DNA of 64,000 nt from Anaerolineae bacterium. GTDB taxonomy: Bacteria > Chloroflexota > Anaerolineae > UBA3071. Below the pieces are notes generated by a model. The model searched no databases. It saw only the letters and a list, made by a program, of their open reading frames with translations, and was not told where the DNA came from. Shown one piece after another: positions 1-64,000 of this stretch. Each line of letters begins with the position of its first letter. Position 1 is the first letter of the stretch. The stretch is from contig JARYMM010000003.1 in NCBI GenBank assembly GCA_029907105.1, positions 62,001 to 126,000 of the forward strand. The letters run 5' to 3'. Made by a program: the position numbers and the translations under genes.

Positions 1-363
1 CGCTGGTGGGCCGCCCGGCTGCCAGGAGGCGATGAGACGCTGGCAGCCCTGCGCCAGGCCGAACAACGGACGAGGATTGAGGAACTGGCCACACTGGCCC
101 GGGGAGCCGTGACGCAGGTGGGCCCCGCCACCTACTGGTCGCACTGCTGCGAACCGGTGCAGCTCGCCAATGGCCATGATGCCTTCGCTGCCCGTGTGGA
201 GGTGAGACTGGAGCGAGGCGATAACGTCTACCAGATGACCTTCTACCTGGGCGACGCGGCACATGATGGCCAGGCCTGGGCCTGGGGCATGCCCTGGACC
301 CGCTGGTGGCAGCGGCCGCGAGGCCGCCAACAGTGGCGCGTCACCTCGGTCCTCGGCCTTTAG
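1..363 (+). CDS. Hypothetical protein, C-terminal part (5' end outside window)
   Basis: Frame 1 is open from base 1 through the listed ORF 109-363 to the stop. Confidence 0.55.
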   Translation, partial: RWWAARLPGGDETLAALRQAEQRTRIEELATLARGAVTQVGPATYWSHCCEPVQLANGHDAFAARVEVRLERGDNVYQMTFYLGDAAHDGQAWAWGMPWTRWWQRPRGRQQWRVTSVLGL

Positions 364-491
364 CCTGTTTTCTGCATCGCTCGGCGTGGACTGCCAGGTC
401 CACGTCCTGGCCGCCGGAGAAGTGAAGGATCCTCCACCTGGCTGTTGGACATGGCCGTCCAGCAGGAGCACATAATACGAGGAGATCATCT

Positions 492-1064
492 ATGCTCATT
501 GATGACATTGCCGAGGTCCTCATCACCGCCGAAGAGATCCAGAAGCGCGTGGCTGAACTGGGACGGCAGATCAGCGCCGATTACGAGGGCCGAGACCTGC
601 TGCTCATCGCCGTGCTTAAGGGCGGCGTGCTTTTCCTGAGCGACCTGATGCGCCACATCACCGTGCCCCATGCCATTGACTTCATGGCCATCTCCTCCTA
701 CGGCCTCAGCACGGAGACCACCGGCGTGGTGCGCATCCTCAAAGACCTGGATGAGCCGATTGACGGCCGCCACGTGCTCATCGTCGAGGACATTGTGGAC
801 ACCGGCCGCACCATGGATTACCTGCTGCGCATCTTGCAGGCCCGCCACCCGGCGAGCCTGCGCGTGTGCACCCTGCTCAACAAGCCCGGCCGCCGGGAGA
901 TCGAAGTTCCCCTGGATTACGTCGGCTTCGACATCCCCAACCGCTTCGTCTTCGGCTACGGCCTTGACCTGCGCGAGATCTTCCGCAACCAGACCTTCAT
1001 TGCCGCGCTGAAGCCGGAAGCCCAGCACGCGCTGTCCGAAACGGCTCAGGAGGTCAGTGAATGA
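492..1064 (+). CDS. hpt: Hypoxanthine phosphoribosyltransferase
   Basis: PRTase motif VLIVEDIVDTGRTMDYL plus LLIAVLKGGVLFLSDL and DFMAISSYG. Confidence 0.95.
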   Translation: MLIDDIAEVLITAEEIQKRVAELGRQISADYEGRDLLLIAVLKGGVLFLSDLMRHITVPHAIDFMAISSYGLSTETTGVVRILKDLDEPIDGRHVLIVEDIVDTGRTMDYLLRILQARHPASLRVCTLLNKPGRREIEVPLDYVGFDIPNRFVFGYGLDLREIFRNQTFIAALKPEAQHALSETAQEVSE

Positions 1065-2185
1065 GACGATGGCTGCGCTACGGCGCGGCGCTGTGGCTGC
1101 TCCTGAGCCTGCTTCTATGCTTGCCCGCGCTGGCCGCGTCACGGCAACCCGATGTCCCTATCGTCCACATCGTCCGGCCTGGCGATACGCTGGGCGAGCT
1201 GGCCCGGCGCTACGCCACCTCTGTGGAAGCCATCGCCGCCGCCAACGACATCGCCAACCCTGACCTCATCCGCGTCGGCGAGCGGCTGCTGATCCCGACA
1301 TCGGTCAGCGCACTCCCGACAACGCTGCCCGGCCCGCTCACCGCGCTGCGCGTATCGCCGCAGTTGCCGGTGCAGGGAGAGACGGTGACGGTTATCGTGG
1401 AGGCCAGCGAGCCGGTGAGCCTGACGGGGAGCTTCGACGGTCGCCCGCTGCGATGGGTGGCCGAGGAGCCAGACGCAAAGGACGCCTGCCGCTTCTGGGC
1501 CCTGGCCGGAGTACACGCCCTGGCCGAGCCGGGGCTGCATCCCCTGCTCGTGGAAGCAACGGATGGTGAAGGCCAACGCTGGGCGGTCAACGTCGAGGTC
1601 TTCGTACAGGGTGGGGATTTCGAGACCGCCCGCATCGTGCTGCCGCCGGCGGCGAGCAGGCTGCTGGAGCCGGAGTTGCTGCGCGGCGAGCAGGAGCGGC
1701 TGGCGGCGGTGTGGGGGCAGAGCTCAGCGCAGCCCCTGTGGCAGGGGACATTCGTGGCGCCCGTGCGCCCGTTCTGGCCCATCACCTCTGCCTTCGGGCA
1801 GCGGCGGGCCTACAACAGCGGCCCGGCCAGCAGCTACCACGAGGGTGTGGACTACGGGGCGAAACAGGGAGCCCTGGTGCTGGCGCCGGCTGCCGGCCGC
1901 GTTGTCCTGGCCGAAGCGCTCACCGTGCGCGGCAATGCCGTCATCCTCGATCACGGTGCAGGTGTGCACACCGGCTACTGGCACCTGTGGCAGATCTTCG
2001 TCGAGGAGGGGGATGAGGTCAGACAGGGCGACCCGCTGGGCCGCGTGGGAAACACGGGGCTCTCCACCGGCGCTCACTTGCACTGGGAACTGAGGGTGGG
2101 GGATGTGGCCGTGGACCCGCTGCCTTGGACACAGGCGGCGATGCCGTGTGGCATCGCGCCCTGTCAAAAACGTGCTGTCACCTAA
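1061..2185 (+). CDS. LysM domain / M23 family metallopeptidase
   Basis: Signal peptide, LysM (HIVRPGDTLGELARRYATSVEAIAAANDIANPDLIRVGERLLIP), M23 motifs (YHEGVDYG, GAHLHWELRV); overlaps hpt stop (ATGA). Confidence 0.9.
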   Translation: MRRWLRYGAALWLLLSLLLCLPALAASRQPDVPIVHIVRPGDTLGELARRYATSVEAIAAANDIANPDLIRVGERLLIPTSVSALPTTLPGPLTALRVSPQLPVQGETVTVIVEASEPVSLTGSFDGRPLRWVAEEPDAKDACRFWALAGVHALAEPGLHPLLVEATDGEGQRWAVNVEVFVQGGDFETARIVLPPAASRLLEPELLRGEQERLAAVWGQSSAQPLWQGTFVAPVRPFWPITSAFGQRRAYNSGPASSYHEGVDYGAKQGALVLAPAAGRVVLAEALTVRGNAVILDHGAGVHTGYWHLWQIFVEEGDEVRQGDPLGRVGNTGLSTGAHLHWELRVGDVAVDPLPWTQAAMPCGIAPCQKRAVT

Positions 2186-2360
2186 CGCAAGAACACCACG
2201 ACGGGCGGTGGCAAGTTGTTGGCTTTGGCAAACGCGATTCCATCCGCCGACTGTTCGTGGTGCGTGTTTGGCGGCGTTCGTCTGCACCACGACAACGGCG
2301 GGGCGATTGGCCATCGAAGGCATCTCCAACTCGCCCGCCGTTGCCTGGTGCTGAGGTGTT

Positions 2361-3020
2361 TTATGCCTCTTCTTCCTCCTCGATGCCCTTGGCGGCCTTG
2401 CCCTTGGCCACCACCTCAACCTCTTCTGCCTCAGGAACCACCGCCTCCTCTTCCACCGCCACGCGGGCGGCGGCCAGGCTGACGAGAACCGTCTCCGGGT
2501 CTTCCAGGATTTCCACCCCCGGCGGCAGGGTCAGGTCACTGACCAGGATGTTCTGGTCAGTGCGCTCCAACACGCTGATGTCTATCTCCAGAGCAGAAGG
2601 CAGGTCTCCGGGCAGGCACTCTACCTCCACGCTGTCCAGGTTCTGGATCAGGGCAGCCATGCCGCTGGCAACGGCCGGCGATTGGCCCACGAGCACCAGC
2701 GGCACAGAGGTCTGCAACTTCTCCGTCATCACCACGCGGTAGAAATCCACGTGCAGCACCTGCGGCCGCGTCGGATAGCGCTGGATCTCGCGCAACAGCA
2801 CCGTATAAGGTTCCTGGACGCCGGCGACGGAAAGAGAGATGAGGCTGTGAGCGCCGCCATGGGCCAGCAGCCGCTCCAGGGCCCGCTGCGCCACCTGCAG
2901 GTTTTGGGCGGCCAGACCATGTCCATAGAGCACGGCCGGCACATAACCCTCATCGCGTAGTTTTCTGAGCCCCCGCCCTACGGCGGTGCGCGGCTCAGCC
3001 TGTAGTTCCAATGTAGCCAT
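2361..3020 (-). CDS. rplY: 50S ribosomal protein L25/general stress protein Ctc, with acidic C-terminal tail
   Basis: MATLELQAEPRTAVGRGLRKLRDEGYVPAVLYG is the L25/Ctc N-terminus; start trimmed to MATLELQ with AAGGAG upstream. Confidence 0.88.
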   Translation of the reverse strand: MATLELQAEPRTAVGRGLRKLRDEGYVPAVLYGHGLAAQNLQVAQRALERLLAHGGAHSLISLSVAGVQEPYTVLLREIQRYPTRPQVLHVDFYRVVMTEKLQTSVPLVLVGQSPAVASGMAALIQNLDSVEVECLPGDLPSALEIDISVLERTDQNILVSDLTLPPGVEILEDPETVLVSLAAARVAVEEEAVVPEAEEVEVVAKGKAAKGIEEEEEA

Positions 3021-3054
3021 TCTTCTCGTTGTCTCCTTCATCACAAAGTTTGCC

Positions 3055-3175
3055 ACCTGTGCGGTTGGTAGTAGGACAACTGCGAGCAGTTGTCCTACTC
3101 CGGCGGCCGCTCCCTCTGTGCTCCGCGGCAAAAACAGAGCCGGTAGCCAGCAGCGCCCGTCGCAACCGCACAGGT
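3055..3175 (+). repeat. MITE-like element: 13-bp terminal inverted repeats and internal 14-bp-arm palindrome
   Basis: ACCTGTGCGGTTG at 3055-3067 and its reverse complement CAACCGCACAGGT at 3163-3175; palindrome AGTAGGACAACTGC-GA-GCAGTTGTCCTACT at 3070-3099; left part recurs at 28917-28966. Confidence 0.75.
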
Positions 3176-3214
3176 AGGACTATTTCGCTTCGCTCGCAGT
3201 GACAGGGCAGGTAG
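3176..3214 (-). repeat. Fragment of 'CHCERSEA'-type dispersed repeat
   Basis: TTTCGCTTCGCTCGCAGTGACAGGGCAGG; minus-strand translation CHCERSEIV resembles the spurious peptide produced by a widespread dispersed palindromic repeat. Confidence 0.5.
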
Positions 3215-3322
3215 TTACCTTGCATGGCATAATCACATTCTACAAGAGGTCGCCGCTTTAGGCAAATGAAGGTTGCCCCTCCGTTTCCCAAAACCGCCGT
3301 TTTGTGGTAGGATTCGACCGCT

Positions 3323-6300
3323 ATGCGCGGGAGAAACGTGATCTCTAATCCCACCCGCACCAGGCCCTGGCGGCCGCTCCTGATCCTGGCCCTGCACCTC
3401 CTGCTCCTGCTGGTCCTCCTGGCCGCAGGGAGCGGGCTGTGGCTGGGCGAGCGCCGGACAAGGCGCGGCGTGAGCTACGGCCCGCCGCCGGCCCTCACCC
3501 CCGCCATCCACGAGCGGCTGGGCGTCAACGTGGCCCTGGAACGGTACGACGAGGTTGCCCTGGCCGCCGTGCTGGACAACCTGCAGGCAGCCAACCTGCG
3601 CTGGCTGCGGCAGCGTTTCCTCTGGTCGGAGATCGAGCCGCAACGAGGACAGTTCCGGTGGGCCGTCTGGGACCGCATCGTGCAGGCCGTAGCCGGGCGA
3701 GACCTGCACCTCATCGCCGTGCTGGACACCTCGCCCGCCTGGGCGCGGGGCGAAGCCGACGCTGCCAACCCCTTCGCCCCGCCGCACGAGCGGGCCGACT
3801 TCGGGCGCTTCGTCGCTGCCTTCGCCCGCCGCTACAGCGAGCAGGTGGACTTTTACCAGATCTGGGACGAGCCGAACATCGCCCCGCACTGGGGTGCCCG
3901 TCCTGCCGATCCCGCCGATTACCTGGGGCTGCTGCGGGAAGGCTACGTGCAGGTGAAAGCCGCCGACCCCACCGCCTGGGTCGTGCTGGCTGGTCTGGCC
4001 CCCACCGTGGAGAGCGGCGGCGCCAACCTCAGCGACATCGCCTACCTGGATCACCTCTACCGGCTGGGCGCGGCGGAGTGGTTCGACGTCGCCGCGGCCA
4101 AGCCTTACGGCTTCGATGCCCGCCCCGACGACCCGCGGCTGGAGGCGCAGGTGCTGAACTTCGGGCGCACCGCCCTGCTGCGGGAGGTGATGGAAGAACA
4201 TGGCGACGGGCAGACGCCGCTGTGGGCCGTGGAGTTCGGCTGGAACGCACTGCCAGCCGGGTGGACAGGCGCGCCCTCCATCTGGGGTCAGGTGGACGAG
4301 GCGACGCAGGCCGACTACGTCCTTGGGGCCTCCCAACGCGCCCGGCGCGACTGGCCCTGGTTGGAGTTATTGCTCTGGGCCAGCTACCAGCCGGCCGTGT
4401 CCCCCGACGATGCCCACTGGGGGTTTGCCCTGGCCGACGCGCAGGGCCGGCCCCGGCCGGCGCTGGCCGCGCTGCGCCAGGCAGCGGCAGAGGCCACTTC
4501 GCTCCTCCCGCCGGGCGTGCACACGCCGGACCATCCGGCGCTGCGCTACAGCGGTGGCTGGCGGGTCACCGCCGAAGCCGCCGACGTTGGCGCAAGCGGC
4601 GACAGGGTGGAGTTTGACTTCCTGGGCACGCGCCTCGACCTGGAGGTGCAGCGGGGGCCGTACTGGGCCTACCTCACGGTGACCGTGGACGGACAACCGG
4701 CCAATGCGCTGCCGGTGGATACCGACGGCCAGGCTAACCTCATCCTCTATGACCCCCTGGCCGCGCCGCAGCGGGTGACGCTGGCCCGCGGCCTGCAAGA
4801 CACCGTCCATCGCGTGCGCCTCGTCGCCACCGGCGGCTGGGGCCAGTGGGCTTTGCGGCGCGTCGTCGTCAGCCGCGAGCGGAGCGCATGGCCCCTCTGG
4901 CTCCTGGGGGCGCTGGCCGTCCTGGCCCTGCTGACCCTGGGCAACGGCCTGCGCCTGGCCCTTCGGCCCGAGGCACAGGAGAGCCTGCACCGGGCGGCGG
5001 TAGGGATGGAAACTGCCGCGGCGCGCTTCCGCCATCTCGACGAACGGGTGCAGGTGGCCTGCGTCGTCGGGGCAGCGGCGCTGTTCGCCTTCTCCCCCTG
5101 GCTGCCGCTGGACCTGCTCAGCCTGGGCCTGCTGGCCTTGCTCCTGGCCCTGCGGCTCGAGCTGATCCTGCCGCTCATCGCTTTCGCCATCCCCTTCTTC
5201 CTGCGCCCCAAGGCCATCCTGGGTCGCTATTTCTCACACCTGGAAATCCTCACCCTCCTGGGGACAGCGATTTTCGCATGGCAGACTGTGTGGTGGAAGA
5301 ACCGGGAAGCAAGAGGCAAGAAGCAAGAGGCATTTGCATCCTGCATCTTGCATCTTGCATCTTGCTTGGATTTCCCTGTATTGGCTCTTATCGCTGTATC
5401 CGCCCTATCCCTGTTGACCGCTGACAACACCGGCGTCGCCCGGCGGGAGTTCCGCGTGGTGATCGTGGAGGCGGCGCTTGCCTATCTGCTGGTGAGCCGC
5501 CTGCGGCGGGCGGACGGCCGGCCGCTTTCCCTCTGGCCCCTGGCCGACGGACTGGTGCTGGGGGCACTGATGGTAAGCCTGGTGGGCCTCTGGCAGTTGG
5601 TCACGGGGCAGGGGCGGGTGGATGTGGAGGGAGTGTGGCGGGTGCGGGCCTTTTACGGCTCGCCCAACAACCTGGGGCTGTACCTGGACCGCATCGTGCC
5701 ATTGCTGGGCGCAGTGGCCGCCTACGGCCGCACCCGTTGGCGCCGCTGGGCTTATGGCCTCTCGCTGATCCCCATCGGCCTGGCCTGTGTCTTCACCTTC
5801 AGCAAGGGTGCCCTGCTGCTGGGGCTGCCGGCGGCGCTGCTTTTCCTGGGCCTGGCGGGCTCGCTGGCCGGCGGAGGAAGGAAGCGCTGGCGGCCGCTGG
5901 TCGTGGCCCTGGGGCTTCTGCTGCTGGCCGCGCTGGCCATGATCCCGCTCTTCCGCACGGAGCGTTTCGCCGGGTTGCTCGATTTCACACGGGGCACGAG
6001 CTTCATCCGCCTGCAACTGTGGCGCGGGGCGCTGAACATGGCCCTGGATCACCCCTGGCTGGGCGTGGGGCCGGATAACTTCCTCTACGCCTACCGCACC
6101 CGCTACGTGCTGCCTGTGGCCTGGGAGGAGCTGAACCTGAGCCACCCACACAACCTCGTGCTCGACTTCTGGACGCGGCTGGGGCTGCTGGGGCTGGCTG
6201 TGGGCATCTGGCTGATGGTGGCCGGCTTCCGCGCCGGCTGGGCCGCCTGGCGGCGCACAGAGGACGCCGACCGGCGGGCGCTGCTGCTGGGCCTGCTGGC

Positions 6301-6484
6301 CAGCCTGGTGGCTATGCTGGCCCACGGGCTGATTGACAATTCGATTTTTCTGGTGGACTTAGCGTTCGTGTTCATGCTTACCCTGGGCGTTTTTCAGCGC
6401 GAGCGGGGGTCAGGGGTAGGGGTTCAGGAAGGAACAACCCCTGACCCTTACCCCTTCTACCAGGGCAGGGCATCCGAATTCTGA
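3323..6484 (+). CDS. Fusion: GH39/GH-A-like glycosidase domain + O-antigen ligase/polymerase (Wzy_C) membrane domain
   Basis: N-terminus: TM, then [48 protein letters not shown]...[14 protein letters not shown] (GH-A style NEP motif); C-terminus: polytopic, [19 protein letters not shown]...[22 protein letters not shown] (Wzy_C). Confidence 0.82.
5303..5370. repeat. Word-repeat hairpin inside CDS (GCAAGAGGCAAGAAGCAAGAGGCA ... TGCATCCTGCATCTTGCATCTTGCATCTTGCTTGG)
   Basis: Near-tandem 6-8 nt words followed by imperfect inverted words; in-frame within the GH/Wzy CDS. Confidence 0.7.
6405..6458. repeat. Word-repeat hairpin at CDS 3' end (GGGGTCAGGGGTAGGGGTTCAGG ... AACCCCTGACCCTTACCCC)
   Basis: GGGGTCAGGGGTAGGGGTT words vs AACCCCTGACCCTTACCCC (reverse complement GGGGTAAGGGTCAGGGGTT). 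Confidence 0.7.
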
Positions 6485-6508
6485 GAAACAGAGCTTCTGG
6501 AGGAAAAT

Positions 6509-7471
6509 ATGCGTGTTCTGATCACCGGCGGGGCCGGCTTCATCGGCTCGCACCTGTGCGATCGCCTTCTGGCCGAAGGGCACGAGGTGATCGCCATGGA
6601 TAATCTGATCACCGGCACGACGGACAACATCGCTCATCTGGCCGGACACCGCCGTTTCCGCTTCATCCTCCACGACGTGACCGAGTATATCTACGTGGAC
6701 GGGCCGCTGGATGCCATCCTGCATCTGGCCTCGCTGCCCAGCCCGGTGGATTATCTGGAGAAGCCGATCCAGACGCTGAAGGTGGGGGCGCTGGGCACGC
6801 ACAAGACGCTGGGGCTGGCCGTGGCCAAGAGGGCGCGCTACCTGCTGGCCTCCACGTCGGAGGTCTACGGCGACCCGCTGGTGCATCCACAGCCGGAGAC
6901 CTACTGGGGCAACGTGAACCCCGTCGGCCCGCGCGGCGTGTACGACGAATCGAAACGCTTCGCCGAAGCCATGACCATGGCCTATCACCGTGCCCATGGC
7001 CTGGATACGCGCATTGCCAGGATCTTTAATACCTATGGCCCGCGCATGCGGCTGGACGATGGCCGGGTGGTGCCCAATTTCGTCAGGCAGGCGTTGTCGG
7101 GCGAACCGCTGACGGTCTATGACAAGGGATCGAGAACCCGTAGCTTCTGCTACATCTCCGATATGGTGGATGGCCTATACCGCCTGCTGCTCTCCGATGA
7201 GGTGTATCCGGTCAACCTGGGCAATCCCCAGGAAATGACCATCCTCGACTTCGCCCACAAGGTGCTGGAGATTTCCGGGAGCTCCTCGCAGGTCGTCTTC
7301 GTGACCCCGGAGGACGAGCGCACCAGGGACGATCCCCACGCCCGCCGGCCGGACATCCGCAAGGCGCGGCAGGTGCTGGGTTGGGAGCCAAAGGTGCCTC
7401 TGGAAGAGGGGTTGCGCTTGACTATTGACTGGTTCCGCCGCCGCCTGACCACAGCAGGCGCAAAAACGTGA
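6509..7471 (+). CDS. NAD-dependent epimerase/dehydratase, UDP-glucuronate decarboxylase (UDP-xylose synthase)-like
   Basis: [83 protein letters not shown]. Confidence 0.9.
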
Positions 7472-7493
7472 GGCGTAAGACGAGGGGGAAACG

Positions 7494-8075
7494 ATGGCAC
7501 AACAATGGTTGACTGTCCTGTACGTGTTCGGGCTGAAGGTTTGGCTGCGCTGGGGGAAGATGGCGCTCTCCTGGCTGGCAGACCGCTTCCGTCCCCATCT
7601 CCCCTGGCAGGGACGCACCTTTGCCTCGCTGGAAGAGTACGGCCGCTGGCTGCCCGGCGCCGTGCGCTGGAAACAGGAGCCCCTGGGCGGCGTCTTCGAC
7701 ACCTTCCCCAGCCTGGAACACATCGAGTGGCAACTCCAAAAGCGCGGGCTGTTCGAAGATGATTGCGATGGGCTGGCCTACTTCTCGGCCCAAAACGTCC
7801 TTCCCTTCTGCGACGACCCGGCGGACTGCCACGTGGTCACCGTAGTCATCAACCCCTTCGAGGTGGGGGTGATGTACGCCGCCCATGTGCTGTGCATCTT
7901 CCGCAGCGGCGGCTTCTGGCGGGTGATCAGCAACGACGAGCTCTATCCGCAGCGCTGGGGCAGCTTCGAGGAAGCCTTGCAGGAAAATGGCTATTGCCGG
8001 GGACATGCCCTGCTGCACGTGGAAATCCGGGATGCCCATTTGCGCTACCAGCGCTCCTGGAAATCCCCGGCGTGA
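7494..8075 (+). CDS. Hypothetical protein, possible transglutaminase-like cysteine peptidase fold
   Basis: EDDCDGLAYFSAQNVLPF...HVVTVVINPFE...AAHVLCIFRSGGFWRVISNDEL suggests Cys-His-Asn/Asp order; no firm family match by eye. Confidence 0.5.
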   Translation: MAQQWLTVLYVFGLKVWLRWGKMALSWLADRFRPHLPWQGRTFASLEEYGRWLPGAVRWKQEPLGGVFDTFPSLEHIEWQLQKRGLFEDDCDGLAYFSAQNVLPFCDDPADCHVVTVVINPFEVGVMYAAHVLCIFRSGGFWRVISNDELYPQRWGSFEEALQENGYCRGHALLHVEIRDAHLRYQRSWKSPA

Positions 8076-8099
8076 CTTCCCGCCTGGGAGGGGCATGGT

Positions 8100-8128
8100 T
8101 TGGCCTCCCCTGGCCCTTGTGCTATAAT
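8100..8128 (+). promoter_or_regulatory. Sigma70-type promoter (TTGGCC-17-TATAAT)
   Basis: TTGGCC 8100-8105, TATAAT 8123-8128, about 60 nt before the start at 8188. Confidence 0.55.
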
Positions 8129-8187
8129 CTGTGCCAGCAAGTGCCGGCCCGCTTGCCGGCATTCACTCTGTTTCGGGAGGAAACACA

Positions 8188-10431
8188 ATGCATACCTCAA
8201 AATGGTGGACGGCCGGCCTGGTCCTGGTCGTCATCTTGACCCCGCTGATGCTTCTGTTCAGCCCCGCGGCTGAGCAGAGCGTGCAGGGCCTGGCCGTGCT
8301 GGATGACGAGTTGGTTTTGCTGGATGGCAGCGGTCGTATCAAGATAGTGGACACCAATGTCCCCAGCGGTTACGAGCCGGTCAACTGGCAATCGCCCACT
8401 ACGGGTTGGACGAAGGTGACCCTGGGTGATTTCAACGGCGATGGCGATCAGGAGATCCTGGCCACCAAGGGAGGGACGGCCAGGCTCTTCGACCCCGTAG
8501 TGCAACCAGGCTATGCCGAGGTGATCGGGGACTGGGACATCCCCTCGCCCTACGTGTGGTACGACATGGACACGGGGGACATTGACGGCGATGGCCGCGA
8601 CGAGATCGTGCTGCTGCGCACGGATGCCACCGATGGCGTCAAGTCCCGTCTCCTGGCCTACGATGGCGGCACCGCAGGAACAAGCTGGCTCAAGGTCCAG
8701 GAACTGACCTATGGTGCGCTGTGGGATGACGTGGCCCTGGGGGATGTCAACGCCGACGGCAAAGAGGATGTCGGCTTGATCCGCTCCGAGGATAAGCTGT
8801 TGCTCATCTTCAACGCCGCAGCTGGCTGGTCGAAGCTGCATGAGCAGTCCTATGACTTCACCTGGCTCGACCTGGAGATGATCAATGCGGATCAGACCAG
8901 GGGAGTACACGAAGTTGCCCTCTCCCGCAAGGTCCCGCAGGCCTATTTCAACACGGTCCTGGTCTTCTACTGGCAGAGCACCACCTCTACCCTGCAAGAC
9001 CTCTGGGGGGATAAGTTCTACCCCTACTTCAATGACATCGAAGGTGCCGACCTCAACGGCGATGGGGATGACGAGCTCATCATGTACCGGGACACCGCGG
9101 ATGTGGACGTCACCCTGGTTGCCCGCAATCCCGCGGGCGCGACCATGCGCACGTTCGAGCCCACAGGCACCAACAGCCCCCATGGCGGCTGGCTTGACCT
9201 GGAAGCCGGCGACATAGACGGCGACGGCCGAGACGAAGTGATCCTGGTGCGCAGTGACAAGTACCGCATCTACGACCGGCCAGAAGCCAGCGACAGCTTC
9301 AACGACGTGAGCGGCTCCTTCCTGGGCTCCTTTGCCGTGGGCAACGTGGACGGCCAGGGGATTGTGGCAGGGCCAGCTCTGGGCGTGACCCCCACCTCTC
9401 TCTCCTTCTCCTTCACCGGCAGCAACCCTCCTGCCCAGTCGGTGTTCGTGAGCAACGCCGGCATCGGCGGCGAGTTCTCCTGGACGGCCACGGTCACCCA
9501 GGGGGAGGAGTGGCTGCATGTCAGCCCTACCAGCGGCACCACGCCGCGCACCCTTAGCGTGTCCGTAGATGCCACCCTGTTATCCACAGGCACCTACCAG
9601 GGCCGGATTCGGATTGATGCGGCGGCGGGAGTGGCCGGCAGCCCCCGCTATGTGGACGTCACACTGTCCGTGGTCGTCACCCTGCCGCGGCTCGGCGTCG
9701 TCCCCGACACGCTGACCTTCGAGATGGATCAGGGGAAGACCAACCCCCAGCCCAAGCTGGTAGAGGTCAAGAACCTGGGCGGGGGGTCGGCGTTGAACTG
9801 GACGGCGACGGCGGATGTCGGATGGCTGAAGGTCATCCCCACGAGCGGTACCACGCCGACGCCGGTCTACATCGAGGTATACGGCACCGACCTGGTCGCG
9901 GGCACCTACGTGGGGCACGTCGTGTTCGATGCCGGCAGCGTGCTGGGCAGCCCCTTCACCTTAGCGGTGACCCTCATCGTGCGGCCACCGGTGATGCAGG
10001 TCAGCCCCAAGACCTTGCAGTTTATCGCTGCCTGTTCTTCCGCGACGATGTCCAGGTCCGTGACCATCTCGCAGCAGGGCGGAGGCAGCGACATCCAGTG
10101 GATGGCCTTCGCCGTCTTGCCGCCGGCGGGAGGAGCGGAAGCCCTCGAGGCCCTGGCCGCCGACGCCACGCCCGAGGTGACCGCTCAGGGTCTGCTCCTG
10201 GGCGGGGAGCTTTTGGCTCCTGCCGGCTGGGTCACGCTCACACCGGACAACGGCACCACGCCATCGTCCATGACCGTGCGGGCGAACCCCAGCGGGCTCG
10301 GCGCAGGCTGGCACTACGCCACGATCGTCATCGTCGGCTGGCCTGAAAATGTGACCAACCGCGTTCAGGCGGTGGACGTCAGCCTGCTGGTGGCCGATCG
10401 CTGCGTGTACGCGCCACTGGTCAGCAAGTAG
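8188..10431 (+). CDS. Secreted VCBS/FG-GAP repeat protein with BACON-like domains
   Basis: Repeated Ca-binding loops DFNGDGDQEI, DIDGDGRDEI, DVNADGKEDV, DLNGDGDDEL, DIDGDGRDEV; three Ig-like/BACON segments (WLHVSPTSGTTP, WLKVIPTSGTTP, WVTLTPDNGTTP); start trimmed to MHTSKWW after GGGAGGAAACACA. Confidence 0.85.
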   Translation: MHTSKWWTAGLVLVVILTPLMLLFSPAAEQSVQGLAVLDDELVLLDGSGRIKIVDTNVPSGYEPVNWQSPTTGWTKVTLGDFNGDGDQEILATKGGTARLFDPVVQPGYAEVIGDWDIPSPYVWYDMDTGDIDGDGRDEIVLLRTDATDGVKSRLLAYDGGTAGTSWLKVQELTYGALWDDVALGDVNADGKEDVGLIRSEDKLLLIFNAAAGWSKLHEQSYDFTWLDLEMINADQTRGVHEVALSRKVPQAYFNTVLVFYWQSTTSTLQDLWGDKFYPYFNDIEGADLNGDGDDELIMYRDTADVDVTLVARNPAGATMRTFEPTGTNSPHGGWLDLEAGDIDGDGRDEVILVRSDKYRIYDRPEASDSFNDVSGSFLGSFAVGNVDGQGIVAGPALGVTPTSLSFSFTGSNPPAQSVFVSNAGIGGEFSWTATVTQGEEWLHVSPTSGTTPRTLSVSVDATLLSTGTYQGRIRIDAAAGVAGSPRYVDVTLSVVVTLPRLGVVPDTLTFEMDQGKTNPQPKLVEVKNLGGGSALNWTATADVGWLKVIPTSGTTPTPVYIEVYGTDLVAGTYVGHVVFDAGSVLGSPFTLAVTLIVRPPVMQVSPKTLQFIAACSSATMSRSVTISQQGGGSDIQWMAFAVLPPAGGAEALEALAADATPEVTAQGLLLGGELLAPAGWVTLTPDNGTTPSSMTVRANPSGLGAGWHYATIVIVGWPENVTNRVQAVDVSLLVADRCVYAPLVSK

Positions 10432-10474
10432 GGCCTCTTCAGGCGCACCGAGGAGGGTTTGTCTGGTCAAGAAA

Positions 10475-10506
10475 ACGAGCCACCTGGGTTCAGCCAGGTG
10501 GCTCGT
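10475..10506. terminator. Bidirectional intrinsic terminator
   Basis: ACGAGCCACCTGG-GTTCAG-CCAGGTGGCTCGT, perfect 13-bp stem between convergent genes. Confidence 0.85.
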
Positions 10507-10536
10507 TCGTTTCCGGTCGGTGGCCGCCCTGCACGC

Positions 10537-11316
10537 TCAGCGGCCTCGCTGAAGGCGGGCCTGCCATTGCCGGCAGAACGCCGCCAGGCGGGGCAGCACG
10601 TAGGTCACGTTGGCGTGGAAGACAAAGGCAGCGCTGTCGTCCAGAGGCGTGGGTTGCTCGTTGACGATGATCAGCGTTGCGCCACGGCGCAGCGCCAGGC
10701 CGGGCAGATCGGCGGCCGGCAACACCTCCAGCGAACTGCCGGCCACCAGCATGAGGTCGCAGCACAGCGCCTCCTGCTGCGCCTGGCGCAGGATGTCGTG
10801 GGGCGGCAGCTCCCCGAAGAGAACCACATCGGGCTTGAGTATAGCCCCGCACTGAGGGCAGCGGGGCAGAGAGCCGTCGGCAAGGAAGCGGGGCCAGTGG
10901 GCGTCGGCCGGCTGCCGGGCGTGACAGGTCAGGCAGGACAGCGTGCGCAGGTGGCCGTGAACCTCCAGCACGCGGCGAGAACCCGCCCGGTGATGCAGCA
11001 GGTCCACGTTCTGGGTGATCACCGCCCGCAGGTGGCCGGCGGCCTCCAGTTGTGCCAGGGCCAGATGGGCCACGTTCGGCTGGGCCGTGATGAACCTCTG
11101 GGCCAGGGGCCGGATCCAGCGGTAGAAGGCGGCGGGGTCTTCGCGGAACGCCCAGATGGAAGCCACGCGCAGGGGGTCCACAAAACTCCAGAGCCCCGTG
11201 CCCGCGCTGCGGAAGTCGGGGATGCCCGAAGGGGTGCTGATCCCCGCGCCGGTCAGGGCCACCGCATGCCCGGCGGCGAACAACCTGTGCGCAGCCTGCC
11301 GCAGTTGATCTTTCAC
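10537..11316 (-). CDS. NAD-dependent deacetylase, Sir2 family
   Basis: ALTGAGISTPSGIPDFRSAGTGLW; VITQNVDLLHHRAGSRRVLEVHG; two CxxC pairs; VVLFGELPP; AGSSLEVLPA. Confidence 0.93.
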   Translation of the reverse strand: MKDQLRQAAHRLFAAGHAVALTGAGISTPSGIPDFRSAGTGLWSFVDPLRVASIWAFREDPAAFYRWIRPLAQRFITAQPNVAHLALAQLEAAGHLRAVITQNVDLLHHRAGSRRVLEVHGHLRTLSCLTCHARQPADAHWPRFLADGSLPRCPQCGAILKPDVVLFGELPPHDILRQAQQEALCCDLMLVAGSSLEVLPAADLPGLALRRGATLIIVNEQPTPLDDSAAFVFHANVTYVLPRLAAFCRQWQARLQRGR

Positions 11317-11428
11317 GACGTTATCAATCCCCCTCGCCCGTGCGATAGCGCCGCTGCCACTTTATCACAGATCGGTCGCCGTGGCAAATCAGGTCAGTGA
11401 TCATGGCCTGACAGGCCACCACGAAGCA

Positions 11429-11469
11429 CGAAAATGTCACCCTTCGCCACGCTCGGGGTAACATTTTCG
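11429..11469. repeat. Inverted repeat/hairpin upstream of CDP-alcohol phosphatidyltransferase
   Basis: CGAAAATGTCACCC ... GGGTAACATTTTCG, 14-nt arms with one mismatch. Confidence 0.6.
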
Positions 11470-11501
11470 GAGCAGGGTGACTGCCACTTGACCCGACGCT
11501 T

Positions 11502-11530
11502 TTGACACTTCGCCTGTTTGCGTGTAAGAT
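11502..11530 (+). promoter_or_regulatory. Sigma70-type promoter TTGACA-17-TAAGAT
   Basis: TTGACA 11502-11507, TAAGAT 11525-11530; gene starts at 11567. Confidence 0.75.
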
Positions 11531-11566
11531 AGTCTCGGTCTCGCACTCTCATTCCGGGAGCAATCC

Positions 11567-12157
11567 ATGATTACCAAACTTGTGCGCCGCTATACTACCT
11601 GGATCCTCGAACCCATCGCCCGCTTCTTCATCCGTCTGGGCCTGTCGCCGAACGACGTCACCATCCTCGGCCTGTTGCTGATCTCCGGCGTGGCCGCGCT
11701 GCTGGCCCTGGGCTACCTGCGCCTGGCCGGCGTCCTGATGCTCATCGGAGCGGGCGCCGACGGTGTGGATGGCACGATGGCGCGGATGCTGGGCCGCAGC
11801 AGCCGCTTCGGTGCTTTCCTGGACTCCACGCTCGACCGCTATTCGGAGGCCGTAACCCTCTTCGGGCTCTTTGTGTACTTCTTGCGCCAGGGCAATCAGG
11901 AAGCCCTGATCCTGCTCTATGTGGCCATCGTGGGCTCACTGATGGTCAGCTACACGCGGGCACGAGCGGAAGGCGTTGGCCTGGAGTGCCAGGAAGGATT
12001 CCTCACCCGCGTGGAGCGTGTCATCGTGCTGATGATCGCCCTGATCGTGGGGCAGGTGCGCATCGGCCTCTGGCTCCTGGCCATCCTCAGCCAGCTCACC
12101 GCCCTGCAGCGCATTTATGTCGTCTGGAAAGCGTCCAAAGCGCAGGAAGCAGCGTAA
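11567..12157 (+). CDS. CDP-alcohol phosphatidyltransferase family protein
   Basis: DGVDGTMARMLGRSSRFGAFLDSTLDR matches DG(x)2AR(x)8G(x)3D(x)3D. Confidence 0.92.
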   Translation: MITKLVRRYTTWILEPIARFFIRLGLSPNDVTILGLLLISGVAALLALGYLRLAGVLMLIGAGADGVDGTMARMLGRSSRFGAFLDSTLDRYSEAVTLFGLFVYFLRQGNQEALILLYVAIVGSLMVSYTRARAEGVGLECQEGFLTRVERVIVLMIALIVGQVRIGLWLLAILSQLTALQRIYVVWKASKAQEAA

Positions 12158-12194
12158 TTTTTCGCCGTCTTTCACGTCATAGGATTAGGAAGCC

Positions 12195-12749
12195 ATGATC
12201 GAGGCTGACGAAGCGCAGTGGCTGGAGCGAGCGAAGGAACTCGACCCGGCAGCGCTGGAAGCGATCTACGATCGCTATTCGCCCAAGATATACAACTATA
12301 TCTATCGTCGCCTGGGTCATGCCGCGCTGGCAGAGGACCTGACCGCCCAGGTCTTCCTGCGTATGCTGGAAGCGATTCAAGGCGACAGGGCCTGGAGGAC
12401 CTCCTTTTCAGGCTGGCTCTATCGCATTGCCCATAACCTGGTGGTGGATCATTTTCGGCGTCACTCACGCCGCACGCGCATCTCCCTGGAGGATGCCCCA
12501 CCCCTGCTGTCCAGCGACGGCGATCCGGCGGAGATTACCGACCAGAAGATGGCCCACGAACGGGTCTTGTGGGCCCTGCAGAAACTGACCGAGGACCAGG
12601 CGCAGGTCGTTGTTCTGCGCTTCCTGGAAGGGCTGAGCATCTCTGAGGTGTCCAGCGCCATGAACAGATCGGAAGGCGCTGTCAAGGCCCTGCAATATCG
12701 AGCGGTCGTCGCTCTACGACATCTGTTGTCGGCTTCTGAAGAGAAATGA
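12195..12749 (+). CDS. ECF-type RNA polymerase sigma factor
   Basis: Sigma2 (YDRYSPKIYNYIYRRLGHAALAEDLTAQVFLRMLEAI, WLYRIAHNLVVDHFRR) and sigma4 (DQAQVVVLRFLEGLSISEVSSAMNRSEGAVKALQYRAVVAL). Confidence 0.92.
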   Translation: MIEADEAQWLERAKELDPAALEAIYDRYSPKIYNYIYRRLGHAALAEDLTAQVFLRMLEAIQGDRAWRTSFSGWLYRIAHNLVVDHFRRHSRRTRISLEDAPPLLSSDGDPAEITDQKMAHERVLWALQKLTEDQAQVVVLRFLEGLSISEVSSAMNRSEGAVKALQYRAVVALRHLLSASEEK

Positions 12750-14557
12750 ACCGGTGTAAACACCTGAGCAACGTTTTCAATAATTGCCTCGACCGTCTGC
12801 TGGCCGGGAAACCGATCGCCGAGTGCCTGGAAGGTCACGAAGCACAGGGGGCCGAAATCCGGCCCCTGCTGGCCACTGTAGCTGTCGCGCGCCGGGCCGA
12901 GGCCGTGCCGCCGCGCTCGCCCCAGGCGGTCGCCGAGGCCAAAGCTGATTTCCTGGCCGCAGCCGCCGCTCGCCGCCGGGAGATGCAGCGGGCAGCAATC
13001 CGGCAACGGCGGGGGCCGCGCCTTTCCTGGCCATTGCCGCGCCGGGCCCCGGCCTGGGCAACGGTGAGTGTCACCGCCGTGCTGGTGCTGGCCCTGCTGA
13101 CCGGTACCGCCGTGGCTGCTTCCGCCCGTTCGCTGCCCGGCGACTTTCTCTATCCGGTCAAGCGCGTCGTGGAGAGTGCGCAGCTTTCGGTGATCCGGGA
13201 CCCGGCAGCCAGGGAGACGTTGCAGAAGCAATTGGAACAGCGGCGCCTGGAAGAGGTACAGGAAGTGATCAAGCTCGGCCGCGTGGTGGAACGGCTGGAC
13301 TTCAGCGGCGTGATCGAGGCCCTGGAGCCTGGGAGCTGGGTCATCGGCCACAGGGCCGTGCTCGTGGACGAACGAACCGAGGTGGAAGGGGTGCCCGCCC
13401 TGGGCGCCCGGGCCTGGGTGGAGGCCCGGGTAGAGCGCCCCGGCGAGCTGGTGGCCCTGCGTATTCGCATCCTGGCACCGCCACCTACGGCCACGCCCGT
13501 GCCCGCGCCGGCCACGGAACAGCCGCCGAGCGCCATCCCGCCCACGGCAACGTGCACGGCGACGGCAACGCCGCCCACACAAACACCCGCCGCCGTGTCC
13601 AGGCCCACCCGGCGCCCGCCCGTCCACACGCCGGAGCCGTCCGCAACGCCGGAGCCGCCGCCCACCCTGGCGCCCACGCCGACGGCAACAACCGCGCCTA
13701 CGGCCACACCCACGCCCGTGCCACCGACGCCGACACCGCCGCGGCCGGTTGCCGTGCGCATCGTGGGCCTCATCGAAAGCATGGCCGCTGATCGCTGGGT
13801 CGTGGCAGGGAGAACGATCCTGCTGACCGGCGCAACGGTCATTGACGACACGGCGGGACAGGCTCTCGTCGGGGCGCTGGTAGCGATCAGGGCCGAACCC
13901 CAGGCAGATGGCACGCTGGTGGCCTTGCACATCACCGTCCAGGAGCCGGTACGCCCAGAGGTGACGGAGTTCAGCGGCCTCATCGAAAGAATCGCCGCCG
14001 ATTCGTGGACGGTGGGCGGACAACGGGTGGAGATCGGACCGCAGACGAATATCCAGGGCGAAGCCCAGGTGGGGAGGCTGGCCCACGTCAGGGCGCTCAG
14101 CTACCCCGATGGGCGGCTGCTGGCCACCCGCATCGTCGTCGAACAGCCGGAATTGGAAGAGAGGTTCGTGGACGGGCCCATCGAAAGCCTGGGCGCCGAT
14201 ACCTGGACCGTGGCCGGCGTGACGATCGTGCTCGATGCGCAGACGGTTATCGCAGGACAGCCAGAGCTTGGCCGGCGGGCGCAGGTGCAGGGGTATCTGC
14301 AGGCCGATGGCAGCGTGCTGGCCAGGCATATCCGCGTGTTGGAGCCGACGGTTACAGCCACGGCTGAGGAGACACCCACCCAAACGCCCACGGCCGAAGC
14401 GGCTGCGGCGACGGCAACGCCCACCCCCTTGCCCGGCCCGACGCCGACGGCTGAGGCAGCGGGCATCACGCCCACGGCGACGACTGCACCCGGCCAGACG
14501 CCGACCGGCAGTGCCGAGGAGACAGCCACCAGCACGCCGACGGCTCCCTTGCGCTGA
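12746..14557 (+). CDS. DUF5667-like (anti-sigma-type) membrane protein with four DUF5666-like repeats and Thr/Pro-rich linkers
   Basis: Overlaps sigma factor stop (ATGA); TM WATVSVTAVLVLALLTGTAVAAS; SLPGDFLYPVKRVVESAQL; repeats FSGVIEALEPGSWVIG, IVGLIESMAADRWVVAG, FSGLIERIAADSWTVGG, VDGPIESLGADTWTVAG. Confidence 0.82.
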   Translation: MNRCKHLSNVFNNCLDRLLAGKPIAECLEGHEAQGAEIRPLLATVAVARRAEAVPPRSPQAVAEAKADFLAAAAARRREMQRAAIRQRRGPRLSWPLPRRAPAWATVSVTAVLVLALLTGTAVAASARSLPGDFLYPVKRVVESAQLSVIRDPAARETLQKQLEQRRLEEVQEVIKLGRVVERLDFSGVIEALEPGSWVIGHRAVLVDERTEVEGVPALGARAWVEARVERPGELVALRIRILAPPPTATPVPAPATEQPPSAIPPTATCTATATPPTQTPAAVSRPTRRPPVHTPEPSATPEPPPTLAPTPTATTAPTATPTPVPPTPTPPRPVAVRIVGLIESMAADRWVVAGRTILLTGATVIDDTAGQALVGALVAIRAEPQADGTLVALHITVQEPVRPEVTEFSGLIERIAADSWTVGGQRVEIGPQTNIQGEAQVGRLAHVRALSYPDGRLLATRIVVEQPELEERFVDGPIESLGADTWTVAGVTIVLDAQTVIAGQPELGRRAQVQGYLQADGSVLARHIRVLEPTVTATAEETPTQTPTAEAAAATATPTPLPGPTPTAEAAGITPTATTAPGQTPTGSAEETATSTPTAPLR

Positions 14558-14647
14558 CGCAGCGGGTCCTGCCGCGTTCCGACGCGCTTCATCCATCCGG
14601 CCAGCCAACACCGCCTCTCAGCAGAAGGCATCGTTCATGGAGGAATC

Positions 14648-15811
14648 ATGCGCCGACGAAGGCATAGCACATACATTACCCTCTATCTGCTTGTAACGCT
14701 TCTTCTGTTGACTTCCTCTTCCGTTTTAGCCTCTTCCACCCGCGCCCCCGCGGGCAGCACAGTCAGGTTCGAAGGGATGATCGAGGCCATCGGCCTCAAG
14801 AAGTGGGTCATCCAGGGGGTTACCGTTTTCGTCAGCCCCTATGCGGAGATCATCGAGGAAGGCGGCCAGGCCGAGGTGGGTGCCTGGGTCACCGTTTCTG
14901 CCACCTGGCAGGCCGACGGCAATCTGTGGGCCAACTGGATTCGCGTGGAACGGCCCGCCGGCGCTGCCGGAGAGGTTATCGAGTTCACGGGGCTGATCGA
15001 ACGCATCGAAACCCAGCGTTGGGTGATCGGCGGGGTAGAGGTGTGCATTCTGCCCGACACGGTGATCGAGGGACAACCCAAGGTGGGTGTGCCCGCCCGT
15101 GTGCGTGCCCGCTGGCAGGCCGATTGCTGGCAGGCGTTGGCGATTGCCGCCTATCCCGCCATCGGCGGCGAGGGCCAGGTGCAGTTCGAGGGCACCATCG
15201 AGGCGATGGGACCTGCGCTGTGGGTCATCAGCGGCGTGGCGGTGCAGATTAGCGCGGACACAACAGTGGCCGGCGAGCCGCAGGTAGGCCGCCGCGTCGA
15301 GGTGACCGCCTACCTCCAGCCCGATGGTCGGCTGTGGGCCCAGCACATCCTCGTCATCTCCGGAAACGATGACCGCTCGCGCCAATTCGGTGGCCTCATT
15401 AACGCCATCTACACTGGCGAGCAGCCGCAGCGCTGGATGATCAGGGAGTTGGACCCCGCGGTCAGGGCCGGGGAGACGGCCGTGCTGGTGAACGGAAACA
15501 CCCTGATAGACCAGAGCCGGGCGGTGGCCGCGCCGGGGATGTGGGCAGAGGTAACAGCCTACGGCGAGGACGATGGCAGGCTCTGGGCGCAGCGCATCCG
15601 CATCGAACGGCCTGTGGCCGTGGCCATCGAGGGAACGTTGGACACCGCTCCCGTCGGTTCATCTGGCTGGTGGCTGGTGGACGATTATCGCGTGTATGTG
15701 CATGCGCAGACGGTGATCGTGGGGTCCCTTATGACGGGGATGCGCGTGTACGTCACAGGGCTGATGCTGGGCAACGGGAGCATCTGGGCCGAAAACATCT
15801 GGCCGGTGTAA
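14648..15811 (+). CDS. Secreted protein of five DUF5666-like repeats
   Basis: Signal peptide then FEGMIEAIGLKKWVIQGVTV, FTGLIERIETQRWVIGGVEV, FEGTIEAMGPALWVISGVAV, FGGLINAIY...RWMIRE, IEGTLDTAPVGSSGWWLVDD. Confidence 0.82.
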   Translation: MRRRRHSTYITLYLLVTLLLLTSSSVLASSTRAPAGSTVRFEGMIEAIGLKKWVIQGVTVFVSPYAEIIEEGGQAEVGAWVTVSATWQADGNLWANWIRVERPAGAAGEVIEFTGLIERIETQRWVIGGVEVCILPDTVIEGQPKVGVPARVRARWQADCWQALAIAAYPAIGGEGQVQFEGTIEAMGPALWVISGVAVQISADTTVAGEPQVGRRVEVTAYLQPDGRLWAQHILVISGNDDRSRQFGGLINAIYTGEQPQRWMIRELDPAVRAGETAVLVNGNTLIDQSRAVAAPGMWAEVTAYGEDDGRLWAQRIRIERPVAVAIEGTLDTAPVGSSGWWLVDDYRVYVHAQTVIVGSLMTGMRVYVTGLMLGNGSIWAENIWPV

Positions 15812-15848
15812 GCCGAATGAGCCCTGCCATCATAGCTACGCACAGAGA

Positions 15849-15885
15849 TCACGCCGCCCGGGCTGGAGAGGCCTGGGCGGCGTGA
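15849..15885 (+). terminator. Intrinsic terminator
   Basis: TCACGCCGCCC...GGGCGGCGTGA stem after the stop at 15811. Confidence 0.65.
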
Positions 15886-15899
15886 ACGTTTCATGCATC

Positions 15900-15928
15900 T
15901 TGACAAACGAAGCATTCTGGCCTAAAAT
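15900..15928 (+). promoter_or_regulatory. Sigma70-type promoter TTGACA-17-TAAAAT with about 460-nt leader
   Basis: TTGACA 15900-15905, TAAAAT 15923-15928; next CDS starts at 16396. Confidence 0.75.
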
Positions 15929-16000
15929 AGAAGTGCTTCCCCCGCCGACGTCCCCAGGAGCCAGGAGGGCTCCGTCGGCCAACCTCAGTGGATCACAATT

Positions 16001-16033
16001 GCTCGCGGCGGATTGTCAAATCCGCCGCCGAGC
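16001..16033 (+). promoter_or_regulatory. Strong leader hairpin
   Basis: GCTCGCGGCGGATT-gtca-AATCCGCCGCCGAGC with a one-nt bulge, in the leader of the 16396 gene. Confidence 0.6.
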
Positions 16034-16395
16034 TGCCGATCCTTCACCTTGTTCAAGACAAGTCTGGCCATCCAGCAGGAGCAGGCTGTGATGTACTGAA
16101 CCTGCCTGGAGCGGCGAAGGCCATGGCTGGGGCTGCTCTCTTCACCACTCCGAAGCAGGCCGCCCCACTCGAAACGATAAGGAGGTGATGAAACCGCCCT
16201 GAAAGTGGTCTGACGGCGCGCTCCCTGTAGCGCGCGCCCCACGATGCTCATGCGGCCAGGATCGGCGGTCCTGTGGCCCCGGAGCGAGAACATCCCAGCT
16301 TATCCGCTTTCAGGTAGTCCCTTTCAGAAATGGGTTTCCGGAAAGCGATCAACAGGCAAGAGAGGGACTGCCATTCTACGTAAGGAGCCAAGACC

Positions 16396-19300
16396 ATGAA
16401 GAAACGCTTTCTCACGATGGTGAGCCTTGTGGCCGTATTGGTTCTGCTGGCCTCGGCGCTGCCCGTCGCCGCAGTGGAGCGGCAGGCAGACAGGACGACC
16501 AGTACCTTTCTGGCAAACATGGACACCTTCGTTAACGCCTGGGCACCGGGCGCCAGCTACGGCGACGCCTTCAATTTCAGCGTGCGCCAGTCCAACGTGA
16601 TGAGGGGGCTGGTCCGGTTTGACCTTTCGCCCATCCCCCGCTACGCCCGGGTGCACGAGGCGAAGCTGAAACTGTATGCCACCTACCGCACCAACCCCGG
16701 CAGGCTGGATCTGTCCGCCTACAGGGTGCTGGGGCCCTGGGATGAAGGCGTGACCTGGACCACGGCACCGGCGGCGGCTGACACGGCGGTGGCGATGGTC
16801 ACTCTGAACGCTGTCAACATGCAGGTGACGCTGGACGTGACCGATCTGGTGCAGTCCTGGGTGAACGACCCGGCCAGCAACTTCGGCCTGATGCTCAGCG
16901 CGGCCGACCGCAATAAAGTACAATACACTTTCATCGCCTCCGAGTTCAGCCAGGAATCGGCCGGGCCGCCCTATCCCCTGCTGGAAGTCACCTATACCCC
17001 GCCGATCGAGGTGACCATCCTCCACACTAACGATGAGCATGGCTGGCTGCAACCCTATGTGGCCTACCAGTCGCCCATCACCGAGGGCGGGGCGGCCAAC
17101 CTCATGGGCCGCTTCACCCAGATCGAGGGCTACGCGCCGGATGCCGAGGGCTTCCTGCTGCTCAGCGGCGGCGACATGTGGACAGGGCCATCCATCTCCA
17201 CCTGGTTCGAGGGCAGGCCGGTGGTGGAAGTGATGAACGCTATGGGCTACGACGCTGCCGCCATCGGCAACCACGAGTTCGACTTCGGCCGTGAGGCCCT
17301 GAACGAACGGCGGGCAGAGGCTAACTTCCCCTTCCTGGCCGCCAACATCTACTACAAGGGCACCACCACCCTGGCCGATTTCGCCACGCCCTACGTGATC
17401 AAACAGGTCAATGGTGCGGACGTGGGAATCATCGGCCTGAGCACCACCGATACCCCTCTGACGACCCATCCCAAGAACATCAGCGACCTGGACTTCGGCG
17501 ATTACGAGGAAGCCCTGCGCCGCGAGGTGCCCAGGATGCGGGCCGAGGGGGCAGACCTGATCATCGTCGAATCCCACGTCTGCGCCTCGCAATTGGTGCC
17601 CCTGGCCGAGGCGGTCAGCGATCTGGATATCGCCCTGATGGAAGGGGGGCATTGTCACGATACGTTCACGGGACAGGTTAACGGCACGCTCATCGTCGAA
17701 GCCTACTGGGCCATGCGGGCCTACGGCAAGACCTGGTTGCTGCTGGACCCGCTGACCTACGAGGTGATGGACTTCACCCAGGAGGTCATCCCCAACCAGT
17801 ATGTGACCGCGCAGGGCAATCCCGTGGTGCCGGATGCGCAGGTGCAGGCCATCGTGGACTACTGGCAGGGGCAGACCAACCAGGTCATGGGGCAGGTCAT
17901 CGGCTACACGGAAACGGGCATGCCCAGGCGTTCATGGAAGCAACTGAACTATATCATGGACTCCTGGCTGTGGGCTTACCCGCAGGCCGACCTGGCCCTC
18001 AGCAACTGGGGTGGCTTCCGCGCCCCCATTGACGCCGGCGACATCACCGTGGGCGACATCGTGGGCGTGCTGCCCTTCGAGAACCGCATCGTGGATTGCG
18101 CCATCACCGGTGCCCAGTTGGTGGAGAACCTGGAATGCTGCGACGGCGCTCCGGCCGGCTTCTCCTACACCTACTACTATGAGGATGGTCGGCGGGTCGT
18201 GGACACGGTGACCCTGGCCGATGGCTCGCCGCTGGACATGAACGCCACCTATCACGTCCTGGTCAACGACTTCATGTACGCCGGCGGTGATGGCTACCTC
18301 TTCGGCCAGCAAGACCCTTACGCCTACGACACGGGCATCCAGTGGCGGCAGCCGGTCATTGACTGGACGAAAGCCCAGAACACCTCACCGGATTATCCCA
18401 TTGATCCGCTGATAGACGAGCGGCCACGGGCCGTCCAGGTCTACCCGTTGCTCATCCTGCACACCAACGACTTCCACGGCTATCTGCAGAGCGACTCCAG
18501 GGGCCGCGGGGGCTCCGCCTACATGGCCGGGGTGATCAACTGGACGCGGAATGCGGTGGGGGCGGAGAACGTGCTCCTGGCCGACGCCGGCGACGTCTAT
18601 CTGGGGGCTGCGCCCATCTCGCAGTTGCTGCTGGGCGAAAGCGCCATTGACATCTACAACATGATGGGCTACGACGTGGCAGCCTACGGCAACCACGAAT
18701 TCGACAAGGGGCAGGATGTCCTGCAGACCCGCACGGCGCAGTCCAACTTCCCCTGGGTCAGCGCCAACATCGTGCTCGAGGGGACGGAGTGGGAGCATCC
18801 GACCTGGACCGAGCCCTATGTCATCCTGGACAAGGGCGGGGCGGACATCGGCATCATCGGCGTGAGCACCGATGAGACGCCGCAGATCACCCTGAAAGGG
18901 ACGACCGAGGGGCTGGTCTTCAAAGACCCGACGGAGGCGATACTGCGCTACTACGACGAGGTCAAGGCCCAGTCCGATGCCCTGATCGTCCTGGCCCACA
19001 TAGGGACCGAGGACAGCGGGCCGTATAAGGGGCTGCGCACCGTGGCCCAGGAGTTGATAGATGCGGGCAAGCCCGTGGACCTCATGATCGGCGGCCACCA
19101 GCATCAGCCGCTCTCCAATCCGCTGTGGGTAGGGAACACGGCCATCATCGAGGCCGGCTACTACGGCCGCTGGCTGGGCGTGGCCGATGTCACCGTCAAC
19201 CCCGCCACCAAGTCCCTGCGCCTGGACGGCTACCAACTGACCACCATCAATAACACCCTCACGCCCGACCCGGACGTGGAAGCGCGGGTGGCTTACTGGG

Positions 19301-19965
19301 CCGATATGGTGGCACCGATCATCGAGGAGCCGGTAGGCACCACCAACGTCAGCCTGGTGCGCGACTACAACAACGAGTCCAATATGGGCAACCTGGTCAC
19401 CGACGGCATGAGGTGGAAGGCCGATCAGTACGACGATGGCGAGGTGAACGGTTCGGTGGACATCGCCTTCACTAACCCTGGCGGCCTGCGGGCGGACATC
19501 GTGATCCCCGCCGGGGCGCCCCTGCCCTTCCCGATCACCTGGGGCGACACCTTCAACGTCATGCCCTTCGGCAATACGCTGTTCCTCATGGACCTGACCG
19601 GGGCGCAGATCCAGACGCTCCTGAACCAGTCGGCGAGCCTGTACAAGGGCATCCTCCAGACCTCCGGGGCCACCTGGAAATGGTTCAATGATTGCCGATG
19701 CGCTACGCCCACCACCTGGGGGGCCTTCGACGTCATGGTCAACGGGCAGCCGTTGGATCCGGGCATGACCTATCGGGTGGTGACCAACAACTTCCTGGCC
19801 GGTGGTCAGGATGGCTGGGTGACCTTCGCCGAGGGCACCAACCGCTGGGATACCTACTACGACATGCAGGAAGCCGTCAACGAGTACATCCGGTGGTACA
19901 ACGCCAACGTGGGGCCCATTGAGCATCAGGTCGAGGGCAGGATCGTCTACGCCCCCGCTCCCTGA
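16396..19965 (+). CDS. Secreted DNRLRE-domain protein with two tandem 5'-nucleotidase (metallophosphatase + 5_nucleotid_C) units
   Basis: N-terminal DNRLRE (NMDTFVNAWAPGASYGDAFNFSVRQ...RGLVRFDLS...DVTDLVQSWVNDPASNFGLML); unit 1 ILHTNDEHGWL...IGNHEFDFG; unit 2 ILHTNDFHGYL...YGNHEFDKG...MIGGHQHQPL. Confidence 0.9.
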   Translation: MKKRFLTMVSLVAVLVLLASALPVAAVERQADRTTSTFLANMDTFVNAWAPGASYGDAFNFSVRQSNVMRGLVRFDLSPIPRYARVHEAKLKLYATYRTNPGRLDLSAYRVLGPWDEGVTWTTAPAAADTAVAMVTLNAVNMQVTLDVTDLVQSWVNDPASNFGLMLSAADRNKVQYTFIASEFSQESAGPPYPLLEVTYTPPIEVTILHTNDEHGWLQPYVAYQSPITEGGAANLMGRFTQIEGYAPDAEGFLLLSGGDMWTGPSISTWFEGRPVVEVMNAMGYDAAAIGNHEFDFGREALNERRAEANFPFLAANIYYKGTTTLADFATPYVIKQVNGADVGIIGLSTTDTPLTTHPKNISDLDFGDYEEALRREVPRMRAEGADLIIVESHVCASQLVPLAEAVSDLDIALMEGGHCHDTFTGQVNGTLIVEAYWAMRAYGKTWLLLDPLTYEVMDFTQEVIPNQYVTAQGNPVVPDAQVQAIVDYWQGQTNQVMGQVIGYTETGMPRRSWKQLNYIMDSWLWAYPQADLALSNWGGFRAPIDAGDITVGDIVGVLPFENRIVDCAITGAQLVENLECCDGAPAGFSYTYYYEDGRRVVDTVTLADGSPLDMNATYHVLVNDFMYAGGDGYLFGQQDPYAYDTGIQWRQPVIDWTKAQNTSPDYPIDPLIDERPRAVQVYPLLILHTNDFHGYLQSDSRGRGGSAYMAGVINWTRNAVGAENVLLADAGDVYLGAAPISQLLLGESAIDIYNMMGYDVAAYGNHEFDKGQDVLQTRTAQSNFPWVSANIVLEGTEWEHPTWTEPYVILDKGGADIGIIGVSTDETPQITLKGTTEGLVFKDPTEAILRYYDEVKAQSDALIVLAHIGTEDSGPYKGLRTVAQELIDAGKPVDLMIGGHQHQPLSNPLWVGNTAIIEAGYYGRWLGVADVTVNPATKSLRLDGYQLTTINNTLTPDPDVEARVAYWADMVAPIIEEPVGTTNVSLVRDYNNESNMGNLVTDGMRWKADQYDDGEVNGSVDIAFTNPGGLRADIVIPAGAPLPFPITWGDTFNVMPFGNTLFLMDLTGAQIQTLLNQSASLYKGILQTSGATWKWFNDCRCATPTTWGAFDVMVNGQPLDPGMTYRVVTNNFLAGGQDGWVTFAEGTNRWDTYYDMQEAVNEYIRWYNANVGPIEHQVEGRIVYAPAP

Positions 19966-19999
19966 CGGTCATTACGGCTGGTAACAGAAGTCATGATAT

Positions 20000-20044
20000 C
20001 CCCACCCTGACCCTCCCCCGCTGCGGGGGAGGGTTGAGGTGGGG
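20000..20044. repeat. GC-rich palindrome, terminator- or REP-like
   Basis: CCCCACCCTGACCCTCCCCCGctgCGGGGGAGGGTTGAGGTGGGG, downstream of the stop at 19965. Confidence 0.6.
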
Positions 20045-20068
20045 GGCACAAAGCACAGAGCGGGCAGT

Positions 20069-20097
20069 TTGACAAAAGCGACGTTATGCCCTACAAT
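20069..20097 (+). promoter_or_regulatory. Sigma70-type promoter TTGACA-17-TACAAT with about 320-nt leader
   Basis: TTGACA 20069-20074, TACAAT 20092-20097; CDS starts at 20425. Confidence 0.75.
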
Positions 20098-20250
20098 ATG
20101 AGTATGTCTTGCCGTCTGATTCTCATCATCTCGTCGGCAATCCACGCTGCTTCTTCTATGCCGGACACAGGCCAATCGGGGAGAAACCGCTCATGTCGTG
20201 GTCTGCTGACAACCTCGGCCCCTGGTATGTACTTCTGCACACGCCCCTCT

Positions 20251-20286
20251 GCGCCAACGCAGGGCCTGGCGCCCTGTCGTTGGCGC
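20251..20286 (+). promoter_or_regulatory. Strong leader hairpin
   Basis: GCGCCAACGCAGGGC-ctggc-GCCCTGTCGTTGGCGC, one-nt bulge. Confidence 0.6.
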
Positions 20287-20424
20287 TTGCTGTTTGAAAG
20301 ACAGTGCACAGCTAGCGGAAAGGAGGTGGTGGCCCGGCATCAAAACGTGGTGAAGCTGCCCTGAAGAGTTCTGCGGCGAGATCGTTGACTGTACTGAGTT
20401 CAATTCGTTCAAGGAGGGAGCACA

Positions 20425-23400
20425 ATGAAATACACGATTCCAAAATGGCTGGCGCTGCTGGTGGTGTTGGCTATGGTGCTGACCCTGGCCCCGGCCGCGC
20501 TGGCCAGCCCACCGTATCCCGAAGGCTATGAACGGCCGGTACAGCTGCCAGAGGACGTGGCTGTGAAGCCCATCGCTCGCATAGCCAAGCCCATAGACCA
20601 ACCCAACATCAAGGACTACCTGCGCAACCGCGAGCGGCAGCGATTGCTGGAGGCCGGCCTGACGGCGGAGGCCAACGCGCTGGGCCTGTCGGGAACCGAC
20701 CGTGTGCTGGTGATCCTGGTCGAGTTCGCCGGCACCGACACCTTCACCTGGGAGGCGGGTGTCTCCACCTGGGACCCCTACGGCCGTGCCGATCCCAATG
20801 AAGCCGTGTATGATGAGGAGGGCAACGTCATCGTCGGCGATTGCTCCAACATCATCAACGAGACCACGACGTTCACCTACAGCGGGCCCTTGCACAACCA
20901 GATCCCGCGCCCGCTGTCGGCAGAGGACCGCTCGGGTGATACCATCTGGACGGAGGATTTCAGCCCAGAATGGTTCAACGGCTTCATGTTTGGCCAGGGC
21001 GTCATCTTCGACTACGACCGCGTGGATGGTTCTCACGTCCACGAGGACTTCACCGGCCAGTCGGTGCGAGACTACTACGAAGACCTGTCCGATGGGCAGT
21101 ATATCATCACCGGCGACATCATCGGCTGGCTGCAACTGCCGCACTCCACCTGGTGGTACGGGGCTGACCAATGCCCCGGCGCTCGTTCCGGCGGAGGGCG
21201 CTGGCATGGAGCCATTCCCGGCGCGGGCAATGCCAGGACGCTGGTGACGGATGCCCTGGACGCGGTCAATGCCGTCAAGGACACCATCCCCGGCTTCGAC
21301 TGGGCTAACTACGACCAGAATGGCGATGGCATCATTGACCGCCTGTGGATCGTGCACTCCGGCTATGGCGAAGAGGACGCCTCCACACTGCTCAACCGCA
21401 CCGACTACGGCGAATCCTCCCTGTGGTCGCACTCCAGCGCCATCAGCCCGCCCTACGAAGTGGCACCGGGCATCTTCGCCGGCCCCTACATCATGATGCC
21501 GGAGAACGGTGGCATCGGCGTCTTCGCCCATGAGTACGGCCACAACCTGGGCGCCGACGACCTGTACGCCTATGATCAGGGCGAGACCTCGGCCGGCTTC
21601 TGGACCTTGATGGCCGACGACTGGACCGGTTACCCCATCGGCTTCGAGCCGCCGGCGGTGGACCCCTGGCACCTGGATAACTGGGGCTGGCTCAACCCCA
21701 TCGTCATTGACGACATGAGCCAGTACTACGAGTTCACCCTGGGCCAGGCCAGCCGCTTCCCCGGTGGAGAAGGCATGTACCGCGGGGCCAAGATCGTGCT
21801 GCCCGATGGCGTGCTCTTCCTGCCGGTGCCTCTCTGGCAGGGGAACTACTACTGGTGGGGCGGCAAGAAAGACCTGGCCAACGCCATGATGACCACCGTC
21901 AACCCCATTGCCATCCCCGCCGGAGGGGCCACACTGTCCTTCGATCTGGTCTATGACATCGAGGATGAGTGGGACTTCCTGTGGGTCCAGGTCTCGACGG
22001 TTCCTTCGCCAGAGCCTTCCGGTGTGGCATGGGATACGCTCACCAACGAGAACACCAAGTGCGTGCATGATCCGAGCTGGATCGGCGGGCTGTATGGCTT
22101 CCCCGACGACCTGTGCGGAGCCGGATTGGGTGGCTTCTACGGCTACAATGCCAACTGGCCCGATCCTGAGACACAGGTCTTCGACCTGAGTGCCTACGCC
22201 GGCCAGGAGATCTACCTGCGCTTGTGGTTCATGACCGACTGGGCCACCACCTACACCGGCGCTTTCGTGGATAACGTCAAGGTCGAAGCCGATGGCAACG
22301 TCCTCTTCTTCGACGACGCCGAAGCCGGCGACGCCCAATGGGTCTACCAGGATCCCTGGCAGCGCAGCGACGGCACGATGGCCTTCACCCACAACTACTA
22401 CCTGCAGTGGCGTAACGTGGGCGAAAATGGCGGCTACGATAGCGCCCTGGGCGATGCGCGCTGGCGCTTCGGCCCGGCCAACAGCGGCATGTTGGTGTGG
22501 TACAATAACAACTTCTACACCGACAATGAGATCTGGCACTACCTGTTCGACGATCCGAGCTGGGGGCCCAAGGGCCGCATGCTGGTCGTGGACGCCCATC
22601 CCGAGCCATACCGCGATCCGGACCTGGTGGCCATGGGCTACAACAATGAGGGCGGCAACCTGACCTCCCGCGGGCAGATGCGCGATGCGCCGTTCAGCCT
22701 GTGGCCTTCGGTGGACTTCTGGCACACCGACCCCTACCGCGCCGGCGCTCAGAAGCACTACTACGAGGGCCGGCCGGCCGTGAGGGCCTTCCACGATGCC
22801 CTGGGCTACTATCCCGGTGCCGAGTATGTGGTCCGTGGCCCGGCCTATCCGCCAACCCAGTACCGCTGGGTGACCAAGCAGTGGGACGCCAGCGTCGTCG
22901 TTCCGGCCACGGGATTCTATCCCCTGAAGGCGCCCGGGTACAAGGGCACCGGCGGCACCAGGGATCAGGAGTTCCGCTTCAACTGCTCCATCTACCCGGG
23001 TGGCTATCTGGCCTGCTACTGGCTCGGGGCTTACACCGGCCTGGGCTACGATGGCGGCACCGGCAATCCGGGCGACTACGACGTCCAGTACGGCGTGCAT
23101 GCCTGTATCCTGGACCAGGCGCAGGACGGCTCCTGGGGCAAGGTCCTCGTCGCTAACTTCATCCTGGATGGCACCGGCTTCACCGCCAGCCCGGTGGAAG
23201 TGGTCGAGGGTAAAGAGGTGGAGTTCGTGCTGGCGCCCCATAACCTGGGCGGCAACAGCCCGGTCTTCGCCTTCGTGCCCTGGGACTACATGAACAACCA
23301 GTTGCTGGTGGACACCCTGACCAACGGCGCCTTCCCCATCTACGGTGACCTCACGGCGGAGCAGGTGGGCGCGCTGTACGCCGAGGGCGGCGCCGAGGCC

Positions 23401-24114
23401 GTGCGGGCGCTCTCCGTACAACAGGATAGCGGCATACCCCTGGCCGGCATCGGCTGGATCGGCGTCGTGCCCCCTGGCACGAACGAGCTCTTCCGCTTCA
23501 AGATGATCCCCTGGTTGGGCGGCTATCCCTTCAGCCTGCGGGCCGACTTCTACCTCTGCGGCGACCGCGTCTTCAGCGTGGACTCCGACGTGGTGAAGGT
23601 CCGTCTCTCCGGCGGCCCCTTCGAGTACAGGCTATGGCCCCAGATGGACACCTTCGTCAGCAGCCTGAGGCCGGACGCCAGCTTCGCCGATCGTCCCACC
23701 TTCAACGTGGCGCAGCCGGATACGGCGCGAGGTCTCCTGTACTTCGACACCTCGTGGATCCCGCCGCTGGCCATCGTGGACAGCGCCAAACTGAAGCTGT
23801 ATCCTCTGGAGCGCAACCGCGACCGCTGGATGCATCTGGTGGCCTATCCTATGGAAGAATTGTGGTGGGAGGACATCACCTGGAACGAGGCGCCAGATTC
23901 CGGGGCCATCCCGGCCGGCAGCGCGGCGCTGGACAGGGTCAACGTAGAGGTCGAGCTGGACATCACCGCCCTGGTACAGCAGTGGATCAGCAATCCCTCG
24001 ACCAACTTTGGCCTGATGCTCAAGGGCGAAGAGGCCCAGGCTGTGATGTACACCTTCATGGCTTCCGAGCACCGCTTCGGCGAGTGGCCGCGTCTGGAGA
24101 TCGTTGCCCACTAG
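20425..24114 (+). CDS. Secreted M6 family (immune inhibitor A-like) metalloprotease with C-terminal DNRLRE domain
   Basis: VFAHEYGHNLGADDLYA zinc motif; MAM-like segments; C-terminal QMDTFVSSLRPDASFADRPTFNVAQ...ITALVQQWISNPSTNFGLML. Confidence 0.88.
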   Translation: MKYTIPKWLALLVVLAMVLTLAPAALASPPYPEGYERPVQLPEDVAVKPIARIAKPIDQPNIKDYLRNRERQRLLEAGLTAEANALGLSGTDRVLVILVEFAGTDTFTWEAGVSTWDPYGRADPNEAVYDEEGNVIVGDCSNIINETTTFTYSGPLHNQIPRPLSAEDRSGDTIWTEDFSPEWFNGFMFGQGVIFDYDRVDGSHVHEDFTGQSVRDYYEDLSDGQYIITGDIIGWLQLPHSTWWYGADQCPGARSGGGRWHGAIPGAGNARTLVTDALDAVNAVKDTIPGFDWANYDQNGDGIIDRLWIVHSGYGEEDASTLLNRTDYGESSLWSHSSAISPPYEVAPGIFAGPYIMMPENGGIGVFAHEYGHNLGADDLYAYDQGETSAGFWTLMADDWTGYPIGFEPPAVDPWHLDNWGWLNPIVIDDMSQYYEFTLGQASRFPGGEGMYRGAKIVLPDGVLFLPVPLWQGNYYWWGGKKDLANAMMTTVNPIAIPAGGATLSFDLVYDIEDEWDFLWVQVSTVPSPEPSGVAWDTLTNENTKCVHDPSWIGGLYGFPDDLCGAGLGGFYGYNANWPDPETQVFDLSAYAGQEIYLRLWFMTDWATTYTGAFVDNVKVEADGNVLFFDDAEAGDAQWVYQDPWQRSDGTMAFTHNYYLQWRNVGENGGYDSALGDARWRFGPANSGMLVWYNNNFYTDNEIWHYLFDDPSWGPKGRMLVVDAHPEPYRDPDLVAMGYNNEGGNLTSRGQMRDAPFSLWPSVDFWHTDPYRAGAQKHYYEGRPAVRAFHDALGYYPGAEYVVRGPAYPPTQYRWVTKQWDASVVVPATGFYPLKAPGYKGTGGTRDQEFRFNCSIYPGGYLACYWLGAYTGLGYDGGTGNPGDYDVQYGVHACILDQAQDGSWGKVLVANFILDGTGFTASPVEVVEGKEVEFVLAPHNLGGNSPVFAFVPWDYMNNQLLVDTLTNGAFPIYGDLTAEQVGALYAEGGAEAVRALSVQQDSGIPLAGIGWIGVVPPGTNELFRFKMIPWLGGYPFSLRADFYLCGDRVFSVDSDVVKVRLSGGPFEYRLWPQMDTFVSSLRPDASFADRPTFNVAQPDTARGLLYFDTSWIPPLAIVDSAKLKLYPLERNRDRWMHLVAYPMEELWWEDITWNEAPDSGAIPAGSAALDRVNVEVELDITALVQQWISNPSTNFGLMLKGEEAQAVMYTFMASEHRFGEWPRLEIVAH

Positions 24115-24178
24115 CCTGCTCAGGAAGGGGATAAAGCAGCCTCTGCCCATCCCCTTCCACCCGAGCTCAGAAACGATA

Positions 24179-24207
24179 AGGCCAGGGAGGATTGTCCTCC
24201 CTGGCCT
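24179..24207 (+). terminator. Intrinsic terminator
   Basis: AGGCCAGGGAGGA-TTG-TCCTCCCTGGCCT followed by TCCTTTCC. Confidence 0.85.
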
Positions 24208-24233
24208 TCCTTTCCGATTCAGAGTATCACCCC

Positions 24234-24989
24234 ATGCCCAGAATCATCGCCCTGGGCACCTCGGCGGCGCTGCCGCACGATGCCCGCGAGAACACTTATC
24301 TGCTCCTGAACGGCACGACGCAGTCCTACCTCATTGACTGTGCAGGCAGCCCGGTGCAACGGCTACAGCAGGCGGGCCTGGCCCTGGACAGGCTGGAGGG
24401 CCTCATCGTCACCCATCATCACCCCGACCACATCTACGGCGTGCCCACGCTGCTCTCCAGCCTCTGGCTCTCCGGACGTCAGAGACCCTTCCGCATCTAC
24501 GGGCCGGAGAAAAGCATGCGCGCCCTGCAGGCCATCGGCGTCCTCATGGAGTGGGATACGTGGCCAAACTGGATGCCGGTCGTCTATCACAGTGTGCCAG
24601 CGCAAGAGAACGTCATCGTGCTCGACGAGATGGAGTTCCGCATCACCAGCAGCCCGGGAGAGCACCTGACGATGACGACGTTGGCCTTGCGGATAGAGTC
24701 CAGGCAGACAGGGGGTGTGGCGGTCTATTCCAGCGACACGGGGCCATGCGAGGCTGTAGTCAGATTGGCGCGGGGAGCCGATTTGTTGATTCACGAGGCT
24801 ACAGGGCCATACGAGGGACATTCCAGGGCCGCCCAGGCCGCTGCGGTGGCCCGCCAGGCCCAGGTCGGGCGTCTGGTGCTGGTGCACTATCCCCGCTCCG
24901 AAGACGCCCTGCGGATGATCCAGGAGGCCAGAGAACACTTTGCCGGCCCCGTGGAGGTGGCCGGGGACTTCGCCGTCTACGAATTCTGA
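24234..24989 (+). CDS. MBL-fold metallo-hydrolase, RNase Z/arylsulfatase-like
   Basis: MPRIIALGTSAALPHDARENTYLLL; VTHHHPDHIYGVPTLL; SSDTGPCEA; LLIHEATG. Start trimmed to MPRIIALG. Confidence 0.85.
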   Translation: MPRIIALGTSAALPHDARENTYLLLNGTTQSYLIDCAGSPVQRLQQAGLALDRLEGLIVTHHHPDHIYGVPTLLSSLWLSGRQRPFRIYGPEKSMRALQAIGVLMEWDTWPNWMPVVYHSVPAQENVIVLDEMEFRITSSPGEHLTMTTLALRIESRQTGGVAVYSSDTGPCEAVVRLARGADLLIHEATGPYEGHSRAAQAAAVARQAQVGRLVLVHYPRSEDALRMIQEAREHFAGPVEVAGDFAVYEF

Positions 24990-25864
24990 ACTGCGGATAC
25001 CGTATGACCTCGGTGCTGCTCTCGCAGGAAAGCCAGCACCACCGGGTCGAGGCGGGCATCCGGCAACAGCCGCTCTTCCAGGTTTTCCACGCCGGCCCAA
25101 ACCTCCAGGGCCGCCCGCGTGGCCGCGTCGTATTGCCCGTGCTGCGGCCCCGCATAGTACCCCAGCGCCTGCAGCATCCCCTGCACTTCTCGCGTCAATC
25201 CCTCGTCCAGCGGCAGCAGATCTTTCTCCGGCGTCCGGTCGAAATAGAGCCTGTACAGATCGAGCAGCCGCTGCAACTCGGCGATGGGTTGCGGGTGATC
25301 GTCCACGCGCAGGTCCAGGTAACGGTCATTGAAGCCGCCGTAACCGCCCCGCTCGCGCACGACCAGCAGCGCCGCCGACTGCTGTCCGCGGCGGTCTCCC
25401 CCGGCCGCCTGCCCGGCGACCAGAGCCGCCAGCAGCCGGTCGGCCAGCGGGCCGCTGGTCGCTTCAAACGTCGCCGCCATGGCCTCCACGGTGGCCGCGC
25501 TGACCAGGATGTTGCCCTGGCAGGCGTAGTGGGGACCCACCAGATGCCCCGCCCAGGCCAGGCATTCCCTGCCTGTAAAGGCCGCCGCCCTTCCCGCGGC
25601 ATCCACCATGCCCACCTGGCGGTGTTCCCGTCCCTCGTCAGCAGCCACCAGCCGGGCCAGGGTCTCCTCAGCCGACAGCCCCGCCGCCAACAGGCGCAGC
25701 CCCTCAGGGCCATAGCTCGTGTTGGCATAGGACTGTGTGGCGATGGCCCCTGCCCCGGCCTGCGCCCAGGGCACCACCGCGCCGACGGCCAGAAACTTGG
25801 ATTGGACGGCCACCCCCCAATCGCCCTGGATGGGGTCACAGGCCACGATAGAGAATGTTCCCAT
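24977..25864 (-). CDS. DUF1028 family protein with C-terminal peptidoglycan-binding-like domain
   Basis: GTFSIVACDPIQGDWGVAVQSKFLAVGAVVPWAQAGAGAIATQSYAN; C-terminus EVQGMLQALGYYAGPQHGQYDAATRAALEVWAG. Confidence 0.85.
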   Translation of the reverse strand: MGTFSIVACDPIQGDWGVAVQSKFLAVGAVVPWAQAGAGAIATQSYANTSYGPEGLRLLAAGLSAEETLARLVAADEGREHRQVGMVDAAGRAAAFTGRECLAWAGHLVGPHYACQGNILVSAATVEAMAATFEATSGPLADRLLAALVAGQAAGGDRRGQQSAALLVVRERGGYGGFNDRYLDLRVDDHPQPIAELQRLLDLYRLYFDRTPEKDLLPLDEGLTREVQGMLQALGYYAGPQHGQYDAATRAALEVWAGVENLEERLLPDARLDPVVLAFLREQHRGHTVSAVQNS

Positions 25865-26163
25865 CATAGGATGATCACCGAATTCTCGCTGCCGAAAGCA
25901 TTGGGGACGTATTTGTCAGCATACCAATCGTTGAGCCATTCTTTGCCGTCAATCAGGTAACGGAATTGATACTCCCGTCCCGCCTCCAGTTTCAGGGTCA
26001 CAGACCAGCCATAGTCTTCGCTATTCTGGACCATGGGCGTGGCGCGGGTGTCCCAGTCATTGAAATCGCCGACCAGATTGACCCGTTCGGCCCAGGTGGC
26101 CCCTGGCAGGCGAAAGGTGACCAGGACGTATTGGGAGTCAGGGGAAGGTCTTCTCTCGATCAT
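25864..26163 (-). CDS. Small stand-alone CBM48/AMPK glycogen-binding-like protein
   Basis: VNLVGDFNDWDTRATPMVQNSEDYGWSVTLKLEAGREYQFRYLIDGKEWLNDWYADKYVPNAFGSENSVI. Confidence 0.88.
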   Translation of the reverse strand: MIERRPSPDSQYVLVTFRLPGATWAERVNLVGDFNDWDTRATPMVQNSEDYGWSVTLKLEAGREYQFRYLIDGKEWLNDWYADKYVPNAFGSENSVIIL

Positions 26164-26208
26164 GCTTCTCTATCCTCGCACTCGATACGCATGCAATTAT
26201 ACACCGAT

Positions 26209-26237
26209 TTGACGAAAACCGCAACATCAGGTAGAAT
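26209..26237 (+). promoter_or_regulatory. Sigma70-type promoter TTGACG-17-TAGAAT for ffh
   Basis: TTGACG 26209-26214, TAGAAT 26232-26237. Confidence 0.65.
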
Positions 26238-26251
26238 GGTACAATGATCTC

Positions 26252-26280
26252 CGGCGGGGAAGGAGCACTCTTCCCCGCCG
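26252..26280 (+). promoter_or_regulatory. 5'-UTR hairpin just upstream of ffh, containing an SD-like AAGGAG
   Basis: CGGCGGGGAAG-gagcact-CTTCCCCGCCG. Confidence 0.6.
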
Positions 26281-26286
26281 CATGGT

Positions 26287-27645
26287 GTGTGCAGCGTGTT
26301 CGAGAATCTGACGGATAAACTACAAGCCGTTTTCGACAGGCTGGCCGGTCGAGGCAAGCTCAGCGAGCAGGACGTGGAAGCGGCCCTGCGTGAGGTGCGG
26401 CTGGCCTTGCTGGAAGCTGACGTCAACTACAAAGTCGTCAAGGAGTTCATTGCCCGCGTCAAGGAACGGGCGGTGGGCGCCGAGGTCATGCGCAGCCTCA
26501 CCCCTGCCCAGCAGGTGGTGAAGATCGTTCACGAAGAACTCATCCGCACCCTGGGCGAGCCGAGCCGCCTCAACCTGTCCGGTCCCACGCCGCATGTGAT
26601 CATGCTGGTAGGGTTGCAGGGCTCGGGCAAGACGACCACGGCGGCCAAGCTGGCCCTCACCCTGCGCAAGTCGGGCCATCGCCCTTTGCTGGTGGCCGCC
26701 GATACCTATCGCCCGGCGGCCATCACCCAGTTGGAAGTGCTGGGCCGGCAACTGGAGATCCCGGTGCACAGCGAGGGGGCCGCGGTTGCGCCGCCCAGGA
26801 TCTGCGCCAACGCCCTCCGGCGGGCCCGGGAGAGCGCCTACGACGTCGTGATCCTGGACACCGCCGGCCGTCTGCAAATTGACGAGCGCATGATGACCGA
26901 GCTGGAACAGGTCAAGCAGCAGACGAAGCCCGACGAGGTGCTGCTGGTGGCCGATGCCATGACCGGCCAGGACGCCGTGCGGGTGGCCAGCGGCTTCCAC
27001 GAACGGGTGGGCCTCACCGGATTGATCCTGACCAAGGTAGATGGCGACGCCCGCGGCGGTGCGGCCATCTCCATGCGCGAGGTGACCGGCGTGCCCATCA
27101 AGTACCTGGGCATGGGCGAGAAGACCGAGGCGCTGGAACCTTACCATCCCGATCGGCTGGCCTCGCGCATCCTGGGCATGGGGGATATGCTCAGCCTCAT
27201 CGAGCGGGCCGAGGCCACCATGGACCAGAAGAAGGCCGAGGCTGTCGGCCGCCGCATAATCAAAGGCGAGTTCGACCTGGAGGACTTCCTGGGCCAGTTG
27301 CAGGAGGTGCGCAAGATGGGCCCGCTGAGCCAACTGCTGGACATGATACCGGGCATGTCCCGTCTGGGCGAGCAGATCGCCCCCGAGGTCACGGACCAGC
27401 AGATGAAGCGCGTGGAAGCCATCATCAACTCCATGACTGTGGAGGAGCGCCGTCATCCGGAGATTCTCAATGCCAGCCGCAAGCGGCGTATCGCCCGCGG
27501 CTCCGGCACCAGCGTGCAAGAGGTCAATCAACTCCTGAGCCAATTCCGGCAGATGCAACGGCTGATGAAGCAACTGGGTGGCATGGGCAAGCGCGGCCGC
27601 CGCCTGCCGGGACTGCCGTCACTGTTTGGCGGAATTGGCGGATGA
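26287..27645 (+). CDS. ffh: Signal recognition particle protein
   Basis: VGLQGSGKTTTAAKLALTLRK, DTAGRLQIDERMMTEL, M-domain MGPLSQLLDMIPGM; GTG start at 26287 or 26296. Confidence 0.96.
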   Translation: MCSVFENLTDKLQAVFDRLAGRGKLSEQDVEAALREVRLALLEADVNYKVVKEFIARVKERAVGAEVMRSLTPAQQVVKIVHEELIRTLGEPSRLNLSGPTPHVIMLVGLQGSGKTTTAAKLALTLRKSGHRPLLVAADTYRPAAITQLEVLGRQLEIPVHSEGAAVAPPRICANALRRARESAYDVVILDTAGRLQIDERMMTELEQVKQQTKPDEVLLVADAMTGQDAVRVASGFHERVGLTGLILTKVDGDARGGAAISMREVTGVPIKYLGMGEKTEALEPYHPDRLASRILGMGDMLSLIERAEATMDQKKAEAVGRRIIKGEFDLEDFLGQLQEVRKMGPLSQLLDMIPGMSRLGEQIAPEVTDQQMKRVEAIINSMTVEERRHPEILNASRKRRIARGSGTSVQEVNQLLSQFRQMQRLMKQLGGMGKRGRRLPGLPSLFGGIGG

Positions 27646-27657
27646 GAGACATACATC

Positions 27658-28107
27658 ATGGCCCGGACAGCGACAGATGTAACCGCAGAAGAAATGGCTA
27701 CATATCGGGCTACGGCGCGGCTCCGTTGGGAGCGGAAAGAACGGGAATCGGCCTTACGACGGGAGCGGGCCTGGCGCGTAGCGCATCGCGCCGCGCGGCT
27801 GCTCAAAGAACAGTTCAGCGATAGCAGCCGCAGCAGGATACTATTTGCAGGTTCGAATGCGGCGACTCGAGCAACTGGAAAAAAGCTGCTGCACAATCTG
27901 ATAGACTCCCTGAGTCTAAAGAGTCGTCGGCTGTACGAACTTAGGAAGAAACAAGCAATGATGGGTCTCAATACTCCTCCGGAAGTTCTAATCGAGATTA
28001 AAGAACTGGAGGAGGAGATCCATGAACTGGAAGAGGAGTTCCAGATTGCTGGAGAAAGAATCGAGGCCTTAAAGGAAGTGACGGCAGATGCCAAAGCCGT
28101 CCCGTAA
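27658..28107 (+). pseudogene. Chimeric/decayed protein: nucleotidyltransferase-type N-terminus joined to a TPPEVLIEI coiled 'effector-associated-like' tail
   Basis: MARTATDVTAEEMATYRATARLRWERKERESALRRERAW...LLKEQF resembles Chloroflexota MNT N-termini; tail RRLYELRKKQAMMGLNTPPEVLIEIKELEEEIHELEEEF. Confidence 0.5.
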
Positions 28108-28205
28108 CCAGGGCCACAGTGCCTAGAAAATGACAGCGGGTCAATTCATCGAAAAAGTGGCAAGTCTCTGACCAAAAGCACGCCAAGGGAGGCAAAAGTC
28201 AAACC

Positions 28206-28535
28206 ATGGTTCGTATTCGATTGCGCCGTCAGGGCGCCAGGAAGCAACCTACCTATCGCGTCGTCGTGGCCGACAGCCGCTCGCCGCGCGACGGCCGTTT
28301 CATCGAGAACATCGGTTTCTACGACCCGCGCAGCGAACCGCCGACAATCCGCATCGAAGCCGAGCGGGCGTTGCATTGGCTGAGAGCCGGCGCCCAGCCC
28401 AGCGACGCCGTGCTGCGCATGCTGAAGGAAACCGGCATCTGGCAGCAGTTCAAGGGAACGGAAGCCCCGCCGGAAACGGAAACCGCAGCGGCCGCCCCGG
28501 AAGGTTCAGAAGCCGTTGAAACTGAAGAAGGGTAG
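28206..28535 (+). CDS. rpsP: 30S ribosomal protein S16
   Basis: [42 protein letters not shown]. Confidence 0.97.
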
Positions 28536-28596
28536 CACGGCCCCGGCAAAGCATGGCCGCATGCGCCATTCACTGGAGGATGGACAGGGGGAAGGC

Positions 28597-28824
28597 ATGA
28601 AGGATCTCGTCACATTCATGGCCCAAAACCTGGTGAATGACCCTTCGCAGGTGCAGGTGGAGCAGATCGAACGCCCCCACGTCACCGTGCTGCAACTGCG
28701 TGTGGCCCCGGAGGACATGGGCCGCGTGATCGGCAAGGGGGGACGGGTGGCCAACGCCATGCGCACACTGCTGCGCGTGGCCGCCGCGCGCGAGGGCAAG
28801 CGAGTGATCCTGGACATCGTGTAG
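28597..28824 (+). CDS. khpA: KH domain RNA-binding protein (KhpA/YlqC family)
   Basis: MKDLVTFMAQNLVNDPSQVQVEQ...EDMGRVIGKGGRVANAMRTLLRVAAAREGKRVILDIV. Confidence 0.93.
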   Translation: MKDLVTFMAQNLVNDPSQVQVEQIERPHVTVLQLRVAPEDMGRVIGKGGRVANAMRTLLRVAAAREGKRVILDIV

Positions 28825-28916
28825 GAACACCCAGAAGCGGCAAAGACAGAGCGGGCGGGAGCGCGCGGTGGCGCGTGCTCCCGTTTCTGTTGCCTGGCCA
28901 ACATCGCAAAATTACC

Positions 28917-28966
28917 ACCTGTGCGGTTGGTAGGTAGTAGTAGGACAACTGCTCGCAGTTGTCCTA
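28917..28966 (+). repeat. Second, shorter copy of the MITE-like palindromic element
   Basis: ACCTGTGCGGTTGGTAG 28917-28933 + TAGGACAACTGC-TC-GCAGTTGTCCTA 28941-28966; 11-bp direct repeat CGCAAAATTAC at 28905-28915 and 28974-28984. Confidence 0.75.
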
Positions 28967-29002
28967 ACTATTGCGCAAAATTACACGAGTGAGGCGGAAC
29001 GA

Positions 29003-29524
29003 ATGCCCTTATCACCACGCTATCTGGCCATCGGCCGCATCGTCGGCGCCTTCGGCATCCATGGCGAAGTCAAAGTGGAGGTGCACACCGACTATCCGCA
29101 GCGTTTCCAGCAGAAGACGCGCCTCTACGTGGGAGAGGAAGACGACGTGCAGCCCACGGCGCTGCTGGGAGCGCGTGCCCACAAAGGGCATCTCCTGCTG
29201 CGTCTGGAAGGATGCCCTGACCGGACCGCGGCCGAGCGGCTGCGCGGCCAATGGCTGTACATCCCCATCGAGGAAGCCATGCCGCTTGAGGCCGACGAGT
29301 TCTACGAGCACGAGGTGCTGGGCCTGCGCGTGGAAACGGTCAGCGAAGAATTCCTGGGATACATCCAGGAGGTGCTCTTCACCGGTGCTAACGAGGTGTT
29401 CGTCGTCAGGGGGAGCGGAGAAGAGTTACTGATCCCTGTGCTGGAAGATGTGGTGCTGGAGATTGACCGGGCTGGCCAGCGCGTGGTGGTGGCCCTGCCC
29501 CCGGGGCTGCGCCAGGGCTTGTGA
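29003..29524 (+). CDS. rimM: Ribosome maturation factor RimM
   Basis: YLAIGRIVGAFGIHGEVKVEVHTDYPQRF; PRC-barrel HEVLGLRVETVSEEFLGYIQEVLFTGANEVFVV. Confidence 0.95.
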   Translation: MPLSPRYLAIGRIVGAFGIHGEVKVEVHTDYPQRFQQKTRLYVGEEDDVQPTALLGARAHKGHLLLRLEGCPDRTAAERLRGQWLYIPIEEAMPLEADEFYEHEVLGLRVETVSEEFLGYIQEVLFTGANEVFVVRGSGEELLIPVLEDVVLEIDRAGQRVVVALPPGLRQGL

Positions 29525-29548
29525 GCCCGGCGCGTATTTGCTCCAGGC

Positions 29549-29577
29549 TTGACAAAAGTGCGAAGTTCGGGTATCCT
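29549..29577 (+). promoter_or_regulatory. Sigma70-type promoter TTGACA-17-TATCCT upstream of dprA
   Basis: TTGACA 29549-29554, TATCCT 29572-29577. Confidence 0.6.
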
Positions 29578-29656
29578 TGTGTCACTTGGCAGGCAAGGCA
29601 TTCCCGGCAAACGGTCTCCCAAGCCGGGATCCGGCGTGCAGGGAGGGACGGCCAGG

Positions 29657-30769
29657 GTGACTACCGATCTGCGCTATTGGCTGGGCTTCAATCTGGTGAC
29701 GGGTATCGGCCCCATCCGCCTGCGGGCACTGCTGGACACCTTCGGTGACCTGGGCACAGCCTGGCACGCCTCGCCTGCGCAGTTGCGCGAGGCGGGGCTC
29801 GACCGCCGTTCGCTGGACAACCTGTTGCAGGCCAGAGCCACCCTGTCCCTGGATCGGGAACTGGAAAAGGTGCAACGGGCCGGCGTGCAACTGCTCACCT
29901 GGGACGATGAGGCCTACCCACGCCATCTGCGCAACATCTACGATCCGCCACCGCTGTTGTATGTGCGCGGCGAACTGCGGCCCGAAGACGAGTGGGCAGT
30001 GGCCCTCGTGGGCACGCGACGGGCTACCGTCTACGGCAAGGAAGCAACACGGCAACTGGCCGGCGGCCTGGCCCGCAGCGGCATTACCATCGTCAGCGGA
30101 CTGGCACGGGGCATTGACGCCCAGGCGCACCGCTCGGCGTTGGACGCTGGCGGGCGCACCATCGCCGTGCTGGGCAGCAGTGTGGACATCATCTACCCGC
30201 CTGAACATCGTCGCCTGGCGGAGGAAATCGCCCAGCACGGCGCGCTGATCTCGGAATACCCCCTGGGCACACAGCCGGAGGCCAGCAACTTCCCGCCCCG
30301 CAACCGCATCATCAGCGGCCTCTCCCTGGGCGTGGTCATCGTCGAGGCCGGGGTTGGGAGCGGCGCGCTGATCACTGCCGATTTCGCCGTCGAGCAGGGC
30401 CGCGACGTTTTCGCCGTGCCCGGCAGCATCTTCCAGCGCAGCAGCGAAGGATGCAACCAGCTCATTCGCGAGGGCGCCATCCCTGTCCTCTCCGTCAGCG
30501 ATATCCTGGAAGAACTGAACCTGACCATGGTCGAGCAGCAGGCAGAGGTACGGGCTGCCGTCCCGGCTACGGAGATGGAAGCCCGCCTGCTCAGCCACCT
30601 CTCGTCAGAGCCAACGCACGTGGACGAGCTGTGCCGCTCCGTCAACCTGCCTGTGGCCCAAATCTCCAGCACTCTGGCGCTGATGGAACTGAAAGGCCTG
30701 GTACGACAGACAGGAGGGATGAACTACGTGCTGGCCAGGGAAGGCGGCGTGGAATACAGCGTTGATTGA
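29657..30769 (+). CDS. dprA: DNA processing protein DprA (Smf)
   Basis: VGTRRATVYGKEATRQLAGGLARSGITIVSGLARGIDAQAHRSAL...PPRNRIISGLSLGVVIVEA; GTG start at 29657 favoured. Confidence 0.94.
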   Translation: MTTDLRYWLGFNLVTGIGPIRLRALLDTFGDLGTAWHASPAQLREAGLDRRSLDNLLQARATLSLDRELEKVQRAGVQLLTWDDEAYPRHLRNIYDPPPLLYVRGELRPEDEWAVALVGTRRATVYGKEATRQLAGGLARSGITIVSGLARGIDAQAHRSALDAGGRTIAVLGSSVDIIYPPEHRRLAEEIAQHGALISEYPLGTQPEASNFPPRNRIISGLSLGVVIVEAGVGSGALITADFAVEQGRDVFAVPGSIFQRSSEGCNQLIREGAIPVLSVSDILEELNLTMVEQQAEVRAAVPATEMEARLLSHLSSEPTHVDELCRSVNLPVAQISSTLALMELKGLVRQTGGMNYVLAREGGVEYSVD

Positions 30770-30809
30770 TAAACGCCAGGAAGCTTGCTTCTTGCCGCAG
30801 GGGTTTCCA

Positions 30810-31907
30810 ATGTCCGAAGGCTCTGATATCATATACGCTGTCGTCCTGGCCGGCGGGCAGGGCACGCGGCTCTGGCCTCGCAGCCGTCAGGCCAGACCCA
30901 AACAATTTGCCGATATCGCCGGGCATGGCCGAACGATGCTGCAGGAGACCGTAGACCGCTTACAGCCGTTGATCCCGCAGGATCGGGTCATCGTCGTCAC
31001 CGGCGAGCGTTACGCACCATTGGTGCGCGAGCAGTTGCCGCAACTGCCGGCAGAAAACGTGCTGGTGGAACCCTCAGGGCGCAACACGGCCCCGGCCATC
31101 GGGCTGGCGCTCATCCATCTGGCCCGGCGAGACCCCGAAGCGGTGATGGCCATCCTGCCCGCCGACCATCTCATCGCCGATGCCGAGGGCTTCCGCCGCA
31201 CGCTGCAGACGGCCGCCGGGGTAGCCGCACAGGGCTATCTGGTCACCCTGGGCATTGAGCCGGATAGCCCGCATACCGGCTACGGCTACATCCAGCGGGC
31301 GGACCCGCTGCCCACTGCCGACGGTGCGGCAGCGTACGTCGTGCAGAGGTTCCTGGAGAAACCGGATCGCCACACGGCATTGCGTTTCCTCAGAGAGGGT
31401 GGCTACTACTGGAACGGCGGCATCTTCGTCTGCCAGTTGGCGACCATGCGGGCGGAGATCGAACGCCAGCTTCCCGCCCTGGACGCGGTATTACAGGAGA
31501 TCGCCGCCGCGCTGGGCACGGAGCAGGAGGCGGAGGTCCTGGCCCGCGCCTGGCCCCAGGCCCCGCGGGTGAGCATTGACTACGGCGTGATGGAGCACGC
31601 CCCGCGGGTGGCGGTAGTGCCTATGGATGTGGGTTGGAACGACGTGGGCGACTGGGGGGCCCTGCATCAGGTGCTGCCTGCCGACAGCAACGGCAACATC
31701 GTCGTCTCCGGCGATCACCTGGCCGTAGGCAGCCGCGACACGGTGGTCTACGGCGCTGGCGACCGCCTGATCGTCACCATCGGCGTGGAAAATCTGATCG
31801 TCGTGGACACCGGTGACGTGTTGCTGATCTGCCCCCACGACCGGGCGCAGGATGTCAAAGCCGTGGTGGAACAGCTCCAGCGCCAGCGGCGAGAAGAGTA
31901 CCTGTGA
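30810..31907 (+). CDS. manC: Mannose-1-phosphate guanylyltransferase
   Basis: YAVVLAGGQGTRLWPRSRQARPKQF; VEPSGRNTAPAIGLA; FLEKPDRHTALRFLREGGYYWNGGIF. Confidence 0.92.
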   Translation: MSEGSDIIYAVVLAGGQGTRLWPRSRQARPKQFADIAGHGRTMLQETVDRLQPLIPQDRVIVVTGERYAPLVREQLPQLPAENVLVEPSGRNTAPAIGLALIHLARRDPEAVMAILPADHLIADAEGFRRTLQTAAGVAAQGYLVTLGIEPDSPHTGYGYIQRADPLPTADGAAAYVVQRFLEKPDRHTALRFLREGGYYWNGGIFVCQLATMRAEIERQLPALDAVLQEIAAALGTEQEAEVLARAWPQAPRVSIDYGVMEHAPRVAVVPMDVGWNDVGDWGALHQVLPADSNGNIVVSGDHLAVGSRDTVVYGAGDRLIVTIGVENLIVVDTGDVLLICPHDRAQDVKAVVEQLQRQRREEYL

Positions 31908-32047
31908 CCACCCTGGCCGACTTCGATGCGGCAATTATCCAGCAGTATCACATTACCGAGCACAAGCTAGAGCAGGTGATACGCTCAGGTGATTTGAAAT
32001 TGAACGGGACGGGCAAACAACCAAAGTCAACGGAAGAGGAGGCTTAG
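31904..32047 (+). CDS. Small ORF (47 aa), translationally coupled between manC and topA
   Basis: GTG at 31904 overlaps manC stop (GTGA); MTTLADFDAAIIQQYHITEHKLEQVIRSGDLKLNGTGKQPKSTEEEA; stop abuts the topA GTG at 32048. Confidence 0.5.
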   Translation: MTTLADFDAAIIQQYHITEHKLEQVIRSGDLKLNGTGKQPKSTEEEA

Positions 32048-34447
32048 GTGAAAGAGCTAAAGGAGCCTGAGTTCATGCCTGATCCGATAAGCGATGCTTA
32101 CTGCGTGAAATGTAAAGCCAAACGCACGATGAACAACCCGCAGCCGGTGTTTACCAGCAACGGGACGCCGGCCACGCAGGGCATATGCCCCGTGTGTGGC
32201 ACGAAGATGTTCAAGATGGGCCATACCCCGGCCCACGAGGGGCTTGACCCAGATGAGCATACCGTTATCTCCAATGCCAAGGCCGAATTGGCCAATAAGC
32301 CCAAAATGGTCATTGTGGAGTCGCCGGCCAAAGCGCGCACGGTAGGCCGTTTCCTGGGCAAAGAGTACACCGTGCGGGCGTCAATTGGCCATGTGCGCGA
32401 TCTGCCCTCCAACCGCATGGGGGTGGACATCGAGAACGACTTCCAGCCGCATTACGTCATTCCCGCCAAGCGCAAGGAGGTAGTGCGCGATCTGCGGGCG
32501 CAGGTCAAGAACTCCTCTGAGGTCTATCTGGCCACCGACCCGGATCGCGAGGGGGAGGCCATCTCCTGGCACCTGGCGCAGGCGCTGGCCCCGGCCATTG
32601 GACGGCGGCCCGTGCGCCGCGTCGAATTCCATGAGATCACACCCAGCGCCATCGAACACGCCTTCGCCCACCCGCGCCCGATTGACATGCAGCGGGTGGA
32701 TGCGCAGCAGGCGCGGCGCATCCTCGACCGTATCGTCGGCTACACGCTCAGCCCCCTTCTGCGCGACAAGCTGGGGCGGCGCGGGCTCTCCGCCGGCCGC
32801 GTGCAATCGGTGGCTGTGCGGCTGATCGTGGAGCGCGAGCGGGAGATCGAAGCCTTCGTGCCCGTGGAGTACTGGTCCATCGAGGCGGAACTGGCCAAGC
32901 AGGAACCCCAACGACGCAGCTTCATCGCCAGATTGCACCGCATACGAGACCAGGAGCCGGAACTCCACAATCAGGCAGAGGCACAGGCCATCGTCGCCGA
33001 GTTGGAGAAGGCGGTGTACACGGTGGCCAGCGTGAAGGAAGGGCAACGGCGACGCAGCCCCTCGCCACCCTTCATCACCAGCACGATGCAGCAGGAGGCC
33101 TCACGCCGGCTGGGGTTCACGGCGCAACGCACCATGCGCTTCGCCCAGCAGTTGTACGAGGGCATTGACCTGGGAGATGGGCCCGTCGGCCTGATCACGT
33201 ACATGCGCACGGACAGCACCAATGTTGCCGAGCAGGCGCAGGCAGAGGCGCGGCAGTTCATCGTGCAGAAGTACGGCCAGGAATTCGTACCGCCGGAGCC
33301 ACCGACGTACAAGACGAAGGCCAAAGGGGCCCAGGAAGCCCACGAAGCCATCCGCCCCACCAGCGTGCTGCGCACGCCAGAGTCCCTCCAGCCCTACCTG
33401 GACCGTAACCAGTATCGTCTGTACGAACTGATCTGGCGGCGCTTCGTGGCCAGCCAGATGGTCGCTGCGCTGTATGACACCATCGCCGTGGAGATCCTGG
33501 CCGGCCTCCCCCCCATAGGGGGTGAGAAACCGTATCTCTTCCGGGCCAGCGGTTCCAGTCTGCGTTTCCCGGGCTTCCTGATCGTCTACGAAGAAGCCAG
33601 GGACGAAGACACCAGAGACGAAGAGGAGCGCAAACGGGAGGAGATCCCACCGCTGACGGTGGATGAGGTGCTGGACCTGGTGCGGCTGCTGCCGGCGCAG
33701 CACTTCACCCAGCCGCCCCCACGTTATAGCGAGGCAACCCTGGTGCGCGCCCTGGAGGAGTATGGCATCGGCCGCCCCAGCACCTATGCTCCCATTCTGT
33801 CCACCATCCAACAGCGGGGATACGTGGAAAGGCGCGACGGCCGACTGTATCCCTCCGAGGTGGGCATCATCGTCAACGACCTGTTGGTGAGCCACTTCCC
33901 GGATTACATTGACGTGGGCTTCACCGCCCAGATGGAGGAAGAGCTGGACCGCATCGCCCGCGGCGAGCGAGAGTGGGTGCCGGTGCTGCACGATTTTTAC
34001 GACACTTTCGCCGCCACGCTGGACCGGGCGGAGAGGAAGATGCCTGTCACGCAGATGAACAACGAGCCGACAGGTGAACTGTGCCCGCAGTGTGGCCATC
34101 CGCTGCTCTACAAGTACGGGCGGTTCGGCAAGTTCATCGGCTGCAGCAACTTCCCCCAGTGTCGCTACAGCCAGCCCATACTGGTCACGACCGGGGCCAG
34201 ATGTCCGGAATGTGGGGGCGAGCTGGTGGAGAAACGGACTCGCCGCGGGCGCACCTTCTACAGTTGTGCCAACTACAAAGGCGACGCGCCCGACTCCTGC
34301 AAATTCGCCGTTTGGAGTCGCCCCTTGCCCACGCCGTGCCCTCTCTGCGGCGGCTTGCTCGTCGAGGACAAGAAAGAGTGGGTGAAGTGTATGCAGTGCG
34401 GGGAACAGTTCGCCCGGGAAAAGGTCGCAGAGGCCGAAGTAGCTTGA
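32048..34447 (+). CDS. topA: DNA topoisomerase I with N-terminal DUF5679-like zinc ribbon and C-terminal zinc fingers
   Basis: CVKCKAKRTMNNPQPVFTSNGTPATQGICPVCGTKMFKMG then MVIVESPAKARTVGRFLGKEYTVRASIGHVRDLPSN...LITYMRTDSTNVA...GIGRPSTYA. Confidence 0.94.
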   Translation: MKELKEPEFMPDPISDAYCVKCKAKRTMNNPQPVFTSNGTPATQGICPVCGTKMFKMGHTPAHEGLDPDEHTVISNAKAELANKPKMVIVESPAKARTVGRFLGKEYTVRASIGHVRDLPSNRMGVDIENDFQPHYVIPAKRKEVVRDLRAQVKNSSEVYLATDPDREGEAISWHLAQALAPAIGRRPVRRVEFHEITPSAIEHAFAHPRPIDMQRVDAQQARRILDRIVGYTLSPLLRDKLGRRGLSAGRVQSVAVRLIVEREREIEAFVPVEYWSIEAELAKQEPQRRSFIARLHRIRDQEPELHNQAEAQAIVAELEKAVYTVASVKEGQRRRSPSPPFITSTMQQEASRRLGFTAQRTMRFAQQLYEGIDLGDGPVGLITYMRTDSTNVAEQAQAEARQFIVQKYGQEFVPPEPPTYKTKAKGAQEAHEAIRPTSVLRTPESLQPYLDRNQYRLYELIWRRFVASQMVAALYDTIAVEILAGLPPIGGEKPYLFRASGSSLRFPGFLIVYEEARDEDTRDEEERKREEIPPLTVDEVLDLVRLLPAQHFTQPPPRYSEATLVRALEEYGIGRPSTYAPILSTIQQRGYVERRDGRLYPSEVGIIVNDLLVSHFPDYIDVGFTAQMEEELDRIARGEREWVPVLHDFYDTFAATLDRAERKMPVTQMNNEPTGELCPQCGHPLLYKYGRFGKFIGCSNFPQCRYSQPILVTTGARCPECGGELVEKRTRRGRTFYSCANYKGDAPDSCKFAVWSRPLPTPCPLCGGLLVEDKKEWVKCMQCGEQFAREKVAEAEVA

Positions 34448-34473
34448 AAGAGGGGGACTCAGGGACAAGAGAT

Positions 34474-35382
34474 ATGAACGAGCATTTGGTTCGCTTCGTC
34501 ACTTATCTCGTTGCTGAAAAGAACGCCTCGCCCTACACGGTGCGGAACTATCGGCGGGAGATCGAGGAGTTCGCCGGGTTCGCTTGCAGCCAGGGGGTGA
34601 CGGCCTGGGAAGCTGTAGACCCATCCCTGCTGCGCCGCTGGTTGGCCTGGCTCGCCGAACAAGGACTGGCCAAGGCCAGCATCGCCCGGCGGGTGTCCGA
34701 GTTGCGCAGCTTCTACCGCTACCTGCAGCGGGAAGGCGTGGTGGAAAGCAATCCGCTGGTGGGGCTCTCATCGCCCAGGCGGCCCAGGCGGCTGCCCCGC
34801 TACCTGAACGTGCAGGAGACGGTGGCCCTGCTCGCGGCTCCGGACACCTCGACGCCCCAGGGCCTGCGGGATAGGGCTATCCTGGAACTGCTCTATGGCG
34901 CGGGCCTGCGCGTCGGCGAACTGGCCGGTCTGGACATCGGGCATCTGGACCTGGGCCGCGGCGAGGTGCGCGTGCGGGGCAAAGGGGATAAAGAGCGATT
35001 GGCGTTGATAGGAGAGCCGGCACGGGCCGCTCTGGCCCGTTACCTGGCTGCGGGACGACCGCATCTGGCCACGAAAAGGTCCAGCCAGGCGCTGTTCCTC
35101 AACCGTTTTGGCGGCCGGCTTTCCACGGTTAGCGTGACCCACATCGTGCACAAGTATTGCAAGCTGGCCGGCATCGAGCGGCGGGTCACGCCGCACACGC
35201 TGCGCCACACCTTCGCCACCCACCTGCTGGACGGTGGCGCCGACCTGCGGACCGTGCAGGAACTGCTGGGACACGAAAGCCTGGTCACGACACAGATCTA
35301 CACCCACGTGAGCCAGGAGCAGGCACGCAAAGTGTACCTGCGCACACATCCAAGGGCAGGGGGAAACGGAAACGAGGGGTAA
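34474..35382 (+). CDS. xerC: Tyrosine recombinase XerC/XerD family
   Basis: LLYGAGLRVGELAGLDIGHLDL; TPHTLRHTFATHLLDGGADLRTVQELLGHESLVTTQIYTHVS. Confidence 0.92.
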   Translation: MNEHLVRFVTYLVAEKNASPYTVRNYRREIEEFAGFACSQGVTAWEAVDPSLLRRWLAWLAEQGLAKASIARRVSELRSFYRYLQREGVVESNPLVGLSSPRRPRRLPRYLNVQETVALLAAPDTSTPQGLRDRAILELLYGAGLRVGELAGLDIGHLDLGRGEVRVRGKGDKERLALIGEPARAALARYLAAGRPHLATKRSSQALFLNRFGGRLSTVSVTHIVHKYCKLAGIERRVTPHTLRHTFATHLLDGGADLRTVQELLGHESLVTTQIYTHVSQEQARKVYLRTHPRAGGNGNEG

Positions 35383-35428
35383 CCCGCTTACCTCATTTCC
35401 TTTATTTCCCTTCTTTCCTTCTTTAACC
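35361..35428. repeat. Word-repeat hairpin over xerC stop
   Basis: GGAAACGGAAACGAGGGGTAA...TTACCTCATTTCCTTTATTTCCCTTCTTTCCTTCTTTAACC. Confidence 0.6.
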
Positions 35429-35441
35429 AAGGGGGGAACAC

Positions 35442-36524
35442 ATGCGAATCGGCAAACTGCGTCAAATCCTGACAGAAAATAATTTAGACGCCTTTTTCGT
35501 CTCCGACGTCACGAATGAGCGTTATCTGGCCGGCTTCACCGGCTCGCCGGGCGATGCCGGGCTGGTGATTTCCCAGGATCTGGCCCTGATCGTCACGGAC
35601 TCCCGTTACTGGGAACAGGTGCAGCGGGAATGTCCCGATTTCGAGCTGGTGAAGGTCACTACCAAATTCGACGCCGTATTGCCGGAGATTCTGCAGCGCG
35701 TCGGTGGCAAACGCATCGGCTTCGAAGCCGATCACATCACCGTGGCCCAGTACGAGCGCTGGATGAAGCCGTTTGGCCAGGTCGAATGGGTGGCTACCAA
35801 CGAATGGGTGAGGCGTCTGCGGGCAGTGAAGGATGCCGAAGAGATCGCCCTCATACGCCAGGCGGTGGCCCTGGCCGATGAGGCCCTGGCCCACGGCCTG
35901 CAGCATATCCGCCCCGGCATGACCGAGCGGGAGCTGGCCTGGATCATGGAAGTCTACATGCGCACGCATGGGGCGGAGGGCACTTCCTTTGATTTCATCG
36001 TCGCCGCCGGCCCTAACGGGGCCATGGCCCACTATCGGGCGGCAGATGTGCCGCTGCCGATGGGACAGCCTATCGTCATTGATATGGGGGCGAAGCTGAA
36101 CGGTTACTGCTCGGACCTCACCCGCACCGTCTGCCTGGGCGAGCCGGCGGAGCCGCAGCGGTTCTGGGAGATTTACCAGGCGGTGCTGGCCGCGCAGCAG
36201 AAGGCCGAGGCCGAGATCCGGGCCGGCATGAGCGGTGTGGAGGCCGACGCCATTGCCCGCCGGGTGATCGTCGAGGCCGGCTACGGCGAGCAGTTCGGCC
36301 ACGGCCTGGGCCATGGCGTGGGCCTGGAAGTGCACGAAAAACCCAGGGTGAGCTACATCTCGGAGGACACGCTGGCCGCAGGCAATCTGATCACGGTGGA
36401 ACCGGGCATCTACATCACCGGCTGGGGCGGTGTGCGCATCGAGGACATCGTCCTGGTCACCGACGATGGCGTCGAGGTGTTGACCCGGTCACCCAAGGAA
36501 CCGATCATCTACGGCGACTGGTAG
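35442..36524 (+). CDS. M24 family Xaa-Pro peptidase
   Basis: FIVAAGPNGAMAHYRA, VIDMGAKLNGYCSDLTRTV, GHGLGHGVGLEVHEKPRV, VTVEPGIYI. Confidence 0.93.
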   Translation: MRIGKLRQILTENNLDAFFVSDVTNERYLAGFTGSPGDAGLVISQDLALIVTDSRYWEQVQRECPDFELVKVTTKFDAVLPEILQRVGGKRIGFEADHITVAQYERWMKPFGQVEWVATNEWVRRLRAVKDAEEIALIRQAVALADEALAHGLQHIRPGMTERELAWIMEVYMRTHGAEGTSFDFIVAAGPNGAMAHYRAADVPLPMGQPIVIDMGAKLNGYCSDLTRTVCLGEPAEPQRFWEIYQAVLAAQQKAEAEIRAGMSGVEADAIARRVIVEAGYGEQFGHGLGHGVGLEVHEKPRVSYISEDTLAAGNLITVEPGIYITGWGGVRIEDIVLVTDDGVEVLTRSPKEPIIYGDW

Positions 36525-36539
36525 AGAAGGAGGGGGAAG

Positions 36540-37631
36540 ATGAGTGGCCGGGAAACACGGAAAGACTCACACGGGCCAATGCCGACGATTGCCGCCTTGC
36601 TGATCGGCCTGGCTCTCGGCGTGCTGATCGCCTGGCTGGTCTGGCCGGTGCACTGGATTCAATGCGACCCCGCGGATCTGCGCCAGGAAGCACGGGAAGA
36701 ATACCTGCTCCTGGTGGCTAACGACTATGCCGTCACTCGCGATGCCAATGCCGCCCTGGCCCGCCTGGAGTCATGGGATTCCCTGGCCGCAGCCGGGCGC
36801 GAGATTCGGGAACTGGCCGACTATCGGCGAGCTCAGGGCCAGTTGGACGTGGCGCAGCGATTGGATGCCCTGGCCAATGGCCTGCCTTTGCCTGCCGCTG
36901 AGGGCGGGCCAACGGGCAAAGGTGTCCATCCCTTCCTCTACGTCATCGTAGTGCTGGTGGTCATTGCCTGTCTACTGCTGTTCGGATGGCTCCTCAGACT
37001 GAGGCAAGCTGCCCCGAAGGAGCGCTTGCGCGCCGAAACGCGGCGGACGGCCAGCTCACTGCCGGCTATAGAAGAAGCCGAGGAAGAAGAGGCAGAGGAA
37101 GAAGAGGAACTGGCACTGCCAGAGGAACGGGAGCGTCATGGCATCCGGTTGCCGTGGCAAGCCAAAGAGAAGGCTCCCCCGTACCTGTGGGATTTTGAGG
37201 CCGTCTACGCCGGCGAGGGGATAGAGTTCGACCACACGTTCATTATCGAAGAGAAGAAGGACGAAGGGAAGGGCGGCGAGTACTTCGGCGAATGCGGCAT
37301 GGCTGCCGCCGCCTTCGTCGAGGGGGACACCCGACGCGTCAGTGCCCTGGAGGTCTGGCTGTTTGACAAGAGCGATATCCGTTCCGAGACCAAGGTTCTG
37401 ATAAGCCAGCACGCCTTCAACGACAAGGACACACGGGAGGAGATGGCCGGCAAGGGGGAACTCGTGCTGGCCAAGCCGGGAGCGAGGTTCTCGCTGGAAG
37501 GGCATCGCCTGCGCGCCGATGTAAGGGTCGAAGAGGTAGAATATCAGGCCAAAGAGCCAGCGGAGAGCAGTTTCGAGCGCCTGGCCGTGCGCTTGCGCGT
37601 CAGCCGTCGGGAGAGCAGTGCCAGCGAATAA
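36540..37631 (+). CDS. Conserved membrane protein of unknown function
   Basis: Two TM segments; acidic linker EEAEEEEAEEEEELALPEERE; soluble C-terminal domain. Confidence 0.65.
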   Translation: MSGRETRKDSHGPMPTIAALLIGLALGVLIAWLVWPVHWIQCDPADLRQEAREEYLLLVANDYAVTRDANAALARLESWDSLAAAGREIRELADYRRAQGQLDVAQRLDALANGLPLPAAEGGPTGKGVHPFLYVIVVLVVIACLLLFGWLLRLRQAAPKERLRAETRRTASSLPAIEEAEEEEAEEEEELALPEERERHGIRLPWQAKEKAPPYLWDFEAVYAGEGIEFDHTFIIEEKKDEGKGGEYFGECGMAAAAFVEGDTRRVSALEVWLFDKSDIRSETKVLISQHAFNDKDTREEMAGKGELVLAKPGARFSLEGHRLRADVRVEEVEYQAKEPAESSFERLAVRLRVSRRESSASE

Positions 37632-37644
37632 TGAGGAGCTTGCC

Positions 37645-37986
37645 ATGACCAGCCGACGACAGCGCCGCGTGGCTGAACTGCTGTTAGAGGAAATCAGCCT
37701 GATCGTGCAGGAACTGAACGATCCCCGCCTGGCCTTCGTCAGCGTGACCGACGTCGAGGTCAGCCCCGACCTGCGCCATGCCCATGTGTTCATCAGTCAC
37801 ATGGGGGAGGCAGAGGAGACGCCGTCGGTGCTGAAGGCCCTTGAGCACGCGGCCAGCTATATCCGGCGTGAGCTGGCCCTGCGGGCCATCCTGCGCTACG
37901 TTCCCGAGCTGAGTTTCCACTGGGATACCAGCCTGGAGCAGGGAGAGCGCATCGAACGGTTGCTGCGGGAGATCGGCCTGGGATAG
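37645..37986 (+). CDS. rbfA: 30S ribosome-binding factor RbfA
   Basis: SRRQRRVAELLLEEISLIVQELNDPRLAFVSVTDVEVSPDLRHAHVFIS. Confidence 0.94.
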   Translation: MTSRRQRRVAELLLEEISLIVQELNDPRLAFVSVTDVEVSPDLRHAHVFISHMGEAEETPSVLKALEHAASYIRRELALRAILRYVPELSFHWDTSLEQGERIERLLREIGLG

Positions 37987-37990
37987 CTTC

Positions 37991-38983
37991 ATGGACAGAG
38001 CTCTGCGTGATGCCATTCTCCTCCTGATCCGCCAGGCGCGGCGTATCCTGCTTATCGCCCACGTGGCGCCGGACGGCGATTGCATCGGCTCGTTGCTGGC
38101 GCTGGGACAGGCGCTGCGCGCCCTGGGCAAACAGGCCGTGCTGGCCTGCCCCGACCCGGTGCCGCAGCCTTACCACTTCCTGCCCGGCCAGGAAGCCATC
38201 ACACGCGACCCGGTGGGGGAATTCCAGTTGCTCATCAGCCTCGACAGCAGCGACATCAGCCGCCTGGGCGATATCTACCGCCCAGCAGCCTTTGCCTCCG
38301 TGCCCCTGATCAACATTGACCATCACACCACCAACGTCCACTTCGGGACGGTGAATTGGGTGGACAGCGATGCCGCGTCCACAGCGGAGATGGTCTACGA
38401 ACTGATTGGAGAACTGGGGGTGCCCTTGAACCCCAACATGGCGCTGTGCCTGCTCACCGGCCTGGTCTCCGACACGCGTGGTTTCCGCACCCCCACGACG
38501 ACGATCAGGACGATGACCATCGCCACCCGCCTGATGGAGGCTGGCGCCTCGCTGACCCTGATCACTGAGCAGGTGCTGAACCGCCGCCCGCTGGCGGTGA
38601 TTCGCCTGTGGGGGGAGGCGCTGAGCACCCTGCAATGGCGAGGACGGGTGATCTGGGCGGAGATCACCCAGGCCATGCGCCAGCGGGCAGGCGTTCAGGA
38701 CAACGACGCCGCCGGTGGCCTGGCCAGCTTCCTGGCCTCGGCCCACGAAGCGGATGTGGCCGTTGTCTTCAGCGAGAAGCCGGACAACAAGGTGGAAGTG
38801 GGTTTCCGTTCTGTGCCCGGGGTGGACGTTTCCGCCATAGCTTTCCAGCTCGGCGGTGGTGGCCATCCGCAGGCCTCCGGTTGCACCTTGAACGGCACGC
38901 TGGAAGCGGCGCGCCAGCGCGTGCTGGCGGCACTGGATGCCGCCTTGGCCCGGCAGCGAGGCGAGAGGGTAAGTGGACCTTGA
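37991..38983 (+). CDS. nrnA: DHH family phosphoesterase (NrnA-like)
   Basis: IAHVAPDGDCIGSLLALGQAL; SLDSSDISRLG; NIDHHTTNVHFGTVNWVDSDAASTAEM; GGGGHPQASGC. Confidence 0.92.
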   Translation: MDRALRDAILLLIRQARRILLIAHVAPDGDCIGSLLALGQALRALGKQAVLACPDPVPQPYHFLPGQEAITRDPVGEFQLLISLDSSDISRLGDIYRPAAFASVPLINIDHHTTNVHFGTVNWVDSDAASTAEMVYELIGELGVPLNPNMALCLLTGLVSDTRGFRTPTTTIRTMTIATRLMEAGASLTLITEQVLNRRPLAVIRLWGEALSTLQWRGRVIWAEITQAMRQRAGVQDNDAAGGLASFLASAHEADVAVVFSEKPDNKVEVGFRSVPGVDVSAIAFQLGGGGHPQASGCTLNGTLEAARQRVLAALDAALARQRGERVSGP

Positions 38984-39051
38984 GGTGAGGAAGAGATGTC
39001 CGAGTTGAAGGAACTTACACCTGGTAGTGCCAAGAGCAGCCAAAGAGCGAG

Positions 39052-39978
39052 GTGAGCCTGAACAGCAAAGGACGTGAGCTGATCTCCGGCATTCTAAACA
39101 TAGATAAGCCTCAGGGCTGGACTTCCCACGACGTAGTAGCCAGGGTGCGCCGCCTGACGGGGCAGCGCCGCGTCGGCCATGCCGGCACGCTGGACCCGCT
39201 GGCCACAGGCGTGCTCCTCATTTGCCTGGGCCAGGCGACACGGGTGGCCGAGTACCTGATGGGCGGCCAGAAGCGCTACCGGGCCACGCTGCGGCTGGGC
39301 ATCAGCACCGATACCTACGACGCCGACGGCCAGGTGACCCGGGACGTAGGACCGGTGGACGTGTCCCTTGAGGATGTCGAGGCAGCCCTTTCCACCTTTG
39401 TGGGGGAGATCGAGCAAGTGCCGCCGCTGTATTCGGCGCTCAAGCGGGACGGCCAGCCGCTGTACAGGCTGGCGCGGCGGGGTCAGGCGATGGAGCCGCA
39501 GCCCCGGCGGGTGACCATCGAAACGGTGGAGATTGTGCATTGGGCCTCGCCGGAGCTGACGCTGGAGATTGTATGCTCCCCTGGCACCTACGTCCGCTCG
39601 CTGGCCCACGATCTGGGCAAGCGGCTGGGCTGTGGCGCGCACGTGACGGCGCTCAGGCGGCTGGCCAGTGGCCGCTTCACGGCAGCCGAGGCCATCTCCC
39701 TGGACGTCCTGGCCGAGGCCGCAGCCTGTGGCCAGTGGACGAGCCTGCTTCACCCCCTGGAGGCCGCTCTGCTAGACTTCGAGGCTGTGGAGGTGGATGC
39801 GGTGGAGGCTCAGCGGCTGCTTCACGGCCAGTCCATCCCCTGCCCCAAACCGCCGACGACGGCGCTGGGTCGCGCCTATGATCCTGCTGGCCATCTGATC
39901 GCCATCGTCGCCCACGACGCCAGGGGCTCTGTCTGGCGGCCAGGGAAGGTGTTCGGACGAACGACGAACGACGAATGA
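39052..39978 (+). CDS. truB: tRNA pseudouridine(55) synthase TruB
   Basis: GILNIDKPQGWTSHDVVARVRRLTGQRRVGHAGTLDPLATGVL. Confidence 0.95.
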   Translation: MSLNSKGRELISGILNIDKPQGWTSHDVVARVRRLTGQRRVGHAGTLDPLATGVLLICLGQATRVAEYLMGGQKRYRATLRLGISTDTYDADGQVTRDVGPVDVSLEDVEAALSTFVGEIEQVPPLYSALKRDGQPLYRLARRGQAMEPQPRRVTIETVEIVHWASPELTLEIVCSPGTYVRSLAHDLGKRLGCGAHVTALRRLASGRFTAAEAISLDVLAEAAACGQWTSLLHPLEAALLDFEAVEVDAVEAQRLLHGQSIPCPKPPTTALGRAYDPAGHLIAIVAHDARGSVWRPGKVFGRTTNDE

Positions 39979-40024
39979 CCAACGGACTTCCGTCCTTCGT
40001 CCCTGGTCACGATGCTCGTCAGCG
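39951..40024. repeat. Word-repeat hairpin over truB stop
   Basis: CGAACGACGAACGACGAATGACCAACGGACttCCGTCCTTCGTCCCTGGTCACGATGCTCGTC. Confidence 0.65.
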
Positions 40025-40075
40025 ACGATAGGCGCACTCAACAGCAACCTCCTGAAGCACGCTCTTTCGACAGCC

Positions 40076-41005
40076 ATGCACGTCTTCCACGGTCTTCCTT
40101 CCCATCCCCCGCCCCATCCTATATTGCTCACCATCGGCAATTTCGACGGCCTGCACCTTGGGCATCAGGCGTTGATCGGTGAGATGGTGAAGGCTGCCCG
40201 CAACCAGCAGCGCTGGGCCGGCGTGCTCACCTTCGATCCCCACCCGCTTACCGTGCTCGAGCCGGAGCATCCGCTGTCTTTCCTCACCAGCCTGGAGGAG
40301 CGGCTGGAACTCCTCGCTGCCCTGGGCCTCGACGTGGCCATCATCCACCCCTTCGACCTGACTGTGGCCCGCATGTCGGCGCGGGCGTTCGTCACCGCCC
40401 TGTGCCAGCATCTGCGGCTGGCGGAGCTGTGGGTGGGGCCCGACTTCAGCCTGGGCTATCGGCAGCAGGGGGATGTGAGCACACTGCGGCGGCTGGGGGA
40501 GGAGCTGGGGTTTGTGCTGCGTGTGGTGCCGCATTTCTGTCGGGACGGGCAATCGGTGCGCAGCACGCGCATCCGGGCGCTCTTGCAGGAGGGGGACGTG
40601 CAGGAGGCCGCCGAGTTGCTGGGCCGGCCGTATCGCCTGAGGGGAGAGGTCGTCGCCGGCGCTGGCCGGGGGCGGAGGCTCGGCTTCCCCACAATCAACC
40701 TGGCGGTGGAGCCCGGCCGCGTGTTGCCCGGCGATGGCATCTACGCCGGCTGGGCGGAGGTGGCCGGTCAGCGGTACGCAGCGGCGATCAACGTCGGCCG
40801 GCGCCCGACCTTTGCCGACGAGGAAGCGCAGCGCACCGTGGAAGCCTACCTGCTGGATTTCGGGGGCCAGCTCTACGGGCAGGTGGTGACGCTGACCTTT
40901 GTCGAGCGCTTGCGGCCGGAGCAGCGCTTCGGGAGCGCCGACGAGCTGGTCGAACAGATGGCCCGGGACGTGGCCGCTACCCGCCGCGTGTTGGGCCTCG
41001 GCTAG
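40076..41005 (+). CDS. ribF: Bifunctional riboflavin kinase/FAD synthetase
   Basis: LTIGNFDGLHLGHQALIGEMV; RLGFPTINLAVEPGRVLPGDGIYAGWAEV; INVGRRPTF. Confidence 0.95.
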   Translation: MHVFHGLPSHPPPHPILLTIGNFDGLHLGHQALIGEMVKAARNQQRWAGVLTFDPHPLTVLEPEHPLSFLTSLEERLELLAALGLDVAIIHPFDLTVARMSARAFVTALCQHLRLAELWVGPDFSLGYRQQGDVSTLRRLGEELGFVLRVVPHFCRDGQSVRSTRIRALLQEGDVQEAAELLGRPYRLRGEVVAGAGRGRRLGFPTINLAVEPGRVLPGDGIYAGWAEVAGQRYAAAINVGRRPTFADEEAQRTVEAYLLDFGGQLYGQVVTLTFVERLRPEQRFGSADELVEQMARDVAATRRVLGLG

Positions 41006-41012
41006 AAGAGCC

Positions 41013-41678
41013 ATGCCCACATGGAATGAGCTGTTCAAGCGAGAGGAGTTCCGCTGGCGAGAGCCGCACCGCACTGTGGTCGCTTTCGCCGAGGCGTTGG
41101 AGTCACGCCGGGCCCGGCGGGTGCTCGACCTGGGCTGCGGCACCGGCCGTCACGTGGTCTACCTGGCCCAACGTGGCTTCCAGGTGTGCGGCACCGATAT
41201 CTCCGAGACCGGCCTGGCGGCGACCCGGCAATGGCTGGCCGCCGAACATCTCGCCGCCCACCTGCACCTGGCCGACATGACCGCCCTGCCCTACCCCGAG
41301 GCGCGCTTCGATGCCGTGATCAGCATATACGTCATCTACCACAATACGCTGGGCAACATCCAGCGCACGGTGGCAGAGATCGGGCGGGTGCTGCGGCCCA
41401 GCGGACAGGCCCTGCTCACGCTCATGTCTACCCGCGGCCACCGCTACGGCCAGGGCCAGGAGATCGAACCCGGCACCTTCCTGCCCGAAAGCGGCCCCGA
41501 CGCCGGCTTGCCCCATCACTTCTTCGACGAATCGGGCGCGCGGGCACTGCTGGCCGCCTTTCATCTGATCGAGCTTCACCTGGACGAACACGAGGAAACA
41601 GAAGAAGACGGCAGCACACACCGCCACAGTCACTGGGTGGCCGTCGTGGAGAAGAAGACAAGTGAACTGGCGAGGTGA
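41013..41678 (+). CDS. Class I SAM-dependent methyltransferase
   Basis: RVLDLGCGTGRHVVYLAQRGFQVCGTDISETGLAATRQWL. Confidence 0.9.
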   Translation: MPTWNELFKREEFRWREPHRTVVAFAEALESRRARRVLDLGCGTGRHVVYLAQRGFQVCGTDISETGLAATRQWLAAEHLAAHLHLADMTALPYPEARFDAVISIYVIYHNTLGNIQRTVAEIGRVLRPSGQALLTLMSTRGHRYGQGQEIEPGTFLPESGPDAGLPHHFFDESGARALLAAFHLIELHLDEHEETEEDGSTHRHSHWVAVVEKKTSELAR

Positions 41679-42360
41679 ACCCGGCCCGTGGCTTTGGGGC
41701 TCGTTCCTGCTCTACGTGCTGGCCAGCAGCGGCTCCTGGATGCTGCGCCGCCGGCATCTCGCAGTCCGCCTGCAAGCGTGGCCCGGCGGCCGCTGGCTGG
41801 CCCTGCTCCTGCGCTGGGCCTATTTCGTGGCACCGCCCTACGCTCTACTCATCCTGGGGATTATCTCGCCCCGCTGGCTGGGGTTAAGCGAGGTGGACTG
41901 GGTGGGCAGCCTGGGGGTGGGAGGAGCCATCGCCGCCGCGGCCCTGGGGTTGCTGGGGCTGAGCTGGTGGAGCTACCGCCGCGCGCGGCCAGGCAGGGGA
42001 CAACCACTAGGGTTGCCCGACCTGCCCCGACCGTTGCGCTGGCTGCTGGCCATCGTGGAAGCCGCCGCCCTCCAGGCCCACTGGGCCTTCTACCGCAGCG
42101 CCTTCATCGTCTGGCTGGAGGATCTGTACTGGGGGAGTTGGGCCGGCCTGGCCCTCATCTTCCTGGAATGGGCGCTGAACCCCTGGCTGCGGCATGGGTT
42201 GCGCCAGCCTGCTCAGGCCGAAGCCATCCTGCGCCGCGCCGTCCTGGCCCTGGTCACCACCACCCTCTTCATCCTCGCCCGCAACTTCTGGCTGTGCTGG
42301 GCCTGCCATGGCCTGTTCGAGGCCTGGATAGAGTACGCAAGGAAGCAAGGAAACAAGTAG
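41662..42360 (+). CDS. Conserved membrane protein
   Basis: Several hydrophobic helices; short overlap with the methyltransferase gene. Confidence 0.65.
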   Translation: MNWRGEPGPWLWGSFLLYVLASSGSWMLRRRHLAVRLQAWPGGRWLALLLRWAYFVAPPYALLILGIISPRWLGLSEVDWVGSLGVGGAIAAAALGLLGLSWWSYRRARPGRGQPLGLPDLPRPLRWLLAIVEAAALQAHWAFYRSAFIVWLEDLYWGSWAGLALIFLEWALNPWLRHGLRQPAQAEAILRRAVLALVTTTLFILARNFWLCWACHGLFEAWIEYARKQGNK

Positions 42361-42399
42361 ACAAGGAAAGGGTGTCCTTGTCTACTTGTCTACTTCCTC
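42337..42399. repeat. Word-repeat hairpin between convergent genes (terminator-like)
   Basis: GCAAGGAAGCAAGGAAACAAGTAGACAAGGA-aagggtg-TCCTTGTCTACTTGTCTACTTCC. Confidence 0.75.
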
Positions 42400-42676
42400 A
42401 CGTGATGACGAAAGCCAGGATAACCAACAGAACCAGCATGGCGGCGGCGATGATGCCCACCCGCTTCAGGTCGGAGTAGACGTAGCCGTACTCTCTGGCG
42501 AAATCCAGCTTAGGTTCCGCCGTGCGGACGGGTGCTTTTGTCTGCCGCGTCGTCACCGGCTGTGGCGTCTCCACTGCCACATCGGTCACCGGCCGGGTCG
42601 CCGCCGGTCGCTGCTGTGGCGGTCGGGCCGTCTTTCTCTTCTTCTTACCGCCTCGTGCTTTGGATTTCTTAGCCAT
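42398..42676 (-). CDS. Small basic single-TM protein
   Basis: Lys/Arg/Pro-rich N-terminus, then DFAREYGYVYSDLKRVGIIAAAMLVLLVILAFVIT; start trimmed to MAKKSKARGG. Confidence 0.65.
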   Translation of the reverse strand: MAKKSKARGGKKKRKTARPPQQRPAATRPVTDVAVETPQPVTTRQTKAPVRTAEPKLDFAREYGYVYSDLKRVGIIAAAMLVLLVILAFVIT

Positions 42677-42772
42677 ATAACTTATCACTCTCCCTGCTAC
42701 GGGGTAGTCTCCCTCTTGGGTACAGTGAAAGCATCTCTAACAATCACATTGTAGCACATCATGCATTAGGCG

Positions 42773-44359
42773 TCAATCGGCGCTCCGCCGTCGTGCAGCG
42801 ATGTCCCGCAGCAAGCCCAACTCTTCCACCCGCAGCAGAGCGAGCAGGCCGCCATAAACCACAAGGCCGAGCCCGCCCGCCGCGACGACCAGCAACAACT
42901 CGCTCCACGCGCTGCCCGTGCCCAGCCCGTTGCGCAGCAGCGGCAGGGCCAGCCAGATCACCCCGCCCATCACCGCCGAGGCCAGCAGTGCCTTGAACGC
43001 CGTGCTTACCACCCGCTGTCCGCCCAGATGGCCTACGTCCCGGCGCAGCAGCGTGAGCATGGCAAGGGCATGAAAAACGTGCTTGGCCGAATCGGCCAGC
43101 ACCAGGCCGATCATCCCCAGCGGCCGCAGCAGGGCCAAAGCCACCACCAGATACACACCCACCGCGGCGATACCCACCAGCGTCGGCGTGCGCGTGTCCT
43201 GCCGGGCGTAGCAGGCATAGTTCAGCGGCCAATCCACGGCGGCGAAGAGCAGCCCCGGAATGTACCCCCACAGCGCCCGGCTCGTCCATACGGTATCGAA
43301 GGGAGTGAACTCGCCATGCTCGAAGATGAGCTGCACCGCCGGCTGGGCCAGGACGAAGAGGCCAAAGGCTGCCGGCAGGGTCAACACCAACACCAGCCGC
43401 AGCCCACGGGCCAACGTGCGCCTGTAGCCCGGCCAGTCCCCTTCGGCAGCGAAACGGGAGAGCGTAGGCAAGGCGGCCAGGGAAATGGCCACACTGACCA
43501 GCCCCAGCGGAAACTCGCGCAGCGTGGTGGCGTTCTGCATCCAGGCCACCGACCGCTCGCCTGTGCGCGTGGCCAGGTTGCCGTCAACGACCACCTGAAG
43601 CTGACCCACCACCAGCCCCACGGCCACGGGCAGGTAGAGCCTGCCGATGCGCCGCAACGCCGGATGATGCAGGTTCCAGCCCAGGCGCAGGCGGGCGTCC
43701 CGCAAGCCCGGCAGTTGGATCAGGAGCTGCGCCAGGCTGCCGCCCAGGACGCCTACGGCCAGGCTGTAGATGTCCAGCCGCCCGGCCAGCAGCGGCGCGG
43801 CGACGACAATGCCCAGATTGAACACCGCCGCGGCGATGGCAGGGAAGGTGAAACGGTTCAGCGCGTACAGCAGCGCGGTCACCAGGCCCGCACAGCCGAA
43901 GATGAGCACGGTCGGGGCAATGATGCGCAGCGAGCGCGCCGTGACGGCCTGCAATTCGGGCGTCAGCCCCGTGCCCAGGAGATAGGCCAGAGGCCCGGCC
44001 AGCAACTCAACGGCCAGGACGATGACGGCCAGCACGACGGCCAGGAAGCTGAACACCGCGCCCGCCGCCTGCCAGAGCTCCTCCCGACGGCTGGGACGGG
44101 CGTAGTCGCTGAGCACGGGCACCAGCGCCGCGCTGAGCATGCCCCCCACCAGCAGGTCGTAGATCATCGTCGGCACGCGGGCGGCCAGGCGGAAAGCGCT
44201 CACCGCGCCGGTGGCCCCGAAAATGCCGGCGATGACCGTCTCCCGCACCAGCCCCAGGACGCGGCTGGCGACGTTGCCCAGGGAGAGGATGGTGGCAGAG
44301 CGGGCCAGACCTGTGGCCACCCGATCGGCAGGTTGGGCAAACTCGGCTGTTGGGGTCAT
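42773..44359 (-). CDS. murJ: Lipid II flippase MurJ
   Basis: ILSLGNVASRVLGLVRETVIAGIFGATGAVSAFRLAARVPTMIYDLLVGGMLSAALVPVLSDY; polytopic. Confidence 0.93.
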   Translation of the reverse strand: MTPTAEFAQPADRVATGLARSATILSLGNVASRVLGLVRETVIAGIFGATGAVSAFRLAARVPTMIYDLLVGGMLSAALVPVLSDYARPSRREELWQAAGAVFSFLAVVLAVIVLAVELLAGPLAYLLGTGLTPELQAVTARSLRIIAPTVLIFGCAGLVTALLYALNRFTFPAIAAAVFNLGIVVAAPLLAGRLDIYSLAVGVLGGSLAQLLIQLPGLRDARLRLGWNLHHPALRRIGRLYLPVAVGLVVGQLQVVVDGNLATRTGERSVAWMQNATTLREFPLGLVSVAISLAALPTLSRFAAEGDWPGYRRTLARGLRLVLVLTLPAAFGLFVLAQPAVQLIFEHGEFTPFDTVWTSRALWGYIPGLLFAAVDWPLNYACYARQDTRTPTLVGIAAVGVYLVVALALLRPLGMIGLVLADSAKHVFHALAMLTLLRRDVGHLGGQRVVSTAFKALLASAVMGGVIWLALPLLRNGLGTGSAWSELLLVVAAGGLGLVVYGGLLALLRVEELGLLRDIAARRRSAD

Positions 44360-44877
44360 GATGCGTCCAAAGGATCTGAGGGGGCCCGTGGGGCAAAGCG
44401 GTCGAGGATCGTCTGGATGAGATCGGAGGTGGAATGGCCCGGCAGATAGGGCAGGAAGCGCACCTGGCCGCCGTAGCTGTGCACCACCGCCGCTTCCGGC
44501 GGGCCGGCCCTGTCCCCATCGGGTTGCCAATCCCCACCCTTCACGTATATGTCAGGACGGAGGGCGGCCACCAGCCGGTTGGCCGTCAGCTCATCGAAGA
44601 TGACCACCAGGTCCACGCAGGCCAGCGCAGCCAACATCGCCGCCCGCTCCGCCTGCGGCATGATAGGGCGCAGCGGCCCCTTGAGCTGCCGCGTGGAAGC
44701 GTCGCTGTTCAGCCCCACCACCAGCACATCGCCCAGGGCGCGGGCGCGCTGCAACAGGTCCACGTGACCCAGGTGCAGCAGGTCGAAGTGACCGTTGGTG
44801 AAGACGACAGTGCGGCCGGCGGCCCGCCATTCAGCACAACGGTGCTCGGCCTCCGCCAATGTCACTACTTCTCCCAA
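44356..44877 (-). CDS. D-glycero-beta-D-manno-heptose 1-phosphate adenylyltransferase-like
   Basis: TVVFTNGHFDLLHLGHVDLLQRARALGDVLVVGLNSDASTRQLKG; YVKGGDW; ATGA overlap with murJ. Confidence 0.88.
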   Translation of the reverse strand: MGEVVTLAEAEHRCAEWRAAGRTVVFTNGHFDLLHLGHVDLLQRARALGDVLVVGLNSDASTRQLKGPLRPIMPQAERAAMLAALACVDLVVIFDELTANRLVAALRPDIYVKGGDWQPDGDRAGPPEAAVVHSYGGQVRFLPYLPGHSTSDLIQTILDRFAPRAPSDPLDAS

Positions 44878-44906
44878 ACCTCACCTCTCAGGAGTGGATA
44901 CCCACC

Positions 44907-45015
44907 GAAGGGGGACAAGGAGACAAGGGAACAGGGAGACAAGGGGACCAGAAGACAAGGAGACCAGTCTCCCAGTCTCCCCCTCTCCCCGTCTCCCCGT
45001 CACCTTGTCTTCCCC
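44907..45015. repeat. Word-repeat hairpin over the 3' end of the PfkB/heptose kinase gene
   Basis: GGGGGACAAGGAGACAAGGGAACAGGGAGACAAGGGGACCAGAAGACAAGGAGACCAG / TCTCCCAGTCTCCCCCTCTCCCCGTCTCCCCGTCACCTTGTCTTCCCCTCC. Confidence 0.8.
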
Positions 45016-46013
45016 TCCTCCGACCTTAGTGCCTCCACTAACTCCGCCGGGGTGACAACGGCGTTGCCCAGGCGGCGCACGACGAGGCCGGCAGCAGCAT
45101 TGGCCAGCCGCGCCGCCGTGCCCAGGTCTATCCCTGCTACCAGGGCCAGAGTCAGCACCGCCACCACCGTGTCCCCCGCGCCGGTGACATCGTACACATC
45201 GCTGACCCGGCTGGCCGGCGCATGGATGACCGTCCCGCCCCGTTCCAACAGCGACATGCCTTCCGCGCCGCGCGTGATGGCCAGCCGCACCATGCCCAGC
45301 CGCGCCAGAAGCTCGCCCAGAGCTGCCTCGAAGTTCACATCATCGGTCAGGGGCCGACCCAGCTCGGCCTCGGCCTCGGCGCGGTTGCACTTCACCAGAT
45401 CGAAGCCGGCGAAGCGCCTCAGGTCCGCCTGGGCATCGGCCACAGTTAACGCGCTGTACTGCCTGGCCACACCGCGCACCGCCTCTACCAGCCCCGAGGT
45501 GACCACCCCCGTGCGGTAGTGGGAGACGAGCACGGCATCGGATTGCGCCGCCAGCGCAGCGATATGTTGACCAAGAACCCGCTCAATGGCCAGCGAGATA
45601 GGCCGCCGCTCCAGATGATCCAGCCGCACCAGATGCTGCGGCACGCGCAGGGTGCTCTCGGCCACGATGCGCGTCTTGGTCGTCGTCGGGCGGCTGGGGT
45701 CGCTGACCACCCCGCGACGGTCAATGCCCGCCTCGTCGAGCTGGGCCAGAAGCATCTGCCCGGCTTCGTCCTGGCCGATCACGCCGACGACGGCGGCCTT
45801 GCCGCCCAGGGCGACGACGTTATGGGCCGGATTGGCCGCGCCGCCCAGGCGGGTGAAGCGGTGCTGCTGCTCCAGCACCGGCACGGGCGCTTCCCGGCTC
45901 AGCCGCGTGGCCCGCCCAATGAGATATTCGTCCAGGATCAGATCGCCGACCACCAGCACCCGCCCGCCGGAAAGAGAAGCGATGAGATTTGCGATCTCGC
46001 TTGTCGAGTTCAT
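45000..46013 (-). CDS. PfkB family kinase, D-glycero-beta-D-manno-heptose-7-phosphate kinase-like
   Basis: RVLVVGDLILDEYLIGRATRLSREAPVPVLEQQHRFTRLGGAANPAHNVVALGG; YDVTGAGDTVVAVLTLAL. Confidence 0.9.
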   Translation of the reverse strand: MNSTSEIANLIASLSGGRVLVVGDLILDEYLIGRATRLSREAPVPVLEQQHRFTRLGGAANPAHNVVALGGKAAVVGVIGQDEAGQMLLAQLDEAGIDRRGVVSDPSRPTTTKTRIVAESTLRVPQHLVRLDHLERRPISLAIERVLGQHIAALAAQSDAVLVSHYRTGVVTSGLVEAVRGVARQYSALTVADAQADLRRFAGFDLVKCNRAEAEAELGRPLTDDVNFEAALGELLARLGMVRLAITRGAEGMSLLERGGTVIHAPASRVSDVYDVTGAGDTVVAVLTLALVAGIDLGTAARLANAAAGLVVRRLGNAVVTPAELVEALRSEEGKTR

Positions 46014-46033
46014 GAAATCTCCCATGACTCACT

Positions 46034-46471
46034 CTAACCCTCTATCAATTCCCGCAAGAAATCACCAGGCGTAGCTATCTTCAACCCCAACCCGGCATCC
46101 CGCACCTTCTCGGTCATGAAATGCCTTCGATCCAATGTGAGGAGGACATCGGCTTCACTCCTCAAAGCCGCCGCCAAGACATGGGCGTCCTTCTTGCCAA
46201 CGATGGGCTCGCAAGCCGCCATCTCCTCAGATGTAGGTGGCGCTTCGATGGTCGGATCGAGCCTGGCAAGGCCTTGGTAAAACCGTAGCAGGGCTTCTGC
46301 TCCCAGCTTGCGATGGATGTTCCTCTCCGCCTCCAAGAGAACAAGCTTTGTGCATACGGCGCGGAAGCGCCCTCGCTTGCAAAGCTCCAGCACAAAAGAA
46401 GAGCTGCCCTCGGGTGAACCGGCGGCAGCGATGAGGACGCTGGCATCAATGAAAAGCTTGCTTATGTCCAT
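46034..46471 (-). CDS. PIN domain protein, VapC-like toxin
   Basis: LFIDASVLIAAAGSPEGSS...KLVLLEAERNIHRKL...KKDAHVLAAALRSEADVLLTLDRRHF. Confidence 0.85.
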   Translation of the reverse strand: MDISKLFIDASVLIAAAGSPEGSSSFVLELCKRGRFRAVCTKLVLLEAERNIHRKLGAEALLRFYQGLARLDPTIEAPPTSEEMAACEPIVGKKDAHVLAAALRSEADVLLTLDRRHFMTEKVRDAGLGLKIATPGDFLRELIEG

Positions 46472-46481
46472 GAACTCCCTT

Positions 46482-46754
46482 TCACCCTAAGAGCTGGCGA
46501 ACTTTAGCTAGGGTCTCGGAGTCCAGCCTGTCCTCCTCCAAAAAGCGTTGGATTTCCTCATCCGTGTATTCCCGCAGCGAGGCTCCCCCTTCTGGTACCA
46601 GCCGCAGGGGAATGATTTCGATCTCCCCCTCCTTCAAGGCGAGTTGAAGGAAGGTATCCGCGCCGATGTTCAGACGCCGTCGGAACTCCACAGGGATGGT
46701 GATCTGCCCTTTGGACGATGGTTTTACAATCCTGGTCAACTCCTTCTCAGCCAT
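46482..46754 (-). CDS. AbrB/SpoVT-MazE family antitoxin-like DNA-binding protein
   Basis: RIVKPSSKGQITIPVEFRRRLNIGADTFLQLALKEGEIEIIPL. Confidence 0.88.
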   Translation of the reverse strand: MAEKELTRIVKPSSKGQITIPVEFRRRLNIGADTFLQLALKEGEIEIIPLRLVPEGGASLREYTDEEIQRFLEEDRLDSETLAKVRQLLG

Positions 46755-47550
46755 TATCACCCCTATCTCGCTTCTGAAAGTAGGAATTTCTAAAAGTTAG
46801 AATAGCACACATTTGGTCTTTCGTCAAACGCTCCCGCAGCACCAGTCCCACGAACTTCACCAGCGCCAACTGGCGCCGCCACCTCCATGGCTGATGGATG
46901 AGCCGGTGCAGCCACTCTAACCCCAGCCGCTGCACCCACGGGGGGGCCCGCCTGGTCACCCCGGCGATGAAGTCGAAGGTGCCCCCCACCCCCATGCAGA
47001 GCGGCACGCCCAGCCGCTCCAGGTTGCGGGCAATCCACAGGTCCTGCGCCGGCGCACCATAGGCCACGAAGAGGATGTCCGGCCGCGCCGCCCGCACGCG
47101 GGCCACGATCTCGTCCTCCTCGGCGGCAGCGGGAGACCCGGCGTAGGTCCCTGCCACCGTCAGGCCCGGATACTGGGCCGCCAGCCGCATCGCCGCCCGC
47201 TCGGCCACGCCCGGTGCGGCGCCCAGGAAGAAAAGCCGCCAGCCCCGTCCCGCCGCCCGCTCGGCGATGCGGGGCACGATGTCCGACCCCGCCACCCGCT
47301 CCGGCAGCCGCTGGCCGAGAATGCGCGCCGCCCACACGAGGCCGATGCCGTCGGGCAGAGCCAGCGTCGCGGCGTTGAGCACACGGCGGAAGGCTTCGTT
47401 CGTCTGCGCCGCCATGACGAACTCCGGATTGACCGTGACCACCTGCCGCGGGCGGCCCTCCCGCACAATCTGTTCGATGATGTCGAGCGCCTCGGCAGCG
47501 GTGACCGCGTCCACGCGCACGCCCAGGATGAGCACCTGCTCGCAGCCCAT
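46747..47550 (-). CDS. WecG/TagA/CpsF family glycosyltransferase
   Basis: QVVTVNPEFVMAAQTNEAFRRVLNAATLALPDGIGLVWAARILGQRLPERVAGSD; PDILFVAYGAPAQDLWIARNLERLGVPLCMGVGGTFDFIAGVTRRAP. Confidence 0.92.
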   Translation of the reverse strand: MGCEQVLILGVRVDAVTAAEALDIIEQIVREGRPRQVVTVNPEFVMAAQTNEAFRRVLNAATLALPDGIGLVWAARILGQRLPERVAGSDIVPRIAERAAGRGWRLFFLGAAPGVAERAAMRLAAQYPGLTVAGTYAGSPAAAEEDEIVARVRAARPDILFVAYGAPAQDLWIARNLERLGVPLCMGVGGTFDFIAGVTRRAPPWVQRLGLEWLHRLIHQPWRWRRQLALVKFVGLVLRERLTKDQMCAILTFRNSYFQKRDRGDNG

Positions 47551-47562
47551 GTTGATCCCCAA

Positions 47563-47682
47563 CAGGTTCGAAGGTTGCAAGTTCGAAAGTTCCAGGTTTC
47601 AAGTTCGGGGTTCGACGCTGAACACCGAACTCCGAATGCTGAATGCTGAACCTTCGAACTTTTGAACCTGCAACCTGGAACT
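47563..47682. repeat. Word-repeat hairpin between wecG-like and GT4 genes
   Basis: AGGTTCGAAGGTTGCAAGTTCGAAAGTTCCAGGTTTCAAGTTCGGGGTTCGACG / CTGAACACCGAACTCCGAATGCTGAATGCTGAACCTTCGAACTTTTGAACCTGCAACCTGGAAC. Confidence 0.8.
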
Positions 47683-48802
47683 ACCTCTGACTACCCACCC
47701 TCTCCAGTACCGCCAACGTCTGTTCGGCGCAGCGACGCCAGGAGAAGCGCTGCACGTTGGCCAGGCCGCGGGCGATGAGTTCGGCGCGCAGCGTTTCATC
47801 GCTCAGGACACGAGCCATCGCCTGAGCCAGCGCCGCGGTATCGTGCGGGTCCACGAGCAGCGCACCATCGCCGGCCACCTCGGGGATGGAGGAGACGTTG
47901 GAAGCCACCACCGGCGCGCCGCAGGCCTGCGCCTCCAGCACGGGAAAGCCGAACCCCTCGTACAGCGAGGGGAAAGCGAAGCAAGCCGCCCCCGAGAGGA
48001 GGGCCGGCAGGTCCGCCTCCTCCACGTAGCCGAGAAAACGCACCGCCTGGCTCAGCCCCAGTTCCTCCACCCGCCGGAAGAGCGGTTCGGCCAGCCAGCC
48101 CCGTTTCCCGGCCAGCACAAGCTGCACCCCCTTATCCCCGATCCGGGCGAAGGCCTCCACCAGCCGCAGCAGGTTCTTGCGCGGCTGCAGCGTGCCCACG
48201 TGCAAGATGTACCGCTCGCCCAGGCCGTAGCGGACGCGCACGGCGGCCAGCATGGCCGGATCGGCCACCGGGCGCAGCGTTTCGTCCCGGCCGGGATAGA
48301 CGACGGCCATTTTCTCCGGCGGCACACGGTAGCGTTCCGCCAAATCGGCTTTGGTTGCTTCCGAATCGACCACGATGTGGGTGGATTGGCGGACATTCCA
48401 GCGCGTTGACCAGTGCAGGTAGGCACGTTGCCAGCGGGTGTGCGCCTCGGGGTAATACAGATACCCCAGATCGTGCACTGTGACCACCGAGCGGTGCGGG
48501 TGGATCAGCGGCAGCACATGAGCGGGGATAAAGAGCACATCTGGCGGCCGGCGTAACATCTCCCAACTCAAACGGATGTGCGTCCACAGCCGCGGGAAAG
48601 GGATCACCCGTAACTCCGGGCACACCTCCGTGCCGAACAGCCCGGCCGGGGGCACCCGGTCGCTGTACAGCCAAAAGCGGTGATCGCTGCCCAAGGCCAA
48701 AAGATGGCGGATAAGCTGCAGCGAGTAATTCTCGGTGCCCGTGCGCTGCGCCCGCATCGCCCGGCTGGCGTCAATGCCCACCAACACAACTTCAAACTCC
48801 AA
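47681..48802 (-). CDS. Glycosyltransferase family 4 protein
   Basis: [76 protein letters not shown]. Confidence 0.92.
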
Positions 48803-48876
48803 ACCACAAACTTCAAACCCGTTGCGTCGAGCTGGCCTCAGCCTTTTTGAGCTTTGAGCTTTGAAGTTTGAGCTTC
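48787..48876. repeat. Word-repeat hairpin between GT4 start and rpiB stop
   Basis: AACTTCAAACTCCAAACCACAAACTTCAAACCC / TTTTTGAGCTTTGAGCTTTGAAGTTTGAGCTTCC. Confidence 0.75.
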
Positions 48877-49308
48877 CAGAAGCTCGTACTTGGCCACGCG
48901 GCGGGCGTGTCGGCCCCCTTCGAACGCCGCGGCCAGCCAGGCGGCGACGATGTCCAGGGCCAGGCCGACGCCCAGCACCCGTCCGCCCAGGCAGAGCACG
49001 TTGGCGTCGTTATGCTGCCGGCTCATGCGCGCCATATAGGTGTCGGTGCACACGGCCGCCCGCACGCCTGGCACCTTGTTGGCCGTGATGCTCACGCCGA
49101 TGCCTGTGCCGCAGAGGGCGATGCCCAGGTCGCATTCCCCTGCCGCCACGGCCTGGGCCACGGCGCGGGCGAAATCGGGGTAATCCACGCTATCCTCGGC
49201 ATTGTCCGTGCCCAAATCCCGCACCTCGTAGCCCTGGGCCACCAGCCAGCGGGCGATTTCGGTTTTCAGCATGTAGCCAGCGTGATCCGAACCGATAGCG
49301 ATGCGCAT
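48838..49308 (-). CDS. rpiB: Ribose 5-phosphate isomerase B
   Basis: [75 protein letters not shown]. Confidence 0.95.
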
Positions 49309-50015
49309 GTTCCAGGCTCCTCAGTGCAGGATGCAGGATGCAGGATGCGATGAGGCAATGAGGCAACCAGGCAATGAGGGCCTTGCCCCTTGCTTCTTGC
49401 CTCTTGCTCGATCTCTTCGGCAGAAACCGGGCCAGGCCGCAGCACGGCGGGTGGGCTGACCGTCAGGTCGAGCACCGTGGACGGCACGCCGCCAGGGCAA
49501 GGGCCGCCGTCCAGGATCAGGTCCACGCGTCCGCCAAGCTGCGTCAGCACCTCCTCGGCAGTGACCGGATCGGGCTGGCCAGAGCGGTTGGCGCTGGTGG
49601 CTGCCAGCGGCGCGCCCAGGGCGGCGATGAGCCCTCGCGCCACCGGGTGATCGGGCACGCGCACGGCCACGCTGTCGCCGCCGGCGGTGACCACGTCGGG
49701 CACGACAGGGCGCTTGCGCAGCACCAACGTCAGCGGCCCCGGCCAGAAACGGGCCGCCAGCCGCTCGGCCAGCAGCGGGATGCTCTCAACCACGGCGGGG
49801 AGATCGGCAACGTCGGCCAGCAGGAGGGGGATGGCTTTGTCGCCCGGTCGCTCCTTGGCCTGGTAGAGCCGCGTCACAGCCTGCGCGTCGAAGGCCGGCG
49901 CGCCAACGCCATAGACGGTATCGGTGGGAAAGGCCACCAGCCCGCCCCGCCGCAGCACCTCGACGGCCTTCTCCACAGCCTCTGGATGGTCAGCAGGAAT
50001 GATCGCCGTGTTCAT
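49266..50015 (-). CDS. L-threonylcarbamoyladenylate synthase, with repeat-encoded C-terminal run-on
   Basis: EVLRRGGLVAFPTDTVYGVGAPAFDAQAVTRLYQAKERPGDKAIPLL...ATSANRSGQPDPVTAEEV. Overlaps the 5' end of rpiB. Confidence 0.88.
   Translation of the reverse strand: MNTAIIPADHPEAVEKAVEVLRRGGLVAFPTDTVYGVGAPAFDAQAVTRLYQAKERPGDKAIPLLLADVADLPAVVESIPLLAERLAARFWPGPLTLVLRKRPVVPDVVTAGGDSVAVRVPDHPVARGLIAALGAPLAATSANRSGQPDPVTAEEVLTQLGGRVDLILDGGPCPGGVPSTVLDLTVSPPAVLRPGPVSAEEIEQEARSKGQGPHCLVASLPHRILHPASCTEEPGTCASLSVRITLATC
49325..49409. repeat. Word-repeat hairpin inside the sua5-like C-terminus
   Basis: GCAGGATGCAGGATGCAGGATGCGATGAGGCAATGAGGCAACCAGGCAATGAGGGCCTTGCCCCTTGCTTCTTGCCTCTTGC. Confidence 0.75.
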
Positions 50016-50958
50016 TGAGGATAAACCGCTCAATTACCGCTACCACGCCGTCTTCGGCTACGGAGGGGGCGATCCAGTCGGCAGCGGCCTTGACCTCCGG
50101 CGTGGCGTTGCCCATGGCCACCCCCAGCCCGGCCCATTGCACCATAGACAGGTCGTTTTCGTTATCCCCGACGGCGATGGTGGCCGCCTGAGGGATGCCC
50201 AGATGGGCTGCCAGGCGGGCCACCCCTCGCCCTTTGGAGACTCCCGGCGGCGTGGCCTCCACGAAGAGGGGATGGGAGCGCACAATCTGCAGCCGGCCGG
50301 AGAAAGCTGCCTTCAGTTCGGGCAGGATCTCGTCGCCCGTGGCCGGATGGGCGATGAGCATGGCCTTGCTGGGCCTGGCGTGCAGGGCGGCGGCCAGGTC
50401 GGCCACCAACTGGACGCGCTGGCCAAAGTAACGATAGTAAAAATCGCTCTCCTGCTGTAACCCTTCGAGATACATCACCCCGTCCAGGAACAGGGCCATC
50501 TCTATACGTCCCACCTGGAACGAGAAGTCGCCGGGGATCTCCGGAACCTGGTGGGCTTCCGACGACAGGCGAAAAGGCTGCCCCTGGCGGGCGGCGACCC
50601 AGCCGATGAGCTCACGGGCCAGGGCCTGGGAAAAGGTCTCCTCGTGCAGCACCGTGCCATCTACGGGGCTTTTGATCAGGCCGCCCTGATAGCAGATCAG
50701 GGGCACGGTAATGCCCAGTTGGCGGGCATAGGAGAGCGCGGCGTCGAAGCCGCGGCCGGTGGCCAGGGTCACGGCCACGCCGGCAGCCTGGGCGCGGCGC
50801 ACCGCCTCGCGCACCGCCGGGCGGATGCGCTGGTCATCGCCCATCACCGTGCCATCGAGGTCCAGAACCAGCAGACGATAGCTCAAGTTACTTTCCACAC
50901 TTGACTCCACTTTGGCCCTTTCGGCGATGGCCACAAAACTACCGTCTCTTGTAGACAT
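49990..50958 (-). CDS. HAD family (Cof-like) hydrolase; start uncertain
   Basis: YRLLVLDLDGTVMGDDQRIRPAVREAV; VTLATGRGFDAALSYARQLG; VSKGRGVARLAAHLGI; VGDNENDLSMVQWAGLGVAMGNA. Confidence 0.88.
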   Translation of the reverse strand: MSTRDGSFVAIAERAKVESSVESNLSYRLLVLDLDGTVMGDDQRIRPAVREAVRRAQAAGVAVTLATGRGFDAALSYARQLGITVPLICYQGGLIKSPVDGTVLHEETFSQALARELIGWVAARQGQPFRLSSEAHQVPEIPGDFSFQVGRIEMALFLDGVMYLEGLQQESDFYYRYFGQRVQLVADLAAALHARPSKAMLIAHPATGDEILPELKAAFSGRLQIVRSHPLFVEATPPGVSKGRGVARLAAHLGIPQAATIAVGDNENDLSMVQWAGLGVAMGNATPEVKAAADWIAPSVAEDGVVAVIERFILNEHGDHSC

Positions 50959-51201
50959 CGCCTCGGTGCTTGATGAGGTGGACGATGAGCCGCCGCTCAG
51001 CCTGATTGACAGTGTAAAGAGCTCGATAGCTGCCTATCCGCAACTCGAACAGACCCTTCCACTCGCCAGTCAGCGGCTCCGGCATACGGCATCGAAACTC
51101 TCCGACAGCCAACGGAGCTTGCTGAGAATCCTCTGAGCTATAGGCTTGTCCAGGCTGACCAAGTCATCCCTGGCTTCAGGCATCAACTCCAGGCTGTACA
51201 C
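50939..51201 (-). pseudogene. Frameshifted RelE/ParE-family toxin
   Basis: Frame a: VYSLELMPEARDDLVSLDKPIAQRILSKLRWLSESFDAV; frame b: MPEPLTGEWKGLFELRIGSYRALYTVNQAERRLIVHLIKHRGDVYKRR. Together a complete RelE-like fold. Confidence 0.7.
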
Positions 51202-51202
51202 A

Positions 51203-51280
51203 TCACCACTCCAGGCCAGGTTGAGCAGCAACTTCTTGGGCAGGGATGGTTTCAGCCCCCTCCCGCACCTTTGTGCTCAT
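51203..51280 (-). pseudogene. Putative truncated antitoxin-like ORF upstream of the RelE-like remnant
   Basis: MSTKVREGAETIPAQEVAAQPGLEW* directly upstream of the RelE-like sequence. Confidence 0.35.
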
Positions 51281-51432
51281 GATCAATCCCTCCAGATATA
51301 GTTCAAGGAAACAACCACGCCCGCTGCCTGAGCGCGATATGCACTGCCGACCGGATGCGCATGTCCTCGATGTCTGAAAGGGCGGGTAAGGACGACGTTA
51401 TAGCTCATCGAGTTCCCGCTCCCTCCTGCCTC

Positions 51433-51819
51433 TCAATGCCTCCGTTTCTTGCGCGGACGAATCGAAAAAGAGGACGGTTTCACCGGGCCGCCCGAATGAG
51501 CGATCTTTATCGTCCGCTCCCTCTGGTAATCGCGGATCTCCCGCGCCAACGGATGGCTTGGGTCAACCTGCAGATGAGTGATGGAGACAATGACCTGATC
51601 CCTGGCCTTGATGAGCTCTGGCGGTGTCACGTCGCAGACAATACCGCCTTCGTCACCCAGGTAGAATACCCGCCGGATTTGCAGTCCCTGGTCGCGGGCC
51701 ACCCGGATGCCTTGCTTGCGCATCGTCCGGAAACATGCACTTGTCGGTCGAACAGGGATGGGAAGCTGGGCTTCCATCTTGCGCATCAGTTCCTTCGCTT
51801 TGGCGTAATCATCAATCAT
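51433..51819 (-). CDS. Conserved hypothetical protein
   Basis: Basic, compact ORF MIDDYAKAKELMRKMEAQLPIPVRPTSACFRTMRKQGIRV...RRVFYLGDEGGIVCDV...VSITHLQVDPSHPLAREIRDYQRERTIKIA. Confidence 0.6.
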   Translation of the reverse strand: MIDDYAKAKELMRKMEAQLPIPVRPTSACFRTMRKQGIRVARDQGLQIRRVFYLGDEGGIVCDVTPPELIKARDQVIVSITHLQVDPSHPLAREIRDYQRERTIKIAHSGGPVKPSSFSIRPRKKRRH

Positions 51820-51894
51820 GACATCTCCCCTCCAGTGTGTCTTATCAGCATTCTACACCACGTCCCTGCTTGTGTCAAGCAGCGGAAGCGCAAC

Positions 51895-51922
51895 TTGACG
51901 CCACAGGCCGGTGCGCTATAAT
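51895..51922 (+). promoter_or_regulatory. Sigma70-type promoter TTGACG-16-TATAAT upstream of the PBP gene
   Basis: TTGACG 51895-51900, TATAAT 51917-51922. Confidence 0.65.
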
Positions 51923-52030
51923 CTGTCGCAGCGGCAGGGGAACCGCGACGGCACCCTGTTCGTCTGAGATGTGACCATTCATCCATCATCCTGGTCTAAT
52001 CAAGCATAAACCCAACGGGATCAAAGGCCC

Positions 52031-55000
52031 ATGTCATCATCACGACGTTATCCTACTCCCAGTTATCGTCAATATCCTGGCTATCCGCCGACACAGTCAT
52101 CCTATCCACGGCCAGCGCCACCGCCGTTGCCGCCGCAGCGGCGGCCATTGTTCTCAGGCCTGCTGGCCGTGGGCCTGTTGCTGCTCGCCTTGCTTTTCTT
52201 TCTCTTCGCCGGGGCCATGCTCGCCTATGCCTCCGTCGCCCGCGAGCTGCCCCTGCCGGGCGAACTGGAAACACGCGTGGCCAGCTTCGCCACCACGCAG
52301 ATTTACGACCGCCAGGGCAACCTGCTCAACGAGATCTTCGACCCACTCAGCGGGCGGCGCACCCGTGTGCCCCTCGACCAGATCTCGCCCTACCTGATCC
52401 AGGCCACCATCGCCACCGAGGATGCCAACTTCTACCAGCACCACGGCGTGGACCCCGTTGCCCTGCTGCGTATCATCATCCACGCCGTGCGGGAACGAGA
52501 GGTCATCGGCGGCAGCACCATCCCCCAGCAACTGGTCAAGCTGACCTTCCTCAGCCCCGAACGCACCCTGGAGCGCAAACTCAAGGAAGGCATCCTGGCC
52601 GCGGAGATCACCCGCCGCTACCCCAAGGACACCATCCTAGAGCTGTACCTGAACGAGATCCCCTACGGCAACTTGGCCGTGGGCATCGAGGCGGCGTCCG
52701 AGACCTACTTCGGCAAGCCGGCTTCCGACCTGACGCTGGCCGAGGCGGCGCTGCTGGCCGGGCTGCCGCAAGCTCCCAGCTACTACGACCCTTATACCAA
52801 TCTCTGGAACCCCGACGGCACCCCCGGCCCCGCCAAGCAACGACAGGGCATCGTGCTGGGGCTGATGGTCAAGCAGGGCTACATCACGCCGGAAGAAGCC
52901 AACGCCGCCTGGTTCCAGGAACTGAAGCTCACGCCACCCCGCTATGCCCTGAATGCTCCCCACTTCGTCATGTACGTGCGCGAACTGCTGGAAGCCGAAT
53001 ACGGCCCGGAGATTGTGCACAAGGGCGGCCTGCGCGTCTACACCACTCTCGATCCCCAACTGCAGGAGCTGGCCCAGCGGGCGGCGCGGGAGCACATCGA
53101 GCGCCTGCGCGACCGCAACGTCAGCAACGCCGCCGTGGTGGCCCTGCGACCGCAGACCGGCGAGATCCTGGCCATGGTGGGCAGCGTGGACTTCAACGAT
53201 CCCACCATTGACGGTCAGGTGAACGTGGCGCTGCGCCCGCGGCAGCCCGGCTCGGCCATCAAGCCGCTCACCTACCTGGCCACCTTCGAGAAGCAAGACG
53301 ACTGGTGGACGCCGGCCACGCTCATCGAAGACGTGCGCACGGAGTTCCCCGACGGGGCCAACCCGCCCTACGTGCCGGTCAACTACGACGGCCAGTACCA
53401 CGGCTGGGTCACCGTGCGCTCGGCGCTGGCCAACTCCTACAACATCCCGGCGGTGAAAGCGCTGCAACATGTGGGCCTGCCGGCCCTGCGCGATGTGGCC
53501 TACCGGCTGGGCATCACCACGCTCACCCGCCCCGACTACGGCCTCTCCCTCACCCTCGGCGGCGGCGAGGTCACCCTGCTGGAATTGACCGGAGCGTACG
53601 CCGTCTTTGCCAATGGCGGCGTGCGCGTGCCTCCAGTGGCCATCCTGCACGTGACCAGCGAGGACGGGAAGGTGCTGAAAGAATACGTACCTCCGGCTGG
53701 CGTGCAGGTCATCTCCCCCCAGCACGCTTACCTCATCACCTCCATCCTGTCCGACAACCGGGCGCGCACGCCGGCCTTTGGAGCCAACAGCCCCTTGCGC
53801 CTGTCCCGCCCGGCGGCGGCCAAGACGGGCACGACAGATGACTTCCGCGACAACTGGACCATCGGTTATACGCCAGACCTGGCAGTCGGCGTCTGGGTGG
53901 GCAACAACGACAACTCGGAGATGAAGAACGTCTCGGGCATCACCGGCGCGGCGCCCATCTGGCACGAGGTTATGGAAGGGGCACTGGCCGGCACAGAGGA
54001 GCGTGACTTCCCCATGCCGGAAGGCATCCGCATCATCGAAATCTGCGAGCTCACCGGTGCGGTGCCCGATTCCACCTGCCCGCCGGACAAACGCCGCTCC
54101 GAGGTCTTCGCCGCCTGGCAATTGCCGCCCGGGGCCGACCGCGAGAACTACCGCGTATTGCTCCTGCAACCCAGCGACGGCGAGGTCGTGCAAGGTATCG
54201 TGCCCGTCGTTGGCCGGGTGCAGATCCCCGATTTCCATCACTACATCGTGGAATACGGCGAGACGCATGCGCCAGAGGCCTGGGGTCAGGTAGGGGAGCC
54301 GGGCTACACCCCTGTGGAAGCGGGGTTGCTGGCCGAATGGGACACCCGTCAGTTGAGCAAGGAGGGGCCACACGTGCTGCGCGTGGTGGCCGTGGACACC
54401 CGTGGACGGCGCTACGAATCGGACATCGTCCGCCTGCAGGTGATCATCCCCACGCCGACGCCGGAGCCCTCGGCCACCCCGACGCTGACGCCGACGCTCA
54501 CCCCCACACCCACGAGCACGGCGACAGCCACGCTGAGTCCGACGCCGCCCATCACGCCCACGGCGACGGCCACGGTCACCCCGGAGCCGACCGGCACGCC
54601 CACCCTGACTCCCACACCGACGGCCATGCCCTCGCCCGCTGGGCCCACACCAACCCCCACGGCGACGATCGCCCTTCGGGCGCGCGTCGAAAAGCCGGCC
54701 GCAGGCAGCACCGTCAGCGGGGAAGTGGCCGTACACGGGGATGCGGCCGGCAGCGGCTTTGCCGGCTACCGCCTGGAGTTCGGCGAAAGCGGAGCGCCCA
54801 CGACCTGGCAGTTCATCGCTGAAGGAACGGCCCCTGTCATCGGCGGGGTGCTGGGCCGCTGGCCCACGCTGGGCCTGGCCGATGGAGTCTACACACTGCG
54901 GCTGACCGTGTTCGACACGGCCGGCAGCCAGGCCGCAGCCCTGGTCTCCGTCAAAGTGGACAACACACCACCATCGGTGCGGCTGATAGAGCCTGCGGAG

Positions 55001-55228
55001 GGGGCCGTGCTCAGCGCGGGGCCGGTGCGCTTGCGGGCAGAAGCGTCGGACAACCTGGGGCTGGCGCAGGTGGACTTTTTCGTAGACGAGGAACTGGCAG
55101 GCAGCGTCGGCGCGCCGCCGTTTGAGGTGGACTGGCTGGCCACGGCCGGCAAACATCAGTTGAAAGCGCAGGCCACCGATCGGGCGGGCAGCGTGGCCAT
55201 CCATGTCGTGGAAGTGACGATACAGTAA
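52031..55228 (+). CDS. Class A penicillin-binding protein (PBP1A-like) with Thr/Pro linker and C-terminal Ig-like domains
   Basis: TIATEDANFYQHHGVDPVALLRII...GGSTIPQQLVKLTFLSPERTLERKLKEGILA; RPRQPGSAIKPLTYLATFE; AAKTGTTDDFRDNWTIGYTP; TPTPEPSATPTLTPTLTPTP. Confidence 0.95.
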   Translation: MSSSRRYPTPSYRQYPGYPPTQSSYPRPAPPPLPPQRRPLFSGLLAVGLLLLALLFFLFAGAMLAYASVARELPLPGELETRVASFATTQIYDRQGNLLNEIFDPLSGRRTRVPLDQISPYLIQATIATEDANFYQHHGVDPVALLRIIIHAVREREVIGGSTIPQQLVKLTFLSPERTLERKLKEGILAAEITRRYPKDTILELYLNEIPYGNLAVGIEAASETYFGKPASDLTLAEAALLAGLPQAPSYYDPYTNLWNPDGTPGPAKQRQGIVLGLMVKQGYITPEEANAAWFQELKLTPPRYALNAPHFVMYVRELLEAEYGPEIVHKGGLRVYTTLDPQLQELAQRAAREHIERLRDRNVSNAAVVALRPQTGEILAMVGSVDFNDPTIDGQVNVALRPRQPGSAIKPLTYLATFEKQDDWWTPATLIEDVRTEFPDGANPPYVPVNYDGQYHGWVTVRSALANSYNIPAVKALQHVGLPALRDVAYRLGITTLTRPDYGLSLTLGGGEVTLLELTGAYAVFANGGVRVPPVAILHVTSEDGKVLKEYVPPAGVQVISPQHAYLITSILSDNRARTPAFGANSPLRLSRPAAAKTGTTDDFRDNWTIGYTPDLAVGVWVGNNDNSEMKNVSGITGAAPIWHEVMEGALAGTEERDFPMPEGIRIIEICELTGAVPDSTCPPDKRRSEVFAAWQLPPGADRENYRVLLLQPSDGEVVQGIVPVVGRVQIPDFHHYIVEYGETHAPEAWGQVGEPGYTPVEAGLLAEWDTRQLSKEGPHVLRVVAVDTRGRRYESDIVRLQVIIPTPTPEPSATPTLTPTLTPTPTSTATATLSPTPPITPTATATVTPEPTGTPTLTPTPTAMPSPAGPTPTPTATIALRARVEKPAAGSTVSGEVAVHGDAAGSGFAGYRLEFGESGAPTTWQFIAEGTAPVIGGVLGRWPTLGLADGVYTLRLTVFDTAGSQAAALVSVKVDNTPPSVRLIEPAEGAVLSAGPVRLRAEASDNLGLAQVDFFVDEELAGSVGAPPFEVDWLATAGKHQLKAQATDRAGSVAIHVVEVTIQ

Positions 55229-55236
55229 GCGATGCG

Positions 55237-55271
55237 AAGGCCCCCGGTCTCTTCGAGAGAGCGGGGGCCTT
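55237..55271. terminator. Bidirectional intrinsic terminator
   Basis: AAGGCCCCCGgtCTCTTCGAGAGagCGGGGGCCTT between convergent genes. Confidence 0.85.
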
Positions 55272-55295
55272 TTCTTTCAGCATCGGCACCGCTGG

Positions 55296-56489
55296 TCATT
55301 GCGCCGACAGGAAACACAAAGGGTTGCGCGGCACGTTGTTGTAGCGGATCTCGAAGTGCAGATGCGCTCCCTCGGCCATGCCTGTGGCCCCTGCCGAGCC
55401 GATGCGCTGGCCCTTGGCCACCACCGTGCCCTGCTGCACCGAAACGGCGCTCAGGTGAGCATACAGCGTGCTGAACCCGTTGTTGTGATTGATGACGATG
55501 TAGTTGCCGTAGCCGCCGTTGTAGCCCCCCGTCCGGACCACGGACACGACGCCCGAATCGGCGGCCAGCACCGCCCCACCCAGGGGGATGCCGATGTCTA
55601 TGCCCTTGTGCGGCCATGACCGTGGTCGGCCGTAAATCGTTGTGGAACCGAAGATATCCATGATCCTCCCCCGGCCCGGCCACGAGAACTGGCCTGTGCC
55701 CACCCGGCTTGGCTCCGACACCGCGCCCGTGTAGCCACTTGCACTCACGTAGATGTCTTCCTTCTTGCCTCCGGGGATGATGAGCACCTGGCCGGGCACC
55801 AGCGGCGAGTTTTCATCCTTCAGCCCGTTCGGCTCCAAGCCGACGATAGCCTTTGGTTCCACCTTGTACAGGCGGGCAATGTCGCTGAGGGTATCCCCCT
55901 CCTCCACCACGTGATGCACGCCGTCCACCGGCAAGATCACCAACTGCTGTCCCACCCGCAGCAACTGCGGGCACAGCTCCAACCCGCTGGCCCACATCAC
56001 GGTGTTCAGGCTCAGCTTATACTTGCTGGCGATACCGGAGAGCGTATCCCCTGCCTCCACAGTATGGGTGATGATCTCCAGGCGCGGGCGTTCAGGGATG
56101 ATGGTGAAGGGCACAGCCATCCGCATCAGCGAGTCGCTGGATTCCAGCCCGCTGCCGCCCCGCCGCGGCCAGAAGGAGATCAGAGGTAGCGACTCATCGG
56201 CTGTTGCCTCCGGCTGAGGTGACTCAAGGCGAGGCAACTCCCAGCGCGGCAGCTCCACCTGGCTGAAGATCAGCACCAGCGCCGCAACCAGGATCATGGC
56301 GGCGTGGGAGGCCCAGCGCATAGGAGTGAAACCGCTGAAATAATCCCTGGCGAAAGCGGCCAGCCGGACCCAGAGACCCTGATCGAGGCCGGTCTCTTCC
56401 TCGTCGCCCTCAGCGGCTTCCAGGTCGGCCGTAGTATCGGACGGAGGTCGCCTATCGTCTTCGTCGGGAATGGATTGCGCTTCAGACAT
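55296..56489 (-). CDS. LysM (x2) / M23 family metallopeptidase membrane protein
   Basis: HTVEAGDTLSGIASKYKLSLNTVMWASGL; HVVEEGDTLSDIARLYKV; HKGIDIGIPLG...GAHLHFEIRYNNV. Confidence 0.92.
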   Translation of the reverse strand: MSEAQSIPDEDDRRPPSDTTADLEAAEGDEEETGLDQGLWVRLAAFARDYFSGFTPMRWASHAAMILVAALVLIFSQVELPRWELPRLESPQPEATADESLPLISFWPRRGGSGLESSDSLMRMAVPFTIIPERPRLEIITHTVEAGDTLSGIASKYKLSLNTVMWASGLELCPQLLRVGQQLVILPVDGVHHVVEEGDTLSDIARLYKVEPKAIVGLEPNGLKDENSPLVPGQVLIIPGGKKEDIYVSASGYTGAVSEPSRVGTGQFSWPGRGRIMDIFGSTTIYGRPRSWPHKGIDIGIPLGGAVLAADSGVVSVVRTGGYNGGYGNYIVINHNNGFSTLYAHLSAVSVQQGTVVAKGQRIGSAGATGMAEGAHLHFEIRYNNVPRNPLCFLSAQ

Positions 56490-56506
56490 CTCCTGTCTCC
56501 AGCGCC

Positions 56507-57778
56507 CTAGATTCCGCCTGTGGTCAGGGAGGCCAGGAACTCCCGGTTGCTGCGCGTGCGCCGCAGTTGATCGAGCAGCGGGACGATGGCTTCCTCGCCG
56601 CCGCCCAGGGCGTCCACCATGCGCCGCATGGTCCAGACCCTCTTCAGGACCTCCGGCTCCAGCAACAGCTCCTCCCGCCGCGTGCCGGAGCGCTCGATGT
56701 CGAAAGCCGGGAAAATGCGCCGCTCGGCCAACTTGCGGTTCAGGTGCAACTCCATGTTCCCCGTGCCCTTGAACTCCTCGTAGATCACATCATCCATGCG
56801 GCTGCCCGTATCCACCAGACAGGTGGCGATGATGGTCAGGCTGCCGCCGCCTTCGATGTTGCGCGCCGCGCCGAAGAAGCGCTTGGGAGGATACAACGCG
56901 GCGGGGTCAATGCCGCCCGACAGCGTGCGGCCACTGGGAGGCACCACCAGGTTGTAGGCACGGGCCAGACGGGTGATGGAATCGGCCAGGATGACCACGT
57001 CCTTGCCCGCTTCCACCAACCGCTTGGCCCGCTCCAGTGCCATCTCCGCCACCCGCGTGTGATCCTGCACGGGGGCATCGAAGGTGGCCGCCACCACTTC
57101 CGCCTCCACCGAGCGGTCCACATCGGTCACTTCCTCCGGCCGTTCGCCGATGAGCACAACCATCAGGTGTACGTCGTCATAGTTGCCGGTGATGCCATTG
57201 GCGATGTGCTTGAGGACGGTGGTCTTGCCGGCCTTGGGCGGGGAGACGATAAGGCCACGCTGCCCGCGGCCGATGGGGGCCAGCAAATCGAGCAGACGGG
57301 TGACCAGAATATCCGGCGTGGTCTCCAGCCGAAACTGCTGGTCGGGGAAAACGGGGGTCAGCGTATCGAAATGGGGACGTTCTTTGGCCTCCTCCGGGTC
57401 CTGGCCATTGACCGTTTCCACTTTCAACAGGCTGAAGTACTTCTCCGATTCCTTCGGCGGGCGCACCTGCCCGATGACGTGATCGCCCGTGCGCAGGCCG
57501 AAGCGGCGGATTTGGGATTGCGAGACATAGACATCCTCCGGGCCGGGCAGCAGGTGGGCCGAGCGCAGGAAGCCGATGCCTTCGGCCACGATCTCCAACA
57601 CGCCACCGCCGAGGAAAAAGCCCATGTCCTGGGCCTGGGCGGCCAGAATGCGCAGGATGAGATCGTCCTTCTTCAGCCGCGTGTAGCCGGTGATGTTCAT
57701 GTCGCGGGCAATGTTACGCAGCTCTTCCACAGTATACTTTTCCAGTTCGGCAACGTTCATATTGCTTTTATCGTTCAT
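56507..57778 (-). CDS. rho: Transcription termination factor Rho
   Basis: [86 protein letters not shown]. Confidence 0.97.
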
Positions 57779-58276
57779 GGTTAGTTCACTCCCAAGCCAG
57801 GGATCAGATGCCACTTCTGCGCCCGTCACCCGCTGGTGTACAAGGCTGGCAGCCCCTGCGCCGAATGTCTCCGAGGGGATCACAGGGCCTCCAGCCATGC
57901 AAGGCGGCGGGTGCTGCTCACCCTGGACCGATGACGGCCTTTGCAGCCGCATCGGCACGCCGCTGAGGGTTTCTGGCCTCCCAACGTCGGGTCCAGCCGG
58001 CCCGACTGCCGCATCGCCGATCCGACGGGAGCAACTGAGCGGTCACAGGTAGCGAAGGAACAGGCGAGAGAAGATTAACGGGACATGATAACCCGATTGT
58101 CTATCCACTCAACGGTGTGAATAAGGGCCAGAGAAAAAAGATGGGAACATCCGCGAGGAATGTGCCAGCACAGCCAGGCAAGGATCAGGATGACCAATGA
58201 AAGGGCCTGCTGGCCAGGTGGTATCAGTTCGCAATGCTTCTGGCATGGCCCACCATGCCTCTTTCAATTTACGTTC

Positions 58277-58305
58277 ATTATAACACCATTTGTCCAGAAT
58301 GGCAA
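58277..58305 (-). promoter_or_regulatory. Sigma70-type promoter TTGCCA-17-TATAAT reading toward rho (about 490-nt leader)
   Basis: On the minus strand: -35 at 58300-58305, -10 at 58277-58282. Confidence 0.65.
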
Positions 58306-58313
58306 ATGTGAAA

Positions 58314-58586
58314 TCACACCTCCCTCAGGCAGAAAGGCTTCTTGCCGCGCATTACGTCGGAGATGGTGCCCAGGATGGGCGAGAGCACGGCGACGATGAG
58401 CAGGCTGAGGCTCAGACCCAGGCTCCAGTAGGCAGTCGCCCGGGCCTCGCTGGGCAATGTCGCCCCGGCCACCTGACTATAGTAGATAGGCAAGACGGCG
58501 GCCAGGATAGTCGTGGCAAAGGCGGAATTAGCCCAGTCGTACATACACCAGGCGTTAATGATGCGGCGATAACGTTTGTCATTCAT
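58314..58586 (-). pseudogene. 5' fragment of an MFS (UMF1-like) transporter gene
   Basis: RRIINAWCMYDWANSAFATTILAAVLPIYYSQVAG...AVLSPILGTISDVMRGKK then an abrupt stop after about 90 aa. Confidence 0.7.
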
Positions 58587-58649
58587 GAGTGCGCCTCACC
58601 GGTGCGAGATAGAGGGAGACCATGCCAGCCCCAAAGCTGGAACGAACCC

Positions 58650-59513
58650 CTAGGCGATAAAGAGGGCCCAGTAGTACACCAGGGGAATGGTGGAGAGGAG
58701 ACTGTCAATGCGGTCCAGCATGCCGCCATGACCAGGGATCAGAAGACCGGAGTCCTTGACCTGAGCCCGGCGCTTGAACATGGAGACGGCCAGATCGCCA
58801 CCCAGGGCGAGGGGGCCGAGCAGCGCGCCCAACAGAAGCGCCTGCGCCCATCCTATCGCGGCGACGGAGACCCCGGGCACCCACCGGCGGCAGGCGGCAA
58901 CGAAACCCGCAACGCCCAGTATGGTGAAGACGAAGCCGCCCACAGAGCCTTCCCACGTCTTCTTGGGACTGAGCCGCGGCCACAGCTTGTGGCGGCCCAG
59001 CGTCATTCCAACAAGAAAGGCCCCTCCGTCGCCAATCCAGACGGCAACCATGCCCAGAAGCAGCCACCAGAGGCCATCGGGCCGCTCGCGCAAAAGCACG
59101 AAATGGGCCAGCAACCCCCCGATGTAGGTCGCCCCGGCCAGGGTCAATGCCCAGTCAACGATGGCCGTTTCCCGCTTCTGGGACATCGCCCAGCCCAGCG
59201 TGGAAAGAAGGCCCAAGGCCAGCAGCGGACGCAGAGCGCCGGCCGCGGGCCTGAAGCCCTCCCCAATAAACAGCACGATGCACAGCAAATTGAGCAGTAG
59301 ATTGGGACGATAGCCAGCCCGCTCCATCAGCAGGCAAAACTCGCGCCCGGCCAGGACACCCACGACCAGGACGGTAGCCAGCCAGGCGGTGCCGCCGAGA
59401 ACGATGAGGGCCACCACGAGGGGGGCCAGAAAGACGATGCTGAGAATACGAAGGCGCAGCGTTGCGCCTTCTTCAAGGAGAGAGGCCAGGGGGAAAGGGC
59501 GCTTGCCTAACAT
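58650..59513 (-). CDS. cdsA: Phosphatidate cytidylyltransferase
   Basis: Polytopic; WPRLSPKKTWEGSVGG and LGDLAVSMFKRRAQVKDSGLLIPGHGGMLDRIDSLL. Confidence 0.95.
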   Translation of the reverse strand: MLGKRPFPLASLLEEGATLRLRILSIVFLAPLVVALIVLGGTAWLATVLVVGVLAGREFCLLMERAGYRPNLLLNLLCIVLFIGEGFRPAAGALRPLLALGLLSTLGWAMSQKRETAIVDWALTLAGATYIGGLLAHFVLLRERPDGLWWLLLGMVAVWIGDGGAFLVGMTLGRHKLWPRLSPKKTWEGSVGGFVFTILGVAGFVAACRRWVPGVSVAAIGWAQALLLGALLGPLALGGDLAVSMFKRRAQVKDSGLLIPGHGGMLDRIDSLLSTIPLVYYWALFIA

Positions 59514-59555
59514 ATCGTTTCTTGATGGACGACAGGCACACCAGAGAGCGAGAGG

Positions 59556-60275
59556 TCAACGGTTTTCGAGGCGGCCAAAGCGCCGCTCGCGGGCCGCATA
59601 GGCTTGCAAGGCCCTGTACAGCTCAGCCCTGTCGAAATCGGGCCAGTATGTAGGGGTGGAGTAGTACTCGGCGTAGGCGCTCTGCCAGATCAGGAAATTG
59701 GACAGGCGCATCTCGCCCGCCGTGCGGATGATCAGGTCGGGATCGGGCAGGCCGGCGGTGTAGAGATAGCGGGTGAAAAGCTCCTCGTCCACTTCTTCAG
59801 CCGGGATGCCGTCGGCGATGATGCGGCGCACAGCTTGCAGGATCTCGGCCCGTCCGCCGTAGTTGAAGGCCACGTTGAGGATGATACGCTGGTTCGCTTT
59901 GGTGAGCTCCAGCGCTTCCTGGATTTTGTTCTTCAGCGACCTGGACACCCGTTCCAGACTGCCGCTGTGGCGAATCTGCACGCCTTTGGCATGCAGTTCC
60001 GGCAATTGCTCGGTGATGGTCTGCTCCAACAAGCGCATGAGGCCGCGCACTTCCTGATTGGGCCGGCCCCAGTTCTCGGTGGAGAAGGCATAGATGGTCA
60101 GCACCTCGATGCCGTATTCCACACAGGCTTCCAGCACGGGGCGGATGTTCTGCGTCCCCGCCTTGTGGCCGGCCGCACGAGGCAGGCCCCGAGCCCTGGC
60201 CCAGCGGCCATTGCCATCCATGATGATGGCGACATGACGAGGGATACGCGCCAGTGTACTCGCTTCATCAGCCAT
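59556..60275 (-). CDS. uppS: Isoprenyl transferase (undecaprenyl diphosphate synthase)
   Basis: [68 protein letters not shown]. Confidence 0.96.
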
Positions 60276-60305
60276 TGCCAGTGCCCCCCATGCCTATGTG
60301 GGGGA

Positions 60306-60863
60306 TCAGACCTCCATCACTTCTTCTTCCTTGCGCTCCCCCAGCCTGTCCATTTCCTCGATGAAGCGGTCCGCCAATTCCTGGATGTCGTCCCTGAAGC
60401 GGTAGAAATCATCCTCGGAGATCAACTTCTCCTTTTCCAGCTCGCGCAGGTCTTCGATGGCATTGCGCCGCTGGTTGCGCACGGCCACCCGGCCCTGCTC
60501 CACCCGTCGCTTCACGATTTTGACCAGTTCCCGCCGCCGCTCCTCGGTCAGGCGAGGGATGCTCAGGCGGATCAGCTTGCCATCGTTGTTGGGAGTGAGG
60601 CCCAGATCGGAGGTGAGGATGGCCCGTTCAATGGCGCCGATGTCTCCCGGGTTGAAGGGGCGGATGAGCAGCAAGCGCGGCTCCGGGGCGGAGATCACCG
60701 CCAGTTGGTTGAGGGGCGTAAGGGAGCCATAGTATTCCACCGGCAGCCGCTCGACCAGGGCCGGCGAGGCGCGGCCCGTGCGGATGGTCATCAGATCGAG
60801 GCGCAAGGCCTCGACGGCCTTCTGCATGGCCTCTTCCGTCTCTCGGAGCAGATCGTTGATCAT
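60306..60863 (-). CDS. frr: Ribosome recycling factor
   Basis: [55 protein letters not shown]. Confidence 0.95.
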
Positions 60864-60900
60864 GTCACGTGACCTTATTGCCTGTGCACTGTCTTTGCCG

Positions 60901-61650
<750 letters not shown>

Positions 61651-62244
61651 TTATTTCCCTAATTCGTACCGCACGAAACGCCGGACGACGATGTTCTCGC
61701 CCAGGGTAGCGTTGAGGCGGTCAATCAGTTCGCCCACAGTGATGTCCGGATCCCTGATGTAGGGCTGTTCCAACAGACAGGACTCTTTGTAGAACTTCTC
61801 CATCTTGCCGGAGATGATGCGTTCCACAATGTGGGGTGGCTTGTTCTCCGCCCCCATCTCGGCTCTATAAGCTTCTTCCTGTCGGGCAATGACCTCGCCG
61901 GGAATATCGGCCCGGCACACGTAGAGCGGATTGCTGGCCGCGACCTGCATGGTCAGCTCCTTGGCCAGGTTGCGGAACTCGTTGGTGTGCGCCACAAAGT
62001 CTGTCTCGCAGTTCAATTCCACCATGGCCCCCAGACGATCGCCCGTGTGGATGTAGGCAGCGATGAGCCCTTCGTTGGCCTCTCGCTCCTTTCTCTCCTC
62101 GGCCTCGGCCATGCCCTGCCGGCGCAGGATCTCCGCGGCCTTCTCGAAGTCTCCGGCAGCCGCCAGGAGAGCATTGCGACAATCCAGGACGCCGGCACCG
62201 GTGATGGTGCGCAGCTCCTTGACCATATCAGCGGTGATGTTCAA
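61651..62244 (-). CDS. tsf: Elongation factor Ts
   Basis: MVKELRTITGAGVLDCRNALLAAAGDFEKAAEILR; YIHTGDRLGAMVELNCETDFVA. Confidence 0.96.
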   Translation of the reverse strand: MNITADMVKELRTITGAGVLDCRNALLAAAGDFEKAAEILRRQGMAEAEERKEREANEGLIAAYIHTGDRLGAMVELNCETDFVAHTNEFRNLAKELTMQVAASNPLYVCRADIPGEVIARQEEAYRAEMGAENKPPHIVERIISGKMEKFYKESCLLEQPYIRDPDITVGELIDRLNATLGENIVVRRFVRYELGK

Positions 62245-62298
62245 CTTCGTTGCTCCTCGATGGGATTACCCTAACCCGGACAAGCCGGGACCAAAAGG

Positions 62299-62360
62299 TT
62301 TCACCGCCGAGACGCCGAGGACGCAGAGGCTTTGAATTTCTCGGCGTTCTCTGTGGTGAA
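62299..62360. repeat. Word-repeat hairpin of the widespread 'ACCGCCGAGACGCCGAGGACGCAGAG' type
   Basis: TTTCACCGCCGAGACGCCGAGGACGCAGAGG...CTCGGCGTTCTCTGTGGTGAA between tsf and rpsB. Confidence 0.75.
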
Positions 62361-62367
62361 TTTTAGC

Positions 62368-63264
62368 CTAATCCTCTTCGTCCTCATCGCCGAATTCATA
62401 CTCCTCATCGGCGACTTCTTCCTCCTCTTCCCCGGCTTCCTCCTCTGCCTCCAGCTCCCCGGCTATGGCCTCTTCTTCCTCAAAGGGCAAACCGGAGCGC
62501 AGCTTGGCCAGCACAGAGGGGCCCAGCAACTCCTCAATGGGCGTCTCTTCAAACTCCTCCGCCTTCGCTTCCACCACCTCCCGCATACGCTGGCCCTCGA
62601 TGACCGCATCGGCGATCTTGGAAGCCATCAGGCGAATGGAGCGAATGGCGTCGTCGTTGCCGGGAATGCAGTAGTCAATGGGGTCCGGATCAGAGTTCGT
62701 GTCCACCAGCCCGACGATGGGGATATTCAGCCTCTTGGCTTCACTCACCGCCAGGGCCTCCCGTCGCACATCGGCGATGAACAGCATGTCCGGCAGCCGG
62801 CGCAGGTCGCGGATGCCCCCCAGACGCCGGTTCAGTTTCTCGATCAGGCGGCGCAACTGAAGCGCCTCCTTCTTGGGCAGGTTCTCGAACTCCCCCCGTT
62901 CCGCCTGCTGTTCCAGGTCAATCAGGTAGTCGGCACGCTGGCGAATGGTGCGGAAGTTGGTGAGCATGCCGCCCAGCCAGCGCTGGTTGACGTAGGGCAT
63001 GCCACAGCGTTGCGCTTCTTCCTGAATGCTCTGCTGGGCCTGCTTCTTGGTGCCGACGAAGAGGACGATGCCTCCCTGGCTCACCCGGTCGCGCACTGCC
63101 TCGTATGCCTCCTCGAGGCGGCGCATCGTCTGTTGCAGGTCAATGATGTGAATGCCGTTCCGCTCCCGGAAGATGTAGCGCCTCATCTTGGGGTTCCAGC
63201 GCTGGGCTCGATGCCCGAAGTGCGTGCCCGCCTCCAGGAGCTCCCTCATCGTTACTACTGCCAC
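62368..63264 (-). CDS. rpsB: 30S ribosomal protein S2 with acidic C-terminal tail
   Basis: [42 protein letters not shown]; tail [34 protein letters not shown] start. Confidence 0.96.
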
Positions 63265-63461
63265 GTTCTCATGTCTCCTTCCAGATGTGTTGTATCCTCC
63301 ACCGCTCGCATCCCATGCACAGGACCGTCTTTCACCGGGTCACTTCCACGAGACAGCGGGCGCTGACCGTCTCTGTCGTTGCTTCGGACTCCCTTTGAAA
63401 AACGGCACACCTGCCACAGTTGAGCGGTGTGCGTAGTAGGAACCTCTGCGCCCAGGGGCAA

Positions 63462-63490
63462 AGTATAGCACAGGGCTGCACATACGGCAA
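63462..63490 (-). promoter_or_regulatory. Sigma70-type promoter for rpsB operon (TTGCCG-17-TATACT)
   Basis: On the minus strand: -35 63485-63490, -10 63462-63467; about 195-nt leader. Confidence 0.65.
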
Positions 63491-63491
63491 G

Positions 63492-63520
63492 TTGGCGATG
63501 TGACTTTCTTGTGTTATACT
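63492..63520 (+). promoter_or_regulatory. Sigma70-type promoter (TTGGCG-17-TATACT) for the Trm112-like gene
   Basis: -35 63492-63497, -10 63515-63520; divergent with the rpsB promoter. Confidence 0.65.
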
Positions 63521-63566
63521 GGGGCAACGAACGAGGACCGCCTCTGACCGCATTCATAAACTCAAC

Positions 63567-63649
63567 GGATGGAAATTTGCTCTGAGGGGATCGTCAGATC
63601 CCCGGTTTTCGCCAGGATCTGACGATCCTGGCGGAGCGATTTTCCATCC
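63567..63649. repeat. Extended inverted repeat/cruciform in leader of the Trm112-like gene
   Basis: GGATGGAAATTTGCTC...GGATCGTCAGATCC...GGATCTGACGATCC...GAGCGATTTTCCATCC. Confidence 0.8.
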
Positions 63650-63682
63650 ACTGATGAAACTCGCAAATGGAGGAAGTCACTC

Positions 63683-63934
63683 ATGATCAGTCAGGAATTG
63701 TTGGATATTCTGCGCTGCCCTGCTTGCGTCAGCGGCCCCGGCCGCAAGCCCGGCGTAGACCCCGGCCGTCTGGAGTTGGTGCGCGAGGGCACATGGCTCG
63801 TCTGTCAGGAAGCCGACTGCGGCCGCAAGTACCCGATCAAAGAAGACATCCCCGTGATGCTCATCGAAGAAGGCAACAAATGGGTCCAGACAGCCATCGA
63901 AGACCTGCCGGAGCCCGGCCCCCTGGTGGGATAG
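63683..63934 (+). CDS. Trm112 family protein
   Basis: MISQELLDILRCPAC...LVCQEADCGRKYPIKEDIPVMLIEE. Confidence 0.92.
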   Translation: MISQELLDILRCPACVSGPGRKPGVDPGRLELVREGTWLVCQEADCGRKYPIKEDIPVMLIEEGNKWVQTAIEDLPEPGPLVG

Positions 63935-64000
63935 GCGAAGGACATCTCACGACCCGATGGAGCCTGGAAGCGGAGATCGGCCAGGCACTGCTCGGCCGGG

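Follow-up and report, generated by a model that had tools for sequence, protein, structure and literature searches.

A distal Shine-Dalgarno-like block in leaders of exported-protein genes of Anaerolineae: a candidate non-initiating 30S docking site

Introduction

The leader of a secreted M6 metalloprotease gene in an Anaerolineae draft genome contains, besides the ordinary Shine-Dalgarno (SD) sequence next to the start codon, a second and stronger SD-like block roughly 100 nt upstream of the start. The question raised by this locus is what such a block does at that distance, and whether the arrangement is particular to this gene. The sequence analysed, termed the window, is a stretch of 64,000 nt of contig JARYMM010000003.1, and all coordinates refer to it. 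STAB-SD elements have been described in individual Gram-positive leaders, e.g., that of cry3A. The precedent has its site at −129 in the leader (PMC4113751), and a strong SD without a start codon stabilises mRNA in organisms that lack RNase E (PMC3997798).

Results

The M6 protease leader

The protease gene (20425..24114, plus strand) encodes an immune inhibitor A-like, secreted M6 metalloprotease of 1229 aa with a C-terminal CBM96. A sigma-70-type promoter, TTGACA-17-TACAAT, is found at 20069..20097 (plus strand) as the initial annotation had read it, scoring 11/12; its TTTGACAA and −10 region can be aligned with those of three related leaders from G001, an Anaerolineales UBA3071 relative of the same family. 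A stable hairpin, GCGCCAACGCAGGGC/GCCCTG-T-CGTTGGCGC followed by TTGCTGTTTGAAAG, lies at 20251..20286 (plus strand), exactly where it had been placed. It folds at −30.5 kcal/mol (z −3.75), and 0/200 shuffles were equally good.

The SD-like block, GGAAAGGAGGTGGTG, is a candidate distal 16S-complementary docking site at 20317..20331 (plus strand). The block reported at about 20318-20332 is thus real but displaced by one base, and the distance of about 100 nt to the M6 start is measured as 105 nt from the beginning of AAGGAGGTGGTG to the ATG at 20425. Its predicted duplex with the assumed 16S tail has −23.1 kcal/mol, as compared to a weaker −12.7 kcal/mol for the gene's ordinary SD region, AAGGAGGG, at 20411..20424 (plus strand). 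The short frame GTG GTG GCC CGG CAT CAA AAC GTG GTG AAG CTG CCC TGA is present as letters at 20326..20364 (plus strand); it is not conserved and, judged from its sequence, is probably without function.

Two other open frames were observed in this region. A frame of about 34 codons, ATG TCG TGG TCT ... GCT GTT TGA (20190-20300), crosses the hairpin and stops just beyond it; a similar frame is found in the G001 leader gM6 and is absent from the G001 leader gNT2. Antisense to the M6 gene there is a 1076-aa open frame (20191-23421, minus strand), which most likely results from the high GC3 of the codons.

The neighbouring 5′-nucleotidase-like gene

The gene at 16396..19965 (plus strand) encodes a secreted 5′-nucleotidase/metallophosphatase-like protein of 1189 aa with CBM96. 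Its leader displays a promoter, TTGACA-17-TAAAAT, at 15900..15928 (plus strand) and a candidate distal docking site, ATAAGGAGGTGATG, at 16177..16190 (plus strand), with a duplex of −19.4 kcal/mol versus −7.7 kcal/mol for the SD of its own start. AAGGAGGTGATG is at 16179-16190, and the letters ATG AAA CCG CCC TGA are at 16188-16202.

The initial annotation had proposed one leader plan for two otherwise unrelated enzymes. The distal SD-like block is indeed common to both leaders, but the nucleotidase leader has no hairpin matching that of M6 at the corresponding place; nor are the enzymes wholly unrelated, as both have the CBM96 domain. Comparison of the two leaders gave a weak similarity (z 3.1), and the best of 200 shuffles scored above the real pair. 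Homology between the two window leaders is therefore not claimed. The cluster of genes for a DUF5666 protein, the 5′-nucleotidase-like protein, the M6 protease and a metallo-beta-lactamase (window 14648-24989; L182, L180) is partly syntenic in G001.

Homologous leaders in a related genome

The window M6 leader (wM6) is homologous to the G001 leaders gM6 and gNT2, as shown by alignment score (z 12-15), and a third homologous G001 leader, gNT1, was recovered by DNA search. The order in this family is promoter TTTGACAA, hairpin CGCCAACG/CGTTGGCG, TTTGCTGTTTGAAAG and finally the docking site. The three leader copies of G001 precede three secreted-enzyme genes, nucleotidase and protease, and the shared plan in that genome is thus partly the result of common descent. 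The window nucleotidase leader has no clear homology to the M6-family leaders (z 1.1-3.1).

A local, structured attenuator confined to the M6 and nucleotidase genes should be considered here, whereby promoter, terminator-like hairpin and an anti-terminating docked ribosome would act together. The hairpin is retained in all four homologous leaders (wM6, gM6, gNT2 and gNT1) and is terminator-like in one of the G001 leaders, and TTTTCTGTTT directly follows the gM6 hairpin. Against this stand the weak T-run in the window copy, an Rfam scan of the window that gave no match above gathering score, and the docking site itself, which is widespread without an M6-type hairpin, the window nucleotidase leader included. 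The attenuator is thus quite improbable. The hairpin was also tried as a general conserved part and rejected: segments around the sites fold only slightly better than shuffles. It belongs to the shared plan of same-family genome leaders and lies outside the general element.

The distal block across the host genome

The draft genome has 3.78 Mb in 133 contigs, and about 1 Mb, with genes predicted by our own codon-score caller, was sampled for counts. In this sample, AGGAGGTG in intergenic DNA, counted where it precedes a start by over 35 nt, is found 20 times in the sense and once in the antisense orientation, and only 5 occurrences are at ordinary SD positions. Distal AGGAGGTG is present in 16 leaders versus 1.4 expected from shuffles.

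The 349 leaders with a length of 110 nt or more were scored for RGGAGGTG at about 70-320 nt. The motif was observed in 21 leaders, compared to 3.4 in shuffles, and in the antisense orientation in one leader. With "exported" defined by a simple hydrophobicity rule rather than a signal-peptide predictor, the motif is found ahead of 15/74 exported-protein genes versus 6/275 others (Fisher p 4e-7); it is present in 12/19 lipoprotein leaders. An ATG at productive spacing follows in 4 of the approximately 21 sites of this genome. Several genomic AAGGAGGTGGTG matches were discarded as coding repeats (KEVVV in solute-binding lipoproteins).

Spread over the class and beyond

AAAGGAGGTGATG is found in 45/60 related genomes, well above a reversed-pattern control. 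Of 90 AAAGGAGGTGATG loci inspected in same-class genomes, 63 precede a start codon that has a separate SD, at a distance of 79-284 nt (median 108). The genes behind these distal sites mostly look exported (51/63) and are in the main solute-binding lipoproteins. Site-to-start distances number 60 at 79-204 nt versus one at 20-78 nt. In leaders of M6 proteases a strong distal 16S complement is present in 10/10 Chloroflexota, the window and G001 included, at 73-243 nt, and in 0/7 M6 relatives from other phyla. Among Chloroflexota outside the class the arrangement is rarer, yet present in a few. Other genes with a distal block had been sought on the suggestion of the initial annotation; the arrangement cannot be set aside as peculiar to the window, since dozens of leaders in the genome and the class carry it.

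One relative, G030, was left out of the counts as it is only 20% coding by a simple caller; it is a single contig (L140-L149) and appears as if frameshift-rich. A docking site is also seen about 83-110 nt upstream of genes for multi-span membrane proteins that, by eye, look like PTS sugar transporter IIC (L114, L290, L294, L309 and G018:C4 near 135672), and the target set is thus wider than secreted proteins. A different common block, AAAGGAGGTGATGTGSAGTG, is found about 190-236 nt upstream of smpB-like and greA-like genes in several genomes of Chloroflexota outside the class (L271, L273-L276, L279); it is possibly another leader, an RNA or a small gene.

Conservation of 16S pairing versus a reading frame

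No 16S gene of the host could be located in the assembly, where the sole GGATCACCTCCTT match is not 16S, and the 16S tail used for pairing was taken from class relatives. The anti-SD of Anaerolineae is CCUCCUUU (PMC10783764).

Between promoter and gene, the stretch conserved best in five related solute-binding leaders is GAAAGGAGGTGATG, and the sequence downstream of it displays indels whose lengths are not multiples of three, plus an ATG TGA. Similarly, in the M6/nucleotidase leader family GGAAAGGAGGT is retained while the frame that follows varies. One-base variants of the block that keep G-U pairing occur 10 times in sense and 2 times in antisense (4 variants), and other changes 6 and 0 times (29 variants). 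The pair-breaking variants are mostly coding chance matches, while A-to-G changes that keep G-U pairing persist in leaders. AAAGGGGGTGATG is distal in 7/10 cases, versus 1/20 with C or T at the same place (hypergeometric p ~4e-4). These patterns indicate that selection acts on complementarity to the 16S rRNA tail.

The substitutions bear also on a DNA-level signal, such as a transcription factor site, that merely resembles an SD. The blocks do sit in promoter-proximal intergenic DNA; however, they are confined to the sense strand, their position is fixed with respect to the start codon and not the promoter, and their changes obey RNA wobble rules, such that a signal of this type is very improbable indeed.

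A translated leader micro-ORF, functioning as an attenuator or a reinitiation leader gene, is a further alternative. An ATG or GTG often directly follows the block, and CCC TGA A closes the frame in both window leaders. In addition, G after AAAGGAGGTGAT is moderately enriched, being present in an estimated half or so of distal sites versus about 25-30% expected; this G creates an ATG 2 nt from the SD. However, a start only 2 nt from the SD speaks against initiation there, and an ATG is missing from that place in about half of the distal sites. The ATG frame after the block has the lowest coding score of the three frames, with a GC3 of 0.53 versus 0.79 in genes, and stop positions show hardly any frame difference, with no accumulation 10-11 nt upstream of the gene. 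At the spacing that would allow initiation, start codons number 6/63 versus 13-23 in shifted windows; the set scored had been chosen for ATG at 2 nt, and long ORFs starting there had been left out. The micro-ORF had been put forward as a conserved element, but in related leaders the frame starts or stops elsewhere, is reduced to ATG TGA, is broken by indels of lengths other than multiples of three, or lacks a start codon, and the C-C-C-TGA-A ending that the two window leaders share is not kept. A translated micro-ORF is therefore unlikely.

GG precedes the block in distal sites, and the G adjoining the block could pair with an extended 16S tail. The motif is predicted to be no more open than its surroundings (local accessibility).

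Discussion

The reading we favour, with about even confidence, is that the block is a STAB-SD-like, non-initiating 30S docking site that protects mRNA and is employed throughout the class for exported proteins. The docking step taken by itself is highly probable; protection of the mRNA by docking is proposed by analogy with STAB-SD. In the M6 leader, the transcript would begin about 215 nt upstream of the block, giving a long 5′ UTR, and GGAAAGGAGGUGGU and the 3′ tail of 16S rRNA would form a duplex of about 13-14 nt. The paired 30S would then be held about 105 nt upstream of the start codon actually used, whose own SD is weaker. Parked in this position, it would stop 5′-to-3′ decay by RNase J, and the blocked decay would result in a long-lived mRNA for exported proteins that are made in abundance. 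Predicted promoters are 50-300 nt upstream of the sites, and processing of the transcript must therefore be assumed. We infer all three of the cellular steps, i.e., 30S binding in the cell, RNA trimming to the site and the gain in stability. The STAB-SD reading leaves two features unexplained, the moderate preference for G after AAAGGAGGTGAT, which puts an ATG 2 nt behind the SD, and the GG that precedes the block.

The same docking evidence from sequence would also serve ribosome standby, whereby the 30S docks distally and passes to the start SD about 80-110 nt downstream, so that initiation rather than stability is raised. The narrow spacing, 79-130 nt in most leaders, is consistent with this, and so is the precedent of E. 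coli tisB, in which the 30S stands by about 100 nt ahead of the ribosome binding site (RBS) (PMC7708055). However, standby of the tisB type relies on S1, a single-stranded region and a 5′ structure in place of a long SD duplex, and the segment from site to start showed no consistent structure. RNase J (611.5 bits) and RNase Y (670.8 bits) were detected in the host genome, and RNase E/G was not found there. This is the STAB-SD setting of Bacillus, and it favours mRNA protection over standby loading; we place standby second, as the less probable of the two.

The proposed docking site resembles the STAB-SD of Bacillus thuringiensis cry3A (cryIIIA) in being a 5′-UTR SD-like sequence, complementary to the 16S tail and separate from the gene's own SD, at a distance from the start that is about 130 nt in cry3A (PMC4113751). 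In both hosts RNase J is present and RNase E absent (PMC4113751, PMC3997798). What sets the present site apart from cry3A is its recurrence throughout the class, chiefly ahead of genes for exported solute-binding proteins and lipoproteins, along with the long pairing and the minimum spacing of about 79 nt. With the tisB site the common feature is 30S docking, predicted in our case, some 100 nt ahead of the RBS (PMC7708055), but the tisB site depends on S1 and structure rather than on a long SD duplex, and the tisB RBS is sequestered. Reinitiation leader genes (Korolev et al. 2016, PMC4833913) likewise have an SD and a possible short frame upstream of the gene; however, their stops are about 10-11 nt before the gene, whereas the stops described here show no constraint and a coding signal is absent. 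In the openly accessible literature, nothing was found that joins STAB-SD with Chloroflexota, except for an anti-SD survey that cites STAB-SD. The kind of element is already known; what appears to be new is the spacing rule, together with the element's employment throughout the class in front of exported-protein genes.

More broadly, and with somewhat less than even confidence, the leaders may represent a post-transcriptional system of Chloroflexota/Anaerolineae. In such a system the mRNAs for exported proteins would carry a dedicated 16S docking site that does not initiate and that keeps about 79 nt or more away from the start, and the parked 30S would control stability, standby loading or targeting. 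The strongest anti-SD complements in this sample are away from start codons, and SD-based start calling and SD surveys can therefore be misled. For the Anaerolineae, the finding ties a STAB-SD-like site to one group of genes, exported and solute-binding, across a class, with a clear spacing rule and with signs in the sequence that its 16S pairing is under selection. How non-initiating ribosomes protect mRNA would thereby become testable genome-wide in organisms that have RNases J and Y and no RNase E.
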